Below, piece after piece: positions 1-64,000 of a stretch of DNA of 64,000 nt. Numbering within the stretch: the stretch's first letter is position 1; every line of letters begins with the position of its first letter. Below the pieces are notes generated by a model. That model did not search any database. It was not told the DNA's origin and saw only the letters and a program-made list of their open reading frames with translations. The stretch comes from Verrucomicrobiota bacterium. Lineage in GTDB: Bacteria > Verrucomicrobiota > Verrucomicrobiia > Opitutales > UBA2995. The translations under genes and the position numbers were made by a program. The stretch lies in the NCBI GenBank assembly GCA_027622555.1, contig JAQBYJ010000013.1, forward strand, positions 1 to 64,000, given 5' to 3'.

Positions 1-118
1 TGACTCATTGTTCTCATTTTATGCATTGTTTAGCACAACATGTCTCCCATTTTTCGGGGCAGGCTCACAACAAAATACTCTTTCCCTTGAAGACATCATT
101 AGAAGCCAATTCCGTATT

Positions 119-1147
119 TCATAACTTTCTATCGACCTCTAGATTCTCCTCACAGTAAGCTTTCAGCTCTTCTTGGAACGCCTGTCGTTTGGGTTCATCG
201 AGCAGTGCGGCTGAGAATCCGTTACAAGCGATTTGCGCGAGCTCCTCAAGCGAGAAGCCTAGGTCCTGGTGAAGCGCGAAATACTCTTCACTCAGGCGAT
301 TGCCAAAAAAGAAGGGGTCGTCGGAATTGATGGTCACCGAAACACCGGCATCAAAGAGTTGGCGAATGGGATGTGCGGTCATGGAGGTGACACCATCGAC
401 TGCCAGTTTGACGTTACTTATGGGGCAAACATCCAGGGTAATATTTTTCTCAACGAGACGCTGGACGGTAGCAGGGTTTTCAATCGAGCGAACGCCGTGC
501 TCGATTCGTTGAGCTTTAAGATCATCCAGGATAAGATCTACAAAACCTGCACCCATAAATTCTCCGGCATGGGCTTTGGTAAATTTTCCAGCTTGCCGGG
601 CACGCTCCCAGACATCGGCCGTCCAGGGTTCTACTGGTATGTATTCGGGGCCATGCAGATCGATACCGTCCAGGCCCTCCCAGGTAAGACATTCTTCAAT
701 GAGTTCCCTGCCCGCTTCCTTGTAATCGTCGTGACACATACCGGCAAAAATCCTTAACTCCAGATCAGGCGGCGCGGCGCTGCGAATAGCATCCAACAAC
801 GTGGGTCCTTTGTCTTCCATGAATAACAATACCGGCAGATGGAAACTGGTTTCAACGTAGCGGCAACCCTGAGCGGCACAATTGCCAAGAACGATTTTGG
901 CGGCTTCGCCATATCGTTGGGCCGAGGTGAAGAAGGTGGAACAGTAATCTTCATACAGGTGCATAAACTGGTCGAAACTGTCATAACGAAAATCATCATC
1001 CCAAAAGGCAGGTGGATTCGCGTACTTCACCGGGTCCAATTTCTGTAATAACTCGAAGGGACAGGCACCCTCCATGTGTAGGTGCGTTTCTGTTTTAGGT
1101 AGATGGCGAACAAAACGTTCAAGAGCGGGATCAGCGGTGTAAGGCAT
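119..1147 (-). CDS. add: Adenosine deaminase family protein
   Basis: Hydrolytic deaminase of the adenosine/AMP deaminase superfamily, expected to convert adenosine (or a related 6-aminopurine) to inosine plus ammonia in the cytoplasm. The N-terminus has the zinc-binding HxH motif (THLHMEGA); further on are HAGE (catalytic Glu region), EHGVR and the SDDP metal site with its Asp pair, all in family order. About 342 residues, the normal length. I start at the Met that begins MPYTADP; another in-frame ATG lies four codons upstream (1159) and neither has a good ribosome site. Substrate specificity (adenosine, adenine or a modified purine) cannot be read from the sequence. It stands alone, with a long gene-free region upstream. 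Confidence 0.9.
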   Translation of the reverse strand: MPYTADPALERFVRHLPKTETHLHMEGACPFELLQKLDPVKYANPPAFWDDDFRYDSFDQFMHLYEDYCSTFFTSAQRYGEAAKIVLGNCAAQGCRYVETSFHLPVLLFMEDKGPTLLDAIRSAAPPDLELRIFAGMCHDDYKEAGRELIEECLTWEGLDGIDLHGPEYIPVEPWTADVWERARQAGKFTKAHAGEFMGAGFVDLILDDLKAQRIEHGVRSIENPATVQRLVEKNITLDVCPISNVKLAVDGVTSMTAHPIRQLFDAGVSVTINSDDPFFFGNRLSEEYFALHQDLGFSLEELAQIACNGFSAALLDEPKRQAFQEELKAYCEENLEVDRKL

Positions 1148-1303
1148 GAAAATAATCAAGCCAACGCCACCTCAACGGGGCAAGAGTTATGATGTATCCT
1201 AATCTTCGGGATGAAATAATACCAACCACTGATCACTTAGAGCAGCAAAGCCGCAACCAATGTTGAGCACGGCCACTGATTGCTCAGATGTTGTAGTAGA
1301 TTC

Positions 1304-1610
1304 CTAACCACGAATGGACGAATTAGAAGGTAGGGAACGATCGCTGAGCGGTCCGATATGTTGAACGGTTGGTTCGTGCATTTTTAAAATATTTGGACCT
1401 ACAAGCTAACGGAGGGAACGGAGGGGAAAATTGCCATACAACTCTGTTTCCTCGGTTGCCTCCTGTCTTAGCCTGAGCAATGTCGAATGGTTCAAAGCAT
1501 TTTTCTAAACGACGGAAAAAAGATACAGATTTTAACCACCAGTCTACGGCAAGGCTGGGATGATTTTCACTGATGAGAAACAACCAAACTATTCGTCCAT
1601 TCGTGGTTAG
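1304..1610. repeat. 307-bp element bounded by perfect 20-bp inverted repeats
   Basis: The arms at 1304-1323 (ctaaccacgaat...) and 1591-1610 (...attcgtggttag) are exact reverse complements over 20 bp. Inside is a second, imperfect palindrome with purine-rich arm 1409-1429 (ggagggaacggagggg) and pyrimidine-rich arm 1444-1466 (tttcctcggttgcctcc). No convincing gene lies between them; an 86-codon reading frame on the minus strand has no recognisable features. It resembles a MITE-like or palindromic intergenic element. No flanking direct repeat is obvious. Confidence 0.65.
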
Positions 1611-1640
1611 TTATTACTTTTCAAAGGGAGCCTGTTTTCA

Positions 1641-1822
1641 GTGTTTCGCGTAATTCAGTGCTTTTCGTAGTTAAACTTTTGTTCTTCGAATTTATTTTAA
1701 TACCAGAATCAATATCAATAACTACGAAAGGCGCTAAAAAACGCTAAAACATAAGAGCAAATCAATGCTTGCTGAAGGAGCCGTAATCTTTCTTTCGCGT
1801 TATTTTGCGTGTTTCGTAGTTT
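1641..1822. repeat. Three degenerate copies of an 'aactacgaaa..cgc..' repeat
   Basis: Copy B (1720-1750, plus strand) reads aactacgaaaggcgctaaa followed by aaacgc. Copies A (1641-1672) and C (1791-1822) are the same motif on the opposite strand (ending ...cgtagtt). B and C therefore form an imperfect inverted repeat of about 25 bp, and A and B form another. The copies differ at several positions, so they look like old members of a dispersed repeat family. Confidence 0.55.
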
Positions 1823-2138
1823 CTTTTTCGCTCCTGGTAAGTCAGAGCAATCAGCGGTTCATAAGATCACGCCTCGGTAGTTCAACTTACTTCGTTGGTC
1901 CACTAAATCTGTATAAGGGTCAAGCGTCCTGCCAGTTCGTTTTTGAAGAGTATCCACAGTCAAATAAATTGTTTTTCATTATTTGGACTATTGGGGTCAC
2001 TGTAAATATCCAGGCAGGAGGCCTGGGCTACTTTATTTCAAAGTCGCCGAGTCTACGGAAGGGGCCTCAATATTTCTTCAATAAAGAACGAATGATTATC
2101 GTTTGCATGCTAACGAATTTCTAGCTACACCCCACTTC
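1823..2138. other. Gene-free stretch upstream of the SMP-30-like gene
   Basis: No gene is supported here. A 119-codon open frame (1765-2124) crosses it, but its product is low-complexity, has no domain or ribosome site, and overlaps the repeat copy at 1791-1822. The promoter of the downstream exported protein should lie here, but I cannot identify -35/-10 boxes with confidence. Confidence 0.4.
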
Positions 2139-3020
2139 ATGATTCGTATATTTCTTATTTCTCTACTCCTCACTCTCCCGTGCTTCTTGTCCGCTCAGGA
2201 CCTCGTTTTTGCCGAAGGTTCAGAATGGGAAATAGTATCCGACGATCATCAGTTTGCGGAAGGTATGGCCTGGGATTCAAATGGTCATTTCCTTTTCACC
2301 GACGTTCCGCGAAACCAGTTGTTCCGGGTCGATAAAAACACAGGTGAGAAAACCTTAATAGATGGAGAGACGGGACGCGCAAACGGGATAGCGGTAGGTC
2401 CCGATGGAAGGCTTTATGGTTGTGCGAGTGGCAACAATGCCATCAACGCCTGGGACCTTAAAACCGGCAAAAAAACGGCGGTGAATTCAGGGACGCCTTC
2501 CAACGACATCGCGATTCTCAAAAACGGAACCATCTTTTATACCGACCCCAATTCAAAGTTGGTCTGGCGACTTGCCGCCGGATCGTTCGAGCGAAACCAG
2601 GCAGCGACCCTGCCCTGGAAACCCAATGGTATCGCTCTTTCACTGGATCAAAAAACGTTACTGGTTGCGGAATTTGATTCAGACACGATTCACGGTTTTC
2701 CAATCGGTGAAGATTCCCGACTGACTGGAACAAGCTTTCCCGCCTACCGGCTCGGGATGCCATCCGACAAGCTGGGGAGACTCGACGGCATGGTGGTTCT
2801 GCCGGATGGGAGATTACTCAGCGGAACCAACCTGGGAACTCAAATCGCCTCCCCGGTCTATGCCGGTTCAGGTGCAGCTCCACTCATTATTATTCCATCG
2901 CCCGAAGGAAGGCCCCGCTGTAACTACGTGCGGATTAGTCCAGACAATCAGTGGATGTATACGGCTTACGCCAAAGATGTCCTTCGCCGAAAATTGAAGC
3001 CTGGGTTTGGACAACCTTAG
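2139..3020 (+). CDS. Exported SMP-30/gluconolactonase-like beta-propeller
   Basis: About 293 residues: a signal peptide (MIRIFLISLLLTLPCFLSAQ) and then an SMP-30/gluconolactonase/LRE-like six-bladed propeller. Propeller phrases are visible: EGMAWDSNGHFLFTD near the start, NGIAVGPDGRLYG, PNGIALSLDQKTLLVAE and LDGMVVLPDGRLL. Family members hydrolyse lactones of sugar acids or bind metal; the substrate here is unknown. I chose the ATG at 2139 because it directly starts a signal peptide; an upstream TTG at 2103 would put twelve unlikely residues before it. It is probably periplasmic. Single gene. Confidence 0.8.
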   Translation: MIRIFLISLLLTLPCFLSAQDLVFAEGSEWEIVSDDHQFAEGMAWDSNGHFLFTDVPRNQLFRVDKNTGEKTLIDGETGRANGIAVGPDGRLYGCASGNNAINAWDLKTGKKTAVNSGTPSNDIAILKNGTIFYTDPNSKLVWRLAAGSFERNQAATLPWKPNGIALSLDQKTLLVAEFDSDTIHGFPIGEDSRLTGTSFPAYRLGMPSDKLGRLDGMVVLPDGRLLSGTNLGTQIASPVYAGSGAAPLIIIPSPEGRPRCNYVRISPDNQWMYTAYAKDVLRRKLKPGFGQP

Positions 3021-3056
3021 AGCAAACTAAACTTATTCGGTTGGCGAAAATGGTAG

Positions 3057-3145
3057 GGCGGTTTGTACAGGCCTAAACCGCCGTTTCCGCGACAGCTCGC
3101 TCCTGCTACGCTCATCCGAGCTTCGCCGGACAAGTCGGCGATGAG
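3057..3145. repeat. Two adjacent intergenic hairpins (REP-like)
   Basis: The first hairpin pairs ggcggttt (3057-3064) with aaaccgcc (3075-3082) and may end transcription of the SMP-30-like gene. The second pairs ctcat (3111-3115) with atgag (3141-3145) and cgccg (3124-3128) with cggcg (3136-3140), within 'gagcttcgccggacaagtcg', a phrase typical of dispersed intergenic repeats. No T-tract follows either. Confidence 0.4.
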
Positions 3146-3237
3146 TCCAGCGAAGTTTTCAAACGAAGCTGAATCGAACCCTATCTAAATCAGAATAGTA
3201 GCGACTACTCATAATGCTCTAATGGACGGAAGGGTTC

Positions 3238-4056
3238 CTATTCTACCACCACACGAAAGAAAATGGGAGCGGCGGGAGCATTAGCAAAGGTGAGCATATT
3301 GGTGCCGCTCATATCGAGCTCGTCCCATTGTTTAAGATCGGTGCTGGATTGAACGGTATCATTATCGACACCAAACTCCGACAAGTTCTCCCAGGTCAGA
3401 TTTATGCTCCCGTCTGGATTGTAGACAAAACTGGTAAGCTCAAACTCGGGCGGAAGTGGAATGGGTTCGAGTACGCGATAATCGGCCGGCCCATGCAAAC
3501 GTGCACCCGTTGGATCAATCAGCTCAATACGTCTGGTAAAAGCCGTAGTTGGAATCCACAGACGTTGATCAGTCCACACTCCCCCTACCTCGGCCTCGTC
3601 GGAACGTTCATCAGCACTCTCGTTGTCCACACCCCCTTGACTCCACTGAGCGTGATCCGCAATGGAAGCGCCATTACCAAAAAAACTCTCGAAATAAAGC
3701 TGCATCCCGAAGGGTCCGCGGTCGAAGGGCCCGGCAAAGCCACCACCGCCACCGATGGAAATGAGGTTGATATTATTAGCATCCACCATCGGAGCATTAT
3801 TATCCCAATAAATAAACAATGAGGCACCTGCTGCGATGGTAACACCATTCAATCCACCTGGACTCGAATACTGGCGGATTTGATTCTCATCGTGGGTGCA
3901 AAAACGCCAACCATCCAAGCTAATCGGCGCATTTCCAAAATTAAACAGTTCGACCACATTGTCCTGAAAATTAATAGACCTGAATTGGATCTCGTCCACT
4001 GCCTGAACCGTTTGAAACAAAAGAATGAATAGAAGGGTTAGAGAGAGATTTTTCAT
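3238..4056 (-). CDS. Exported lamin-tail-domain protein
   Basis: 272 residues beginning with a signal peptide (MKNLSLTLLFILLFQTVQA). Residues about 20-110 look like a lamin tail domain (LTD): RSINFQDNVVELFNFGN, SLDGWRF, then a beta-rich stretch. The C-terminal 60 residues form a fibronectin-like module (SINLTWE..., QSSTDLKQWDEL, FFRVVVE) that recurs in the PQQ dehydrogenase at 26992-29613. LTDs are found in extracellular nucleases and surface proteins; there is no catalytic motif here, so the protein is probably structural or adhesive at the cell surface. Start chosen at the Met opening the signal peptide; the longer frame (to 4089) adds eleven residues. Confidence 0.7.
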   Translation of the reverse strand: MKNLSLTLLFILLFQTVQAVDEIQFRSINFQDNVVELFNFGNAPISLDGWRFCTHDENQIRQYSSPGGLNGVTIAAGASLFIYWDNNAPMVDANNINLISIGGGGGFAGPFDRGPFGMQLYFESFFGNGASIADHAQWSQGGVDNESADERSDEAEVGGVWTDQRLWIPTTAFTRRIELIDPTGARLHGPADYRVLEPIPLPPEFELTSFVYNPDGSINLTWENLSEFGVDNDTVQSSTDLKQWDELDMSGTNMLTFANAPAAPIFFRVVVE

Positions 4057-4123
4057 GTGGTGAATTGTGGCCCAAATTATTGCTTTCAAATAAGACGAAG
4101 GAACGACAGATTGGAAACAAAAG

Positions 4124-4411
4124 ATGACTTCGGAAGAAATAAAAACGGCTCTGGAGAATTTGCCAGGATGGAAGTTGGTAGAGAATAACCAAGTGCCACA
4201 GCTTGAGAAGGCCTATAGCTTTAAGAACTTTGTGGAGGCACTTGCATTTACCAATCAGGTAGGTGCCTTAGCCGAAAAAGAGGATCACCATCCAGCCATA
4301 TTAACCGAATGGGGAAAGGTAACACTGAATTGGTGGTCCCATTCTGCGAACGGTGTCACAGAAAATGACCTTAAGATGGCTGCGATGGTCGAACAGCTAA
4401 TTACTTCGTAA
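4124..4411 (+). CDS. phhB: Pterin-4a-carbinolamine dehydratase
   Basis: 95 residues, the normal length. It carries the family signature: KEDHHPAILTEWGKVTLNWWSH with the paired histidines, then GVTENDLKMA. The enzyme dehydrates 4a-hydroxytetrahydrobiopterin to recycle the pterin cofactor of aromatic amino acid hydroxylases; bacterial homologues may also act in molybdopterin metabolism or as general pterin dehydratases. No phenylalanine hydroxylase gene is in the window. The last 11 nt overlap the 3' end of the converging gene. Confidence 0.9.
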   Translation: MTSEEIKTALENLPGWKLVENNQVPQLEKAYSFKNFVEALAFTNQVGALAEKEDHHPAILTEWGKVTLNWWSHSANGVTENDLKMAAMVEQLITS

Positions 4412-5159
4412 TTTTCAAGTCGCTGTAATGAGCGACGGTGGAGCCTTCGAACCAAAGCGCGACCGAGCCCTTACCATTTGCACCAGATTTAAGGTCGTTT
4501 ACAATGAGAGTCGGCTGGTCGTTACCATGCACAAACAGTTTTGCGGTTTCTCCATCGATGACAATTTTCACTTTGGTCCACGTGGCTGGCTGAAGGTCGA
4601 CATACGCTTCGTATTTACCAGGCGTTTCCTCGCGCAGACGAAACCAGGGATACTCTGGATGTGAAATATATTGGGCCGAATGATTGCGACGTTCCTGATC
4701 GTCGGCTCGGCCATTCGTAGGTCGCAGGTAAAAACAATCGTAGTGCTTCATGTCGGGCTGAACCCGAAATGCGACCCCCACAAATCCACGTGCTCCTCCA
4801 GAAGCCCCGGGTGCAGGTTCACCGGCAACTTGCAGCTCGATCGTTCCGTTTTGAAAATCTTCAGCAACAACGATGAGGTGGTCCACTCGACCAGCTTCAC
4901 CCGCGGCGGGTCCACCCTGATTCCCGCCAGCGGCTCTTTGCTTTGCGGCCTCGGCCAGCTTCGCTTTCGCCTCCTCGGAAATCTCGGCCTTGAGCGCTTC
5001 CTTCCCTTTGTAATTCACCGAAGCCACCACCGCGTTGTGAGGCTTTACGTTATCTGGGAAAGAAAGCCCTCCCTTATGGTGATTTGCTAAAATCGTAAAA
5101 GGGGCAGAAACGGCCAGAACGAAGGTTAGGGAGCAAAAAGTTTTTGAGAAAGTTTTCAT
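4401..5159 (-). CDS. Exported LamG/DUF1080-like protein
   Basis: 252 residues with a signal peptide (MKTFSKTFCSLTFVLAVSAPFTILA). A short Ala/Gly-rich segment (AKLAEAAKQRAAGGNQGG) precedes a concanavalin-like jelly roll: GFVGVAFRV, YDCFYLRPTNGR, NHSAQYISHPEYPWFRLR, ATWTKVKIVIDGETAKLFV and GSVALWFEGSTVAHYSDLKI. This is the pattern of the DUF1080/3-keto-disaccharide hydrolase-like and LamG folds common in PVC secretomes, so it probably binds or cleaves a glycan. Catalytic residues cannot be assigned. The start at 5159 opens the signal peptide. It converges with the pterin dehydratase gene, overlapping it by 11 nt. Confidence 0.7.
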   Translation of the reverse strand: MKTFSKTFCSLTFVLAVSAPFTILANHHKGGLSFPDNVKPHNAVVASVNYKGKEALKAEISEEAKAKLAEAAKQRAAGGNQGGPAAGEAGRVDHLIVVAEDFQNGTIELQVAGEPAPGASGGARGFVGVAFRVQPDMKHYDCFYLRPTNGRADDQERRNHSAQYISHPEYPWFRLREETPGKYEAYVDLQPATWTKVKIVIDGETAKLFVHGNDQPTLIVNDLKSGANGKGSVALWFEGSTVAHYSDLKITK

Positions 5160-5428
5160 AAAGATTACGAGACCAGGGTTAAATATCCTTATAAACAAAG
5201 GTGTTTACGAGGATCATTTGAAAAGAAATTAGAGGTATCATCATTCGATTCAGAATGCAAAACTGATTTCGCTAACTTTTGGGGCGCAGGTGGGTGATTG
5301 AAGATTTCGCTAATAAGGATTAAAATAATCCGAAATTCCTCCACGCGTTGTCTCCCTCGCAGGCCGCGGCTTTAGTAGTTATTAATCCAACAGTTGGATA
5401 ACCATTTTGAAATCAACACCACCCGGCT

Positions 5429-6385
5429 ATGTTTCAGTACTACTTTGCATTTCTCCCGCTACTTATATTTGCCATTTTCGCACTCCTACTCTTCGCCAAA
5501 AAGTGGGGCGACGACCACCGAAGATCAAAAATCCATGACGAAAAACTGCTTCGGTCAGCCGGCGATAGCCGACGAACAGAAATCGAGACAATTGACGCGA
5601 AAATCAACAATTGTCTCGTGTTTATCGGTATCGGAGTAGCCGTTCAAATCATCGGCTTCACTTTTCTGACAAGCACTTTAAGCGGCACCATTCTGAGCTA
5701 CCTTTTAGGAATCGTTAGCGTGACGACTGTATCGTTTACGCTTTGGTACCTGATCAAGACAACGCTCCTGATGTTAAAACGAAGTCGCTGCTCTGATGGG
5801 TATCATGGTGAGTGCATCACCGGGAATCAACTCAGCGTTCTCATGCTGGACGGGTATCGCGTTTTTCACGATTTGCAGTTTGAGGATATAAATATCGACC
5901 ACGCCTTGGTTGGCCCAGCGGGCGTATTCGCGGTAGAAACCAAACTGCGAAAAAAGCGGAAGTCGCTCAAGGATCCGGTCGTTCGCTTCGATGGAGAGAA
6001 ACTGCATTGGTCCAAAAAACGGGTTAACACTATTAGCATTCAGGACGCTTTTGATCGGTCGGTTATTTTAAAACAATTCCTCAGCAACGCTTTGGGCGGA
6101 ACCGTTGAAGTAAAGCCACTTCTGCTATTACCCGGCTGGAATGTCGAAACCGAGCAAACAGGTAAAGTGAGTGTCCTCAATCCCAAACAGGTCCGTACCT
6201 TCCTTAAAGGAGTTGAAGAGTACGATGAAGTGGTTTCTGAAAGACTGATTAATCGCATCAGTCGTCATATAGCCGAGAAAGCGGGGTACCCGGAACCGAT
6301 GAGTCAAAAGCAGGAGGATAAGACGGAGAAGGACGAAGCACTGACAAGCAATCCATCTTCCCTGGAGATCCCGGTTAACTCCTAG
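5429..6385 (+). CDS. Membrane protein with cytoplasmic NERD (nuclease-related) domain
   Basis: 318 residues. An N-terminal transmembrane helix (about 3-23) is followed by a charged loop, a helix pair (about 62-112) and a C-terminal soluble domain. The soluble part, about 125-260, matches the NERD pattern: GYHGECITG, YRVFHDLQF, INIDHALVGPAGVFAVETK (Asp and the E-x-K typical of PD-(D/E)XK-like folds), then FDGEKLHW and QDAFDRSVILKQFL. NERD domains are thought to be nuclease-like and occur in DNA-processing or defence-related proteins; the role here is unknown. Single gene, no partner nearby. Confidence 0.7.
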   Translation: MFQYYFAFLPLLIFAIFALLLFAKKWGDDHRRSKIHDEKLLRSAGDSRRTEIETIDAKINNCLVFIGIGVAVQIIGFTFLTSTLSGTILSYLLGIVSVTTVSFTLWYLIKTTLLMLKRSRCSDGYHGECITGNQLSVLMLDGYRVFHDLQFEDINIDHALVGPAGVFAVETKLRKKRKSLKDPVVRFDGEKLHWSKKRVNTISIQDAFDRSVILKQFLSNALGGTVEVKPLLLLPGWNVETEQTGKVSVLNPKQVRTFLKGVEEYDEVVSERLINRISRHIAEKAGYPEPMSQKQEDKTEKDEALTSNPSSLEIPVNS

Positions 6386-6467
6386 GAATCGGTACTATCC
6401 CCTACATTTCTCCGTCGATGGGCAGAGCGGCCACCCTGTTTTCGAACACAGGTGCACTTTCTCACAA

Positions 6468-7634
6468 TTAACTGCTTAAACAGTCTTGCAGGTATTCCGC
6501 GGCTTTAAAATTTTGTATCACGACGATGGTTTCACCATTTTTGTGAATCCTTACTTCAGGCACATTGATCATTGGGGTCTTATGCGGAGCAAACAGAATA
6601 TCGTCGTGCGTCGCGTTTTGGCGTTCGGCAAACAGATCGGGAGTAAGATGACCACCCAGATGGTCGCTGCGGCCAGTAGCAACATGGACGGTTCCTAAAA
6701 CTTTCTCATCTTGAATATCGCGGCCTGAAACAGGGAGCACCTGGGTGCCAAAGCCAAGCTCGCCGATTTCTCCAGTAACGGGATCGCGGGTCATTTTCGC
6801 GTTGTGGGTATCGATGGTAGTTTGGTTACCTTCCAAGAGCTCAGCCGCCTGGATACGGCCTTCCGACACATTCATGATTCCGATAGTGCCGTCATCATAA
6901 AGCATGGGAAATTGTCCCTCAGCACCGTCAGGAACAAAGTAAACTTCGCCAGCTGGAAGATTAGCTATGTCCGGTTTTTTCCCAAGGCAAAGTCCGTGAC
7001 TCTTTTGCGCTTCTTGTCCGTTCAAAATGAGCTTCAATGTGTAGGTCTCATCACCCACGGTGAAATCAATTTCAGCGAAGTCGGATTTTGTCATGCCCAA
7101 CCGAAGTTTCTCCGCCTGAGCCGAAACTTCATTATAATCTACCGCAAGACCGGAGCGCAGAATGATGTCGTTCATGCCATGCATGGTAGCTCCGCGGAAA
7201 CCGATCACTTTTGCAGAAGCGGTCAAGGGTGCAGTGGCTGACTCCGTCGAAATACAAAGAATTAAATCGTACGGCTTGTAGACGTCCTCAACCAGGCTGA
7301 GCTGGTTGCCTTCGATGTCATAACAGTCCTCCGGCAAATCAAGATTGGAGCCTCCCGTGCGCTTGTAAGCGAACATTTCGCCTCCGGAAAATCCGAATTC
7401 TTCAGCAACCCCGTTCTTCAGGCCGAGGTAGAATTTTTCATAAGCGTGACGCTGAATCGTGAGGGACTCGTCTTTCAAAAAGGCGAAGTCTTTAATGTCA
7501 CGGGGGTCTTCAAGGTCGATCAGTATACAGACCTTTTCACCTGGTTCAGGATCGAAAACCGTTTTGAGTAGGCGTCCCAAGTTGAAAGGAGGAAATGCTT
7601 TAAGATCTTCTTCTGTGGTAAGTGTTTCTAACAT
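6468..7634 (-). CDS. Aminopeptidase M29/COG2309-like metalloprotein
   Basis: 388 residues. The C-terminal half carries the M29 (AmpS/AmpT) type signature: GELGFGTQVLPVSG, DEKVLGTVHVATGRSDHLGG and, further on, NATHDDILF, supplying the Glu/His/Asp metal ligands expected in this fold. The N-terminal half is an alpha/beta domain (PGEKVCILIDLEDP). M29 enzymes are cytoplasmic metallo-aminopeptidases; the same fold is used by ring-cleaving NicX-like dioxygenases, so peptidase activity is inferred, not proven. No signal peptide. Transcribed away from the antiporter gene. Confidence 0.65.
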   Translation of the reverse strand: MLETLTTEEDLKAFPPFNLGRLLKTVFDPEPGEKVCILIDLEDPRDIKDFAFLKDESLTIQRHAYEKFYLGLKNGVAEEFGFSGGEMFAYKRTGGSNLDLPEDCYDIEGNQLSLVEDVYKPYDLILCISTESATAPLTASAKVIGFRGATMHGMNDIILRSGLAVDYNEVSAQAEKLRLGMTKSDFAEIDFTVGDETYTLKLILNGQEAQKSHGLCLGKKPDIANLPAGEVYFVPDGAEGQFPMLYDDGTIGIMNVSEGRIQAAELLEGNQTTIDTHNAKMTRDPVTGEIGELGFGTQVLPVSGRDIQDEKVLGTVHVATGRSDHLGGHLTPDLFAERQNATHDDILFAPHKTPMINVPEVRIHKNGETIVVIQNFKAAEYLQDCLSS

Positions 7635-7746
7635 GTCGTATTTTTATTTTATGTACTTGATTTGTAAATTGTCGCGTGCTGCAAAACGATAGTTCCAAAG
7701 TAAATTCGTGCAATAATTGCGTCCACCCACTAACTAATTGGAATTT

Positions 7747-9339
7747 ATGTCGCCATCGTTTCCATATCCTTACAAGAAAAATGTCGTTTTTGGCCTTTGG
7801 CTACTGACATGGATCTTTGCCTGGATCGACCTGCCGATACTGGCACTTTGGCCCAGCGTCCTGGCGTTAGTCTCGGTCCTGTTGTTAAGAAAAGTGATCG
7901 GAGGACTATTGGTGGGCGGTTCCGCTGGTGCAATCCTTCTGGCCAATGGAAATCCCATAAAGGCGTTTCTTGCCTTTTTCACCGAACACCTGATTCCATC
8001 GCTTCAAAGTGGATGGAATCTGAGCGTACTTATTTTCACCCTCCTCTTGGGTGGATTTGTCGCCCTGATTGAGAAAGGCGGTGGTATTCAGGCGTTGGTG
8101 CAACGTTGGCTCAAGAAATCGGGTTCTCTAAAGAAACGGGTACAGTGGTCCGCTTATGGACTGGGCCTGGTTTGTTTTTTCGATGGCTTGGCAAACAGCC
8201 TCCTGGTGGGGAAATCCCTGACACCGGTGGCTAAACAGGCCGGAGTATCCCGGGAAAAATTGTCCTACATTGTGGATTCCACCAGCGCAGCCGTCGCGTG
8301 CGTGGCGGTTATTTCGACCTGGATTGCTTATCAGCTATCCATGATTCAACAGGGATATGAAGCCGTTGGAATACAGAACCTAAATACCTTCGGACTATTT
8401 TTTCGCTCTATCCCGCTCAATTTTTACTGCTGGTTCACTCTGGGTCTGCTGGCTGTGGTCATCGCTCGAAACTGGAATATCGGGCCAATGCGAGAAGCGG
8501 AAGCCCGATTGGAATCCATTAAACAGATCCCCGTTAACAATTCGACACTTTCAACCGGAGCCTGGCGCGCAATCGTCCCGTTAGCCCTCCTGATTTTCGG
8601 ATTAATTGTGGGACTTTACCTGGACGGCGTTGAAGGAGGAATCTTTCCGATATCTTTCACCAAGATTGCGCAAGCTTTTGGAGCGGCGGATGCTGCAAAA
8701 CTTTTAGTAAGCCTTAGCGCCTTAGCTTGCCTTGTAGCCTATTTGACAAATTGGTCTGCCCTCAAAAATGAAGATGCCGGAGAAGTATTTATGGGAGGAG
8801 TTCTTCACCTGTTTAAGCCCTGCCTGATACTGATTAGCGTTTGGATACTCAGCAGCACCATTAGAGAGCTCGGAGCATCGGAAGTATTGTCCGGCCTATT
8901 GGAAGGAAATTTACCCGTTGGACTTTTTCCGGCCACCGTTTTTCTGGTAGGAACTCTCATCTCATTTACAACCGGCTCATCCTGGGGAACGATGGGAGTT
9001 CTCATGCCGCTGGCCTTGCCCGTTGCAATTAACCTGGCAGGCGGTCAAGGCGGCCTGGACTCGATATTGATTCCGGCAACGGTCGCGGCGGTTTTTAGTG
9101 GCGCGGTTTTTGGCGACCATTGCTCTCCACTAAGTGACACAACCATTGTATCGTCGATCGCCTGCGACATTGAACCACTGGATCACGTACGAACTCAAAT
9201 TCCCTATGCGCTCATCGCAGCTGGTGTGGCGTTACTGGTTGGTTTTGTTCCGAGTGGGTTCGGATTACCGAGCTGGGTCAGCTTGATTATTGGTTTTTCG
9301 TTCCTGATTGCTCTGCCTAAAGTCTTTAAAACGTCCTGA
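7747..9339 (+). CDS. nhaC: Na+/H+ antiporter, NhaC family
   Basis: About 530 residues with eleven or more hydrophobic segments. NhaC-family marks are FTTGSSWGTMGVLMPLALP and, near the C-terminus, FSGAVFGDHCSPLSDTTIVSS. The family exchanges cytoplasmic Na+ for protons, or malate/lactate or amino acids in some branches, at the inner membrane. I start at the ATG at 7747 (MSPSFPYP); a TTG at 7738 is in frame but less likely. Four nucleotides separate its stop from the MFS gene, so the two are probably co-transcribed. Confidence 0.85.
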   Translation: MSPSFPYPYKKNVVFGLWLLTWIFAWIDLPILALWPSVLALVSVLLLRKVIGGLLVGGSAGAILLANGNPIKAFLAFFTEHLIPSLQSGWNLSVLIFTLLLGGFVALIEKGGGIQALVQRWLKKSGSLKKRVQWSAYGLGLVCFFDGLANSLLVGKSLTPVAKQAGVSREKLSYIVDSTSAAVACVAVISTWIAYQLSMIQQGYEAVGIQNLNTFGLFFRSIPLNFYCWFTLGLLAVVIARNWNIGPMREAEARLESIKQIPVNNSTLSTGAWRAIVPLALLIFGLIVGLYLDGVEGGIFPISFTKIAQAFGAADAAKLLVSLSALACLVAYLTNWSALKNEDAGEVFMGGVLHLFKPCLILISVWILSSTIRELGASEVLSGLLEGNLPVGLFPATVFLVGTLISFTTGSSWGTMGVLMPLALPVAINLAGGQGGLDSILIPATVAAVFSGAVFGDHCSPLSDTTIVSSIACDIEPLDHVRTQIPYALIAAGVALLVGFVPSGFGLPSWVSLIIGFSFLIALPKVFKTS

Positions 9340-9343
9340 TCGA

Positions 9344-10702
9344 ATGTCCCATCCGACACCCCAAATAATTGCCAGGCGCAATGTAAGACTTTTCATCGCA
9401 TTTCGGACGCTCTTTAACGCACGATTCTACTACCCCATATTCGCGATTATATTTTTAGACTTCGGGCTAAGCATAGAACAGTTCGCATTGTTGAACGTCA
9501 TTTGGGCAATCACCATCATATTGGCGGAAGTACCATCCGGAGCACTCTCGGACCTATTCGGACGAAAGAAACTGCTCCTGTTCACCTCCATTCTGATGGT
9601 GGGTGAAATGGCGATATGGGCATTTGCCCCGAACAGTGATCCCACCGTTCTCTTTTGGGTTCTCGCCGCAAACCGGGTGCTCAGTGGTCTTGGCGAAGCT
9701 TCGGCGAGCGGATCCGACGAAGCGCTGGTCTATGACTCCCTCGAACAGGCCGGAATGAAAGATCAGTGGTCCAACGTTCTTGCGCAAACTCAGCGGTTCC
9801 AATCCTTCGGATTCATGGTCGTAATGATAACGGGTGGTGTTATCTACGACGTCGGGTTTGTGCAAAAAGCAAGCGACTTACTTGGGATGTCATTGGAAGT
9901 GACCAAAGCCACGATTTTACGTTGGCCCATTTACCTGACCTTATTGACCTCCCTGGGGACGCTTTATGTAGCTGCCCGATTTACCGAACCGAAATCTCAC
10001 AGAGAATCAAACGACGCACCAAAAATAGGAGAAACATTTAAGCAAACCTGGCTGGCAGCGAAATGGATTGGACGGACTCCTTTTGCGCTTATCGTAATCG
10101 TGGCGGGAGCATTCGCGGACAGTGTGATCCGGATGTTTGTTACATTGGGGAGCGAGTACTACCGCTTGATTGAATTTTCTCCGCTGTATCTGGGATTTAT
10201 TGCGGCCGGTATCTCAGGGATAAGTATTTTCACGGCCAGTTTCAGCAAGTGGCTCGTCGACAAACACAGTCCAACCTTCAATTTCTTTGTCATCACAACC
10301 ATCGCGTTAGTCGCATTTTTTGGAGCTAAATTTTTCATTCCCTACTATGGGCTGATTTTCTCAGTCATGCTCTTCATGGCGTTTTCAATCACCATGTTTG
10401 CCGTATCCTATTACCTGAATCACATAACGGATAAAACGATGAGGGCCACGGTCCTGAGCTTCAAGGGCCTGGCTTTCAATCTCGGCTATGGACTGATCGG
10501 CTGGCTCTATGCGATGCTCGGCTATTACCTGAGAGGGAACCCGAGTTTGGCTGACGATAAGGATGCCCATTTCATGGCAGGCTTTGGCTATTTTCCCGGC
10601 TACTTTATCGTTGGTTCAATCGGAGTAATTTTATTCGCACTCTGGAAATGTCCAAGGCCGACAAAATCATTTCATTCGATCGAACAACCCGAAGAAGCAT
10701 AG
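9344..10702 (+). CDS. MFS transporter
   Basis: 452 residues with about twelve membrane segments. The loop between helices 2 and 3 has motif A (GALSDLFGRKKLLL), diagnostic of the major facilitator superfamily. A second, weaker repeat follows the central loop (SHRESNDAPKIGETFKQ). The substrate cannot be read. The gene starts 4 nt after nhaC (ATG at 9344, MSHPTP), suggesting one operon, and converges on the next gene with a 7-nt gap. Confidence 0.85.
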   Translation: MSHPTPQIIARRNVRLFIAFRTLFNARFYYPIFAIIFLDFGLSIEQFALLNVIWAITIILAEVPSGALSDLFGRKKLLLFTSILMVGEMAIWAFAPNSDPTVLFWVLAANRVLSGLGEASASGSDEALVYDSLEQAGMKDQWSNVLAQTQRFQSFGFMVVMITGGVIYDVGFVQKASDLLGMSLEVTKATILRWPIYLTLLTSLGTLYVAARFTEPKSHRESNDAPKIGETFKQTWLAAKWIGRTPFALIVIVAGAFADSVIRMFVTLGSEYYRLIEFSPLYLGFIAAGISGISIFTASFSKWLVDKHSPTFNFFVITTIALVAFFGAKFFIPYYGLIFSVMLFMAFSITMFAVSYYLNHITDKTMRATVLSFKGLAFNLGYGLIGWLYAMLGYYLRGNPSLADDKDAHFMAGFGYFPGYFIVGSIGVILFALWKCPRPTKSFHSIEQPEEA

Positions 10703-10709
10703 CTCGAAT

Positions 10710-12206
10710 TTACAGCGCCTCGCCAAAAGCAGCAATGATCTGCTCGATCGGTTCTGTCCCGACAGAGATCCTGACCAAGTCCGGATTAATACCATAAGCA
10801 TTCAGGTCTTCGCGTCCCTGCGCTTGCGATACCAGATCGTAGTGAGCCATATACATAAAAGGACTCATCAAAGTAATTTCCATACCGAAACTTGGGCCCT
10901 TACTTATTCGACAAACATCGTAGAACTCAGCCAAAGGCTTTACCAGATCGATGGTTATCATACTGCCCGGACAATCAGCGTCTTTCTCAATCTTTTGGTA
11001 ACGCTCGGCGTTGTCGGCTCCGTAGGCCCAATGGGTAGCACGAACTCCAGGGTGCCCTTCAAAAAAAGCAGCCAGTTTTAGGGTGTTTGCGTTCACGGTT
11101 TTGGCCACGCTTTCCACATTGGGTAACTGATCGGCAACGCGTTTTACATCTCGATGGTAAGGAGGCTCGATGTGTTTCCTGATTAAGGTCTTGAGCTCAT
11201 TGTAGAAAGGAGAATCAGCTTGAAGTGCCACCGCTCCCATCATCACGTCGCCTTCATGGGAAACGTATTTGGTAAGACTCGTAACCAACACATCCGTAAA
11301 AGGCAAAACGTCTACATTGACGATTGAAGCAACGGTTGGATCGACCACCAAGGCTACACCGTAGGTACGAGCAAGTTTTAAGAGACGCTCAACGTCGGGT
11401 GTTTGAACCAACGGGTTGGTCGGCATCTCTGAAATGATGCCAGCAACCTCAAATCCTCGTGATTCCAAAATGGATTCCAGCGCATCGAGGTTGGTCGGAT
11501 CCTGAATAAAAATTTTGTTTTCATCGTCCCCAGCGAACTTGTTCAGAATTTCGTAGGTATCGACATACATCCAGCCGAGTTGAATCCAGTAGGTGCGATC
11601 TTTCTTGGACTGGATTTCCTGAATGGCCCGAAAGGCGGCATAGACAGCGCCCATGCCGGAATTGGCTAAAAAAACATCTTCATTGGTTCGAGCACCTATC
11701 TTTTCGGTCAGGCTGTCCTGGACGTTCTCAAAGGCATTCTCATCTGGAACAGAGACCTCACTTGAAATGAGTACGGATGCCTCAATGAGAAGATCTTCTG
11801 CTTGTCGGGAAGAAATCCGACACCCGGTGTGCTGCAAAAATTTCCGTGCTTTGATTTCAGCGGCCTCATCTTTTTCAACACCAACAACGGCGTAAGCCTC
11901 ATCGGCAATCACCTTCACATGCTGAAAGCCCACATAGCGTTGCAGGTCCTTCGCGGCGTGGGTCGAGCACAAACAATGCACGTGCATTTCTTCGAGTCCA
12001 AATTTGGTTTGTAGAAACGCTTCCCATTCCACAACACGATGATGAGCAACAAATCGAGGATAGGCGATTTTTAGCTGCGCATGTGCCTCTGGATTCCGCT
12101 CCTCGTAACGAATCACATCGTCCAAGGTAGGAAAGCTTACCGAAATTGCGTGCGGAAGATCGGGGATCGGTGTTGCGAAGGAAATCTGCTTACTTGGAAT
12201 ATCCAC
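10710..12206 (-). CDS. Cystathionine gamma-synthase-like PLP enzyme with N-terminal extension
   Basis: 498 residues, roughly 100 longer than standard bacterial MetB/MetC. The PLP domain is clear: NSGMGAVYAAF (182-192), SEMPTNPL (259-266), the cofactor Asp in VVDPTVAS, and VTSLTKYVSHEGDVMMGAV with the Schiff-base lysine at K313. The first about 170 residues (HAISVSFPTLDDVIRYEE, AYPRFVAHH) match the extension seen in fungal-type cystathionine gamma-synthases. Expected reaction: joining an activated homoserine with cysteine, or a related gamma/beta replacement. It is not next to other methionine genes, although a cysteine operon lies 20 kb away. Convergent with the MFS gene. Confidence 0.85.
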   Translation of the reverse strand: MDIPSKQISFATPIPDLPHAISVSFPTLDDVIRYEERNPEAHAQLKIAYPRFVAHHRVVEWEAFLQTKFGLEEMHVHCLCSTHAAKDLQRYVGFQHVKVIADEAYAVVGVEKDEAAEIKARKFLQHTGCRISSRQAEDLLIEASVLISSEVSVPDENAFENVQDSLTEKIGARTNEDVFLANSGMGAVYAAFRAIQEIQSKKDRTYWIQLGWMYVDTYEILNKFAGDDENKIFIQDPTNLDALESILESRGFEVAGIISEMPTNPLVQTPDVERLLKLARTYGVALVVDPTVASIVNVDVLPFTDVLVTSLTKYVSHEGDVMMGAVALQADSPFYNELKTLIRKHIEPPYHRDVKRVADQLPNVESVAKTVNANTLKLAAFFEGHPGVRATHWAYGADNAERYQKIEKDADCPGSMITIDLVKPLAEFYDVCRISKGPSFGMEITLMSPFMYMAHYDLVSQAQGREDLNAYGINPDLVRISVGTEPIEQIIAAFGEAL

Positions 12207-12321
12207 AAAGTTATAGGATTTGGAAAAGGTTGGAAGCCAAGCACCCGATCACAGAAATTCAACCGTTTTCGAATGGCTTTCGGAGTTTGTCTTGTATCGA
12301 TACCTCAATCGCTCTACCTAG

Positions 12322-14151
12322 ATGTCTCTTTTCTTTGGGTCAGAGAGCATGATTGAGCAATTAAAACAATGGTTTATCCCTAGCGCTACGGTAGTCATCC
12401 ACCTGGGATCGGGTCGCAAACAGGTATTTCGCAAAAAGAAGTTCACCATCGGTTTTGGCTCAGTCAACACCTGGAACCTTGATACAGAAAAGCCACATGC
12501 CAGTCTCTTATTATTCCAGAAAACGAAGTCCTCGGTAGGGGTGACGCCGGCAAACCCGGACGACACGCTCCTTCTGGATGGCAAACCCTGGATGGGCGAA
12601 ATCCTGGTCAAAGAAACGGATTACACCCTACAGTTAAGGGGAGAACAGTTTCTACTTTGTCATACCGAACAACCCAAAGCCTGGCTAAAACGGATACAAC
12701 TCGATCGATGGTTGGTCTTCGAGCCCGCTACCGGAGAGATCTTTGGACCGTTGGATAAACTCCAGCTGGAGCCTTGGGTAATCGCTGAGCGAAAAGATCC
12801 CGAAGAATTAATTTATTACCCGGAAGGATCTGCAAAAGGGTTCTACATCAGCCAGGTCGTCGACATGGAACTGCCAGCAGCTAAATCTCAAAAGGAAATC
12901 CTGAAAGAGCGGCTAAAAGAACACCGCCCTTACTCAATCCGCACACCAGGTACAAACCCACACCAGGCAAAATGTCCTCATTGCTGGAGCCCATACATCG
13001 ATGGTGAGCTTCTCACCATTGCCATGCATGAAACGCTCAGAGGCGATCCCCTTTTGGGTGAGGACGACATGCTCCGCTTTGAAGCGGATTCGTTTAATGA
13101 TAAGGGCGCACCTTTAGATGCAACCGGCACCCCTTGCCTGGAAAAGGCTTGCCCTCAGTGCCGATTGAAAGTCCCTCATGGCCTCGGAGATATCCCTCAA
13201 GCCTTCATATCTGTGCTCGGATCCCCCGGTGCCGGGAAAAGCTATTTTTTAGCGGTAATAACCGATGAACTACAGAAGAAAGCTTTCGAGAAATGGAACT
13301 TTCATTGGAAGGATGCTGATCCGACGGCCAACGCACCGCTGAACAGCATGCGGCATCGACTATTCAGCGCACAAAACGCAGCGGACGCTTACCTGGCGAA
13401 AACCAGTTTGGATGGCCATCTGTATTCAAGAGTGAATCTAAACGGTCGCCCCACCCTTTTGCCCAAACCATTCACCTACATACTCGAGGGAGAGAACAGA
13501 CAATCGCAGAGCCTGACATTTTATGACAACGCGGGTGAACATTTTCAGCCTGGCTCCGACGGCACGTCCAACCCGGTAACTCACCACTTGGCTCATGCCG
13601 ACCTATGGTGCTTTCTTTTCGATCCGTCCAAAGATGCTTCTTTCCGCAAGCATTTGAAGTCATCCAAAGATCCTCAATTGACCAGACGCTATCCAACCGA
13701 AAGCCAGGAGCTGTTGTTGTCGGAGCTAGAAAATAGGATCCGTGTGCTTCATCAACTCTCCCCGTTAGGAAAGCTAAATACCCCCCTGGCATTTATAGTC
13801 AACAAGTCCGACATGATACACGACTGGGAACCCATGGGAAAACTGAAGGATCCATGGAACGGCAGACATTTCAATTCACTGATTGTTGAAGATAATTCAC
13901 AAATCCTGCGGGAAGGATTGCGCGAACGGGTGCCGACCATCGTTGCCCGGGCAGAATCGCTTTCTGAAAAAGTAATTTATTTCGCCTCTTCTTCATTAGG
14001 TCACTCGCCGAGACAGATTAAAACCGGCGAACTAAGCCCGATCCCCAAGAAGATCAAACCGAGTGGCGTCGAGATACCCATTTTCTGGTGGCTTAGCAGC
14101 TGGTCGACCGTGTTTAACAACCAAAATAACAACAAATGGCAAAACAGCTGA
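12322..14151 (+). CDS. FHA-like / Zn-ribbon / TRAFAC-type GTPase protein
   Basis: 609 residues with four parts. Residues about 22-112 look like an FHA/SMAD beta-sandwich (VVIHLGSGRK, FTIGFGSVNTWNLD, HASLLLF, LLLDGKPW). Residues 128-180 (DRWLVFEP...GEIFGPLDKLQ) may be a GYF-like domain. A zinc ribbon follows, with C218/C221 (CPHC) and C277/C280 (CPQC). Residues about 294-575 are a GTPase: P-loop GSPGAGKS (300-307), G3 DNAGE (402-406), and NKSD (494-497), which indicates guanine specificity. This is like the GTPases of GTPase-associated (GAP1) systems. It overlaps the next gene by 16 nt, so the two are translationally coupled. Start 12322 is the longest; an ATG at 12349 is also possible. Confidence 0.7.
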   Translation: MSLFFGSESMIEQLKQWFIPSATVVIHLGSGRKQVFRKKKFTIGFGSVNTWNLDTEKPHASLLLFQKTKSSVGVTPANPDDTLLLDGKPWMGEILVKETDYTLQLRGEQFLLCHTEQPKAWLKRIQLDRWLVFEPATGEIFGPLDKLQLEPWVIAERKDPEELIYYPEGSAKGFYISQVVDMELPAAKSQKEILKERLKEHRPYSIRTPGTNPHQAKCPHCWSPYIDGELLTIAMHETLRGDPLLGEDDMLRFEADSFNDKGAPLDATGTPCLEKACPQCRLKVPHGLGDIPQAFISVLGSPGAGKSYFLAVITDELQKKAFEKWNFHWKDADPTANAPLNSMRHRLFSAQNAADAYLAKTSLDGHLYSRVNLNGRPTLLPKPFTYILEGENRQSQSLTFYDNAGEHFQPGSDGTSNPVTHHLAHADLWCFLFDPSKDASFRKHLKSSKDPQLTRRYPTESQELLLSELENRIRVLHQLSPLGKLNTPLAFIVNKSDMIHDWEPMGKLKDPWNGRHFNSLIVEDNSQILREGLRERVPTIVARAESLSEKVIYFASSSLGHSPRQIKTGELSPIPKKIKPSGVEIPIFWWLSSWSTVFNNQNNNKWQNS

Positions 14152-14759
14152 TTTTCGGAAGTGTTCCTCACGGACTTCAGCCCGGACGCAGCGGATATTG
14201 CTTGGTAGCTGGTCATACCGATTTACCTAATTCCCTCATTCGCCAGTTGGAACAGGAAACAAGTGTTTTCCCTGAAGGAGTTGAGGTGGTTCCACCCTGT
14301 CATAAAACCAGAATGGTTGGAGATAAAGAATGGCACCTCTTCATCCATCAAACGATCAATATCAAAGACTACACCGGTCGTTTGAGTGGCGTTACCCATG
14401 TAATTGCCGAACGGGCTGATAACTTTTCCACTGGTACACACTCGGAATCCTTCCTGAACAATTTCACAGGTTGGATTACTGAGATTCCAAAAATGCCCGA
14501 GGTATTTGGAGAAGAGAAAGAAATCGATTTGGGTGGTTTTCAACGCGTTCGAAATGACCCACCATTAAAGGAAGCTCAACCGGTCGGGCAGTCAACCGGG
14601 CCAACGTTCCGCTTAGACTCGACCGCCGAAACGAAGCGACCCGTACCCAGGCCGAGAAGCGGTATTTATTATGAGCGTAAGCCTAAAAGAAACCGCCTGG
14701 GTTGGTGGTTCGCAGGTGGACTTCTTATTGTGATTATTGTTTTTGTAATCACTCGGTAA
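14136..14759 (+). CDS. Tail-anchored GAP1-N-like partner of the GTPase
   Basis: 207 residues. The first about 110 (IFGSVPHGLQPGRSGYCLVA, LIRQLEQETSVF, INIKDYTGRLSGVTHVIAE) match the pattern of the N-terminal domain of GTPase-associated protein 1 (GAP1-N): a GL-x-PGRSG turn, an 'RxLE' helix and a 'DYTGR...H' block. A low-complexity Pro/Arg-rich linker (about 140-187) leads to a single C-terminal transmembrane helix (188-206) after the basic cluster RKPKRNR, so the domain should sit on the cytoplasmic face of the inner membrane. It overlaps the GTPase gene by 16 nt. Standard GAP1 proteins are longer, with middle and C-terminal domains that are absent here. Function unknown; probably anchors or regulates the GTPase. 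Confidence 0.6.
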   Translation: MAKQLIFGSVPHGLQPGRSGYCLVAGHTDLPNSLIRQLEQETSVFPEGVEVVPPCHKTRMVGDKEWHLFIHQTINIKDYTGRLSGVTHVIAERADNFSTGTHSESFLNNFTGWITEIPKMPEVFGEEKEIDLGGFQRVRNDPPLKEAQPVGQSTGPTFRLDSTAETKRPVPRPRSGIYYERKPKRNRLGWWFAGGLLIVIIVFVITR

Positions 14760-14840
14760 ATCGAGCCCCTAAATTAAAAATTATTTGATGAAACCCAGTG
14801 GATATTTCGGGGTTCCATACCTAGAATCTAAATCATTCCA

Positions 14841-15356
14841 ATGAAAATTAAACTACTTAGTATTCTATTAGGCGGAAGTATTTCCCTCATTTCATTTTCA
14901 GGCTGTGAAAGCGGCCAAAAGGCAAAGCAAGGAGTCGCCTGGGGAGCGGCAACCGGAGCGGTACTTGGAGCCATAGTGGGTCACCAAAGCGGTGAACGAG
15001 GAGCAGGCGCGGCTATTGGCGCGGCCGGAGGGGCACTGATTGGCCATGCCGTTGGCGATGACAATGACGGGAAAGTAGCACAGCAGCGACGTAATCAAAC
15101 CGACCTTGAAATTGCGCGCGCCAGACAAGCGAAGGCGGAAGCCGATGCCAAAAAGGAGCGCCTTATTGTTACCGGAATGAAGGCTGAGGATGCCGAAATT
15201 CTTGCAGCAAAACAGAAAGCGGAGGCGGCAGAAGCCGAGCTTGCCCGCCTTCTGAAAGAACGGGAAGACGCCATCGCCAAGGCTAAAGCATTAGAAAGCT
15301 ACGAACAAAGACAGAAAGAAGCCCAAGAACAGATCAAAAATTTGCAAGGCAGCTGA
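14841..15356 (+). CDS. Glycine-zipper lipoprotein with coiled-coil tail
   Basis: 171 residues. The signal peptide ends in a lipobox (SFSGC), with Cys22 the likely lipidated residue. Residues about 28-75 are a glycine-zipper membrane segment (GAATGAVLGAIVGHQSG, GAGAAIGAAGGALIGHAVGD) of the YMGG/17-kDa surface-antigen type. The rest is a charged Ala/Lys/Glu coiled coil. Such proteins sit in the outer membrane or periplasm and help envelope integrity. It follows the GTPase pair by 81 nt in the same direction; whether it belongs to that module is uncertain. A strong terminator follows. Confidence 0.8.
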   Translation: MKIKLLSILLGGSISLISFSGCESGQKAKQGVAWGAATGAVLGAIVGHQSGERGAGAAIGAAGGALIGHAVGDDNDGKVAQQRRNQTDLEIARARQAKAEADAKKERLIVTGMKAEDAEILAAKQKAEAAEAELARLLKEREDAIAKAKALESYEQRQKEAQEQIKNLQGS

Positions 15357-15412
15357 TAAAAAAAGCGCAAAATCTCCTCTACAGGATAATTTAACGCTAC
15401 AGTTGAGGATGG

Positions 15413-15447
15413 TGTGAGAGCGGTGAAAACCGCTCTCACATTTTTAT
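15413..15447 (+). terminator. Rho-independent terminator
   Basis: A perfect 12-bp stem, tgtgagagcggt (15413-15424) with accgctctcaca (15429-15440), closed by a GAAA tetraloop and followed by ttttta. It ends the GTPase/lipoprotein transcription unit. Confidence 0.9.
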
Positions 15448-15560
15448 AAAACTCCCCGACGCAAGCATCTGGGTATCTGAAATACAAGAACAAGCTCTTT
15501 TCTCTTTTGCTCGCAAGATTCCAGCAGACATCGTTGGTATTCGATTCGCGACCAAGGTCA

Positions 15561-15611
15561 CTCCTACAGCTACTTTCGCGGGTCAAAATGTAGGAGCCAG
15601 CTTGCTGGCGA
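15561..15611. repeat. REP-like palindromic sequence
   Basis: gtaggagccagcttgctggcga at 15590-15611 contains the palindrome gccagc-tt-gctggc (15596-15609). An upstream ctcctaca (15561-15568) pairs with tgtaggag (15589-15596). This is the form of widespread bacterial REP elements. A shorter relative (ggagccagcttgg) is at 35988-36000. Apart from this and the terminator at 15413, the 318-bp gap 15357-15674 holds nothing I recognise. Confidence 0.6.
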
Positions 15612-15674
15612 TCTCATCAGAGATTCAGAGACCAGCAGAAATCCCACAATAATTTTGTGGCAAAACGTCAGATA

Positions 15675-18179
15675 CTAATCGTCCTTGGAGGAGGACAACA
15701 AAATCAGGTCGCTCAGCTTGGTGAAGTAGGACTTGAAATCTTTCATTTCTGACAAGTTTCCAATGACCTGATCGAAAAGGTTCCGCTTGGAGGCCTTTAG
15801 ATCCATGATGCGTTCTTCGATGGTGCCTTGGGTGATTAGCCGGTAGACAAAAACCGTCTTGTCCTGCCCTATACGGTGAACCCGATCAATGGCCTGGTCT
15901 TCAACCGCTGGGTTCCACCAGGGATCCATCAAGAAAACATAATCGGCGGAGTGTAAGGTGATACCCGTTCCTCCGGCTTTTAGACTTACCAGAATAATTC
16001 CTGGCCCTGGTATATCTTGAAACTCAGCTACCGGTTTTTGCCGATTGGTGGTACTACCCTTGAGTTCGTATATGGGATAACCTTTCAGGTTTTTGCGGAT
16101 CGCCGATTTAACACGGTTGAGAAAAGAAACAAACTGACTGAAGATCACGACCTTGTGCCCGCTTAAAAGAACATCATTCAAACGCTCCAACAGAATAACA
16201 ATTTTTCCACTGTCCGTATAAGGATGCTTTCCCCAGGGTGTCAGGTCAGGATCACAGGCAACCTGCCGCAAACGAGTAAGCAGAGACAGAAGGTTGAAGT
16301 TTTTACTCCTTACGATATTGTCAATATCGTTACCCAATTCCTGAATCCCTTCAGAGGTCAGTTTTGCATACTCCCGTTTCTGAACATCAGTCATTGGACA
16401 GAGTAAATCAGTCTCCACCTTGTCAGGTAATTCTTTAGCAACTTCCTTTTTGGTTCTCCGCAAAACGAACGGCGAAATCTGTCTGTTCAACCTGGGTAAA
16501 AAGGTGGCTGGATCATTATCAAGATTTTCCTGAAATGCTTTTTTTCCTCCCAATAATCCAGGCATTAAAAACCGGAATATGGACCAAAGATCCTGCTGTT
16601 TATTTTCGAGGGGTGTTCCCGTTAGAGCCAGGCGGAATTCAGCTTCAACCGAAAAACAGGCCTGACTTACCTTGGCATCAGGGTTCTTGATCGATTGAGC
16701 TTCATCGAGAACCACATACCCAAATTTAACATCTCCGAGGAGGTGTTTATGTCGGCGCAATTGCGTGTAACTCGACAACCAGATCGTCGGTTTTCCATCC
16801 TCTTTAAATTGGTTTCCGCTACGCAAAACTTCCAATTCGGAGCCCGGAAACCAACGACTGAATTCATGCTGCCAAACCGGCACAACACTCGCCGGACATA
16901 CAATCAGATGAGATTGGTCTTTGAGTGAGTCTTGTTTAAGTAAGGAAACGACCTGGAGTGTTTTCCCCAGACCCATTTCATCCGCTAAAAGACCGTGGCA
17001 GCCCGCCTTGCGCAGTTGAGAAAACCACTCCACTCCATAGCGTTGATAGTCGCGAAGAAAATCCGGCAGTTGGAGCGAATTCTCTTTCCCGGCACCTATG
17101 AGATCTTGATGCCACTTCCTTAACTCGCTGGACAAGGAAACCTTCAAGTGGGACCGGCCAAACAAAGAAAGTAGTAAATAGCGCGGTATAGCATCCCCAG
17201 CAAAAGTGGACTCAACCTCCCTATACTCACGGATGATTTTCCCCTGCCTTTCCCCTACTCTTACAATTCCAATATTCGGGATGAAATGGAGGAGGTTTCC
17301 ATGTTTGAAAAGAGCACGACCTTCTTCACGGACAAGCGTTTTTCCTTCTATGGAAAAGCGCCAATCGAGCGAGGCATGTTGGCCTTCGAATGATTCCGCG
17401 ACAACCTCAAGATCCACTTCGTGTATCGCTTGAGAACGTTTTTCCATCGCCTTATCCATGCGAATATCGAAGTGCTGTCTCCAGCCACGCAATGCACTCG
17501 AAATGAAGGGAGGCACCAGTGCTAAATTGTGTAATCGATAGACTGCTTTGTTCTTAACAAACTGAAATTCACTGCGATGGGCCAAACCGGCCAGGCGAAT
17601 AACCTGTTCACGTTCTTTGCTCGTCGGCTCCATGTTTTTGGGTGCGGTCTTAAGTGCAGGAGTCATCGAGCCATCGTCGTTAACCCAGGATGCATTTAAA
17701 GTGAGCCCTTGTTGATCAAGCACCAGGAACAAATCCAGAACACGAGTCGGTTCAACCGGTTTACTGGGTGGCTTGATGACTTCAATAAGCTCAGGCTCGT
17801 CCCCCTCAACAGGTTGGACTTTTTTTTTGAAAACCTGATACGACGGAGCCGCCTCTTCGACAACGATCTCTTCAATCTCATAGAATCCGGCGACCGCTAT
17901 GGCTCGACCAAAGGGTCGATGATTACTTGAGGAGCGTACTTCAAAGGTCCCATTTTTCCAATCGATCATGGCGTAGGACTCTTTTTTATCGAATTTGCAA
18001 TGGATGATTGCGTCTTCCTCGGTCAGTTCAACTTCCCGTATTTCCCCACTTCTATAAAGACGACGACCCGCCTCAATTTCCTCCTTTGAAAACGCACGTT
18101 CCCAGTCCTGCGTAAGCCGATCAAACCACTTTTCGATGGCTTGCCTGGTAAATAAACGTTTGGCGTAACGGGCGTACAT
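15675..18179 (-). CDS. SNF2-family helicase/ATPase
   Basis: 834 residues. The C-terminal half is a complete SWI2/SNF2 motor: motif I DEMGLGKTLQ, motif II DEAQSIKNPDA, motif III LTGTPLEN, then motif V/VI VSLKAGGTGITLHSADYV, DPWWNPAVEDQAIDRVHRIGQ. The N-terminal about 380 residues start with a SWIM-like region (AGRRLYRSGEIREVEL) lacking the zinc cysteines, then a SNF2-associated domain. These proteins translocate on double-stranded DNA or RNA polymerase complexes; the bacterial role is usually repair or transcription recycling. It is divergent from the propeller gene. No methylase or nuclease is adjacent, so I do not assign it to a defence island. Confidence 0.92.
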   Translation of the reverse strand: MYARYAKRLFTRQAIEKWFDRLTQDWERAFSKEEIEAGRRLYRSGEIREVELTEEDAIIHCKFDKKESYAMIDWKNGTFEVRSSSNHRPFGRAIAVAGFYEIEEIVVEEAAPSYQVFKKKVQPVEGDEPELIEVIKPPSKPVEPTRVLDLFLVLDQQGLTLNASWVNDDGSMTPALKTAPKNMEPTSKEREQVIRLAGLAHRSEFQFVKNKAVYRLHNLALVPPFISSALRGWRQHFDIRMDKAMEKRSQAIHEVDLEVVAESFEGQHASLDWRFSIEGKTLVREEGRALFKHGNLLHFIPNIGIVRVGERQGKIIREYREVESTFAGDAIPRYLLLSLFGRSHLKVSLSSELRKWHQDLIGAGKENSLQLPDFLRDYQRYGVEWFSQLRKAGCHGLLADEMGLGKTLQVVSLLKQDSLKDQSHLIVCPASVVPVWQHEFSRWFPGSELEVLRSGNQFKEDGKPTIWLSSYTQLRRHKHLLGDVKFGYVVLDEAQSIKNPDAKVSQACFSVEAEFRLALTGTPLENKQQDLWSIFRFLMPGLLGGKKAFQENLDNDPATFLPRLNRQISPFVLRRTKKEVAKELPDKVETDLLCPMTDVQKREYAKLTSEGIQELGNDIDNIVRSKNFNLLSLLTRLRQVACDPDLTPWGKHPYTDSGKIVILLERLNDVLLSGHKVVIFSQFVSFLNRVKSAIRKNLKGYPIYELKGSTTNRQKPVAEFQDIPGPGIILVSLKAGGTGITLHSADYVFLMDPWWNPAVEDQAIDRVHRIGQDKTVFVYRLITQGTIEERIMDLKASKRNLFDQVIGNLSEMKDFKSYFTKLSDLILLSSSKDD

Positions 18180-18329
18180 ATAAACCTTTGATCATCGCCG
18201 ATTGAGCTAAGGCAGGGCAATCCCTTTTTGAAAAAATCGGCCGTAAAAACCCTTTCTGGCTTTGATCGTGCAAAAAAATGGAGGAGTCGTTTAGTAGAAG
18301 GTTCACAATCATAGAAATAAGTCCCATAT

Positions 18330-21242
18330 ATGGAAACAAACCGCTCGTACCCCATTTTTACATTTTTTGTGGTGTTCCTCGCCCAGATCCCACTTTTGGC
18401 GCAAACAGAGGGGCTGAATGTAGCGGATCCATTAATTTATTCATACGCTGATCCAGCGAGAGGGCGTGAAGAGCACCGCTACTCTGATCATCCCATCAAT
18501 GAGTTTCGCCTGTACGACTTTTACCAACGCCAAGCTGATTATTATATCGAATCCGGGGAAGTTCCCAAGATTATTCCTGCCTACCCGGGAATGGAAGCGG
18601 GTCTAAACGGCCATTGGGGAAAATACAACCAGTTCGACCTCTACGACGATATCTGGAGCCGAATGGATAACGGTCCGATCGTGACCTCAGTCATCAGGCA
18701 AGGCGGAGATCAACTGGTAAAAGCCATCAATTTAAAGTTGGGTGAGGATCAATCCGTTTTCGCCACTTTTGACCAACTCCAGATGAGTTACCGCATGGTT
18801 TGGAAGGATGAATTCCTCACCTACCCTGAAGTTCGTTGGGGCATGATGGGGCTGGTTCAACCGGCAACCGATCCATTGCTTCAATCCTGGAGCAACGCCT
18901 GGTCGAAGACTACCCAGTGGGAAAAGAATTACGAAACAGCTGAGTTGGATTACAAGGGATTCTTTCGTTATGGGAAGAAGGCCATATTCAATTATAAAGT
19001 ACACGGAACAGCAGTCCTGGAAAACCCGGATGCGATCAGGGCTGGCAAGGACGCCATTTTTATTCGCACGCTTCATTTTCCGGAAGGAGCCCAACAACTG
19101 AATCTGAAGTTTTTCAAAATTCCAAATGGACAGAGTCTCTCCTCCGTTGAAAAAAAGAACGGGATTCTGCTCACGGCGATAAGGACTCTGCCCGGAAGTT
19201 ATGGTCTGGCGGTAAAGTCATCCACCGAACTCGATGGACTGAGGATCGAGCAGTCAGACGATGGATACCTTTATCTGGCTATTTCAGACCTCGAAGCTGG
19301 AACCACACTTACCACCTATTCGTGGAATGCAGAACAAGAGCTTTCTCAAATCCAACCAGCCATACAGGCCCATGCTCCAGTGGATCTGAACGACTACATA
19401 CGAGGTGGACCTACACACTGGCCAGAAGAGTTTACCATGTCGGGCGAGTTAGGCGAAGGAGACGATCCCTATGTAATAGACACCATTCCTGTTCCACTCG
19501 AGAACCCGTTTGCATCACCCATGTACCTGAGCGGATTCAGTTTCTTTGAAAATGGCGATGCGGCAGTAGCCACCTTCTTCGGCGATATCTGGCTGGTAAA
19601 AGGTATCAACGACAATCTTGAGAAAGTGACATGGAGGCGAATCGCTCAAGGAACCAATCAGCCACTCGGTCTCGAAGTTGTTGATGGAAAGATTTACGCC
19701 ATCTGCAAAGACCAGATTACCATTTTCCACGATCTGAACAATGACGAGGAAATCGACTACTTTGAAAACTTCTGCAACAGCTTCATCACTTCTCCAGGTG
19801 GCCACGATTACAATACAGGTCTGCAACGTGACTCAGAAGGAAATTTCTATTTCGCGACCAAACACGCTGGTATCTACCAGGTATCTCCGGATGGGAAAAA
19901 GATAAAGATCATCGCGGATGGTTTAAGGAATCCGAACGGGATAGGAGTGGCGCCAGACGGCCGTATCTGGGTCACGCCACAGGAGGGGCAATGGAATCCA
20001 ACGTCTATGATTTTCCACGTAAAACAAGGCGACTTTTACGGGCATTCCTATCACACCCAGGACAAGATGATTGAGCCTGCGACGGTCTACGTTCCTCGCG
20101 GCATTGATAATTCAACCGGAGGACAGCTTTACATAACGACCGAGAAGTGGGGGCCCATGAAGGACAAGCTCATTTCCTTATCCTATGGGACCAACACTCA
20201 CTACCTTGCGTTGGAAGACACGAGTGGACCGCGCGCTCAGGGGGCCATAGTTCCTTTGAAAGGAGATTTTATATCCAGCATTCACCGAGCCCGCGTGCAC
20301 CCTATCGATGAACAAGTCTACACCGTAGGGCTTCAAGGTTGGGGCAACTATTCCCAAACGCACGGATCCTTTGAGCGTATTCGCTATACGGGAAAACCGG
20401 TTTATCACCCCATGGGATTCCAGGTTTTCCAAAATGGGGTACGGGTCGATTTTGACCATAAGCTCTCTTCAGAAAGCTCCGAATCCGTTAAAGCCATTTT
20501 TGCGCAGCAGTGGGAGTACATCTACACCATGGGTTATGGCTCACCCGAGTTTTCCATTCGAAACAAAGGGAAGTTGGGACACGACCGTTTAAACATCACT
20601 TCCACCCATGTTTCAAATGACGGGAAATCCATATTTGTGGAAATTCCGGATCTGGTTCCAGCCATGGTAGTTTACCTGCGCATGCATCTCCAATTTGCAG
20701 ACGGTACTCCTTTCAAGACCGACCTGTTCGCCACCGCCCTTCATTTGGGAAAAGCGTTTAAGGACTTTCCTAATCCCTTGCCCATCGTGCCCGGCAAACC
20801 TCAGGAAATTGAACTGACGATAAAGATGCCACCGCCGATTCCCGATGTGGAGCCCGGCAGCGACGAGCCGGGACGCCCGATTCACTTGAAGGCACTAACT
20901 GGTCTGATGTACGACAAGACACGCATTTCAGCGAGTCCGGGCGAACGCATCTCACTCACCTTGGAAAACACAGACGTCATGCCTCACAATTGGGTCATGG
21001 TCAGTTACGAAGGCTATGTGAACGTAGGCGAGAAAGCGGACCTGATGGTGAGCGACCCGGATGCGGCAGCGAAGCAGTATATTCCTGAGGACAAGGACGT
21101 CATGCACTTCACCCGACTGCTGAATCCAGGGGAGAAGCAAACGATTCACTTTAATGCTCCCATCGCTCCGGGACATTATCCGTTTCTCTGCACCTTTCCT
21201 GGCCATTGGAAGGTCATGCGCGGTTATTTAATTGTCTACTAG
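18330..21242 (+). CDS. Exported DUF6797/beta-propeller protein with C-terminal azurin-like copper domain
   Basis: 970 residues with a signal peptide (ends LLAQ). Residues about 40-230 resemble the PVC-specific DUF6797 domain (FRLYDFYQRQADYY, GHWGKYNQ). A six-bladed sugar-dehydrogenase-like propeller follows (about 380-690: GDIWLVKG, PLGLEVVDGKIYAIC, LRNPNGIGVAPDGRIWV, GDFYGHSYH). The last about 110 residues are a blue-copper domain of azurin/auracyanin type with all four ligands: H886 (MPHNW), C954, H959 and M963 (CTFPGHWKVM spacing C-x4-H-x3-M). It is probably a periplasmic or cell-surface dehydrogenase passing electrons to the built-in copper centre. The next gene follows by 49 nt and may be co-transcribed. 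Confidence 0.8.
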   Translation: METNRSYPIFTFFVVFLAQIPLLAQTEGLNVADPLIYSYADPARGREEHRYSDHPINEFRLYDFYQRQADYYIESGEVPKIIPAYPGMEAGLNGHWGKYNQFDLYDDIWSRMDNGPIVTSVIRQGGDQLVKAINLKLGEDQSVFATFDQLQMSYRMVWKDEFLTYPEVRWGMMGLVQPATDPLLQSWSNAWSKTTQWEKNYETAELDYKGFFRYGKKAIFNYKVHGTAVLENPDAIRAGKDAIFIRTLHFPEGAQQLNLKFFKIPNGQSLSSVEKKNGILLTAIRTLPGSYGLAVKSSTELDGLRIEQSDDGYLYLAISDLEAGTTLTTYSWNAEQELSQIQPAIQAHAPVDLNDYIRGGPTHWPEEFTMSGELGEGDDPYVIDTIPVPLENPFASPMYLSGFSFFENGDAAVATFFGDIWLVKGINDNLEKVTWRRIAQGTNQPLGLEVVDGKIYAICKDQITIFHDLNNDEEIDYFENFCNSFITSPGGHDYNTGLQRDSEGNFYFATKHAGIYQVSPDGKKIKIIADGLRNPNGIGVAPDGRIWVTPQEGQWNPTSMIFHVKQGDFYGHSYHTQDKMIEPATVYVPRGIDNSTGGQLYITTEKWGPMKDKLISLSYGTNTHYLALEDTSGPRAQGAIVPLKGDFISSIHRARVHPIDEQVYTVGLQGWGNYSQTHGSFERIRYTGKPVYHPMGFQVFQNGVRVDFDHKLSSESSESVKAIFAQQWEYIYTMGYGSPEFSIRNKGKLGHDRLNITSTHVSNDGKSIFVEIPDLVPAMVVYLRMHLQFADGTPFKTDLFATALHLGKAFKDFPNPLPIVPGKPQEIELTIKMPPPIPDVEPGSDEPGRPIHLKALTGLMYDKTRISASPGERISLTLENTDVMPHNWVMVSYEGYVNVGEKADLMVSDPDAAAKQYIPEDKDVMHFTRLLNPGEKQTIHFNAPIAPGHYPFLCTFPGHWKVMRGYLIVY

Positions 21243-21291
21243 AACTGGAATCTGTCATCACAGTATAGAACTTATTGTTTAGTCCCCACTT

Positions 21292-22365
21292 ATGAAATTT
21301 CCCAGAACCGGTTTTTTGTTTTCCACCTTGGTCGCCCTGACGGCCACAACGAGCGGATTTAGCCAAGCGCATACGCGGACCTCCTTTACTAAGGATGAAC
21401 TAATCGCCAATTCATTTTCCTGGCTGGCTAACGATGAAAATCGTGACGACCTGCACGTTTACAAATTGAGCTGTCCTGGATGTATCGAAGAATTAAAGTC
21501 AGCCTTCGAAAATGATCCAAAGAATATCGGGTTGGTAAACTTCAGTACTTATAAGAAGGAAGATCGTCCTCTAGCTCAGATTTTGGTGGCCGCAACCCTT
21601 TCCCATGACGATGAAATGAAACGGTCAGAAGTCTTTGGTGAACTACTCAACACCTATGTGCATTCGGCCGATCAATTCCAAAGAAAACCAAAAGAGTGGC
21701 TGTCTATTTGCATTAACTTTTGGAATCAGGATGGGTATGCGATTGATAACCCAACCTTATGGGCCGATGCACTCAATTGGATGGACAGGCAAAACCGTAT
21801 CAACCAGTTGATGGACATGAATCAGTTTCCGGGAAGTCTGGAACTCAAAGAGGTAAATCAGATACCGCCCATCACCAGAGAAACCTTCCGCGATCAATAC
21901 GCATTCGTAGCGCTTTCTCTACCTTGGCTGAAGTATCCCGAAGTTCATCCAATACCAGAAATACCGCAGGCCCAAAATCACCCACAACAACTCCCAGTGG
22001 TTATTCTCAATCCCATACAGCAATTTTCGAATGCCGAATGGGAAGCTCAAGCGCACACAGCAAAAACCGGAGCATTCTGGAACTTTGTAGGTGACCCGGA
22101 TATAACTCTTCATCCACGTCTCCTCGAGTTTATAGCAGCCATGTTAGAACTACCGACTGATCTGGAAAGGCAAGAAGCTTTTAGCAAAGCAATTGAACAA
22201 ATTGCCAATAGTAAATCAGCGGGAGCGAAAAGTTTTCTCGCAACTCTTCCACGCGTAAAAGACCTGCCAAAAGTAAGTGCAGAACGCAAAGAGCAACTCA
22301 TCGAGGAAGCCCGCCGGATGATGAGCGATTTCCTCATCTATGATAGGCTCAGAAATAGTCCTTAA
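21292..22365 (+). CDS. Exported protein of unknown function with CPGC motif
   Basis: 357 residues with a signal peptide (MKFPRTGFLFSTLVALTATTSGFSQ). I do not recognise the family. A CPGC pair lies near residue 64 (KLSCPGC), which could be a redox-active or metal-binding CxxC. The middle is helical; a Pro-rich stretch (KYPEVHPIPEIPQAQNHPQQLP) occurs about two-thirds along. The C-terminal about 70 residues are helical (LERQEAFSKAIEQIANS, KEQLIEEARRMMSDF). It lies 49 nt after the azurin-domain protein on the same strand, so a shared redox or copper role is possible but speculative. Confidence 0.6.
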   Translation: MKFPRTGFLFSTLVALTATTSGFSQAHTRTSFTKDELIANSFSWLANDENRDDLHVYKLSCPGCIEELKSAFENDPKNIGLVNFSTYKKEDRPLAQILVAATLSHDDEMKRSEVFGELLNTYVHSADQFQRKPKEWLSICINFWNQDGYAIDNPTLWADALNWMDRQNRINQLMDMNQFPGSLELKEVNQIPPITRETFRDQYAFVALSLPWLKYPEVHPIPEIPQAQNHPQQLPVVILNPIQQFSNAEWEAQAHTAKTGAFWNFVGDPDITLHPRLLEFIAAMLELPTDLERQEAFSKAIEQIANSKSAGAKSFLATLPRVKDLPKVSAERKEQLIEEARRMMSDFLIYDRLRNSP

Positions 22366-22493
22366 TCCGGAAACGAAGGATAGACCAGACCTAAAAAATA
22401 ACATCGCCCACTCAAAAAATGTTCAGTAAGACTTCACCTATTAATATTAAATCTCAACCAACCCTAAGGTTTCAAAAATAAGGAGATAACACT

Positions 22494-23783
22494 ATGGAAA
22501 AAATTGTTTCACGACGAAACTTCGTAAAGAGCACGGCTACCGCCTTAGCAGCTACAAGCATCTATAATATCGCAGGTGCGGCTAGTCACAAAACTGCGAC
22601 CGTAAAGGTAGCCTTGATTGGTTGCGGAGGTCGCTCCAACCGGGATATGCCCAACTTCATTACAGCCTGTGAATTGCTAGGCAAAAAAGCTGAGGTCGTC
22701 GGCCTGGCCGATGCCTACCAGGATCGACTGGATACAGCCGCTCAAAAATATGGGGTCGATAAGGCGAAATGTTTTGTCGGCTTCGAAGCCTATAAACAAG
22801 TGCTGGAGACCGACGCCGAGTTTGTAATCATGGCCACACCACCCAATTTCCGTGCGACTCATTTGGAAGCGGTTATCAAATCCGGGAAAAACGCAATGAT
22901 CGAAAAACCGATTGCGGTGGATGCACCCGGTTGCCGCAAGGTCATCGAGCTTGGTAAAAAAGCGAAAGAAAAAGGACTCGCAATCGTCGCCGGAGTGCAA
23001 CGACGCCACGATATTAAATGGCTGACCAATAAAGCAAAAATCGATGCAGGCGCTATCGGCACCATTCTTGGAGGAACCGTAGCTTGGAATGGCACCGTTC
23101 CCTGGATCTGGGGTCGCGAGCAAACGTGGGACGACCGCGAATACTTGACCCGCAACTGGTTGAACTGGAGTGAGATGTCAGGCGATCACATCACTGAACA
23201 ACACGTACATAATCTAGATGTGGCGAACTGGTTCCTGGGACGTCACCCAGAAAGTTGCGTAGGTTTTGGAGGCCGCGCCAGACGAGAATCTGGTAATCAA
23301 TATGACTTTTTCAGCCTGGATTTGGATTACGGTGACGGCGTCCACATTCACAGCCAATGCCGTCAATTATCCGGTTGTTTCAATCGGGTTGGCGAGTTCT
23401 TCCGAGGAACCGAAGGTGAGACCTACGGCGACGGAAAAATGAAAGGCAAAGATGTGAAAATCCCAGAAATCGTGGTCGATTCGGACGATGGTTCTGTTCA
23501 GGAAATGGTCGAACTCATTCGAGGTGTTTACAATGATAAGCCCTTGAATGAAGCCCAAAGTATAGCGGAATCCACGGCGACTGCCATCATGGGACGCTAC
23601 TCTGCCTACACCGGCCAATTGGTTCAGTGGTCCGACTTGATGCAGAATCCAAAATCAAAATTCTACAATCTGACTTCGGGTCCATCCGCAAAAGATTTTG
23701 AAAAGGGTAATGTAAGCGCGCCACGCGAAAACGTGGTGGCGGTTCCAGGAGACGGAATCGCCGTTCGCAGAAAATTCGCCTGA
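22494..23783 (+). CDS. Tat-exported Gfo/Idh/MocA family oxidoreductase
   Basis: 429 residues. The twin-arginine signal is VSRRNFVKS at residues 5-13, followed by an Ala-rich h-region. A Rossmann fold starts VKVALIGCGGRSNRD; the conserved EKPIAVDAPG block supplies the catalytic-region Lys-Pro, and the C-terminal domain has EQHVHNLDVANWFLG. These enzymes oxidise or reduce sugars or inositols with NAD(P) and carry it folded through the Tat system, a recurrent theme in PVC bacteria. A clear ribosome site, aaggag, is 8 nt upstream of the start. A terminator follows; the next gene is also Tat-exported, and the pair may act on one substrate. Confidence 0.9.
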   Translation: MEKIVSRRNFVKSTATALAATSIYNIAGAASHKTATVKVALIGCGGRSNRDMPNFITACELLGKKAEVVGLADAYQDRLDTAAQKYGVDKAKCFVGFEAYKQVLETDAEFVIMATPPNFRATHLEAVIKSGKNAMIEKPIAVDAPGCRKVIELGKKAKEKGLAIVAGVQRRHDIKWLTNKAKIDAGAIGTILGGTVAWNGTVPWIWGREQTWDDREYLTRNWLNWSEMSGDHITEQHVHNLDVANWFLGRHPESCVGFGGRARRESGNQYDFFSLDLDYGDGVHIHSQCRQLSGCFNRVGEFFRGTEGETYGDGKMKGKDVKIPEIVVDSDDGSVQEMVELIRGVYNDKPLNEAQSIAESTATAIMGRYSAYTGQLVQWSDLMQNPKSKFYNLTSGPSAKDFEKGNVSAPRENVVAVPGDGIAVRRKFA

Positions 23784-23802
23784 TTCGTTTTTTGAAACTT
23801 TG

Positions 23803-23834
23803 AAACCGTCGATCTCCGGATCGGCGGTTTTTTG
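23803..23834 (+). terminator. Rho-independent terminator
   Basis: Stem aaaccgtcgatc (23803-23814) with gatcggcggttt (23819-23830), one G-T pair, loop tccg, then a run of T to 23833. It ends the oxidoreductase transcript. Confidence 0.85.
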
Positions 23835-23923
23835 TATGTGAGTGTTCCCTGATAGCCAAAGAATCTGGACACCAGGGAAACAAATAGAAACGCTGAAATT
23901 TTACCCTGAATCACATTCACCCT

Positions 23924-24877
23924 ATGATCAAAACCACCTCTCGAAGACATTTCATCGGAACGGTCACCACAGCAGCCATTGGTGCCGGTATTTTGAATAC
24001 AACTCAATCAGCTTCAGCCATGCACCACGAAACTCCCATGTCCAACTTTAAATACTGCCTAAACATGAGCACCATCCGTGGCCAAAATCTCGGGTTGGTT
24101 AAAGAAATAGAAGTAGCAGCCAAAGCCGGTTATTCAGCCGTCGAACCCTGGATACGAACCATTCGCACATACGTCGATGAAGGAGGCTCGTTGAAAGACC
24201 TCAAGAAACGCATAGATGACCTGGGACTCACCGTAGAAAGTGCAATCGGATTCGCTGGCTGGATCGTCGACGATCCAACGGAACGTGCCAAAGGCTTGGA
24301 AGAGGCCAAGAGCGATATGGACCTGCTTGCACAAATTGGCGGGAAACGACTTGCGGCTCCTCCCAAAGGAGCAACCAAGGAAGCGGGACTCGATTTAATA
24401 TCAGCCGCTGAACGTTATCGGGTGCTTCTTGAACTCGGAGATGAAATGGGCGTCGTACCACAAGTCGAAGTTTGGGGTTTCTCCAAGAACTTACATCGAC
24501 TGGGGCAAGCCGTGTTCGTCGCCATCGAAAGTGGGCATCCCAAAGCCTGTGTCTTGCCGGATATTTATCACATTTACAAAGGAGGCTCCGATTTTACCGG
24601 GCTGAAGATGCTGAGCAAATCTTCCGTGCACGCCTTTCACATCAACGACTATCCAGGTAATCCTCCCTGGGAAACGATTGGAGACAAAGACCGTGTCTAC
24701 CCGGGAGATGGGATCGCCCCGATGGGTGAAATTATGAGGACTTTGGCCACTATCAACCCTGACATGGTTTTCTCATTAGAACTGTTTAATCCCGTTTATT
24801 GGGAGCAAGACGCACTCGAAGTTGCCAAAACCGGACTGATAAAAATGAAAGAGCAAGTCGCCAAAGCGCTAGGGTAA
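23924..24877 (+). CDS. Tat-exported sugar phosphate isomerase/epimerase-like TIM barrel
   Basis: 317 residues. The N-terminus has a Tat-type signal (TTSRRHFIGT followed by an Ala/Gly-rich h-region ending QSASA). The rest is an AP-endonuclease-2-like xylose-isomerase TIM barrel: KYCLNMSTIRG, AKAGYSAVEPW, LLAQIGGKRLAAPP, VWGFSKNLHRLGQ, DIYHIYKGGSDF, HAFHINDYPG and FSLELFNPVYW, with His/Glu/Asp metal ligands in order. Related proteins isomerise hydroxypyruvate or keto-sugars. It is the natural partner of the preceding exported oxidoreductase, though a terminator separates them. Confidence 0.85.
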   Translation: MIKTTSRRHFIGTVTTAAIGAGILNTTQSASAMHHETPMSNFKYCLNMSTIRGQNLGLVKEIEVAAKAGYSAVEPWIRTIRTYVDEGGSLKDLKKRIDDLGLTVESAIGFAGWIVDDPTERAKGLEEAKSDMDLLAQIGGKRLAAPPKGATKEAGLDLISAAERYRVLLELGDEMGVVPQVEVWGFSKNLHRLGQAVFVAIESGHPKACVLPDIYHIYKGGSDFTGLKMLSKSSVHAFHINDYPGNPPWETIGDKDRVYPGDGIAPMGEIMRTLATINPDMVFSLELFNPVYWEQDALEVAKTGLIKMKEQVAKALG

Positions 24878-24922
24878 CGAATCCTCCTCGTCCTCCTACT
24901 TCATCTCCAGCTTTGTATTTCC

Positions 24923-26062
24923 TCAGCGTGCGCTAAATTTGAAAACCGTTGTAGATTTAAAAACGTCTCCTGCTCTTAAGACCGTTGAAGGAAAATCCGG
25001 GTGATTAGGCGAATCAGGATAATGTTGAGTTTCCAGGCAAAATCCACTCCTTGGCTGGTAGGCAACATCACCCTTACCGATAATATTCCTCATGCCGTTG
25101 GCGGTATAAAACTGAACACCTGGCTGGTCGGTAAACGCTTCCATAACACGGCCACTGGTAGGTTCATAGACAGTAGCGAAAAGCTCCACTCGATCGGTTG
25201 TTTTCTTGATGACATAATTATGGTCATACCCGCGTCCCAATCTGAGTTGCGCATTTTCATCGTCAATGCGCTCACCGATACGTTTGGGAGTATTAAAGTC
25301 AAAAGGCGATCCAGCGACAGGCACAAATCTACCGGTTGGTATTAGCCCGGGTTTAACTTCGGTTAAGGTATCGGCCTCCAACTGCATCTCGTGATTAAGC
25401 ACGTTACCATCGCCTCCCCCGATAAGATTGAAATAGGAGTGATTGGTGAGGTTTATGACTGTGGTCTTTTCGGTTGTGGCAAAATAATCGATCTTCAGGG
25501 CGTTATCGTTCGTCAATCGGTAGGTGACCGAAACGTTAACCGGACCAGGATAACCATCCATTCCATCGGCATGAATGTAATCGAGCTTCAGATACGCCGT
25601 GCCCTGCTCCACTCCGGATTCACCTTTCCATACAACCTGGTCTAAACCCACCGAACCACCATGCATATGCACGGGAACTTGTCCGGGCTGTTCTCGCACA
25701 AATAATTGCACGTGCTTACCATCCAATTCGACCAGTCCGGTTTCAATCCGGTTGGCATAGAGTCCAACGATAGCCCCGAAGAGCGGGTTGCGTTCCACAT
25801 ACTTATCAAGTGAAGAATAACCCAGAACAACATCCTCCAAAACCCCATCCCGATCAGGAGTAGTCAAAGAAACAACAATCCCGCCGTAGTTCGTAATTTG
25901 CGCCTGCATCCCGGAGCTGTTAGTCAAAGTATAAAGTGTCACTTCTTCTCCACTGGGCAAAGAGCCCCATACTTTTTCACTGACTTCTCCTGGCGGCATG
26001 CAAGCGGATTGGCTAGCCCATACCAAGCCAAATACGAAGAGCAAGGTGAGTATCCTAAACAT
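24923..26062 (-). CDS. galM: Exported aldose 1-epimerase (galactose mutarotase)
   Basis: 379 residues beginning with a signal sequence that may be a lipoprotein signal (WASQSAC). The mutarotase fold is clear: ITNYGGIVVSL, the catalytic His in NLTNHSYFNL, GYDHNYV, and the catalytic Glu in CLETQHYPDSPNHP. The usual substrate-binding block GRxANRI reads GLYANRIETG, so an arginine is replaced by leucine. The enzyme interconverts alpha and beta anomers of hexoses; export suggests periplasmic sugar processing. Its start overlaps the end of the VOC gene by 8 nt, so the two are coupled. Confidence 0.9.
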   Translation of the reverse strand: MFRILTLLFVFGLVWASQSACMPPGEVSEKVWGSLPSGEEVTLYTLTNSSGMQAQITNYGGIVVSLTTPDRDGVLEDVVLGYSSLDKYVERNPLFGAIVGLYANRIETGLVELDGKHVQLFVREQPGQVPVHMHGGSVGLDQVVWKGESGVEQGTAYLKLDYIHADGMDGYPGPVNVSVTYRLTNDNALKIDYFATTEKTTVINLTNHSYFNLIGGGDGNVLNHEMQLEADTLTEVKPGLIPTGRFVPVAGSPFDFNTPKRIGERIDDENAQLRLGRGYDHNYVIKKTTDRVELFATVYEPTSGRVMEAFTDQPGVQFYTANGMRNIIGKGDVAYQPRSGFCLETQHYPDSPNHPDFPSTVLRAGDVFKSTTVFKFSAR

Positions 26063-26423
26063 CTAACTGAGTCAGCTCGACTACATGGCCATCGGGATCG
26101 TTTAAAAACAACTGGAGCGGGCCATCCGGTCGAAACCTCGGACCTTCGTAAGTTATCCCCAAAGAATCGAGGTGAGCCTTGGCTTGTGCCATATCGGGGA
26201 CGCGGTAGGCGGTATGGCGCTCCAAAGGTACTGTATAAGAACCACCTTCTTTACAGATCAAATGCAGCTCCTGATCCGGACCAATTTGAAACCAGGCTCC
26301 AGCGAAATTAAAATTGGGTCTTCCGATTTCTTTAAGCTGAAGCACGTCGCGGTAAAACGCGACACTACGTTCGACATCGGCCACATGAATGGCAGTGTGA
26401 TTGAGTTGATTGATGCTAATCAT
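26055..26423 (-). CDS. Glyoxalase/VOC-family protein
   Basis: 122 residues, one vicinal-oxygen-chelate unit pair. NHTAIHVADVERSVAFYRDVL opens the first beta-alpha-beta-beta-beta module, ELHLIC ends it, and the second has YRVPDMAQAKAHLDSLGI and FLNDPDGHVVEL. The conserved His near the start and the Glu in HVVEL are likely metal ligands. The reaction is not predictable (lactoylglutathione lyase-like, dioxygenase or epimerase). Same operon as galM, with an 8-nt overlap. Confidence 0.85.
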   Translation of the reverse strand: MISINQLNHTAIHVADVERSVAFYRDVLQLKEIGRPNFNFAGAWFQIGPDQELHLICKEGGSYTVPLERHTAYRVPDMAQAKAHLDSLGITYEGPRFRPDGPLQLFLNDPDGHVVELTQLDV

Positions 26424-26542
26424 TCCAGAAGTAGAGAAAGTTCAAGGTTGAAGGATTAAAATTGAAGCATTTGCTGCGATCCAGAGAAAAGACGGTTATT
26501 TCCTCCCAGGCAAAAACAAAGTAACAACTTGTTCCAGGATTT

Positions 26543-27010
26543 ATGCAAAAAAAACCCAACAACAATTTTATGACGGTTTCCGGAAAGATAGTTCGGGGCC
26601 ATGGCGTCGTATCGGGTCAGTCAAAAACAAGTCCTTACGAGGGTGGATCCTTGCGCATGCAACTACCTTTTTTTGAAAAGCTGAAAATACCTCTGGCCGG
26701 ATTTTTTCTCGGGTCCATCAACGTGGACCTGTCACCAAACTCCTTCAAATTAATTGACTGGGATTATGAAGCCCGCCAGATCAGTTGGACCGACTTCATT
26801 CCACCCGAAGATTTTCTTTTCAGTCACTGTAAAATTAACCACCACAACACTCTGATAAATGGGTTGGTGTATTACCCGTCCCCGGAAACCAAAGTGGAGA
26901 ACTTTCACAATGCCAACATCGTGGAAATCCTGGCCCCTCGAATCGTTTCGTTAAAATACGGAGATGAAATAGAACTCCTTTTGAATCCCGATCACTGCTC
27001 GGTGACTTGA
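26543..27010 (+). CDS. DUF120 / CTP-dependent riboflavin kinase-like protein
   Basis: 155 residues. The order of blocks resembles archaeal RibK (DUF120): GKIVRGHGVVSGQ near the start, FEKLKIPLAGFFLGSINVDLSP in the place of the Mg-binding 'GTLNV' loop, a central block (INGLVYYPSP), and near the end VEILAPRIVSLKYGDEIELLL, close to the 'EIIAP...GD' ending of that family. Archaeal members phosphorylate riboflavin to FMN using CTP. Here the loop Thr is Ser, and overall similarity is modest, so activity is uncertain. The 3' end overlaps the PQQ dehydrogenase gene by 19 nt, tail to tail. Confidence 0.5.
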   Translation: MQKKPNNNFMTVSGKIVRGHGVVSGQSKTSPYEGGSLRMQLPFFEKLKIPLAGFFLGSINVDLSPNSFKLIDWDYEARQISWTDFIPPEDFLFSHCKINHHNTLINGLVYYPSPETKVENFHNANIVEILAPRIVSLKYGDEIELLLNPDHCSVT

Positions 27011-29613
27011 AGCCTGAAAAAAGTATCGGTGCTGATAGATCCGGTAAGATGAATGGAGGCAATAAGTTCTTCACCAATTGAAAATGGATTTCCGCCGACA
27101 GGCCAGATTTCCCAGGATTTCAGATCAGTGCTTATTTCAACCTTATAAGTTCGATTTTGGGTAACGGGGATTTGAAGACTTACCTGATGGTTCTCTACCT
27201 TAGCTTCCATTTTCCAAAAGCTTTCCGGGTCCAACGCATCAGTCGAAACCAGGAATTCAAAGTCATTAGATGCTCCGTCGCGATCCGGATCCGAATTGCC
27301 GCTGGCATCCAACGACTCCGGGTTCGTAAAGGTGTCGTTTTGCCAGTTAAGAAAGCCGGTGGACACGGAATCAATCCATTCTCTGATTAAGTCGATCCCT
27401 GACTGGTCGATTTCGTTGGTCCCTATATTCGGCATGCGTAAAAACCCATGGGTTTCGCTGATCCGACTCAAAAGAACAGATAAATTTGAATCGCCCGGAA
27501 CAACCAGGCGGCGATCGTCGTTTCCGCCGTCATTGAGCGGAACACCATTTATTAAGCCCGTCTCCAACAGGCCGATGTGTGGGCGCGCGTCCCACGAGGT
27601 GGAAGCAACTGCTCCCGGTTGATGGCAGGATATACAATTAACCGCCAGGTAGGATCGGACGCGTGCCAATTGCGATGCTGCAGAATTATCAGCGGAAAAA
27701 TAAACGGGAAGTCCATCGATATCATCCAACTGGGTATCCAGAATTTGGATGTCGCTCAAATACTGTAACAAGTTTCGCTCTTGTCCTTCTATTTCTTGTT
27801 CACGATTTAATTGACGTGCGTTGAAGCTGAGCGCGTATCCGGCGGCGGCCGTGTGGCATTGAAGACATTCCTGCCGACTGGGAATACGCCAGGTTTGAGA
27901 TACTGTTTGCCCGTCCACCTCAACCTCATAGTCGATATCAATACCTGCTTCTTCGACCAGGGTCGCTTCCGTTCCGGATTCGTTCCAGCGATAACTAAGT
28001 CCGTAAACGCTCTGGGCGGTTTTTACCAAAAAACGAGTTTCGACACGAACGACTGACTCAGGATTCCCGCGTTCAAGAGGCAACTCAAAATGTTTTATCC
28101 AGATCGTTCCTTGGGGCAATCCCCAGTTGTTGTTCAGGCTGTAAGCTATCTGAGCATCTGGCACCGACACCCATCGGGATTTGTCAGCGTGGTCGGACCA
28201 AAATGAAACATTCGGCTCATAGGGAAAAATACCATCCTCAGGCTCAAGCGTTGAAAGAGATTTAAAGGCACCTGTTTCAGAAAGCGTCGCAGGAAAGCTG
28301 GGTTGTTCACCGCCATTGCCACGGATCAGCCGGCGTATGCTTCCATCACCACCCGAAATCAGAACATCTCCGTTTGAAGGATCGATCCCGTATTCGTAAT
28401 GACTCCCATAAGAGGTGATTTGAATTCGATCGTAGCTGCCATCTTTAGGATCCTCGATCAATGCCCATATCCGCCCACTCCCATAATCCCCAAAAATATA
28501 GGCACCATCCAGTTCAGGAAGTCGCGTTCCTCTATAAACCACGCCTCCGGTAATCGACTGACCATCACTTCTCGGATAATCGTGGATCGGATCGAGTAAT
28601 TCACCAAATGCAGGCGGAGGGGTTAAGTTTCCAGGGCCGTTATTAAACGCAATAAATCCTTCACGAATGGCCCAACCATAATTGCCTCCTTTGACTATGA
28701 TATCCACTTCTTCACGACTACCCTGCCCGACATCTCCGACAAAGAGTCGACCCGTAGGATTGTCGAAGGCCATTCGCCAGGGGTTCCGTAGTCCGATGGC
28801 GTAAAATTCAGTGCGAAGATTCGAGTCTGGATTGGATCCAGCCTGCTGCCATTGTGAAACCAAAGGATTGTCGAACGGCACGCTATAAAACGCCTTACCA
28901 TCGTTACCTCTGGGAACCGCAGGATGATTCGTTGGCTCAACGTTTCCATCCAATTTGTCCACATCGATTCTGACAATCCCAGCGAAAAAATCTTTATCTA
29001 CCTTCTGGCTGTTATCGTATGTATCGTTTGCTCCCCCTTCATCACCCAAAGAAACATAAAGATAACCATCCGGCCCAAAATGTACATCACCTCCATTGTG
29101 GTTACTCGCATCATCCACCTGATCGAAATAAATAATTTCCGAGGCCGGATCGGCAGTAATGGGATCATCACTTGTTATGAGGAAACTGGATACGCGATTG
29201 CGGAGTCCGCCAAGTTGATTATGGCAGTAGAAAACAAAGATCCGTTTATTCTCCGGATAGTCAGGATGAAAAGCCAGTCCAAGCAAACCGTTTTCCCCAC
29301 CCGAATTTACCGACCGACTATTTCGAATATCCAGTACAAATTCAGGCTGAATAATATTGTTTCCCAAATCAGTGATCACTCGAATCCGCCCTGCCCTCTC
29401 ATTCACAAAAAGCTGATTCGTCTCCCCCGGAGGACTCGCCAACGCAATAGGTCCGTTAAACTGACTCCAAGCCAGCTCGAGCTGATAGTCACCTGTGGGT
29501 AGACTGGTCGGGAATGAAAGTGTGGAATTTATCAATCTTTGGCCAGCCACTTCGTACACAAGCACTAAACACAGCCCTATTAGCAACAAGGGACCTTTGA
29601 GTTGATTTTGCAT
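26992..29613 (-). CDS. Exported PQQ-type sugar dehydrogenase fused to a dihaem cytochrome-like domain
   Basis: 873 residues with a signal peptide (MQNQLKGPLLLIGLCLVLVYEVAGQ). Residues about 30-430 are a glucose/sorbosone dehydrogenase propeller (GLLGLAFHPDYPENKRIFVFY, VHFGPDGYLYVSLGDEGG, YAIGLRNPWRMAFD, GDVGQGSREEVDII). The second half is a SO2930-type region with two haem-c sites, CLQCH and CISCH, and ends in the same STDLKSWE...FFRLQV module seen in the lamin-tail protein. It probably oxidises a sugar in the periplasm and passes electrons through the haems. I start at 29613, where the signal peptide begins; the open frame runs 30 codons further. Tail overlap of 19 nt with the DUF120 gene. 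Confidence 0.88.
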   Translation of the reverse strand: MQNQLKGPLLLIGLCLVLVYEVAGQRLINSTLSFPTSLPTGDYQLELAWSQFNGPIALASPPGETNQLFVNERAGRIRVITDLGNNIIQPEFVLDIRNSRSVNSGGENGLLGLAFHPDYPENKRIFVFYCHNQLGGLRNRVSSFLITSDDPITADPASEIIYFDQVDDASNHNGGDVHFGPDGYLYVSLGDEGGANDTYDNSQKVDKDFFAGIVRIDVDKLDGNVEPTNHPAVPRGNDGKAFYSVPFDNPLVSQWQQAGSNPDSNLRTEFYAIGLRNPWRMAFDNPTGRLFVGDVGQGSREEVDIIVKGGNYGWAIREGFIAFNNGPGNLTPPPAFGELLDPIHDYPRSDGQSITGGVVYRGTRLPELDGAYIFGDYGSGRIWALIEDPKDGSYDRIQITSYGSHYEYGIDPSNGDVLISGGDGSIRRLIRGNGGEQPSFPATLSETGAFKSLSTLEPEDGIFPYEPNVSFWSDHADKSRWVSVPDAQIAYSLNNNWGLPQGTIWIKHFELPLERGNPESVVRVETRFLVKTAQSVYGLSYRWNESGTEATLVEEAGIDIDYEVEVDGQTVSQTWRIPSRQECLQCHTAAAGYALSFNARQLNREQEIEGQERNLLQYLSDIQILDTQLDDIDGLPVYFSADNSAASQLARVRSYLAVNCISCHQPGAVASTSWDARPHIGLLETGLINGVPLNDGGNDDRRLVVPGDSNLSVLLSRISETHGFLRMPNIGTNEIDQSGIDLIREWIDSVSTGFLNWQNDTFTNPESLDASGNSDPDRDGASNDFEFLVSTDALDPESFWKMEAKVENHQVSLQIPVTQNRTYKVEISTDLKSWEIWPVGGNPFSIGEELIASIHLTGSISTDTFFRLQVTEQ

Positions 29614-29715
29614 ACGAATACGACAATTCAGCGGATGTGACGGGCAAGCTGAATGGTTTACGTCCAATGGCACAACATTTGCAAATCGTTTACATAGACA
29701 CATTGCTCAGATTCT

Positions 29716-29934
29716 ATGTTTTGCGCATTTATACAGGATTTTGATTATGTCGAAGGTCATGGGGACCTTGATGAATGCAACGGCCGCTTCGGGGTAACCC
29801 TTGAATATCCCGAAGGCATCTACCACTATTATCTAACCGACACCTATCCGTTCATTCCGCGTTTTACAAAAGGGAGTCCAGATCCAAGTTTTGATCGCAG
29901 AACTCAACATGGTCGGGTCAGCGGATTGCGGTAA
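29716..29934 (+). pseudogene. Remnant of a YHYH-domain protein (C-terminal part only)
   Basis: 72 residues matching only the end of the YHYH family: DYVEGHGDLDECNGRFGVT, YPEGIYHYYLTDTYPF, then FTKGSPDPSF. Full-length family members are exported proteins of several hundred residues; the N-terminal part and signal peptide are absent, and in-frame stops precede this stretch. It is best read as a decayed gene rather than a small protein, because the conserved core is intact but starts abruptly. Confidence 0.7.
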
Positions 29935-30048
29935 TCACATCTGTGGTTGCCTATTTTTTTAGTTCCCTTCCGAAAAACAGCAGCGTCAAAAACAGAAGTT
30001 TCATTCCTTGCGTTCTAAGTTGGGAAACGTAGGATTTCTACTTTCCCT

Positions 30049-31077
30049 ATGAAAAATAAAATCTACCTCCCGATCGTTCTCGCCTTAATTATAACTATTT
30101 CATCGACGGTATCTTTTGCAGCTGTCGACGCTGTCGTGCAAGACATGCAAAAAGCCGCTAATGAATTTCTTGATTCATTGTCCGATGAGCTCCGGTTAAA
30201 AGCCACCTATCCGCTCGAGGATGCAGAACGGATGAATTGGCATTTCGTGCCCAAGACAGGTGAACGGAAAGGGGTGGATCTCCGAGATCTGAACATGGTT
30301 CAGGAATTGAAATTGGCTGAACTGCTGGCTGCCAGTTTCAGTGCGCTCGGACACGAAAAGGTTCAAAAGATTCAAGGACTTGAGTCGGTGCTCTACGTTA
30401 TGGAGAAGGCGGATCATCGAGACCCCGAACTCTACTACACGACAATATTTGGAACACCTTCTGCCACCGGAAGCTGGGGTTGGAGGTTTGAAGGGCATCA
30501 TCTTTCTCAGAACTTCACCGTCTCGCACGGAAAACTCCTAGCCAATTCACCGAGTTTCTGGGGAGCCAATCCCGCTAAAGTCCCTGTTGGTCCTACCACC
30601 GGTCAACGCACACTTAAGGGTGAAGAAGATACCGCACGTTCTTTTGTTCGGTCGCTTAGCAAAAAGCAGCAAGCAATCGCGATCATCGCAGATGACGCCC
30701 CCAAGGACATTTACAGCGGTGCTGAAAAAGAGATCAGTCCACTCAGCCCTCCGGGAATCAAGGTTTCTCAGTTGGAGAAGTCACAAATTTTTGGACTTAC
30801 ACGAATTATTCAGGAATACCTTTCCAACATGCCAGCTGATGTGGCTTCCGACCGGTGGCAGAAGCTTAGCAAAGCAGGTCTCGAGAATATCACTTTTGCA
30901 TGGGCAGGAACCACCGAGCCGGAAAACAAACACTACTACCGCGTTCAAGGGCCGACCTTCCTCATCGAATACGATAATGTTCAGAATGAGGGAAATCACA
31001 TCCATGCTGTTTGGCGTGATTTCGATGGAGATTTCGGAAGAGACATTCTTAGAGAACATCACGGACACAGCCATTAG
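30049..31077 (+). CDS. Exported DUF3500 protein
   Basis: 342 residues with a signal peptide (MKNKIYLPIVLALIITISSTVSFA). Features of DUF3500: WHFVPKTGERKGVDLRDL, YYTTIFGTPSATGSWGWRFEGHHLSQNFT, FWGANPAKVP, HYYRVQGPTFLIEYDNVQNEGNHIHAVWRDFDGDFG, and a His-rich end (LREHHGHSH). Several histidines suggest metal binding, but no enzyme activity is established for the family. It stands downstream of the YHYH remnant; both families are common in the same PVC secretomes. Confidence 0.85.
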   Translation: MKNKIYLPIVLALIITISSTVSFAAVDAVVQDMQKAANEFLDSLSDELRLKATYPLEDAERMNWHFVPKTGERKGVDLRDLNMVQELKLAELLAASFSALGHEKVQKIQGLESVLYVMEKADHRDPELYYTTIFGTPSATGSWGWRFEGHHLSQNFTVSHGKLLANSPSFWGANPAKVPVGPTTGQRTLKGEEDTARSFVRSLSKKQQAIAIIADDAPKDIYSGAEKEISPLSPPGIKVSQLEKSQIFGLTRIIQEYLSNMPADVASDRWQKLSKAGLENITFAWAGTTEPENKHYYRVQGPTFLIEYDNVQNEGNHIHAVWRDFDGDFGRDILREHHGHSH

Positions 31078-31104
31078 CAGCCGCTGATTTGGAATAGTCT
31101 AAGC

Positions 31105-31138
31105 GCAGAATCGTCCCAATTGCATGCGACGATTCTGC
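31105..31138 (+). promoter_or_regulatory. Hairpin enclosing the start codon of the small exported protein
   Basis: Stem gcagaatcgtc (31105-31115) with gacgattctgc (31128-31138), a perfect 11-bp match; the ATG at 31124 lies in the 12-nt loop. It could act as a terminator of the DUF3500 gene or as a fold that hides the ribosome site of the next gene. No T-tract follows. Confidence 0.45.
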
Positions 31139-31390
31139 CTTCATTTACTCATACTTGGGTCCATTATTTTTTCCACCTTTGCTGGCCTACGTGGCGAGGA
31201 ATCCATCGAGTTTCAAAGCACTGAAGAACAAGCCCATGAGACTTTCAAAGCAAACAACAATGATTGGACAACAAGTCTCCCCGATTTTGAAAGAATTGAG
31301 GGCGGGCGTTACGCCGTCGCTCTGTTTGTGACTGAACAAGGTTCCCAGACTCCGATCCAGGCAACCGGCACCTGGCTGACCAAGGAGTGA
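31124..31390 (+). CDS. Small exported protein, unknown
   Basis: 88 residues with a signal peptide (MRRFCLHLLILGSIIFSTFAGLRG). The mature part of about 65 residues (SIEFQSTEEQAHETFKANN, GGRYAVALFVTEQGS, QATGTWLTKE) is not recognised. The start codon sits inside a hairpin loop and there is no ribosome site in front of it. It follows the DUF3500 gene by 46 nt on the same strand. The reading frame looks genuine because of the signal peptide, but the length of the family is unknown. Confidence 0.5.
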   Translation: MRRFCLHLLILGSIIFSTFAGLRGEESIEFQSTEEQAHETFKANNNDWTTSLPDFERIEGGRYAVALFVTEQGSQTPIQATGTWLTKE

Positions 31391-31396
31391 TACCTC

Positions 31397-31434
31397 AAAT
31401 CCCGATTCGATTGGATAATTGAAAATCGGGATTT
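31397..31434 (+). terminator. Hairpin terminator
   Basis: Perfect 11-bp stem aaatcccgatt (31397-31407) with aatcgggattt (31424-31434), directly after the small exported gene. The T-tract is short (ttt then mixed), so efficiency is uncertain. Confidence 0.6.
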
Positions 31435-31531
31435 CTACTTGATATTACCTAGACGATAGGCATTTTAGTCGCTTTTGGGAGTAAGACTATTCTATGTAAA
31501 TTGGGTCCTAAACCACAAAAGGATTTTTAAG

Positions 31532-32458
31532 ATGCCTATTTACAACAATTTATGTGAAATGATCGGCAATACGTCGATGGTTCATTTGTCCAAGTTCAGC
31601 GAAGGTTTACCGGGTCATATCATTGGTAAATTAGAGGGTTACAATCCCGGCTGGTGCGTAAAAGACCGGATTGGGCTGTCCATGATTGAAACGGCCGAGA
31701 AAGATGGAAGCCTGAAACAAGGTGGAACCATCGTCGAACCAACCTCCGGAAACACCGGAATCGGGCTGGCTTTGACCGCGGCAGTTAAGGGGTACAAAAT
31801 CATTCTGACGATGCCATCCTCAATGAGTGTTGAGCGCCGCAAAATGCTTATCAATCTGGGCGCACAACTGGTTCTAACAGATGCCGACCTGGGAATGCAT
31901 GGGGCGATCAACGAAGCAGCATCGCTAACCGAAAAAATTCCCGGTGCCTACATGCCGCAACAATTTGACAATCCAGCGAACCCAAGAATCCATTACGAAA
32001 CCACCGGACCCGAAATCTGGCGCGACTCCGATGGCAAGGTGGATATATTTATAGCAGGTGTCGGAACCGGTGGGACCATTTCGGGTGCCGGCAGATATTT
32101 AAAAGAGCAAAACCCAGACATTAAGGTAATTGCTGTCGAACCGGAAGAATCGCAGGTTCTCAGCGGAGGCAAAAAAGGACCGCACATGATTCAGGGGATC
32201 GGTGCAGGATTCATACCTGGGGTTTACGATGGTGAGGTGGTCGACGAGGTTATCGCAATCGACAGCCACGAAGCTATCAAAACCGCACAAAAACTTGGCC
32301 TCACTGAAGGTTTGTTGGTCGGCATCTCATCGGGAGCAGCAGCCCTCGCAGCTTACCGGGTAGCAAGCCGCCCGGAAAACAAAGGCAAAAACATTGTAGT
32401 CATGCAACCGGACACAGGTGAGCGCTACATTTCAACTCTACTATTTTACCACGACTAA
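31532..32458 (+). CDS. cysK: Cysteine synthase (O-acetylserine sulfhydrylase)
   Basis: 308 residues. PLP lysine in WCVKDRIGLSM, the Asn/Thr loop PTSGNTGIGLA, the glycine-rich phosphate loop GVGTGGTISG and the C-terminal PDTGERYIST, all as in CysK/CysM. It makes cysteine from O-acetylserine and sulfide. Start at 31532 because of the standard N-terminus (MPIYNNLCEMIGNT) and a nearby aaaagga ribosome site; the open frame runs 19 codons further upstream. It is the first gene of the sulfite-reduction operon that follows, which supplies the sulfide. Confidence 0.93.
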   Translation: MPIYNNLCEMIGNTSMVHLSKFSEGLPGHIIGKLEGYNPGWCVKDRIGLSMIETAEKDGSLKQGGTIVEPTSGNTGIGLALTAAVKGYKIILTMPSSMSVERRKMLINLGAQLVLTDADLGMHGAINEAASLTEKIPGAYMPQQFDNPANPRIHYETTGPEIWRDSDGKVDIFIAGVGTGGTISGAGRYLKEQNPDIKVIAVEPEESQVLSGGKKGPHMIQGIGAGFIPGVYDGEVVDEVIAIDSHEAIKTAQKLGLTEGLLVGISSGAAALAAYRVASRPENKGKNIVVMQPDTGERYISTLLFYHD

Positions 32459-32500
32459 ACCACAATCCTCCGCGAGAATCGCGGAATACCATTTTAAATT

Positions 32501-34057
32501 ATGCAGTGGACCTTAGGTAAACGACTCGTCAGCGAAGACGAAATCATCAAGGAAACAGGACTCTTCCTGGATTATGACGAAATCGCCCGAAAAGGGACGA
32601 TGACGGCTGAAGAGAAAAATATCTCCAAATGGTATGGGATCTACAGCTCCCGTCAGGCAGGTAACCACATGGCACGCATTGTCGTCCCGGGTGGAGTAAT
32701 GACTACCAGTCAGGCGCGCAGGATTTGTAAGACCGCCGAAAATTATGCGCAGGGAAAGCTGGCGATCACGACCCGCCAATGCATTCAGTTACATTGGCTA
32801 AAAACCCCTTCGCTTTCAGATATGATTCGTGGTCTGGCTTCAGATTCACTATCCACATTCCACGGCTGTGGCGATGTCAGTCGAAACGTAGCTGCTTGTC
32901 CACTGGCCGAGACCTGTAAATACAAACGTTTCAACGTTTTGCCTTACGCAAAAGAAACCGCCCGCGTCCTCACGGAAATGCGTGATTTGGACAACTTGCC
33001 ACGCAAATTCAAGATCACCTTTTCAGGATGTGGAGCAGGCTGTGCCCAACCCTACATCAATTGCATAGGTATCGTTTCAGTCGTGCGAAAAGGAGCAGAC
33101 GGCCAGAATGAGAACGGATTTAAAGTAATTATCGGTGGAGGAATGGGCTGGGCACCATTTATCGGTAAAGAGCTGTTCTCGTTTGTCCCGCCTGAAAGGA
33201 TAGTAAAGGTCAACCGAGCTATCGCCCTACTCTTCCGTGATCACGGCGATCGCCGAGACCGTACGATGTCTCGCCTGAAATTCGTCGTTTTCCGCCAAGG
33301 AATCGACGAGTGCCGTCGAATAGTCCTTGAGAACCTGGAAAAGGAAGGCGTTTCCACCGCAGGCATTGAAACTGGCGAATTTGAAGAAACAGGACTTGAA
33401 TACCCAGAACGACCCCTGCTTGAGCAAAACCCAGTCGGAACGGATGGAAGAGTGACCGTCCGCGCGATGATCCCCAAAGGTGAGCTGACTCATTCGAAAT
33501 TTAAAAGGATGGCCGAGCTCGCTGAGATCTATGGTAACAAACGTATTTACTTAACCAATCGTCAAAACATCGAAATCCACCGGGTGAAGCCCGCGAAGGT
33601 CGATGAAATTATTGCGGAAATTCAGAAAATTGGGTTCAGCACCGATGGTTTCTTCGGATTGCGAGACATTGTTCCCTGCGTCGGAACCACCTATTGCCCC
33701 AAAGCGGTAACAGAAACCCGCTCTCTTTACGATACGTTGATGCCCATAGTCAGCCAGGAGAAATACAGCGAAATCTGGGACAAGGCTATTATCAACATAA
33801 CCGGATGCCCAAACAGCTGCTCACCGTACCGCATAGCTGATATCGGTTTCCGCGGAATGCGAATTCGCGAACGACTGGGATCAACCGAAGCGTACGAAAT
33901 GAGAATCGGTGGAGAACACGATCGACTGGCGAAAAAGCTTGGAGAATTTAAGAAAGACGATTGCCCAAGGGTATTGGAAAAGATTCTTGATACCTTTTTA
34001 AGGGTGCGCCAAGGAGATGAAACTTTAGCCGCATGCGTTCAACGCATGGGATTCTAA
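32501..34057 (+). CDS. Siroheme nitrite/sulfite reductase, both halves with full cysteine set
   Basis: 518 residues, two homologous halves, of the NirA/SiR family. The C-half has C393/C399 (CVGTTYC) and C436/C440 (GCPNSC), the standard [4Fe-4S]-siroheme ligands. The N-half keeps an equivalent set: C133/C139 (CPLAETC) and C177/C181 (SGCGAGC), with near-equal spacing. Siroheme arginine regions are present in both (ITTRQCIQLHW; LTNRQNIEIH). Most assimilatory enzymes keep a complete set only in the C-half. Between cysK and a flavin/ferredoxin donor, sulfite reduction to sulfide is the likely role; nitrite remains possible. Two nucleotides separate its stop from the next start. Confidence 0.88.
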   Translation: MQWTLGKRLVSEDEIIKETGLFLDYDEIARKGTMTAEEKNISKWYGIYSSRQAGNHMARIVVPGGVMTTSQARRICKTAENYAQGKLAITTRQCIQLHWLKTPSLSDMIRGLASDSLSTFHGCGDVSRNVAACPLAETCKYKRFNVLPYAKETARVLTEMRDLDNLPRKFKITFSGCGAGCAQPYINCIGIVSVVRKGADGQNENGFKVIIGGGMGWAPFIGKELFSFVPPERIVKVNRAIALLFRDHGDRRDRTMSRLKFVVFRQGIDECRRIVLENLEKEGVSTAGIETGEFEETGLEYPERPLLEQNPVGTDGRVTVRAMIPKGELTHSKFKRMAELAEIYGNKRIYLTNRQNIEIHRVKPAKVDEIIAEIQKIGFSTDGFFGLRDIVPCVGTTYCPKAVTETRSLYDTLMPIVSQEKYSEIWDKAIINITGCPNSCSPYRIADIGFRGMRIRERLGSTEAYEMRIGGEHDRLAKKLGEFKKDDCPRVLEKILDTFLRVRQGDETLAACVQRMGF

Positions 34058-34059
34058 TC

Positions 34060-35940
34060 ATGGACGACGACAAATCACTCAACGAATTTATTAAGGCCAT
34101 CGAAGACCTTAATATTTCCTATGACATGGCGCCGAATCCTCAGGAGCATTCGGTATTCACGGGAGCTGCCAACGAGCCGTTGGATTTCAAGACGTATGCG
34201 AAAGACGTCCCCTGCCAAGAGGCTTGCCCTGCCAAAACAAACGTCCCCGCTTATATCGAAGCCATCGCGAAAGGCGATCCAGACAAGGCGTACCTGATTA
34301 ATCAGGAAGACAACGTATTTTCCGGAGTTCTAGGTCGCGTATGCTCACGTCCATGTGAAGATGCGTGCCGTCATAATTGGACGGGAACATCAGGCCCTGT
34401 TCACATTTGTCACCTCAAGCGTTCCGCATCCGATAATAAGGAGAATCCACCAAAACCATTACCAGGTTGGTTTGAAGAAACAGGTAAACGAATTGCAATC
34501 ATCGGTGGTGGACCAGCAGGATTGACAGCGGCCCGCGAACTTAAACGCTACGGCCACAGCGTGACTATATTTGAGCGTGACAGCATGCTCGGCGGAATGA
34601 TGGTTCAAGGTATTCCCATTTTCCGACTTCCGCGCGACACAGTTAAAGCTGAGGTAAACGCAATTATCGAGAGTGGGATCGACGTGCAGTATAACACCTC
34701 CGTGGATGCGGAGAAGATGCAGGAGATCATCGACGATTACGATTCAGTTCTTGTCGCCGTCGGAGCTGTCCACCCATCAAATTTAAAGCTACCGGGCCTA
34801 TCCGGCGATGGTCACACCATCTCCGGGCTAAAGTTCATGTACGATTACAACATGGGCAATATTGGTGAGATGAAGGGCAAACACGTAATAATCGTTGGGG
34901 GTGGATTTACAGCGGTCGATTGCGGACGTTCTTGCGCACGTGCTGCCAAACGTCTGGTGGGCGAAGAAGGAAGTGTCGCCATCATGTATCGTAGGACCGA
35001 AGCCCAGATGTCGGCCGATCCCGACGAAATTAATCAGATGCGCCTGGAGGAAATCGAAGTCGAATCTTTGATGAATCCTATTTCGGCCCGCACCGAGAAT
35101 GGGAAGCTCGTTGGTGTCACATTCCAACGAAACTCACTCGATGATTCTGTGGCCGACGGAGGCAAGCCAAGGGTTCACGCCATCGAAGGCACTGAAGAAG
35201 AATATCCTTGTGACCTACTGATCATGGCTATCGGCCAGACACGCGAACTCAAGATTCTTCCTGAAGGTGTTACCCATTCTGAAGGACACGAAACGTCACA
35301 CGAGAAAGTATACGTGGCCGGTGACTTCAATTATGGAAGTTTTGATGTGATAACCGCCGTTGCAGACGGAAAGGCTGTCGCCGATAAAATCGACCTCCAA
35401 TTAATGGGGATGCAAAGAAGGAAAGAGCATATTGGTATTACGATGATGGATACCAATGGCGAAACGGGACGTGTTAGAGATCACGACATTCAGTTCCCTG
35501 TCGAAATGCCAAAGCTACCTTTGTTTGAGCGTGACGGGACTGCAGAAGTAGAGTTGGGCCATAATGACGACGGGACATTGCTCCACGCAACTCGTTGTTA
35601 TTTTTGTCATTACAAATTTGAGATCAACCAGGACGCCTGTATTCATTGTGACTGGTGTATTGCTGTTGCTCCGCGTGATTGTATCAATCGAGTTTCCCAA
35701 TTATTCGCTGATGAAGACGGTGCCGTGACTTCAAGCCTCGAATCAAATCTGGCAAGTGAAACAACTTACATTTGGATCGACAGCGACGAGTGCATTCGGT
35801 GTGGCAAGTGCTTACGCATTTGTCCAACCGGCGCTATTACAATGCGCAAATCAGAACGTTGCGGTTGTTCATCCGAAGAGCTTGAAGAGAAGCAAAAAGA
35901 AAATGTGCCTTACGGCGTGGTGAAGTACGATAAGTACTAA
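34060..35940 (+). CDS. GltD-like flavin oxidoreductase with C-terminal ferredoxin domain
   Basis: 626 residues. The N-terminal GltD-type Fe-S domain has C52, C56 (CQEAC) and C95, C99, C103 (CSRPCEDAC). FAD site GGGPAG at 149-154 and a second dinucleotide fold IIVGGGFTAVD near 285 bind FAD and NAD(P)H. The C-terminus has further cysteine clusters: CYFCHYKF, CIHCDWC and CIRCGKCLRICPTGAI. This is the architecture of a protein that takes electrons from NAD(P)H and hands them through 4Fe-4S clusters. Immediately after the siroheme reductase (2-nt gap), it is likely its electron donor in place of CysJ or free ferredoxin. I start at 34060; a longer frame overlaps the reductase. Confidence 0.88.
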   Translation: MDDDKSLNEFIKAIEDLNISYDMAPNPQEHSVFTGAANEPLDFKTYAKDVPCQEACPAKTNVPAYIEAIAKGDPDKAYLINQEDNVFSGVLGRVCSRPCEDACRHNWTGTSGPVHICHLKRSASDNKENPPKPLPGWFEETGKRIAIIGGGPAGLTAARELKRYGHSVTIFERDSMLGGMMVQGIPIFRLPRDTVKAEVNAIIESGIDVQYNTSVDAEKMQEIIDDYDSVLVAVGAVHPSNLKLPGLSGDGHTISGLKFMYDYNMGNIGEMKGKHVIIVGGGFTAVDCGRSCARAAKRLVGEEGSVAIMYRRTEAQMSADPDEINQMRLEEIEVESLMNPISARTENGKLVGVTFQRNSLDDSVADGGKPRVHAIEGTEEEYPCDLLIMAIGQTRELKILPEGVTHSEGHETSHEKVYVAGDFNYGSFDVITAVADGKAVADKIDLQLMGMQRRKEHIGITMMDTNGETGRVRDHDIQFPVEMPKLPLFERDGTAEVELGHNDDGTLLHATRCYFCHYKFEINQDACIHCDWCIAVAPRDCINRVSQLFADEDGAVTSSLESNLASETTYIWIDSDECIRCGKCLRICPTGAITMRKSERCGCSSEELEEKQKENVPYGVVKYDKY

Positions 35941-36012
35941 GTTCGAAAGCCGGAGTACACATTGTTAGATTTTTGATCCAACGTGCTGGAGCCAGCTTGG
36001 TAAGTTCCGCCA

Positions 36013-37098
36013 CTAATGCTCCTTCCCACTCCCAACGGCGATCTGAATATTCATAATCGGTATCAAAAGTAGAAGCATGATACTGGTCAGTCCCAGCACA
36101 AAATAACCTGCCACGTCGTGGACAAAGCCGCTTATAGCATCAGGACCATAGGTGTAAGCCCAAGCGGTCAGGAAGACGCTTCGCATTAAGTTCGTCACAA
36201 ATGCAAAGCACATTGCAAATACAACAAGTAGTACTTTCTTGACTGTGCTCCTAAAGAATATTGCGCCAAGGAAAGTACCTGCGAAGAGGCACCCCATTAG
36301 TGAGCGAATGCCCGAGCAGGCGTCTTCAACTCCGACGCGACCGGTAGGAAGTATAAGCGTATTGCCCTCCTGCTCCAAGGCATAACCGCCCATTTCGAAA
36401 ACAAAGAAAACTACGGTCACCACTTTGTTGAGTAGAAACAAACTCAGGGCGTTTTCGATGGCGGAAACAAGCGGTGCAGAAATAATCCAAATGAAACAAG
36501 GAAACCAAAACATGAGTGTAATGGTTAAGCGTCGATTCATCATATCCGGCGCTTCCAACGGTTGGCCGATCTGATCTTTCCAGGCTTCCACAGAGTCCGG
36601 CAAGTTGATGTACACTAATGCAAAAACAACCATCCCGGCACCCACAGCGATAAACAAGGATCCCGGATGCGACGGACCCGCTCCGGCTCTGTAAAACGCT
36701 CCCAGCCCAAAGATTGCCAGACCAAGAATAAGTCCCCCATAAAAACCACCCGGGACGAACCATTTGAGAAATGGATACAGGCTGGAAGTCGCCCAATTGT
36801 AGAGGTTCGGCAAATTTATCGGTTTTTCTTCAGACTTCTGATCCGCACTTTCCAAATCCGGAGTTAACTTGCTGGAAGGAACTCCGAGCAGCGTTTTCAG
36901 CACAGGCCAACGATCCCAAATCACAACACCCACAAAAATAGGGACAAGATAACCAAACGAATAATCCTCACGTCGGCCCCACCAATACCATTGATCCCAG
37001 GCCACAAATGCCCCGAACCCACAACCCATCAGGAGGGTGTAGGAAAAAAGCGAAGGGAATCCCTTAAAACCGGGAATGTATCGATCAAGCAGGCTCAT
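36013..37098 (-). CDS. Exosortase
   Basis: 361 residues with eight or more membrane helices. The catalytic triad of the exosortase/archaeosortase family is visible: C261 in VEDACSGIRSL, R306 in NLMRSVFLT and H327 in VHDVAGY. Exosortases cleave PEP-CTERM-type signals at the inner membrane during export of surface proteins, usually linked to exopolysaccharide. There is no EPS gene cluster or EpsI-like partner next to it, and none of the exported proteins in this window shows an obvious PEP-CTERM tail. A loop of about 40 polar residues (about 75-95) after the second helix is atypical. Confidence 0.88.
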   Translation of the reverse strand: MSLLDRYIPGFKGFPSLFSYTLLMGCGFGAFVAWDQWYWWGRREDYSFGYLVPIFVGVVIWDRWPVLKTLLGVPSSKLTPDLESADQKSEEKPINLPNLYNWATSSLYPFLKWFVPGGFYGGLILGLAIFGLGAFYRAGAGPSHPGSLFIAVGAGMVVFALVYINLPDSVEAWKDQIGQPLEAPDMMNRRLTITLMFWFPCFIWIISAPLVSAIENALSLFLLNKVVTVVFFVFEMGGYALEQEGNTLILPTGRVGVEDACSGIRSLMGCLFAGTFLGAIFFRSTVKKVLLVVFAMCFAFVTNLMRSVFLTAWAYTYGPDAISGFVHDVAGYFVLGLTSIMLLLLIPIMNIQIAVGSGKEH

Positions 37099-37343
37099 TT
37101 GAAAGGAAGGAGGAGAAAAAACCGGTTGTTAATTGAACGCAAGCCCTAGAAACCCTGTCTCACTTAGAACTTATCCCGATTCCGTTAAATAGCTTAAAAT
37201 CCTTTTCCGAACTCGAATTTATCCTATAAAGTCGCGTTTCCCCAAGATGGTGCCAAGAAATAAAGAGATTGCCAGCTTCTACAATTCTTACACCTTGATC
37301 GCAATTTTCTCTGACTTCTGAGAACTCTATTTCCCGACCTAAC

Positions 37344-37850
37344 ATGCCTAATCCATACGACCAGCTTCACGCCTATTGGCGTATGGAATACATCGAAACT
37401 CCAGAAGGTCTAAAGGGCAAAAATCCGTTTGTTGAGCTGCCCAAGATCGAAAACGAGCGGGAGTCTTTGATGCTTTTTCGTGGCAACACCTGTTATTTGA
37501 TCCTGAACCGCTTTCCTTACAATGCCGGGCATATACTTGTCTTACCCTTTCGTGAAGTTGGTGAGTTGGAAAATTTGACAGCTGAAGAAAGAACTGAATT
37601 TTTCGACCTGATCATTCGCGGGAAAAAAATCCTGAGCACTGCCCTCAAACCTGATGGTTTTAACATAGGCATGAATCTGGGAAGTGCGGCAGGAGCAGGA
37701 ATTCCAGTGCACTTGCACGCGCACATAGTCCCACGATGGAACGGCGACACTAACTTTATGCCGGTGCTCGGACAAACGCGCGTTCTTCCAACTTCCCTCG
37801 AAGCCATGTGGGAGCGACTAAAAGAGATCAGTAACCGTCTGGAAGCTTAG
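37344..37850 (+). CDS. HIT-family hydrolase
   Basis: 168 residues. Histidine triad HLHAHIVPRW follows the N-terminal block (LNRFPYNAGHILVLPFREVGE), as in AP4A phosphorylase/Fhit-type HIT proteins. It hydrolyses dinucleoside polyphosphates or AMP conjugates. It begins a closely packed operon: the stop is 2 nt before the phoH start. Confidence 0.9.
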   Translation: MPNPYDQLHAYWRMEYIETPEGLKGKNPFVELPKIENERESLMLFRGNTCYLILNRFPYNAGHILVLPFREVGELENLTAEERTEFFDLIIRGKKILSTALKPDGFNIGMNLGSAAGAGIPVHLHAHIVPRWNGDTNFMPVLGQTRVLPTSLEAMWERLKEISNRLEA

Positions 37851-37852
37851 TC

Positions 37853-38824
37853 ATGATGATAATAGAAAAAACGTTTCAATTTCTGACTCCTCGAGTCGCA
37901 AGTCAATTGTACTGCGGGAAGGTAGAATATTTGAATCAAGCCGAAGATCAGCTGGGAGTTGAGTTGGTTGCACGAGATGCATGGATCCAGGCAACAGGAG
38001 AGGAGGAAGCTGTAGAAAAAGCAGACAGCTTTTTTCACTACCTGGACAAAGCGCGTGCTCAAGGTATGGAGATCAGACAATCCGACTTTTTCGGCATATT
38101 GAATCAAGTGGTTAACGGCCATACAAAAGCCCTCAAAGCGCTGATCGAAGAGCCTCTTGTTTTACAATTTCCCAAAAAGAAAGTCATCCCAAAAACGCTG
38201 AATCAAAAGCGTTACCTGGAAGCCATATTCGCAAAGGAAGTGGTATTTGGAATTGGCCCAGCTGGTACCGGAAAAACGTACCTGGCAATGGCTGCAGCCA
38301 TCGACGCATTGTTGAAGGGAAACATTGAAAAAATCATTTTAACACGCCCGGCTGTGGAAGCCGGTGAAGCTCTCGGCTTTTTGCCCGGTGACCTGGAGGA
38401 AAAGATCACCCCGTATTTGAGGCCTCTTTACGATGCTATCCACGATATGCTCGGCAAAGCAAACGCAGAGAAGCTAATGGAAAAAGGCGTAATTGAAATA
38501 GCTCCACTCGCCTATATGCGAGGCCGCACACTGTCCAAGGCATTTATTATTCTGGATGAAGCCCAAAACACTTCCCCTGCACAGATGATGATGTTCCTCA
38601 CACGCTTGGGAGACAACAGCCGCATGATTATTACTGGAGACATCACTCAAGTTGATTTACCGCGGAGACAAGAGTCCGGACTCCGTCAAATCACACAAAT
38701 CCTGGCTCATATCCCACAAATCGAGCTTTTTTACTTTGAAAGTTTTGATGTTGTGCGTCACCCACTTGTACAAAAGATTATTGAGGCTTATGAAATGTAT
38801 CGGTCGGAGGGACACGCCGGTTGA
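37853..38824 (+). CDS. ybeZ: PhoH-like ATPase
   Basis: 323 residues. Walker A GPAGTGKTYLAM, then EAGEALGFLPGDLEEKI, YMRGRTLSKAFIILDEAQNTSP (Walker B) and GDITQVDLP, the full PhoH/YbeZ set; N-terminal about 100 residues include the expected RNA-binding (KH-like) region. YbeZ partners with YbeY in rRNA metabolism, and ybeY is two genes downstream. Second gene of the operon. Confidence 0.93.
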   Translation: MMIIEKTFQFLTPRVASQLYCGKVEYLNQAEDQLGVELVARDAWIQATGEEEAVEKADSFFHYLDKARAQGMEIRQSDFFGILNQVVNGHTKALKALIEEPLVLQFPKKKVIPKTLNQKRYLEAIFAKEVVFGIGPAGTGKTYLAMAAAIDALLKGNIEKIILTRPAVEAGEALGFLPGDLEEKITPYLRPLYDAIHDMLGKANAEKLMEKGVIEIAPLAYMRGRTLSKAFIILDEAQNTSPAQMMMFLTRLGDNSRMIITGDITQVDLPRRQESGLRQITQILAHIPQIELFYFESFDVVRHPLVQKIIEAYEMYRSEGHAG

Positions 38825-38848
38825 TCTTTCTATTTGCCTGCTTAAACA

Positions 38849-41215
38849 GTGAAACTTTTCAGTAAGAGAAAGCAGCTCAAGGACAAGCCTTCGCCCTCTC
38901 GGCGAAAGCGAAGAACTCTGCGTGAAACCTGGACAAAAACCTTCCTGGCAACTAGCCCGGTAGTAACGACCGTCATACTCCTTACCTGGGTTCTGCTGAC
39001 GATTGTATTGGCGTTTACTGGAGTAACACCGGCGGGGATCCAGGTCCAACGAGACCAAGTCTCGCGCGTTCGAGTGGTGGCGGAAAAGGATTTTAGTTAC
39101 GAAAGCAAATTACATTCCGAACAGCGCAAGGCGCTTGAAATGCAACGAATCCCACCCGTTTACCGGTTGGATATGAAACAGTACGAGGCGTTTAGAGACC
39201 AAATCCTGGAGCTTCTGGAGGAAATCAACGCATTTGAAATTGAAATCGCCGACCTTGAGCCGGATGAAAAACTCAAGAGAGTTGAAGATTTTACCCTGGC
39301 ATTTGAGGAACGTACCAAGATCCGTCTGAATGTTGAGGATGTCTTTGTTATTTTGGCCCGCACAGAAGTTGATGACCGAAAACCGTTGTTTGAGGACTCT
39401 CTTGTTTCGGTAAGGCGCATCTTGGGAGGAGGAATCTTTGATCCTACCGACGCCGTTTTGGACAAGGATCCTGAAAACCTGAATTTTATCAATGTCCAAA
39501 GAGACTCTGGACAAATTCGACGCCTTGACATTCAGAGTCAGGACACCGCCTACGGTGCAATGAAACGGGACTTTACCTACTTCGATATTTCCCAGGACCT
39601 CAACATAGTGCTCTTTCGGATTATGAGCCAAGCCATACGTCCGAATTTACGCTACGACCAAGATTTACATGAAAAAGCGCGAGAAAAGGCCGGTAAAAAT
39701 GCAGAAAAGGTAAGGGTCAGTGTTGCCTCGGGTGAAATCATCATTGAACCAGGTGAAACAGTTCTGCCCTTCAAATATGAAATGCTGCTTAAATACCAAG
39801 AGTTTCTGTTAGCAGAAGACACCGTTTATGCCTTCTCACTCGGACGAAGTTTTTGGGAAAAAGCCATGGTCATATTACTGCTAGGATTTGGAGTCGTCGT
39901 TTACCTGGCCTTAGCAGGATGGTCCAGCCTGACGGATAATCGCAGAGTCAGTCTTTTATTCATAGTGATTCTTCTGAATATCGCGATTACACGACTTCTT
40001 CTGAATGCTGCTTCAAGCAATCCTGAAACGTTTGCGCTCTTGCGTTATATGATCCCTGTTTATTTGGGACCTATTTTGATTGCGCTGCTTATAAATCAAA
40101 GAGCTGCCATATTTGTGGCAGCGGTCGTTTGCTTCATCACGAGTCTGATGTTTGGCGAGTCATTTATCCTGATGTCTGCCATGTTTTTGGCCTGCCTCAT
40201 AGCAGTGCTATTTTGCAAAGACGTCCGTAAACGGGGACAGATCGTACAATCGAGTATCTTTGGCGGAATAACCCTTGCCGTAGGTACCTTTATTCTAGGT
40301 ATACTAAACGAGGTTGATTTGGTAACCATTGGTTGGGAAATGTTGATTTCTGTAGGGGTTGGAGCCGCTACCGGAATCCTTGTCATTGGCCTTCTTCCTT
40401 TCTTCGAAGGAATCTTTAAGCTCACGACCAATATTACTTTGCTGGAATTAACCGATTATAATCACCGGTTGTTACGACGCCTTCAACTGGAAGCTCCGGG
40501 CAGTTACCATCACTCCTTGATGGTAGCCAACCTCGCGGAAAATGGGGCATCCGCCATTGGGGCCAATCCCCTGGTCTGTCGGGTATGTTCCATCTTTCAC
40601 GATATCGGCAAACTCATAAAACCGGAATACTTCGCCGAAAACCAGCGGGATGGTGATAATCCCCTTATTCTACAAAATCCCTCAATGGCAGCGTTGGTGA
40701 TCAAAGCCCACGTTAAGGAAGGGGTGAACCTCGCAATACGGAACAAGCTGCCAAGAATCATCATCGATGTGATCAAGCAACATCATGGAACGTCCCTGAT
40801 TACCTATTTCTACGTGCAAGCACTCAAGGGCAAAAAAGCCAAGAACGAGGTGCGGGTAGAAGAATCCACCTACCGGTACGATGGCCCGAAACCACAATTC
40901 AGGGAAAGTGCGGTGATCTTTTTCGCCGACTCGGTGGAAGCAGCAAGCAGATCCTTGAAAAAAATAACTCCTCAAAGTATCGACGAGCTTATTGACAGTA
41001 TCCTTGAAGGTAAAATCGCAGACGATCAACTCAGTGAATGTCCCCTGACTTTTGAGGAAATCAAAAAACTTAAAACGAGCTTTTCCATTTCATTGTTAAA
41101 CTCTCTACACAGCCGCATCGAATATCCCGATAAAGAAAAGGCACAAGCAGACGCACAAAATGCGGATCGAAAAAAAGAGAACCATTCAGATATTCAGTCC
41201 TTGCAAAGCGTTTAG
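38849..41215 (+). CDS. 7TM-HD domain phosphohydrolase (PgpH-like)
   Basis: 788 residues. The N-terminal cytoplasmic segment and one transmembrane helix are followed by an extracytoplasmic 7TMR-HDED-type domain (about 70-310), six or seven membrane helices (about 330-530) and a cytoplasmic HD domain with SYHHSLMVANLAE and FHDIGKLIKPEYF. Homologous PgpH proteins hydrolyse cyclic di-AMP. The start is GTG at 38849. The end overlaps ybeY by 56 nt. The phoH-pgpH-ybeY order is conserved in many bacteria. Confidence 0.88.
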   Translation: MKLFSKRKQLKDKPSPSRRKRRTLRETWTKTFLATSPVVTTVILLTWVLLTIVLAFTGVTPAGIQVQRDQVSRVRVVAEKDFSYESKLHSEQRKALEMQRIPPVYRLDMKQYEAFRDQILELLEEINAFEIEIADLEPDEKLKRVEDFTLAFEERTKIRLNVEDVFVILARTEVDDRKPLFEDSLVSVRRILGGGIFDPTDAVLDKDPENLNFINVQRDSGQIRRLDIQSQDTAYGAMKRDFTYFDISQDLNIVLFRIMSQAIRPNLRYDQDLHEKAREKAGKNAEKVRVSVASGEIIIEPGETVLPFKYEMLLKYQEFLLAEDTVYAFSLGRSFWEKAMVILLLGFGVVVYLALAGWSSLTDNRRVSLLFIVILLNIAITRLLLNAASSNPETFALLRYMIPVYLGPILIALLINQRAAIFVAAVVCFITSLMFGESFILMSAMFLACLIAVLFCKDVRKRGQIVQSSIFGGITLAVGTFILGILNEVDLVTIGWEMLISVGVGAATGILVIGLLPFFEGIFKLTTNITLLELTDYNHRLLRRLQLEAPGSYHHSLMVANLAENGASAIGANPLVCRVCSIFHDIGKLIKPEYFAENQRDGDNPLILQNPSMAALVIKAHVKEGVNLAIRNKLPRIIIDVIKQHHGTSLITYFYVQALKGKKAKNEVRVEESTYRYDGPKPQFRESAVIFFADSVEAASRSLKKITPQSIDELIDSILEGKIADDQLSECPLTFEEIKKLKTSFSISLLNSLHSRIEYPDKEKAQADAQNADRKKENHSDIQSLQSV

Positions 41216-41639
41216 ATTCGGGGAGTACGAGGTGGTAGCTCTCTTTCATTTTTTGGATGAATCGGCTTCCTATCAAATTCCAGATGGAGAACTATCGATT
41301 GCATTTCTGGATGAAAAAGCACACTGTAAACTACACGCCGATTTTCTGGACGACCCGAGTCCGACTGATGTGATTACTTTCCCAGGCGACCCGGACGAAG
41401 ATATGGCGGGAGAGATTTGTGTATCTGTTTGCATGGCTAGAACCTATGCAGAATCTCATGGAGAAGATTTTTCAAAAGAACTCACCTTATACTTAATTCA
41501 TGGCTGGCTGCATTTAGCGGGATTTGATGACCTGACCGAAAAAGATCGCCAAGCCATGAAAAAAGAGGAGCAAGTATGTATATCGAATTTGGAAACAAAT
41601 AAGCGAATTCCCTTGTTTAACTATAATTCAAATGACTGA
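41160..41639 (+). CDS. ybeY: Endoribonuclease YbeY
   Basis: 159 residues. SPTDVITFP and the zinc motif HGWLHLAGFDD identify YbeY, which trims rRNA (16S 3' end) and aids ribosome quality control. The usual third zinc ligand (His in GYDH) is an Asp here (GFDD), a variation seen in some lineages. The ATG at 41160 lies inside the 3' end of the upstream gene. The stop overlaps the DUF502 start by 8 nt. Confidence 0.85.
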   Translation: MRIEKKRTIQIFSPCKAFRFGEYEVVALFHFLDESASYQIPDGELSIAFLDEKAHCKLHADFLDDPSPTDVITFPGDPDEDMAGEICVSVCMARTYAESHGEDFSKELTLYLIHGWLHLAGFDDLTEKDRQAMKKEEQVCISNLETNKRIPLFNYNSND

Positions 41640-42336
41640 AAAATACTCATTTCTAAGATCGCTTAGAAACGCATTCCTGACCGGATTGATCCTGCTGACG
41701 CCTCTCGGGGTTTCTATTTTTGTCTTTGAGTGGCTCGTGAACAACATCGGTGGCCGCTTCAGCAACAGATTACTTTATTTCATTCCAACGCTATGGAGGC
41801 AGAATGAGGACCTTCAACTCATCTGGAATATCCTGGCGACCATCATACTGGTTCTAGCTGTTACACTTTTGGGATATATGTCCCGGTATTTTGTTGGTAA
41901 GTGGTTCCTATCAGCGACAGAGAACATCTTAGATAAAGTCCCATTCATAAATACGGTCTACAAAACTGTAAAACAAATCGTGCAGACTTTCAGCTCTCAG
42001 CAACGTGCCGTTTTTAAGAAGACCGTTATGATCGAATATCCTCGGAAAGGAGTCTGGGTCTTGGGGTTCCTCACAAGCGAGACAAAGGGTGAAACTCAAG
42101 TAAGGACACAGCAGCAACTACGAAACATTTTCGTGCCAACGACACCCAATCCGACAAGCGGATTTCTTCTCATGATCCCCGTAGATGAAGTGCATGAACT
42201 GGATATGTCCATTGGGGATGGAATGAAAATGATCATTTCTGGCGGAGCAGTGGTGCCACCTGCCCCCATAGAAGATGCCGATCAAATAACGCTGGATATA
42301 GAATACCCCGCCAAGAAACAGATCGTGGAAACGTGA
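41632..42336 (+). CDS. DUF502 membrane protein
   Basis: 234 residues. Two N-terminal hydrophobic segments (about 14-34 and 63-85) and the DUF502 marks LTPLGVSIFVFEWLV, VPFINTVYKTVKQIV, VMIEYPRKGVWVLGFLT, FVPTTPNPTSGFLLMIP and ISGGAVVPP. The function is unknown; it is a two-helix inner-membrane protein with a cytoplasmic domain. The start overlaps the ybeY stop by 8 nt. Confidence 0.88.
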   Translation: MTEKYSFLRSLRNAFLTGLILLTPLGVSIFVFEWLVNNIGGRFSNRLLYFIPTLWRQNEDLQLIWNILATIILVLAVTLLGYMSRYFVGKWFLSATENILDKVPFINTVYKTVKQIVQTFSSQQRAVFKKTVMIEYPRKGVWVLGFLTSETKGETQVRTQQQLRNIFVPTTPNPTSGFLLMIPVDEVHELDMSIGDGMKMIISGGAVVPPAPIEDADQITLDIEYPAKKQIVET

Positions 42337-42339
42337 TTT

Positions 42340-42951
42340 ATGGCCGGCAATTCGGTTCAAATTTCTGGGATTATCCTTAAAAAAGAAACCTCCGGAGAGC
42401 ATTTTTTTAAGCTTACCATCCTAAGCCCCGACCGCGGAAGCGTATTGGCCATGTTGCGAAGGCCCAAACGAAATTCGCGTTCACCTCTGCCAGATCTTTT
42501 TGATCTGGTTGAAATCCTGTTGGAATTAAAAGGAGAGGATGGGTTTGGATTTGTGAAAGAATTGACCATCCATAAACAACGTCGCGGACTGGCAAAGTCG
42601 TTCATCGCACTGGAACTCGCTTGTGAATGGTCCGCCATCCTGATTAACAACCTGCCACGCGAAACCGAGATGGAAAGGGTCTACCAACTTTTCACCAGAG
42701 GACTTGATGCATGGGAAAATCGGATACATCCTGAAGCCATTTTTTTTAAGAGCCTTTTTGTCTATGCCCGTGACGAGGGTTATGCGGTAAAACATGACTG
42801 GTTCGACAAACTCACACACAGCGACCGAACAGAAGTAGCCATGATAATTAACACACCCATTGCAGAACTGGAAATAGAGCCTGATCGGGTGCGGCACTGG
42901 ATAGCACAACTGAAACATTACATTCAATACTATACAGATATTCTGCTTTAG
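42340..42951 (+). CDS. recO: RecO-like DNA repair protein
   Basis: 203 residues. The N-terminus reads like the RecO OB-fold (ISGIILKKETSGEHFFKLTILSPDRGSVLAMLR; LFDLVEILLE) and the remainder is helical. It lacks the C-terminal CxxC zinc pairs and is shorter than the typical 240-250 residues, so the call is moderate. RecO anneals single strands and loads RecA. It is 3 nt after DUF502 and 16 nt before a helicase gene. Confidence 0.6.
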   Translation: MAGNSVQISGIILKKETSGEHFFKLTILSPDRGSVLAMLRRPKRNSRSPLPDLFDLVEILLELKGEDGFGFVKELTIHKQRRGLAKSFIALELACEWSAILINNLPRETEMERVYQLFTRGLDAWENRIHPEAIFFKSLFVYARDEGYAVKHDWFDKLTHSDRTEVAMIINTPIAELEIEPDRVRHWIAQLKHYIQYYTDILL

Positions 42952-42967
42952 AAAATAAATACATGCT

Positions 42968-45304
42968 ATGCAGGTTGATCTGCCAAACAACACAGTAACA
43001 TTGAGCGTCGGCGAGCTCGCCGATTTCAGTACGGGACCCGCTCACAGGATGAGTCGCCGATCAGGACAATGGCGAACTCAAGTGGGAGTTCAGTGGCACC
43101 AAGAACAGGAAAAAGCCTCCAAACATGCGGGAGAGAAAGGTCAATACGAAGTAAGCCTTAGAGGAGCCTGGTCTTACAAGGGATGGATATTCAATATTCA
43201 AGGACGAATCGACCAATGGATTGAGCAAGAGAAGCAAATTCTCATTCGGGAAATTAAAACAACCAGTTTTGGGCTACCGGCCGAAGTCGACGAATTGGCC
43301 GACATTTATCAATCCTATTTTGCGCAATTGGGAACTTATCTTGCGCTACTAAAACAAAGAAGAGACCAAACGCTTCCCTATACAGGTGAACTGCTCTTCA
43401 TTAACATTGAGGATGGCATCCGGCAGCACGTCACTGACGATCAACTTTGCATAGATCTTTTTAACTCGCAGGTGGAGGCACTTTGGCAATTTGTTGACAC
43501 TCAAAAAAACCGCCAAGCCACCTTCAAGAGCCAAAGCACGATTACGGCTTATGAGCAGCTTCGAGAAGGACAGGAAACCATTCAGGTAGATTTACAGAAT
43601 GCCTGCCAGCTAAGCCCGGTCGTTTATTTCCAGGCACCTACTGGATTCGGCAAAACAGGTGTTGTCCTGGAGTACGCGCTAAACCAGGTCGTGGAGGGAG
43701 GTTTTCGACAAATCCTGTATCTTACCAGTAAGAGCAGCGGGCAACATCAGGTCATGAAACAATTCGGATCGATGTTGCCTGAAAAATCCAAACTTTCCGG
43801 ACTCCAGGTTCGCAACAAAGACGAGCTCTGCAGTTCTCCCAATTGCCGGTGTGAACCAGATGACAAGCGCCTAAACGCAGGAGATCGCTGGGGCAAGTGT
43901 GGTTTGTCGCCCTACGCTTTTCTGGATAGCCCATTAGATCAGCCAAAACATTTTAGGCAGGTTGGGGAAAAGGAAATGCTGTGTCCTTATGAATTGATGA
44001 GGGCTACTCTACCCTATGCAGATCTCTGGGTGGGCGATTTGAATTACTTATTTTCGCCACGCAACCGATCTTTGTTTTTCGAACAGCCTGGCTTCGATTT
44101 ATCGAAGACCTTACTCATTCTCGACGAAGCGCACAACCTGGCCAGTCGGGTTGCCGACGTTTTTTCGTACCAGGTTTCTCATAACGAAGTGGAACAATGG
44201 CATGCGGAACTGCAATTTACCAATGGTCATCCTACGGTCCGAAAAGCATTGGAATCGTGGTTGGATCTGCTGGAAAAGTTAACGTCCTCCGATCATTTGG
44301 CCGACTACATAAACTATGAAGCCCGTGACTGTGCGGAACAATTGGCAGGTGCATTACAAAAATTTCCATTACAAGGAAAGTTACTTACAGAAGAAGCAGT
44401 TCATGCGATTTGGGAACTTGGCGATACTGAGGCATTTTTTAAGAATGATCATTTGGAAAAACTGGTTTGGTGCTCAAGGCCTGGTAGCTTGAATCTAAGT
44501 TGCCTGGATGCCTCGCATGAAATCGGGTCAATACTATCCCTCTGCCGAAACACAATACTCATGTCGGCAACCCTCGAGCCACAGCCTTACTTCTTAAAGC
44601 AACATGGCCTTCCGGGAAAATCATTTAAGCCTGTTTGGGTGGAAGCGAATACTCCCTGGAGAAACAATGCCTACGACTGCGCGGTCGATTTAAGGGTCGA
44701 TACACGCTACAAGACACGCGACCAACACATGTTTACGACCGCGGAGACACTCGTCCAGTGCGTCCATGCCAGCAAGGCGCCGGTGGTTACATTTTTTCCG
44801 TCTTATAAATATGCGGACAAACTAAAACAGCTGCTGGAGAATGAATTTCCTCATTTGTCGATTGCCCTTCAAAAGCGAGGAGGCACACCTGAAGAACAAA
44901 CGCAGTTTATTGACGATTCCATCTCGGAAGCCGACTTGATATTTCTCATTCTGGGAAGTGGCTTTGCGGAAGGTATCGACCACCTTGGAGGACACATTGA
45001 ATTGGCGGTGATTGTTGGCCCGGCATTGCCTGAGGTGAACGCTTTGCAAAATCAACGTATGGAAGACCGCAAGGCGTTAGGAAGGGATGTGGCTTTTGAA
45101 GAAGTCTACCAAATCCCGGGAATGCAGAAAATCAATCAGGCACTGGGAAGACTTGTCCGAGCGCCAGGGCAGACAGCCCGAGTTCTGTTTCATTGTAAAC
45201 GTTTCGCAGAACAATCCTATATGGATCTGCTCATGGAAGACTTCCAATCTGAAAATCAGATTAAGAATGTGGAACATTTAGAGCGTTGGTTGTCCCAGGC
45301 TTGA
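42968..45304 (+). CDS. XPD/DinG-like Fe-S helicase with N-terminal PD-(D/E)XK nuclease domain
   Basis: 778 residues. Residues about 60-180 are a Cas4/RecB-like nuclease: D82 (GRIDQW) and E95-x-K97 (IREIKTT). The helicase begins at Walker A APTGFGKT (223-230); candidate Fe-S cysteines are C288, C293/C295, C311 and C339; DEAH at 386-389; motifs VI region INQALGRLVRAPGQTARVLF near the end. XPD/DinG helicases unwind 5'-3' with an Fe-S cluster. The nuclease fusion points to DNA end or flap processing in repair. It follows recO-like by 16 nt. Confidence 0.85.
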   Translation: MQVDLPNNTVTLSVGELADFSTGPAHRMSRRSGQWRTQVGVQWHQEQEKASKHAGEKGQYEVSLRGAWSYKGWIFNIQGRIDQWIEQEKQILIREIKTTSFGLPAEVDELADIYQSYFAQLGTYLALLKQRRDQTLPYTGELLFINIEDGIRQHVTDDQLCIDLFNSQVEALWQFVDTQKNRQATFKSQSTITAYEQLREGQETIQVDLQNACQLSPVVYFQAPTGFGKTGVVLEYALNQVVEGGFRQILYLTSKSSGQHQVMKQFGSMLPEKSKLSGLQVRNKDELCSSPNCRCEPDDKRLNAGDRWGKCGLSPYAFLDSPLDQPKHFRQVGEKEMLCPYELMRATLPYADLWVGDLNYLFSPRNRSLFFEQPGFDLSKTLLILDEAHNLASRVADVFSYQVSHNEVEQWHAELQFTNGHPTVRKALESWLDLLEKLTSSDHLADYINYEARDCAEQLAGALQKFPLQGKLLTEEAVHAIWELGDTEAFFKNDHLEKLVWCSRPGSLNLSCLDASHEIGSILSLCRNTILMSATLEPQPYFLKQHGLPGKSFKPVWVEANTPWRNNAYDCAVDLRVDTRYKTRDQHMFTTAETLVQCVHASKAPVVTFFPSYKYADKLKQLLENEFPHLSIALQKRGGTPEEQTQFIDDSISEADLIFLILGSGFAEGIDHLGGHIELAVIVGPALPEVNALQNQRMEDRKALGRDVAFEEVYQIPGMQKINQALGRLVRAPGQTARVLFHCKRFAEQSYMDLLMEDFQSENQIKNVEHLERWLSQA

Positions 45305-45490
45305 TATTTTTTAATTATTTGGGAGATTCAGGTTGCGCATCATAGGATACTTGTTCCAAATTATGCACCATACTCGTCCTATTAATCTATCCAAAAATCT
45401 CCTCACGCTCATCACTCATTAGATAGCATCCCTCTTTATTAAATTAGGATAATTCACAGAACCTATTGAGGAGAAACAAAACTTATATCG

Positions 45491-45880
45491 ATGAATAATA
45501 AACTATACGTGGGCGGTCTCAACTTTGCCGCAACTCAACAGGATCTTTCGGATTTCTTTATTGGTAGTGGTACCGTTTTGGAAGCCATCGTTGTAACGGA
45601 TCGTGGCACGGGAAATTCCCGTGGATTCGGATTTGTAACCATGTCCAGCGAAGCGGAAGCCCTCAACGCAATCGAGAAACTGAACGGCAAAGAACTATTG
45701 GGTCGCGAAGTATCGATCAAACTGGCGCTCGAGCGGGAGGCAAGACCTCAAGGAAATTTCGATAATCGAGGTGGAGATCGCGGAGGATTTCGCGGCAACA
45801 GAGGAAGGTCAGGCGATTCGAGAGGCCCACGCGGCGGCGAAAGTGGTGGCAATCGCGATGGAGGACACCGTGGTAGTTGA
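45491..45880 (+). CDS. RRM RNA-binding protein with Gly/Arg-rich tail
   Basis: 129 residues. One RRM: RNP2 LYVGGL (5-10), RNP1 SRGFGFVTM in the middle, then a Gly/Arg-rich tail from about residue 85 (GGFRGNRGR...). Such proteins bind RNA as cold-shock or chaperone factors. A gaggag box lies about 17 nt upstream of the ATG, unusually far. The TGA at 45878-45880 is followed in frame by nine codons (DRRGGFRGR) and a second TGA at 45908, continuing the RGG pattern, so the stop may be recent. Confidence 0.88.
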   Translation: MNNKLYVGGLNFAATQQDLSDFFIGSGTVLEAIVVTDRGTGNSRGFGFVTMSSEAEALNAIEKLNGKELLGREVSIKLALEREARPQGNFDNRGGDRGGFRGNRGRSGDSRGPRGGESGGNRDGGHRGS

Positions 45881-46003
45881 GATCGTCGGGGCGGATTTCG
45901 CGGTCGCTGAAGATAAATTTTATTCGTTAACGGCTATATGTCGGGTAGCTCAGCAAAGAGGCTTGATTAGGATTCCACCTGCCAAAACAATGGGAAGTCC
46001 TTA

Positions 46004-47443
46004 ATGAACTTAATACACCAACTTGAGCAGCTCTACCCCTCCAGCCGTATCTTTACCAAAAAGTCTCAAATGGTGGCGTACGAAACGGATGGTCTAACAT
46101 CTTTTCGAGCTGAACCCATTGCAGTTGTTGTCCCCGAGACGCATGACGAAGTTATCGAAACGGTTCGTCTCTGCCATAAGGCAGGTATCCCGTTCGTAGC
46201 GCGTGGTAGTGGCACGAGTTTGTCAGGAGGATCCATGCCTGTGCAGGATGGAGTTGTTATAACTCTCAATCGTTTGAATCGAATACTTAAGCTGGATCCA
46301 GAAAATCGTTACGCGATAGTCGAAGCTGGAACGGTGAATTTAAAAGTCAGCCAAGCTGCGGCACCACATGGCTTATACTACGCTCCGGATCCTAGCAGCC
46401 AACAGATCTGCACCATAGGAGGGAATTTAGCTTTTAACTCAGGTGGAGCTCATTGCTTGAAATACGGAATGACCGCCAACCATGTGTTGGGAATCAAGGC
46501 AGTATTGGCAGACGGAGAAGTAGTAGAACTGGGCGGTGACTCTGGCGAAACCGTAGGGCCCGATGCCGCCGGATTTTTCTGCGGAAATGAAGGCCTCTTT
46601 GGCATAGCCCTGGAAGTTACGTTGAGGCTAACTCCCAAGCCGCAACGTTACTGCACCCTACTGGCGGCTTACGATTCCCTCGAGAAGGCCGGAAATGCCG
46701 TTTCCGCGGTCGTCGATTCAGGGATGCTACCTGGAGCCATGGAAATCATGGACAAGTTAGCTATTAAAGCGGCTGAGATGGCCGTAAATGCGGGATACCC
46801 ACAGGATGCGGAAGCACTTCTAATCGTAGAGCTGGAGGGTGAGATAGATGCCGTGGAGGAGGAGTTTAAACAACTATTAGCGCTCATTGACAAAACCGGA
46901 GCCTACGAAACCCGCGTAGCCGAAAACGAAGCCCAGCGACTAAAAATCTGGAAAGGACGCAAGAGTGCCTTCTCTGCAGTCGGCCGACTCTCGCCAGACT
47001 ACCTGGTCCAGGATGGAGTTGTCCCTCGATCGCGACTTGGCGAAGCACTCGTGAACATTCAGAATTACAGCAAAGATTACGGGATCGCGGTTGCTAATGT
47101 ATTTCATGCCGGTGACGGAAACCTGCACCCATTGATCATGTTCAATGGAAAAGAAGAAGGCGCATTGGAGAAGGCTGAAGAACTGGCCGGCAAGATTTTA
47201 TCCATGTGTGTTGAAATGGGCGGTTCAATTACCGGAGAACATGGAGTTGGAGTGGAAAAGAAGAAATACATGACCGAGATGTTTTCCGAAACCGACCTGG
47301 ACTGCATGAAACGGGTTCGACGGGCGATTGACCCGAAAGAAATCGCCAACCGAGGAAAAATGTTTCCCGGTGGTGAAGCGCCGGCGCTAACAACGCATGG
47401 AGCGCACCCTCTGGAAAAAGCCGGCATCATCTTTCGCGAATAA
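46004..47443 (+). CDS. glcD: Glycolate oxidase subunit GlcD
   Basis: 479 residues. FAD-binding PCMH domain: [35 protein letters not shown] split into its usual blocks, then [20 protein letters not shown] and a C-terminal FAD-oxidase domain with [11 protein letters not shown] and [14 protein letters not shown]. Oxidises glycolate (or D-lactate) to glyoxylate. First gene of a three-gene operon; 2 nt to glcE. Confidence 0.92.
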
Positions 47444-47445
47444 AG

Positions 47446-48555
47446 ATGGGTCTAAAAACAGCAGCTCCCACTTCCGTTCAGGAAATAATCGATTTGGTTA
47501 AATCGGAAACATCGATCATCCCACACGGTGGAGGCAGTAAACCTTCTCTGTGGCGGTCAGCTGATTCAACCACTCTTGTAGATATGCGGAATCTTTCCGG
47601 TATTCTTGAGTACCAATCCTCCGAATACACTATTACTGTTCAGGCTGGAACCAAGCTGAGCGAAGTCGTTGCGGCATTGGCAGACAACGGTCAATACCTT
47701 CCCTTTGATCCACCTTTAGCATCAGAGAACGCGACGATTGGTGGGACGGTCGCGGCGGGATTATCTGGCCCAGGAGCGTATCGTTATGGACCACTCAAAG
47801 ATTTTATTATCGGCGTAAAGTTTGTAGACGGCCTGGGAAATCTGATTCGCGGAGGTGGCAAGGTTGTTAAAAACGCAGCCGGTTTTGATTTCCCGAAACT
47901 GTTCAACGGTAGCATGGGACGATTGGGATTACTAACGGAAGTTTCCTTCAAAGTATTTCCAGAGCCTAAATCCTACGTTACTCTCACATTAGCCTGCGAC
48001 AGTCCGGATGAAGCGCTTAAAATAATTCCCAGCTTGAAAGGCTACGACCTCGAAGGAGTCGAACTTGATTCGGACTTAAACTTGTCATTGAGGCTGGGTT
48101 ACCAGGAGGCGACGATGAATACTCGTAAAAGCGGGCTCGAATCTCTCGTGGGGAATCAACTCCAAATGACTCTCGGAGAATCTGAGAGTCAAACGTGGCA
48201 GGCAATCAAAGCATTTGATTGGCACATTCCAGCAAACAAGCTTTTTAAGACAGCGACACACCCAGAGTCGGCTCTCAAGCTTCTTAAAGCAATCGATACC
48301 AACCATTGGAAAACTCAGCTTTCCAATGGAGGAAAGGCGCTCTATCTGAGCGGGGATGATTCCACAAATACTGAATCATTGGATGCCCTCCTAAGAGGAC
48401 ACCGACTTACGGGTATTCAAATCAAGGGGGATGTCTCCAGCCATTCGTTGATCGGAAACACTTCCAATTTAGCCTTTATAAACCGCGTGCAAAGAGCCCT
48501 GGATCCCAAGGGCATATTTTTACCATTCCTAGGGAAAGTGCAAGAAACCGCCTAG
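47446..48555 (+). CDS. glcE: Glycolate oxidase subunit GlcE
   Basis: 369 residues, a smaller FAD-binding partner. IIPHGGGSKPSLW, LAAGTKLSEVVAAL-like block, PFDPPLASENATIGGTVAAGLSGPGAYRYG and GGGKVVKNAAGFDFPKL show the PCMH fold. It has no separate active C-domain like GlcD. Located between glcD and glcF with gaps of 2 and 5 nt. Confidence 0.9.
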   Translation: MGLKTAAPTSVQEIIDLVKSETSIIPHGGGSKPSLWRSADSTTLVDMRNLSGILEYQSSEYTITVQAGTKLSEVVAALADNGQYLPFDPPLASENATIGGTVAAGLSGPGAYRYGPLKDFIIGVKFVDGLGNLIRGGGKVVKNAAGFDFPKLFNGSMGRLGLLTEVSFKVFPEPKSYVTLTLACDSPDEALKIIPSLKGYDLEGVELDSDLNLSLRLGYQEATMNTRKSGLESLVGNQLQMTLGESESQTWQAIKAFDWHIPANKLFKTATHPESALKLLKAIDTNHWKTQLSNGGKALYLSGDDSTNTESLDALLRGHRLTGIQIKGDVSSHSLIGNTSNLAFINRVQRALDPKGIFLPFLGKVQETA

Positions 48556-48560
48556 TAATC

Positions 48561-49826
48561 ATGCAGCACATCATCGATAAGCAATCATTGGGACCTAACG
48601 TAAAAGCGCTTACTCAGGGAATAGAAGCCTGCGTACACTGTGGATTTTGCTTACCCACCTGCCCCACCTATGAAGAGCTAGGTGAAGAGATTAACTCCCC
48701 GCGTGGAAGGATATTTCTGATGAAAGAAGTGTTGGAAGGAGCCATCCCCATTGAAGATGCACTCGATCCCATCGACAACTGTCTGGGCTGCGATGCCTGC
48801 ATAACGGCATGTCCTTCTGGCGTGGAATACGATCATTTGATTACCGCCTTTCGAGCCAAGGCAGAAAAAGAAAGACCAAAAACGCTGGGAAGAACTATTA
48901 TGCGCAGCATGATTTTGAATACACTCCCTTACCCAAATCGCGCCAAGTGGGCATTTCGCGCTGGAGGATTGTTTCGTCCACTAAGAGGTTTATTTCCGAA
49001 AAAGCTGCAACCGGCACTGGAACTATTACCAGCTTCGCTTCCCAAACAAGAATCACTGCCTGACGTTTACCCTGCCAGTGGACCACTACGTGGTCGAGTC
49101 GCGTTACTTACCGGTTGCGTACAACAAGTGCTGGCCCCTGAAATAAACCGAGCCACTTTGGAAGTCTTGAGCGCCAACGGAATCGAAACGCTTATTCCAA
49201 GGGAGCAGAGCTGTTGCGGAGCTCTAGCTTTACACACAGGCGCAGAGGAGAAAGCCCGTAAAACGGCTAGACAATTAATTCGGTCAATTCCAGCGGACGT
49301 AGACGCCTTGATTACCAATGCGGCCGGTTGCGGATCCGGAATCAACGAATACTCAATTCTGTTTGCCGGTGAACCAGACGAAGCAGAAGCAATAGCTCTC
49401 GCCTCAAGGACCAAGGACATAAGTACCTATCTTCATGAAGTGGGTCTCATTCCACCACCTGAGCTGCCCAGGGAATTGAATGTGGTCTATCACGACGCGT
49501 GTCACCTTGCCCATGCACAACGCGAACTGGCCGCGCCTCGGGCCATCCTCAGCGCTATTCCCAATTTGAATCTACTCGAACCGCCAGATTGGGAAATCTG
49601 CTGTGGCTCTGCCGGAATCTACAATATTGAAAAACCAGGGGTAGCAAAAGAACTTGGCCGGAAAAAAGTGAATAATCTCATGTCAACACAACCGGATGCC
49701 ATCGCACTTGGAAACATTGGTTGCATGACTCAAATTCAAAAACATTTGGAAATCTACGATACCCCTCCACCGGTACTGCATACCGTGCAAATCCTGGCAA
49801 AAGCGTACGCAAGAAAGGCTGGTTAA
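48561..49826 (+). CDS. glcF: Glycolate oxidase Fe-S subunit GlcF
   Basis: 421 residues. Two 4Fe-4S motifs near the start, CVHCGFCLPTCP and CLGCDACITACP, then two CCG (cysteine-rich) domains: SCCGALALHTG and ICCGSAG, with HDACHLAHAQ. It carries electrons from GlcD to the quinone pool at the membrane. Ends the glcDEF operon. Confidence 0.92.
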   Translation: MQHIIDKQSLGPNVKALTQGIEACVHCGFCLPTCPTYEELGEEINSPRGRIFLMKEVLEGAIPIEDALDPIDNCLGCDACITACPSGVEYDHLITAFRAKAEKERPKTLGRTIMRSMILNTLPYPNRAKWAFRAGGLFRPLRGLFPKKLQPALELLPASLPKQESLPDVYPASGPLRGRVALLTGCVQQVLAPEINRATLEVLSANGIETLIPREQSCCGALALHTGAEEKARKTARQLIRSIPADVDALITNAAGCGSGINEYSILFAGEPDEAEAIALASRTKDISTYLHEVGLIPPPELPRELNVVYHDACHLAHAQRELAAPRAILSAIPNLNLLEPPDWEICCGSAGIYNIEKPGVAKELGRKKVNNLMSTQPDAIALGNIGCMTQIQKHLEIYDTPPPVLHTVQILAKAYARKAG

Positions 49827-49926
49827 CAAATTTGGAACGGGCCAAAGCCGATCCCAAATCAAGGCCGAAATACTCTAATAGCCCTTCAAACAAGAGGATA
49901 TGAGGAACAATCGAATGGTTTGGTGG

Positions 49927-49950
49927 CTCCAAAATAAGATAATTTTGGGG
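49927..49950 (+). terminator. Possible terminator of the glc operon
   Basis: ctccaaaat (49927-49935) pairs with attttgggg (49942-49950), one G-T pair, loop six. No T-tract follows, so this may be only a stabilising hairpin. Confidence 0.35.
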
Positions 49951-50032
49951 TTGCACTCCAAACAAATGCAGGCACCTTGCCGTCCTCTTTATTCGATCCT
50001 CGTATCAGTTATCCCAAAAACATCGAATAGTT

Positions 50033-50521
50033 ATGAAAATAGTAAAAGTTTGTTTTTGGGCTCTTTTGGCCAGTTGGGGTATTCAATCTTCAACATTGGC
50101 TTCAATTTATTCACCTGATCCTTGGGAGAGGCAGATAGTGGCAGCCTGTTTAATACTGGAAGCTTCCAACCAAGGAGAACGAGGCATGAGTGCTGTAGCC
50201 AACGTCATCAGCAACCGCGCAGGAGGTAATCCAAGAAGTATCTACAAAGTGGTTAAAAAACCATACGCTTTCAGCTCGTTGAATAGCGCTTCCACCGGCA
50301 GGACAGGTAATAAGGGCTATGCCGGACATGTTACTAAAGCCTCAAGGGATGCAAATTGGAGAATTGCGTTGGCAATTACAGATCGAATGTATGCAGGAAT
50401 CTTACCGGATGGAACCCAGGGTGCTACTCATTTTACTCTGGTAAATGAGTATGAAAGCTGGATGAAACCCATGCGCCTGACCGTCGTTATTGGTAAACAT
50501 AAATTTCTTCGAAAAAATTGA
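50033..50521 (+). CDS. SleB-type cell wall hydrolase
   Basis: 162 residues with a signal peptide ending near residue 23 (STLA). Hydrolase_2/SleB domain: ACLILEASNQGERGMSAVANVISNRAG with the predicted catalytic Glu, VVKKPYAFSS, GATHFTLVNEYESWMKP. Such enzymes are N-acetylmuramidases/lytic transglycosylases of peptidoglycan; in non-spore-formers they serve in wall turnover. It stands after the glc operon, converging with a small membrane-protein gene. Confidence 0.85.
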   Translation: MKIVKVCFWALLASWGIQSSTLASIYSPDPWERQIVAACLILEASNQGERGMSAVANVISNRAGGNPRSIYKVVKKPYAFSSLNSASTGRTGNKGYAGHVTKASRDANWRIALAITDRMYAGILPDGTQGATHFTLVNEYESWMKPMRLTVVIGKHKFLRKN

Positions 50522-50522
50522 T

Positions 50523-50557
50523 TCGAAATACCCCATTGGTGTAAAGGGGTATTTCGA
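50523..50557. terminator. Bidirectional hairpin between convergent genes
   Basis: Perfect 12-bp stem tcgaaatacccc (50523-50534) with ggggtatttcga (50546-50557), loop of eleven. It lies between the SleB gene and the converging membrane-protein gene and could serve both. No strong T-tract on either side. Confidence 0.55.
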
Positions 50558-50565
50558 CAGGCAGA

Positions 50566-50883
50566 TTAGACGAGGCTAACAAAAGCCGAAACAATACACC
50601 CGCAAATAAATACAGTTGCGAAAGCAGCAACGGCAACCACAAGCAAGACTGGAAAAGTCATCGCTATTATGACCGCAGCTACACAAAAAAGAAGGAAGGT
50701 ACACATTCCTCCTAAAACAGACAGTGTGGTAGAGCTAATAAAGGAAACGAAGGAGGCAATTCCATAGACAAGCAGCGCCAAGCAGGAGGCCACCAATATA
50801 AATCCAGCGACAAAGGCTACGACTCCCGGAAGGAGCAAAAAACCGATCCAGGAACAAACAATAATAACTAAAAGCTTAAGCAT
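50566..50883 (-). CDS. Small hydrophobic membrane protein
   Basis: 105 residues, nearly all hydrophobic: four candidate helices (about 2-20, 22-47, 55-72, 75-100), no charged loops to speak of. No family recognised; resembles small phage-shock or cytochrome-like membrane proteins only in composition. Single gene, convergent with SleB. Confidence 0.55.
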   Translation of the reverse strand: MLKLLVIIVCSWIGFLLLPGVVAFVAGFILVASCLALLVYGIASFVSFISSTTLSVLGGMCTFLLFCVAAVIIAMTFPVLLVVAVAAFATVFICGCIVSAFVSLV

Positions 50884-50934
50884 AATGGGATTTTTCCCTT
50901 ATTACACTTGGAAGCTTAGGAAAGTCGCAAAAAA

Positions 50935-51900
50935 CTATCCATCCGAACTTATTTCACTTGTCTGATTCTCCAAGGCCCATTGCCGGAAGATTTTCAGCGT
51001 TTCGGGATCGCTATCAAAACGCCAATTGGGTTCGCCTTTTCGAGGATTGAAGTGGTTGAAATAAATAAATCCTTCCAAGCGATCATCCTTGGAGATTTTG
51101 CTCAGGAAGTCGAGAATCCAAGCCGGTTTTCGCTTATCATCAGCACAACCGATCTCAGATAAATAGATGGGTTTGTTGAATTTCACGCTGGCTCGGATTG
51201 TCCGCTCAAACACCTCTTCGTACGTCTGCCATTTATGCCATTTGTCATGATGGTCGCCGAAATTGTAACCATCAAGGCCGATCAAATCTACGTAAGAAGC
51301 TCCAGGATAATAATTGTAGAAATCGTTTTTCTCAGTCCGTTTGTCCCAAAGCACGTTGGGCGAGAACATCCACTTTACATTGTCGCAACCGACCTCTTTA
51401 AAAATTTTATGAGTGCGGCGCCAAGCGATAACAAAGGTCTCCGGCTGCGATCCCCATGGGAACCAATCGCCGTTCATCTCAAAACCAAAGCGAAGTATAA
51501 GCGGCTGCCCACACGCTTTTGCATCCTCAGCCCACTGCCTGAAATAATCATCAAAACTTCCATCCGCAACTTCTTGAAGATAACCCGTATCGCTGCCCCG
51601 ACCCCACCGGCTTATTTCCAAACTTATGACCGGAGTCATGTTACGCGCATTCGCGCTTTCCACCTGATTAGTAGGAAAACCTCGCTGCGGATTTAAGTCT
51701 CTAAAGAAAAGAACGAATTGTGGATTAACTCCAAAATCATTTACAGCCTGATCCAGGCGATCCTCCCATGAATAGGCACGTGTAAGCATCTCGTAGACGC
51801 CCCACTCAACTTTTGGCGGGGATTGAACCCTGGCTTCTTTTGCAAGAAGCACAGTGGGGAAAATCGCAAAAAGTAGGCTGGTTAGGAAAGAGCGATTCAT
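50935..51900 (-). CDS. Glycoside hydrolase family 26-like endomannanase/glucanase
   Basis: 321 residues with a signal peptide (MNRSFLTSLLFAIFPTVLLA). TIM-barrel marks of GH26: LILRFGFEMNGDWFPWG with the acid/base Glu, FSPNVLWD, YPGASYVDLIGLDGYNFG, and KPIYLSEIGCADD with the nucleophile Glu. Family 26 cleaves beta-mannans or mixed-linkage beta-glucans. Exported, single-domain, no SusC/D partners nearby, as is usual for this phylum. Confidence 0.82.
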   Translation of the reverse strand: MNRSFLTSLLFAIFPTVLLAKEARVQSPPKVEWGVYEMLTRAYSWEDRLDQAVNDFGVNPQFVLFFRDLNPQRGFPTNQVESANARNMTPVISLEISRWGRGSDTGYLQEVADGSFDDYFRQWAEDAKACGQPLILRFGFEMNGDWFPWGSQPETFVIAWRRTHKIFKEVGCDNVKWMFSPNVLWDKRTEKNDFYNYYPGASYVDLIGLDGYNFGDHHDKWHKWQTYEEVFERTIRASVKFNKPIYLSEIGCADDKRKPAWILDFLSKISKDDRLEGFIYFNHFNPRKGEPNWRFDSDPETLKIFRQWALENQTSEISSDG

Positions 51901-51954
51901 AGATGAAAAGATGACTATGAGAAAAACTGTTTAAAGATAAACAAGGTTACGAAT

Positions 51955-51990
51955 AAAAAAATGACCCCAGGAACCTACATCCTGGGGTCA
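51955..51990 (-). terminator. Rho-independent terminator for the DUF2161 gene
   Basis: 10-bp stem tgaccccagg (51962-51971) with cctggggtca (51981-51990), followed on the minus strand by seven T (the A-run 51955-51961). It ends the minus-strand transcript coming from 52809. Confidence 0.85.
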
Positions 51991-52131
51991 AAAAGGTGTC
52001 GAATTGACACCAAATCCAATCTGGGCAACCACGCCCAAAAAGGTAACTCTCTAACCATTCAAACTTTGAATACAGCTTAGACGCCGGGGAGTTCCAATTT
52101 ATTTCCTAAAACAGGGAAATCCTTCCATTTT

Positions 52132-52809
52132 TTATTCAGAAAATGAGTTCAATTCAGAAACACCCAATTCTGTCAGACGATACTTGCCGCGAGAAACTCG
52201 TTCGAACCACCCATAATGGTTATTCTGAACTATACTGGCCGCATTTAATACACCGGTGGTTTCACGCATCTCAGCAAGGGAACAATTTTCTTGTTCAGCA
52301 ACACAAGCGGCCAATCGCAGGACCTGTTGCCGATATGCAGTCATTATCCTTTTACGAGTTACACCTCCGGTATTAGGGTCTCCTCTTCGATTTTCAAACT
52401 CGTCGTGGAGCGCACGAAATTTGACCTTATTTTTCCGGGGCTGAAAGGGTCCAGGATCTACTAAAATATCAACCCTGGTAGTCCGAGGTCCAAAATACAC
52501 TTGCATGAGTCCGAGCCCTAATCTTCGACAAAGTTTTTTAACCGATTTGTGTTGTTGGTTGAGTACATTAGCCGCTGACGCCGAGGCTGGAACAGCTAGA
52601 TAAACGCGATCAGAAATGGCCAACCGATCGATGCCTTGAAAAAGCAACTTTAGATTAAAGGATTTTTTAAGTTCAACCAATACAGTCTCCCGGTCTTGAT
52701 GGGTAGCGACCAGATCGACGCCTTTGATCTCCCCTTTGACCGTATAGCCACGCTCCTCGAGGTAGTGTTTGATAGGCTCGTAAAGGTCGGACTCAAATTG
52801 AATGGGCAT
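52132..52809 (-). CDS. DUF2161 PD-(D/E)XK-like protein
   Basis: 225 residues. DUF2161 pattern: ESDLYEPIKHYLEERGYTVKGEIKGVDLVA, then VLVELKKSFNLKLLFQGIDRL, YLAVP, and a C-terminal winged-helix-like region (ITETGVLNAASIVQNNHYGWFERVSRG-type block). The order Glu, Asp, E-x-K is that of a PD-(D/E)XK phosphodiesterase fold. The role is unknown; presumed nuclease. Ends at a clear terminator. Confidence 0.8.
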   Translation of the reverse strand: MPIQFESDLYEPIKHYLEERGYTVKGEIKGVDLVATHQDRETVLVELKKSFNLKLLFQGIDRLAISDRVYLAVPASASAANVLNQQHKSVKKLCRRLGLGLMQVYFGPRTTRVDILVDPGPFQPRKNKVKFRALHDEFENRRGDPNTGGVTRKRIMTAYRQQVLRLAACVAEQENCSLAEMRETTGVLNAASIVQNNHYGWFERVSRGKYRLTELGVSELNSFSE

Positions 52810-52871
52810 ATAGTGTATGTAAGACGGAAAAAGCTTTTAAAATGGTTTCGAAGTTTTCTACTCAATAGAAG

Positions 52872-53225
52872 ATGATAAAAATCTACACCTACAAAAATTG
52901 CAGCACCTGCAAAAATGCTACCAAATGGCTGACGAGCCAAGGCTTGAGTTTCGATGAGATTGCCATTCGCGAAACTCCCCCAACCAAACGAGAATTGGAA
53001 ACGATGCTAAACGTTTATGGAGGAGATATCCGTAAGTTGTTTAATACCTCTGGCATGGACTACAGGAGTCTTGGATTAAAAGACAAACTTCCAAGCTTGG
53101 AGAAGCGTGAGGCCATTCAGCTTTTAACCGAGAATGGTAATTTAGTTAAACGTCCCTTTTTACTTTCTGAAACGTTTAAGATGGTTGGTTTCCGCGAAGC
53201 GGATTGGGAGAATGGGTTAGCCTGA
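52872..53225 (+). CDS. ArsC/Spx-family protein
   Basis: 117 residues, thioredoxin-like ArsC fold. N-terminal CSTC (residues 10-13) in YKNCSTCKNATKWL, then the cis-Pro region KRPFLL. Family members are glutaredoxin-type arsenate reductases, Spx/MgsR regulators or YffB. The CxxC pair favours a Spx/YffB-like protein; arsenate reduction cannot be decided. Its last 109 nt overlap the converging glycosyltransferase gene. Confidence 0.8.
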   Translation: MIKIYTYKNCSTCKNATKWLTSQGLSFDEIAIRETPPTKRELETMLNVYGGDIRKLFNTSGMDYRSLGLKDKLPSLEKREAIQLLTENGNLVKRPFLLSETFKMVGFREADWENGLA

Positions 53226-53908
53226 TCGAAACCTTCGGGCAAATAAAACCGACTTAACCAAAAAGGCGATGCTCCGGCCAGAAACAAGCTGACTATTCCA
53301 ATATTTTTTAGCTGTTGGCGGATGATTCCTCGGGCAATAAATCGCCTTGCGGATGTGACTAACGATAAATTGGTCTTTTTCCAGCGACCGACTTTCCTCA
53401 AACGACATTGAATCTCAACATCCTCAAGAAAGGGGTAATCCCTAAATCCACCTACCTTATCAAACACATGCCTGCTCATGAAATACCCCTGGTCACCATA
53501 GGTGAGCAATGGATGGTTCAATCGACTAAAAGCACCAAAAATTCTCAACATCAGCCGATCCTCGGAAAACTCTAATGGAAAACTTCCAGCGGCAACCCCA
53601 GGCTCAGAAATTATCTCCTCAATTGCTTCACGCCAATTTTCGGGAATGGTACTATCTGCATGCAAAAACCATAAGGTTTCACCAGTTGCCATTTTAGCTC
53701 CCTGGTTTAACTGGTTACCACGTCCCATAGAGGAGCTTACGATTTTTAATAAGGGGAACCTATTTAAAACGGAAAAGGTGTCGTCGATACTGCCTCCATC
53801 AACCACGACGACTTCTAAATCTTCTTCGTTAAAAAGAGATGTCAATAGGGGGCCAATAAAGGATGCCTCGTTTAGAACCGGAATAATGACAGAGATCGAA
53901 GGGCTCAC
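53117..53908 (-). CDS. TIGR04283-type family 2 glycosyltransferase
   Basis: 263 residues. SVIIPVLNEASFIGPLL opens the GT-A fold; VVVDGGSIDDTF is the nucleotide/metal region, and SSMGRGNQLNQGAKMATGETLWFLHADS matches the subfamily associated with radical-SAM/selenodomain genes. C-terminal PFLEDVEIQCRLRKVG is the acceptor/base region. It is the last gene of the DUF547-START-GT operon (4-nt overlap upstream) and its 3' end overlaps the ArsC-like gene by 109 nt. Confidence 0.85.
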   Translation of the reverse strand: MSPSISVIIPVLNEASFIGPLLTSLFNEEDLEVVVVDGGSIDDTFSVLNRFPLLKIVSSSMGRGNQLNQGAKMATGETLWFLHADSTIPENWREAIEEIISEPGVAAGSFPLEFSEDRLMLRIFGAFSRLNHPLLTYGDQGYFMSRHVFDKVGGFRDYPFLEDVEIQCRLRKVGRWKKTNLSLVTSARRFIARGIIRQQLKNIGIVSLFLAGASPFWLSRFYLPEGFDQANPFSQSASRKPTILNVSESKKGRLTKLPFSVKS

Positions 53909-54525
53909 AATTCACTCTCGGGTTTTTCCTTTTTTTCAAGGTCCGAATAAACCTCGTTGCGAAATGCAACCAGCAACTCTGGCACGTCTTTGTTTATGCC
54001 TTTCTTGATCCAGGACTGAGGAATGAACCAACCTATATCAACATAGGTGGAATAGACTAAGGTAACTGATTTTCCGGACTCATTTTGATCAATACGCCAC
54101 CATCCTTTAACCTCCTTAAAACTGCCGCTAACTCTTTCAAACCGGATTGAATATCCAGGACCGTACTGCTCTTTAAAAACATAATTAAACCTGGGAAGCA
54201 ACGGGTGCAACTTGAGTTTTTGCTCGATGATTTTCCATTGATCGCCTGATTCAATAATTCGAATTTCCTTCACACTTTTTACGTATCCGGGAATACGGTC
54301 CTGATCCTGCATCACAGCCCAAACTGAAGCGGCAGGAGCGTCGATTTGAATGGCAGCCTTGAAGAGGTAGGACCCTTCAGGTTCAAGAAAAACAATTTCA
54401 CCGGCGGCAAGAGTTTCCTTTTGTTCGGATGTGAACGACTCCGCCGCTTGAGTAGAAACGACCTGGCCCGACAAAATGAAAAATATTAAGTAAATAGATC
54501 GGACCAATTTTATAAGCTTAACCAT
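53905..54525 (-). CDS. Exported START/SRPBCC-domain protein
   Basis: 206 residues with a signal peptide (about 1-27, ending TQA). START/SRPBCC lipid-binding fold: FKAAIQIDAPAASVWAVMQD, IPGYVKSVKEIRIIES, FKEVKGWWRID, YVDIGWFIPQSWIKKG. Ligand unknown, probably a hydrophobic molecule in the periplasm. Overlaps the DUF547 gene by 8 nt and the glycosyltransferase by 4 nt, so all three are one operon. Confidence 0.82.
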   Translation of the reverse strand: MVKLIKLVRSIYLIFFILSGQVVSTQAAESFTSEQKETLAAGEIVFLEPEGSYLFKAAIQIDAPAASVWAVMQDQDRIPGYVKSVKEIRIIESGDQWKIIEQKLKLHPLLPRFNYVFKEQYGPGYSIRFERVSGSFKEVKGWWRIDQNESGKSVTLVYSTYVDIGWFIPQSWIKKGINKDVPELLVAFRNEVYSDLEKKEKPESEL

Positions 54526-55363
54526 CAGGATGGGAAAATTCGTTCAGTGACCAGTCGTAGCTGAGAAAATCTAAATCGGTATGTTTGGATTGGAGTAATC
54601 TCCTCGCCCGAGGTTCTGTTATGAAATAACTGATGAATTGAAAGGCAATCCGTTCCTTTTCATTGTTTCTCTCAACCTTAAATCCGGTGTCTGGTGTTAC
54701 CAAAAAGTCATCCGTATACCACTTAAATAATTGGGAGACGCAAACGCTCGTCTTTTCAAAGTCGAATTTAACACCTTTTTCCGCGTTGGTTAGATACTTT
54801 CGAGTTTGTTCCTCCAGTTGCCGATCAAGCTGATCAAAGGTAAATGCTTCTGGTCGCAGGTCTGGGCAACCGATTGAAGCACACACAATCGCAAAGTGCA
54901 TTCTTGGCTCATTAAATTTGGGCCTTAATATTCCATGTTCGATGTATTCAATCGTGAGCAACTCGCCTGCTACTTTCCATTGAAGCTTCTTCCAAACACC
55001 AGGAATCTGGATAATACTATTCCTTGGAACTACCAGCCCTTTGATCGTTCTCGTCTTGATTGGATAGTGATCAAGAACAGCCTGCACCGTGAAGGCGTTG
55101 TAGGCATTAATCCAAAATGCCATTTGCTGTTCGCGTGACCAGTCATCCATTTCTTGGAGAGAAACGGAATTCAACTGATTGAGATAATTCGACAGCAAGG
55201 TGCTTTCATCGGACAGGCTGGCATAGTCAACCAATGCCCCATGTACATGCGTGCCTAGAATCGTATCCCAATCTTTATGTGAATGATCAAAACCTGCAAC
55301 AAGACCATGTCCCAAGAATAGGGTCAGGCTTAGGACAAATGAACGTTTTAACTTGGAGGTCAT
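54518..55363 (-). CDS. Exported DUF547 protein
   Basis: 281 residues with a signal peptide (about 1-23). DUF547 marks: VHGALVDYASL, QQMAFWINAYNAFTVQAVLDHYPI, RMHFAIVCASIGCPDL, and LFKWYTDDF. The family's conserved His, Cys and Asp have led to proposals of a papain-like fold; activity is unproven. First gene of the three-gene operon. Confidence 0.85.
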   Translation of the reverse strand: MTSKLKRSFVLSLTLFLGHGLVAGFDHSHKDWDTILGTHVHGALVDYASLSDESTLLSNYLNQLNSVSLQEMDDWSREQQMAFWINAYNAFTVQAVLDHYPIKTRTIKGLVVPRNSIIQIPGVWKKLQWKVAGELLTIEYIEHGILRPKFNEPRMHFAIVCASIGCPDLRPEAFTFDQLDRQLEEQTRKYLTNAEKGVKFDFEKTSVCVSQLFKWYTDDFLVTPDTGFKVERNNEKERIAFQFISYFITEPRARRLLQSKHTDLDFLSYDWSLNEFSHPDG

Positions 55364-55431
55364 ACAAAGATTAGAGCAGCACAGACAAGACGCGTACCCC
55401 GATCTTCATATTCCATCCAACACTGAAAACT

Positions 55432-55938
55432 TTATGAAACCAGAGAGGCTGACTTTATCAGAACCGTCTCTAAAGGGACATCTCCGTGCCCGGCCTTGTT
55501 ACCGGTTGCGACTGCTCCAATGGCATCAACAACATCCGTGCCATCGACAACCTTACCAAACACAGCGTAGCCGAAATCACGCCCGCCATGATTCAGAAAA
55601 TCATTATCTGAAGTGTTGATAAAAAACTGGGAAGTCGCGCTATCGACAACTTGCGTACGGGCCATGGCAATGGTGTAACGATCGTTGGATACTCCATTGT
55701 CTGCTTCATTTTTGATCGGTGAATCAGGATTCTTTTGCCGCATGTTTTCCGTAAAACCACCGCATTGGATCATGAAGTTTGGAATAACTCGGTGAAATAT
55801 GGTTTCTGCAAAAAAATTCTTTTCAACATAGGAAAGAAAATTTTTCACCGAAATAGGAGCTTTATCCTGATAAAGCTCGAGTGTGATGGTACCTTTACTG
55901 GTCTCAACTGAGACCTTTGGATTAGTTGAATCTGACAT
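55432..55938 (-). CDS. ppiB: Cyclophilin-type peptidyl-prolyl isomerase
   Basis: 168 residues. [59 protein letters not shown] and [19 protein letters not shown] identify a PpiB-type cyclophilin that isomerises prolyl bonds in the cytoplasm. Start at 55938 (MSDSTN), giving the usual length; the frame extends 17 codons further without features. Confidence 0.92.
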
Positions 55939-56117
55939 AAGCCGTAAAACAAAAGAGAATTTCCCCGCCCGATCAAGCAAAGTGCACAAAAGTTTTGCTC
56001 TTTATAAGTGACTCAAATCCGATTCGAGCTGCGCTAACAGAAAAACATTTAAATTCTCCGCCGATTTTGCACTATTTCGGCCATCCTCATTAAGGGGCAA
56101 CTAATTTAATCTACAAG

Positions 56118-56984
56118 GTGAGCAAGAAAACCAAAAAGACGCATGCGATTACTCCTTGGAAGAACGTGGCGTTTTACCTGTGCATTCTCCTGTTTATACT
56201 CTCTACGATCGACTATTTTGCTAGAGGCAATTATGGCGATGGTCTATGGCTCTGGCCCCTGATGTTTGTCCCGTTGATACTGTATTTTCTTGGGATCATG
56301 TATGGAGATGTGCCGTCCCGGTTTTACCAATTGAGTGGACTTCAGCCATTTCCAATTCCCTTTTCAATGCAGTTCGATCGCGCTGTTCTAGCGGTTGTAC
56401 TTCTTTTTTCAGGAATCACCCTCAACGGAGTCCTTCTCGTACTAAGTCTCCTTTTTAGCGCCCCGTTTTTTATGACGACTTTATACGTTGTCTACATGGT
56501 TATCGTCCTGATTGAGCTACCTCACAGCATCCGCATTTTCAGATATTTGCAGCACATCCAAATTATGCGGATGAACGCCGAGGATGCTACTTCACTTTTC
56601 AAAAACACAAATGCATACAGATCGAATGATGGTACCATTGATCAAACAGGTCCCAACCCGAAGTTCCTGGAAGAAATATATGAGGAGTTGAAAAAAGAAG
56701 GGGAGGCTCTCGTTCAAAAATATTCACCTCTGGGAATAGAACAGCAATATGCACTTAATCTTGCAGTAAGAGCAGGTGAAGCTGTCTGGGCCGCAAGGGC
56801 AAGCGCTGAAGCAGGTGCAGCAGAAGACTTGGAAACAAATTTAAATGTCGTCTACGCCTTGTGCAAGCATGCCGACATGGAGCCTCCATCGGATTTAAAC
56901 GACCTGACAAAACAATTAAAGGAACTGCTCGAAAGCAAAGAACGCGAAAAAAGCGTTGAATCCACTCCGGCACCAGCTGGCTAG
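56118..56984 (+). CDS. Membrane protein with C-terminal helical domain, unknown
   Basis: 288 residues, GTG start at 56118 with acaagg just upstream. Four transmembrane helices (about 14-32, 44-62, 88-110, 113-136), then a cytoplasmic helical region of about 140 residues with a long charged segment (NPKFLEEIYEELKKEGEALV; AVRAGEAVWAARASAEAGAA) and a Pro/Ala-ending tail. I do not recognise the family. Single gene between cyclophilin (divergent) and the barrel fusion. Confidence 0.6.
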   Translation: MSKKTKKTHAITPWKNVAFYLCILLFILSTIDYFARGNYGDGLWLWPLMFVPLILYFLGIMYGDVPSRFYQLSGLQPFPIPFSMQFDRAVLAVVLLFSGITLNGVLLVLSLLFSAPFFMTTLYVVYMVIVLIELPHSIRIFRYLQHIQIMRMNAEDATSLFKNTNAYRSNDGTIDQTGPNPKFLEEIYEELKKEGEALVQKYSPLGIEQQYALNLAVRAGEAVWAARASAEAGAAEDLETNLNVVYALCKHADMEPPSDLNDLTKQLKELLESKEREKSVESTPAPAG

Positions 56985-57265
56985 CCCTAACAGGAAAAGA
57001 CCTCAATGGGCGATTCACCAAATCGTCTATGCCTGAAAAGGTAACGGATTCCCCTTTTTAACAAATCTTTTTGTAAAATCGGTATTAAGCTTCGGGTGCC
57101 CTCATTGACCGAGACATGAGGGTGAGATGGGATGATCAGGTTAAATGTACGACAATCCTATCTCAAAATATCCAAGTTTGATCGTCTAATAGTCAGGTTT
57201 TCTCATCAATAAGCTTGTTGAAAAGATCCAGGATACAGACGAATTCGAAGTAATACCTATCTATC

Positions 57266-58618
57266 ATGCCTATCCCCTTACACCATCTGATTGGACTTCA
57301 GAACATCGCCTTGGTATGCCTAAATTTGTTTGTATTGAACTGTCAGGTAGGTGGCCAGGATTTAGCAGAAATCGTGGATCGAATTGAGGCCATCGAAAAA
57401 CAGAACAACCGGTTGATCCAGCACGTGAGTGACCAGCAGGTGATAATTGATAATCTAAGAAAACAGTTAATAGGGATCAACGAAGCAACGGATCGTCAAA
57501 ACGTACATATCGTCGAGCTTCAAGAATCTGCTTTCGACATTCCATCAGCGCCACCACGACAATCCCTTGGAAGTTCAATCCACATTTCAGGAGAAGCTGG
57601 AGTCATCTTTAGAGTTGGCGAAGCCAATACCAATTTTCCGAATGAAGAGTTCCGGGTCGATGAAGCCAGGGTGTTTATCGAAGCACAGATCGCTGAGAAA
57701 ATTTACTTATTTTCAGAACTCGAATTGTTTTCCAGGGAAAGTAATAACTCCGATCTGGAGATCGGCGAGTTATACATCGAGTTTGAAGAAGTTTTGGCAA
57801 TCGGGGATTGGGATAGGGCTGTAAACTTTCGTATGGGTAGATTAGATATACCCTTTAGCGAAGAGTATTTGAAAAGAGATGTAATGGATAACCCACTTAT
57901 TTCTCACTCGGTTGCCGATTTTTGGGGAATAGATGAAGGGATCGAAGCTTTCGGTGAATTGGGAGATTTTTCTTACGTGCTTGCTGTAATGAATGGAAGC
58001 CATGATCGCCTGAGAGATTTTACTTCCGATAAATCTGTAGTCGCAAGGGCGGGCTTCGATCTGACGAATCAACTCCATTTTGGTGGTAGTTTTATGAGAA
58101 CAGGAGAGATAGATCCAGAAGATGAGTTCCTTACGGAGTTGTGGTTTGGAAACGGATTCTTTCGGTCCATCGGATCAACGTCGACGACCAGGTTCGAAGT
58201 TGAACTTGCGCAACTTGAATCAACTTTCGCGTGGCAGAATGGCGAAATCGTATGGCAGAATAGTGATGAAATATTTCACAACGTTTTTTCCATTTCAGAA
58301 GCTAAACCATTTGATTTGGGATACTACAAGAGCAAGGACAATCCCAAAGCAGTCGTATTTGTAAAACCGGGACGCGTAGATGTTTTCTGCTCTATTCATT
58401 CTCAGATGAATTGCATTGTGCTTGTCATGCCAAATCCGTGGTTTGCCACTTCAGATCGCCGCGGAAATTATGAAATTAAAAACGTTCCGCCTGGGACCTA
58501 TCAATTAAAGGCGTGGCATGAAAGATTACCGCCAAAATATTTAGAAATCACTGTCCCGGAAGAAGGGACTATTGAATTGGATATAGTCATGGGATTATCC
58601 GAACTACCAAAATTTTAA
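57266..58618 (+). CDS. Beta-barrel-like outer-membrane protein fused to a cupredoxin domain
   Basis: 450 residues. An N-terminal hydrophobic segment (about 8-30), a trimeric-looking coiled coil (about 33-85, DLAEIVDRIEAIEKQNNRL), then a porin-like beta-strand region (about 103-315). The C-terminal about 120 residues are a MauL/plastocyanin-like domain with all four copper ligands: H338 (EIFHNVFS), C375, H378 and M381 (VFCSIHSQM), then WFATSDRRGNYEIKNVPPGTYQLKAWH. Barrel and copper domain are normally separate genes, and the barrel part looks too short. It stands 18 nt before the hybrid kinase. Confidence 0.7.
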   Translation: MPIPLHHLIGLQNIALVCLNLFVLNCQVGGQDLAEIVDRIEAIEKQNNRLIQHVSDQQVIIDNLRKQLIGINEATDRQNVHIVELQESAFDIPSAPPRQSLGSSIHISGEAGVIFRVGEANTNFPNEEFRVDEARVFIEAQIAEKIYLFSELELFSRESNNSDLEIGELYIEFEEVLAIGDWDRAVNFRMGRLDIPFSEEYLKRDVMDNPLISHSVADFWGIDEGIEAFGELGDFSYVLAVMNGSHDRLRDFTSDKSVVARAGFDLTNQLHFGGSFMRTGEIDPEDEFLTELWFGNGFFRSIGSTSTTRFEVELAQLESTFAWQNGEIVWQNSDEIFHNVFSISEAKPFDLGYYKSKDNPKAVVFVKPGRVDVFCSIHSQMNCIVLVMPNPWFATSDRRGNYEIKNVPPGTYQLKAWHERLPPKYLEITVPEEGTIELDIVMGLSELPKF

Positions 58619-58636
58619 CGAATACAAAGACAATAA

Positions 58637-61600
58637 ATGGGAACTGAAAGACAGAGCAGGTTTAGACTTTCCTTCCAGACGAAGATATTGATTCCTGTAC
58701 TTACCTTTCTGGTGCTGTTGCCTGTCATCACGGTTTTTGTTTTGGAACAGCATGTTGAATCCGCAGCGCGTCAGGAGGACCGGAAGACACTTTTCGCAGT
58801 CAGTGCCGGGTTCAGAAATTCTCTGGATTTGATAGAAAAAAGTCTTGTGATGAGATTTCGAGACACTGTGAACGAGCCTCGGTTCAAGGCAGTGGCTATG
58901 CTAAATGATCCGGACACCATGCATTCATTTTTAGTGAATTCCCTGGAAAAATATGAAGGCGATGTACAAGTCATTATTTTTACGCCTAATGATCCCAGTC
59001 AAATTCCAAGCCGAGCTCAAACAACCAATATAAAGGATCTGTCGGATTTCGAATCCAATGCCTCCCGGCTAATTCGACAGGCCAAAGATGGGACCACCCG
59101 TTCAAAACTTTCCGTCTACGACAATCGCGCCTACCATTTGATCGCAACTCCTGTTTTTCTTGCAGAAAACACGGATCCAGTTGGCATACTTACCTTCGCG
59201 GTAGAACTCGGACAGACAGCCGTTGATGATATAAAATCACTTACCAGAACGGAAATAGTAATCTATGCAGGTGAGCAATGGATAACTGGTACCGTCGATA
59301 AAGACGTTTTCTCCAGACAATCAACCGTCCTAAAACAAAGTATCAATTACCAAGATTCGGAAATAGCGACAGATGCAATTAATGGTGAACACTTTCACAT
59401 ATTAACGGGTCGCCTGGAGAACCTTGAATTTGCTACGCAATCCCTAAGCTACGCGCTGCTTTCTTCCTACGAAGAACGGCTTCAGGCCTTGAGCGCTACG
59501 AAGGTGATCCTGATTGGCATAAGCGTAGTTGGCATAGCAATTAGTATTTGCACAATCATGATTCTGGTTAGGAATCTCACACGTCCGTTACGACAATTAC
59601 GCGATGGAGCTGAGGCCGTCGGTCGAGGGGACTTTTCTCAGGAAATCAATATCGGTTCGCGTGACGAATGTGGTGATCTTGCGAAAACCTTTAACCAGAT
59701 GACATCCAACCTAAAAACCTCGAGGGATCAATTGGAGGATACGGTGGTTGAATTGAAAAAAACCCAAAATCAGCTGATCCAGCGGGAGGCCCTTTTACGT
59801 GAAAATGAAGAAGGGTTGAGATTGATAATTGAAGGTGCTCGCGATCATGTAATTTTCACCATTAATGACAATGGAGAGATCCTGAGATGGAATGGCGCGG
59901 CGGAACGAATGCTTGGTTACAAAACCGATGAGGCTAAGGAGATAAACTATATCGTTTTTTTTGCAGAGGAAGACAAAGCAACCGGAGCCTACAAAAGTTT
60001 AATCAACACGGCCAAAATAAACGGTCGATCCGAGTTCGAAGGTTGGCGAATCGGCAAGGACGGAAAGCGATTCTGGGCAGATGTCACACTATCCAGACTT
60101 GAAACTCTTCCAGGTGAACAGACTGGTGGCTATGTAGAAATTGCACGCGATATCAGCGCACGTAAAAAAGCAGAAACAGCCTTGGTCGAAGCAAGAAACG
60201 CTGCTGAGAATTCAAACCGGGCCAAGAACGAATTCATGGGTAATATGAGCCATGAAATTAGAACTCCCATGAATGGGGTTATCGGGATGACCAGTCTTCT
60301 TCTTGAGGAGAAACTCAGCGAGGAACAACGGGAGCTGGCAGATACCATCAAAAACAGTGCCGATTCTCTTTTGGAAATTATCGACGACATCCTTGATATT
60401 TCAAAAATTGAAGCTGGCCAACTGGAAATCATACTAGGACCTGTAAATGTCATAGAATTGCTGGAGGTTACCGTGAATTCATTCGCTCACGTTTTTGTGG
60501 AAAAGGATTTATGTATAAATATATTCACAACCAAGGATGTCCCGGCATTCATCGAATCGGATGGTTCCAGAATCAGGCAGGTGCTGAGTAACCTCATTGG
60601 AAATGCCGTCAAATTTACCGAAGAAGGAGGTGTACGCATCGATATGGAATACTCGAAGGAAACCAAAGAACTTTGCATTTCAGTTCACGACTCAGGTATT
60701 GGGATTCCAACAGACAAAATTGATCAACTTTTTAAACCATTCTTCCAGGTCGAGTCCAATAATTCGAGACGCTTTGGAGGAACGGGGTTGGGACTATCCA
60801 TCTCCCGTAAAATAATCCGCCTTTTAAACGGAGATATATCGATCCAAAGTGTTCTGGGTAAAGGATCGACTTTTACCGTGAAAATGAAGTGCACTCCTAT
60901 GGAGGATACGGTTGTATTCAGATCCTTCCCTCAGAAAAAATGCACCGTTCTATCCAATAACTCTATTTCCAATTCCGCCATTGTGGATCAACTCTCCAAC
61001 TGGAGCGTTCTGTCACAAGCGAAGGATTTAACGCGCGAAAACATTATTCAAGCACTTCAGGACGACTCAATTGACCTGCTAATAATAGATGATGAGGAGA
61101 ACCTCATTGAAATTGATTCGTTGATGATCGGCATTGAGAAAGTCACCTGCCCAATCATTCGTTTATTAGCCATCAATGTTAAGGCAGAGTCCACATGGAA
61201 GGGTAATTGCCTCACTTTGAATAAACCCATTCACCCAACAGACCTAAACGGATGCCTTTGCAATCTCATCGCCAAAAAAGATCCGGTTAAGCTTAATAAA
61301 TCGACTGAGCCAACCGGGGGCAGTGAATTAAACCCGTCCTTCGCCATACAGTATCCGCATTCGATCCTCATCGTAGAGGACAATCCCATAAATGCCAAAG
61401 TGATGGAAACCATTCTTAAGAAACTTGGTTATGCCAGCGATGTTGCGAACAACGGTGAAGAATGTCTGGATGCCATTGAATTGAAACCATACGACATCAT
61501 TTTTATGGACCTACAAATGCCAATCATGGATGGCTATCAAGCAACCGTTCGAATTTTAAATTCAGAGACCAAAAAACATCCCATTTATATTACGGCATTT

Positions 61601-61762
61601 ACAGCAAACGCGCGACAAGATGATCGTGATGCATGTGAAGCAGTAGGGATGCATGACTTCGTTGCAAAACCGGCAAGGCCTAAAGGGATAACAGATGTAA
61701 TTATTCGGGCGCATAAATGGCTCGAAAAACAGGTTGTCATAGAAGCTGGTAAGTCAAAGTAG
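58637..61762 (+). CDS. Hybrid sensor histidine kinase with two receiver domains
   Basis: 1041 residues: N-terminal helix (about 15-34), a periplasmic sensor domain (about 35-285, Cache-like), a second helix (about 288-312), HAMP (LTRPLRQLRDGAEAVGRG), coiled linker, PAS (LIIEGARDHVIFTINDNG...), HisKA with phosphorylated H539 (FMGNMSHEIRTPMNG), HATPase (GIPTDKIDQLFKPFFQ; RRFGGTGLGLSI), a degenerate receiver (about 760-880, IDLLIIDDEENLI) and a C-terminal receiver with D958 (YDIIFMDLQMP). No Hpt domain is present. 18 nt after the barrel-copper protein, so both are likely co-expressed; the response output gene is not in the window. Confidence 0.9.
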   Translation: MGTERQSRFRLSFQTKILIPVLTFLVLLPVITVFVLEQHVESAARQEDRKTLFAVSAGFRNSLDLIEKSLVMRFRDTVNEPRFKAVAMLNDPDTMHSFLVNSLEKYEGDVQVIIFTPNDPSQIPSRAQTTNIKDLSDFESNASRLIRQAKDGTTRSKLSVYDNRAYHLIATPVFLAENTDPVGILTFAVELGQTAVDDIKSLTRTEIVIYAGEQWITGTVDKDVFSRQSTVLKQSINYQDSEIATDAINGEHFHILTGRLENLEFATQSLSYALLSSYEERLQALSATKVILIGISVVGIAISICTIMILVRNLTRPLRQLRDGAEAVGRGDFSQEINIGSRDECGDLAKTFNQMTSNLKTSRDQLEDTVVELKKTQNQLIQREALLRENEEGLRLIIEGARDHVIFTINDNGEILRWNGAAERMLGYKTDEAKEINYIVFFAEEDKATGAYKSLINTAKINGRSEFEGWRIGKDGKRFWADVTLSRLETLPGEQTGGYVEIARDISARKKAETALVEARNAAENSNRAKNEFMGNMSHEIRTPMNGVIGMTSLLLEEKLSEEQRELADTIKNSADSLLEIIDDILDISKIEAGQLEIILGPVNVIELLEVTVNSFAHVFVEKDLCINIFTTKDVPAFIESDGSRIRQVLSNLIGNAVKFTEEGGVRIDMEYSKETKELCISVHDSGIGIPTDKIDQLFKPFFQVESNNSRRFGGTGLGLSISRKIIRLLNGDISIQSVLGKGSTFTVKMKCTPMEDTVVFRSFPQKKCTVLSNNSISNSAIVDQLSNWSVLSQAKDLTRENIIQALQDDSIDLLIIDDEENLIEIDSLMIGIEKVTCPIIRLLAINVKAESTWKGNCLTLNKPIHPTDLNGCLCNLIAKKDPVKLNKSTEPTGGSELNPSFAIQYPHSILIVEDNPINAKVMETILKKLGYASDVANNGEECLDAIELKPYDIIFMDLQMPIMDGYQATVRILNSETKKHPIYITAFTANARQDDRDACEAVGMHDFVAKPARPKGITDVIIRAHKWLEKQVVIEAGKSK

Positions 61763-61817
61763 GCTTGCCGAAACTAAAATTCGTTTGTAGGACATCATCT
61801 TCTATCAACGAAACGCT

Positions 61818-63149
61818 ATGCTCAACTCCCCAAACCTTCTTTACGCTCCTTTAAACAACTTTTCATTGGTCCGGACAAAACAACTCGCCGGGTTTCTAAG
61901 CTTAATTTTCTTCGCTTGGTATCCAACTTCCTTGAGGGCGATCATTGATTCGCCGGGAGCGAAAGAATTGGGGATCTCTGAAAATGACTGGCCATGGTGG
62001 CGTGGTCCAAATCGCAACGGACACGCACAAAACCAAAGAATCCCAACAGAATGGGATGAAACAAAAAATATCATTTGGAAAACTCCGATTCCCGGACGAG
62101 GCCACAGCACACCCACGGTGGTGGGCGAGAGCGTATTTCTGCTAACTTCAGATGAAGCGAATAAAACCCAATCCGCGATGTGCCTCAATAGATCCACCGG
62201 CGCTCTTCAATGGATTACCCAACTTCACCAAGGCGGATGGCTAGGACGGATCCATGATCGAAACAGCCAAGCCACGCCGACCATCGCCTGCGACGGAAAA
62301 AGGATATTCGCAACATTCATGTACAATGAGCAAATCTGGCTATCAGCGCTAAATATAAATGGGGAAATTCTATGGCAGAAGAAAGCGAGCGAATTCTCCT
62401 CGCATTGGGGCTACTCGACCTCACCCGCAATCTACAACAACCTCGTTATCGTTTCTGCCGATCACAAAAATGGAGGGGAACTCACCGGCTTCGATCAGGA
62501 AACAGGAAAGGTTGTGTGGAAAACATCACGCCCACAGATCCCAAACTACGCTTCTCCCGTTATATTTTCAATCAACGGACAAGACCAGCTCATACTTCCA
62601 GGCTGTGAAATCCTCGCCAGTTACAATCCCTCTGATGGCAAGCTCAACTGGTCGTCGCCAGTCACAACGCAGGAAACAGTGGGAAGTGCGGTGACCGATG
62701 GGCAACGCATTTACGCGAGCGGAGGTTGGCCCAAGACGGAAACCGCCTGTGTATCGGGCGATGGAACGGGTGAACTTATCTGGAGAAATTCAATCAAGGT
62801 CTACGCCCCATCCATGTTGGTAACCAAAGGGCATCTTTACACCATGACCGACAATGGCTTCGCTTATTGTTGGAATACAGAAACGGGAAAGATGATGTGG
62901 CGTAACAAATTTGGCGGAAATTTCAGTGCCTCTCTCGTTCTGGTTGGCGACCAGCTTTTCGCCTCCAGCGAACAAGGGAAGACGGTTATTTTCAAAGCGA
63001 ATCCAGAGGCATTTGAGATCGTGGCGGAAAACCAACTCGGGGATGAGATTTGGGCTACACCCGTCATTTGTGGAGATCGAATCTACCTTCGAGTTGCCCA
63101 CCACGAAGCGGATGGTCGGCAAGAGGTACTCTACTGCATTGGTGGTTAA
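61818..63149 (+). CDS. Exported PQQ-like beta-propeller protein
   Basis: 443 residues, N-terminal signal-like stretch (about 25-45). A WD/PQQ-type eight-bladed propeller: WPWWRGPNRNGHAQ, repeated strand motifs GALQWI, GEILWQK, GKVVWKT, GKLNWSS, GELIWRN and GKMMWRN, each a beta-blade ending. Similar proteins bind PQQ or act as scaffolds (BamB-like, outer-membrane). No dehydrogenase metal site is visible, so a scaffold is as likely as an enzyme. Confidence 0.85.
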   Translation: MLNSPNLLYAPLNNFSLVRTKQLAGFLSLIFFAWYPTSLRAIIDSPGAKELGISENDWPWWRGPNRNGHAQNQRIPTEWDETKNIIWKTPIPGRGHSTPTVVGESVFLLTSDEANKTQSAMCLNRSTGALQWITQLHQGGWLGRIHDRNSQATPTIACDGKRIFATFMYNEQIWLSALNINGEILWQKKASEFSSHWGYSTSPAIYNNLVIVSADHKNGGELTGFDQETGKVVWKTSRPQIPNYASPVIFSINGQDQLILPGCEILASYNPSDGKLNWSSPVTTQETVGSAVTDGQRIYASGGWPKTETACVSGDGTGELIWRNSIKVYAPSMLVTKGHLYTMTDNGFAYCWNTETGKMMWRNKFGGNFSASLVLVGDQLFASSEQGKTVIFKANPEAFEIVAENQLGDEIWATPVICGDRIYLRVAHHEADGRQEVLYCIGG

Positions 63150-63200
63150 TTGAACGCGACCCGTTTATCCGGATTTCGTAAATAAAAACAGTCTGAATTC

Positions 63201-63231
63201 GACCGTTTAGGATTTCCAAACGGTTGGTTTT
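63201..63231 (+). terminator. Probable terminator after the PQQ-like propeller
   Basis: gaccgttt (63201-63208) pairs with aaacggtt (63218-63225), followed by ggttttc. Moderate stem and a short T-run. Confidence 0.5.
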
Positions 63232-63324
63232 CAAAGAGAGGACGAATCAGAAGTTCGAATTGTGACTCCAAATCCTAAGATGTATTGTCCGAGTTTACCG
63301 AATTGCCTTTTCGCCACTTTCATA

Positions 63325-64000
63325 ATGAAATTCAGAATGCAAAAAACAGCACTCATGCTCATTTGTGTATTTTCCCTCTTGGCGGGTCTTCCCACTTTCT
63401 CGGCTCCCCCCGATCCACTTTACGAGCAACGCTCGGAGTCCAACCGCGACGGTATAGGTAAATTTTATCTGGGACGTGAGATTTCGCATGTCATGGGGCA
63501 CCAGGGAGCAAGCTGGCTGGAACGGCCTACCCGTGAACAAGAGGAACGGACTGACCTGCTCATGGAAGCCCTTCCCATAAAAGAAGGAGATGTGATTGCC
63601 GACATAGGGGCAGGCAGCGGCTACTTCGCCTGGCAGTTTGCTCAACGGGTTGGTGAATCGGGGAAAGTTCTTGGAGTCGATATACAGCAGGAAATGCTGG
63701 ATATTTTGGCCGAAAAAATGAAAGCCCGAGGAGTCGGCGACAGGGTTGTAGGCATTTTAGGAACCATCACCGATCCGAACCTGCCCGACAACGCGGTAGA
63801 TCTGGCCATCATGATCGATGTCTACCATGAGCTTAGCCATCCCTATGAAATGACGGTTAAAATGGTAGAGAGTCTCAAACCTGGAGGACTACTTGTGTTC
63901 GTGGAATACCGAACAGAAGATCCAGCGGTTCGCATCAAACGCCTGCACAAGATGACCGAGGTCCAGGTCAAAAAAGAGATGGAAATTCAGAACCTGGAGT
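63325..64000 (+). CDS. Exported class I SAM methyltransferase (partial, cut by window end)
   Basis: At least 225 codons from ATG at 63325; the 3' end is beyond the window. A signal peptide (MKFRMQKTALMLICVFSLLAGLPTFSA) is followed by the block VMGHQGASWLERP, then the SAM motif I VIADIGAGSGYFAW and motif II area VLGVDIQQEMLD, with DLAIMIDVYHEL as motif III. The MGHQGASWLERP phrase is typical of an exported methyltransferase family of unknown substrate. Placed after the PQQ-like gene. Confidence 0.82.
   Translation, partial: MKFRMQKTALMLICVFSLLAGLPTFSAPPDPLYEQRSESNRDGIGKFYLGREISHVMGHQGASWLERPTREQEERTDLLMEALPIKEGDVIADIGAGSGYFAWQFAQRVGESGKVLGVDIQQEMLDILAEKMKARGVGDRVVGILGTITDPNLPDNAVDLAIMIDVYHELSHPYEMTVKMVESLKPGGLLVFVEYRTEDPAVRIKRLHKMTEVQVKKEMEIQNLE

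Follow-up and report, generated by a model that had tools for sequence, protein, structure and literature searches.

What does a GTPase gene do together with a gene for one short, membrane-anchored partner when nothing else of their kind stands beside them? Such a pair lies in the window, the 64,000-nucleotide stretch of DNA analysed here. DO-GTPases and the GAP1 proteins, which consist of domains N, M and C and are encoded downstream of the GTPase, were described by Kaur, Burroughs, Iyer and Aravind in 2020 (PMC7159879). In the GAP1-N2 systems of that study the GTPases carry zinc ribbons, the GAP1 proteins often end in transmembrane (TM) helices, and FNIII-repeat proteins and many variable components take part, with verrucomicrobia among the hosts (PMC7159879). 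The descriptions of DO-GTPase/GAP1 systems come from sequence analysis, the literature that we found naming the family predicts its function rather than tests it, and a natural two-gene minimum is the easiest version for purification and assay.

The gene pair

The window carries two open reading frames that overlap by 16 nucleotides on the forward strand, at the coordinates that an earlier note on this DNA had claimed:

12322..14151, forward strand, DO-GTPase2 gene, 609 residues as read (Pfam PF19993, 35.7 bits, cut-off 27)
14136..14151, forward strand, overlap of the two genes, kept at 16 nucleotides in the congeneric genome G005
14136..14759, forward strand, GAP1-N2 gene, tail-anchored product of 207 residues (Pfam PF20013, 27.8 bits, cut-off 24)

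Because its congeners align from M10 onward, the GTPase probably starts at that methionine (ATG at 12349), which gives a protein of 600 residues. The profile check that the earlier note had proposed for both proteins came out in its favour: each passes its curated cut-off, and the assignment of the partner to the GAP1-N type holds as GAP1-N2, with a DO-GTPase gene directly upstream and overlapping it. One copy of each gene is present in the 6.0-Mb assembly of the window genome, which its relatives mark as verrucomicrobial. NCBIfam has no family for either protein, and PDB sequence-profile searches with the GTPase, GAP1 and GAP1-N2 profiles gave no usable matches. The PADLOC anti-phage family search returned nothing of note, no RNA was found by Rfam between 10 and 19 kb, and promoter and terminator signals were no more frequent than in shuffled sequence.

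Domains of the GTPase

The model of the GTPase, with an overall pLDDT of 86, and its sequence motifs divide the protein as follows:

12379..12681, forward strand, FHA-fold domain, residues 20-120, with degenerate phosphothreonine-contact residues (fold match)
12703..12861, forward strand, tentative GYF_2-like segment, residues ~128-180 (alignment, and beta-beta-alpha-beta in the model)
12973..13161, forward strand, zinc-ribbon cysteines CPHC (218-221) and CPQC (277-280), kept in 48-53 of 53 homologues
13192..14109, forward strand, GTPase domain, residues 291-596, with a YcjX/Rag-like fold (structural matches of the model)
13219..13242, forward strand, P-loop GSPGAGKS, residues 300-307 (sequence motif)
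13525..13539, forward strand, DNAGE, the G3/Walker B motif with the family's glutamate, residues 402-406 (E406 in 51 of 52 homologues)
13801..13812, forward strand, NKSD, the G4 motif, residues 494-497 (GKxD in most relatives)

The P-loop, DNAGE and NKSD, from which the protein had first been called a GTPase, are at the residues claimed, and these TRAFAC-type motifs with the conserved Walker B glutamate agree with its DO-GTPase2 profile match. The best structural match of the GTPase domain is YcjX (6nz5, Z 14.4), followed by Gtr/Rag structures (9h4q, 8fw5 and 3r7w; Z 12.8, 12.6 and 12.5) among other small GTPases. YcjX (6nz4, 6nz5), the closest in fold, shares 15% identity with the window protein, which has no Pfam YcjX match and whose FHA fold and zinc ribbon were not part of the structural match. 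The zinc ribbon seen in the earlier reading is borne out by its two conserved cysteine pairs, which stand in the contexts CPHCW at 218 and CPQCR at 277.

The FHA-like domain proposed earlier is also real as a fold, despite the absence of a Pfam FHA (PF00498) match in the window GTPase. Residues 20-120 of the AlphaFold2 model superpose on 3po8 with a Z of 12.2 (rmsd 2.6 Å over 94 residues), and further FHA-fold matches, including EmbR (2fez, Z 12.0), OdhI (11.6) and GarA, range from Z 11.3 to 12.0. The Pfam profile matches 3 of 35 members of the GTPase family, the best at an E-value of 1.7e-17. Where the FHA consensus has GRSGHNG the window has GFHALDT, so that the phosphothreonine contacts G-R, S, H and N-G read G-F, H, L and D-T. 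The full binding set is kept by no order-level relative, only by the distant members L101-L103, and the FHA domain is the fastest-evolving domain of the GTPase. With the contact residues replaced in the window and the set complete in none of its order-level relatives, the fold is an inherited one and canonical reading of phosphothreonine is very unlikely. The phosphopeptide-dependent membrane recruitment suggested in the earlier note thus loses its footing, every canonical phosphothreonine-binding residue being gone, and the partner's TM helix offers a simpler explanation of membrane attachment.

Between the FHA fold and the zinc ribbon, the putative GYF_2-like segment aligns with the Pfam-recognised GYF_2 domains of L101 and L103; the GYF_2 profile (PF14237) has no match in the window GTPase and hits two distant members only. 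GYF domains appear in PMC7159879 on separate planctomycete proteins. The body text of that paper has neither an FHA fold nor a GYF_2-like segment on these GTPases, its FHA passages concerning other systems.

Predicted fold of the GAP1-N2 protein and its invariant arginine

The partner protein is divided as follows:

14136..14525, forward strand, GAP1-N2 domain, residues 1-130, predicted longin-like fold (model pLDDT mostly >90; structural matches)
14379..14381, forward strand, codon of the invariant Arg82 in D78-Y-T-G-R82, between strands 4 and 5 (alignment and model)
14526..14696, forward strand, fast-evolving, low-confidence linker, residues 131-187, where relatives have the middle domain (pLDDT 53-66; 30% identity to congeners)
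14697..14753, forward strand, C-terminal TM helix, residues 188-206, preceded by the basic KPKRNR (hydropathy, model and all three congeneric copies)

The TM helix described earlier at the C-terminus takes up the last ~20 residues and recurs in 3 of 3 congeneric copies; it is the one predicted TM segment of the protein, starting at residue 188 of 207 with none before it, as in a tail anchor. The model has a pLDDT of 84 overall and above 85 up to residue 130, and places strands at 2-9 and 21-27, a helix at 32-42, strands at 51-61, 64-77 and 83-93 and a helix at 103-109, which is the longin order beta-beta-alpha-beta-beta-beta-alpha. The top 23 VIA-align matches are all longin-type proteins or complexes (Z 8.2 to 5.9), among them a Lokiarchaeal roadblock-longin protein (8.2), SEA/GATOR1 subunits (7.4 and 7.2), Lst4 (7.3), the FLCN-FNIP2 complex (7.2) and C9orf72-SMCR8 (6.0); the first PAS match comes at Z 5.8. 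The longins of TRAPP and Mon1-Ccz1 are also among the structural matches. Foldseek gave weak E-values, and its highest-probability matches are mostly longin domains. Taken from the model, these matches point to a longin-like fold for GAP1-N2. Neither longin nor roadblock folds are mentioned in the body text of PMC7159879.

Arg82 is an arginine in all 139 distinct sequences that cover the position and in 46 of 46 clusters under 60% identity; D78 is conserved in 136 of the 139, and S9 and G20 are nearly invariant too. The catalytic arginine of longin/DENN GAPs lies between strands 4 and 5 (PMC12803157), and in the model Arg82 occupies that very loop, between strands 64-77 and 83-93. SMCR8 places its arginine in the ARF1 active site, and NPRL2 and FLCN are treated alike (PMC8213707); in yeast Npr2 the residue has been assigned as Arg84 (PMC9646525). 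The motif KKYSR78-NALLF of NPRL2, checked against PDB chains, may be set beside DYTGR82-xNxL of GAP1-N2. However, hhalign of GAP1-N2 against NPRL2/Npr2, local and global, gave probabilities under 1%, and there was no PDB sequence match; what links GAP1-N2 to the longin GAPs is a likeness of predicted fold and residue position, not an established homology. These GAPs include the proteins by which human cells turn off GTPases of growth control. With the eukaryotic longin GAPs GATOR1 (NPRL2), FLCN-FNIP and C9orf72-SMCR8 the pair would share this fold, the position of the arginine, a Rag-like partner GTPase and action at a membrane, whereas it differs from them in having no detectable sequence relation, a single short domain, a TM helix of its own and no DENN part. 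New here are the predicted longin-like character of GAP1-N2, the invariant arginine at the longin-GAP position in the model and the resemblance of the modelled GTPase to YcjX and Rag/Gtr.

Relatives and the three-gene form

GTPase homologues are present in 123 of 373 genomes of the order, and GAP1-N2 in 72 of 388 genomes of the phylum. We examined neighbourhoods in 40 regions, in 14 more and in 80 named contigs, of which 77 have enough downstream DNA to be assessable. GAP1-N2 is encoded directly downstream of the GTPase in 74 of these 77 loci, 73 of the 74 with a middle domain; an earlier set that overlaps this one in part shows the pairing at 24 of 26 loci. The neighbourhood survey that the earlier note had called for therefore supports a pairing that is not due to chance. 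A gene for a large third membrane protein is also present in 49 of the 53 loci that have room for one; its product has ~930-1150 residues with one TM segment near residue 360, and belongs to no family of Pfam or NCBIfam.

The window lacks this larger form. The Pfam GAP1-M profile does not have the sensitivity to demonstrate absence, so we used a purpose-built profile of the middle region, and the sole locus among the named contigs with GAP1-N2 but without that region was L134, in G005, the window's close relative. The profile of the third protein found nothing in the window genome or in five congeners and gave matches in three control genomes. No effector, FNIII-repeat or other variable component is encoded beside the window pair. 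The module is thus reduced to two genes, as had been proposed: the genus does not have the third protein, there is no further gene of the system beside the pair, and the 207-residue partner keeps of GAP1 only the N domain, beyond which there is nothing but the TM helix. Compared with the Verrucomicrobiota operons of a DO-GTPase2, a GAP1 of the form N2-M-TM and a large TM protein (for example L068, L077, L096 and L131), the window has a homologous GTPase (~26-43% identity) and a GAP1-N2 domain but lacks their middle domain and third protein.

With the GAP1-N2-type conflict systems (PMC7159879) the locus shares both core families, the gene order, the zinc ribbon, the Walker B glutamate and the C-terminal TM helix of GAP1, whereas GAP1-M, GAP1-C, an FNIII or variable component, an effector and a second GTPase are theirs and missing from the locus. 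Two defining features are absent, since neither the window nor L134 has a three-domain GAP1 (N, M and C) and the operon includes no FNIII/variable component or effectors; the window locus is a reduced variant and not a complete GAP1-N2 conflict system. The suggestion that such a switch may be undescribed stands in part: the families, their pairing, the zinc ribbons and TM-bearing GAP1 proteins were known (PMC7159879), but the two-gene form of N2 plus TM helix was found only in this genus among the sampled loci, and the main text of that paper, supplementary tables aside, does not describe it. A tree of 59 GTPases groups the window protein with L065 and L067 in one clade (SH-aLRT 100) that has three-gene lineages on both sides, so that loss is the simplest reading, with caution given the clade's long branch.

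A proposed membrane-tethered switch and its alternatives

We propose that the pair is a membrane-tethered GTPase switch with a longin-like regulator, most likely a GAP that uses Arg82, its activity being predicted; we put the probability of this reading at about one half. It starts from the gene pair, its domains, their conservation, the reduction and the purifying selection described here, and is argued for by Pfam membership, pairing, gene overlap, selection, the longin-like model and the invariant arginine. The first gene would provide a soluble DO-GTPase2 whose front part, composed of FHA fold, GYF-like segment and zinc ribbon, most likely serves to dock other proteins and does not read phosphothreonine. 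The second would provide a small longin-like domain that its C-terminal helix keeps at the membrane's inner face. GAP1-N2 would bind the GTPase, as the gene overlap and co-occurrence suggest, and regulate its nucleotide state, most likely as a GAP that places Arg82 beside the bound GTP in the manner of NPRL2, FLCN and SMCR8, a role suggested by the predicted fold and the position of the arginine. As the genus lost the middle domain and the third membrane protein, sensing or output would come from other proteins, and the direction of the signal given here is likewise our conjecture.

The GAP reading gains from the Gtr/Rag-like model of the GTPase, since Gtr/Rag proteins are substrates of longin GAPs. 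It is weakened by the lack of any link at sequence level between GAP1-N2 and NPRL2 or another protein of solved structure, and by longin Z scores of 6-8, near the level that common arrangements reach. Longin GAPs known so far work as longin pairs or with a DENN domain, and the single longin-like domain here also counts against it. Moreover, Arg82 may be merely structural, for instance paired with Asp78, and an arginine finger may be superfluous given the glutamate that stands where Ras has Gln61.

The conserved surface itself admits a second explanation, in which GAP1-N2 is a scaffold or a TagF-like inhibitor: with its S9, G20, D78 and R82 surface it would attach to the GTPase, or to the FHA domain of the GTPase, and keep the enzyme membrane-bound while leaving catalysis alone. 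In type VI secretion, TagF (PF09867) binds and holds Fha, an FHA protein, and a triple mutant (S79/D81/R85) that includes TagF Asp81 and Arg85 loses this binding (PMC5995506). TagF structures are among the VIA-align matches (6iz8, Z 5.5; 2qnu and 9t0n, 5.2), their D-x-x-G-R loop (DRVGR in 2qnu, DSSGR in 9t0n) recurs as D78-Y-T-G-R82, and the window GTPase begins with an FHA fold just as the partner of TagF is an FHA protein. Against this, the resemblance at Z ~5.5 has no profile relation behind it (hhalign probability 0.4%, local and global; no hmmsearch signal), no TagF_N match in the phylum rises above the cut-off, the window has no type VI context, and no GTPase is involved in the TagF case. 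L069 and L088 pair a GAP1-N2 that keeps the D-x-x-G-R motif, arginine included, with GTPases that lack the whole FHA region, which makes the conserved surface more likely one for the GTPase than for the FHA domain; the rapid evolution of the latter also speaks against docking there. We regard this explanation as unlikely, though it deserves to be kept in mind.

That GAP1-N2 might serve the GTPase as a GEF or platform and not as a GAP, a frequent role of longin and roadblock pairs, is improbable in our judgement. Roadblock/longin platforms are mainly GEFs and only sometimes GAPs (PMC10933270), and the longins of TRAPP and Mon1-Ccz1 are among the structural matches reported above, but all 139 sequences have the arginine between strands 4 and 5, and GEF platforms are not known to require an invariant one there.

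If GAP1-N2 is indeed a longin-fold GAP, the family would for the first time have a concrete biochemical function, with one residue as the target for mutation, and bacterial conflict systems would be linked to Rag/GATOR1-type, membrane-based control of GTPases. A broader and more tentative proposal, which we hold possible rather than probable, is that the GAP1-N2 proteins are bacterial longin GAPs with an arginine finger in hundreds of mostly multicellular bacteria, that the DO-GTPase/GAP1-N2 pair is a bacterial counterpart of Rag/GATOR1, and that the simplest form known so far is the one in the window, a single GTPase with a single tail-anchored longin. What we value most in these results is a prediction that can be tested across the family: GAP1-N2 should be a longin-like protein that regulates the GTPase, and its invariant arginine is a candidate for the catalytic one.

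The pair in the genus and the selection acting on it

G005 has an identical pair layout, with 75% identity to the window in the GTPase and 52% in GAP1. In G004 the pair is at the same place and the frame of the GTPase is disrupted near codon 270; in G006 a GTPase of 59% identity lies elsewhere in the genome, and the 0.3 kb of contig left beside it carries no GAP1. A tRNA beside that GTPase, suspected from the reading frame, was not found by ARAGORN. Neither G003 nor G007 has the pair; the PLP-enzyme and SNF2 genes of its flanks are separated in G003 by 1.0 kb that does not contain it. A Gly-zipper lipoprotein was rejected as a member of the system, its gene adjoining the PLP-enzyme gene without the pair in G001. 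Flanks without the pair in G003 and G001 indicate that it is an accessory module, untied to its neighbours, and the disrupted frame in G004 together with a G006 GTPase that has no GAP1 in its short downstream DNA that it is dispensable in the genus, a further point against the GAP reading.

Where the pair is kept, it is constrained. Between the window and G005 the GTPase has a pN of 0.15 and a pS of 0.80, the latter saturated and the ratio hence rough, while GAP1-N2 is 80% identical in its core (residues 1-95), 30% in the linker and 20% in the TM segment. All three congeneric copies of GAP1-N2 end in a TM helix despite this drift, the pattern expected if the core and membrane anchoring are selected and the exact sequence of the anchor is not. 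The window locus is a derived two-gene reduction under purifying selection. That the pair is instead what survives of a three-gene conflict system in decay and no longer has a function, as the missing third component and middle domain, its absence in G003 and G007 and the condition of the G004 and G006 loci might suggest, is very improbable given the purifying selection on both genes, the overlap that is kept and the TM segment that stays hydrophobic. G005 also has a partial second copy of the GTPase (L066).

Front domains of the GTPase

Two distant DO-GTPase2 members (loci L101 and L103) combine a canonical FHA domain with a GYF_2-type domain C-terminal to it; this arrangement is absent from the text on DO-GTPases of the 2020 paper by Kaur et al. 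(PMC7159879). At two other related loci, L069 and L088, the DO-GTPase2 gene starts at the zinc ribbon, with the entire FHA and GYF region missing, and the GAP1-N2 partner is retained beside it.

L101:4704-6857, DO-GTPase2 with canonical FHA and GYF_2-type domain
L103:4574-6718, DO-GTPase2 with canonical FHA and GYF_2-type domain
L069:5907-7172, DO-GTPase2 without FHA and GYF region
L088:2458-3669, DO-GTPase2 without FHA and GYF region

The 804-aa protein encoded at L089:6266-8680 is of a different kind from the window GTPase, and the match between them is confined to the stretch that runs from the FHA fold into the GYF-like segment (residues 65-182).

Gene content around the GTPase

A conserved third gene is present in Verrucomicrobiota DO-GTPase2/GAP1 operons, including those of loci L068, L096 and L131. 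Its product, which has no family match in Pfam or NCBIfam, is about 930-1150 aa in size and possesses a single TM helix near residue 360.

L068:9386-12172, third gene of operon
L096:689-3658, third gene of operon
L131:2000-5032, third gene of operon

The GTPase homologues that make up family f10 (L070, L079, L081, L095) have lost most zinc-ribbon cysteines, and no recognised GAP1 is found in their adjoining genes; in genome G374, a GAP1 and a third gene are found on a separate contig (L071). The GTPase of congener G006 (L067:5009-6826; 59% identity) is adjoined by PSCyt/DUF1501 genes, and the 0.3 kb of contig remaining past it holds no GAP1. In congener G004 (single contig; L064:6034-7822) the GTPase frame is broken near codon 270 and the GAP1 beside it is intact. 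Downstream of the L156 GTPase, the GAP1-N2 open frame is 2662 aa or more in length and thereby far exceeds the other GAP1-N2 frames.

Past the pair by 81 nt, and on the same strand, lies a further gene:

14841-15356 (+), Gly-zipper protein gene

This gene is probably unrelated to the pair, since it is retained without the pair in another genus.
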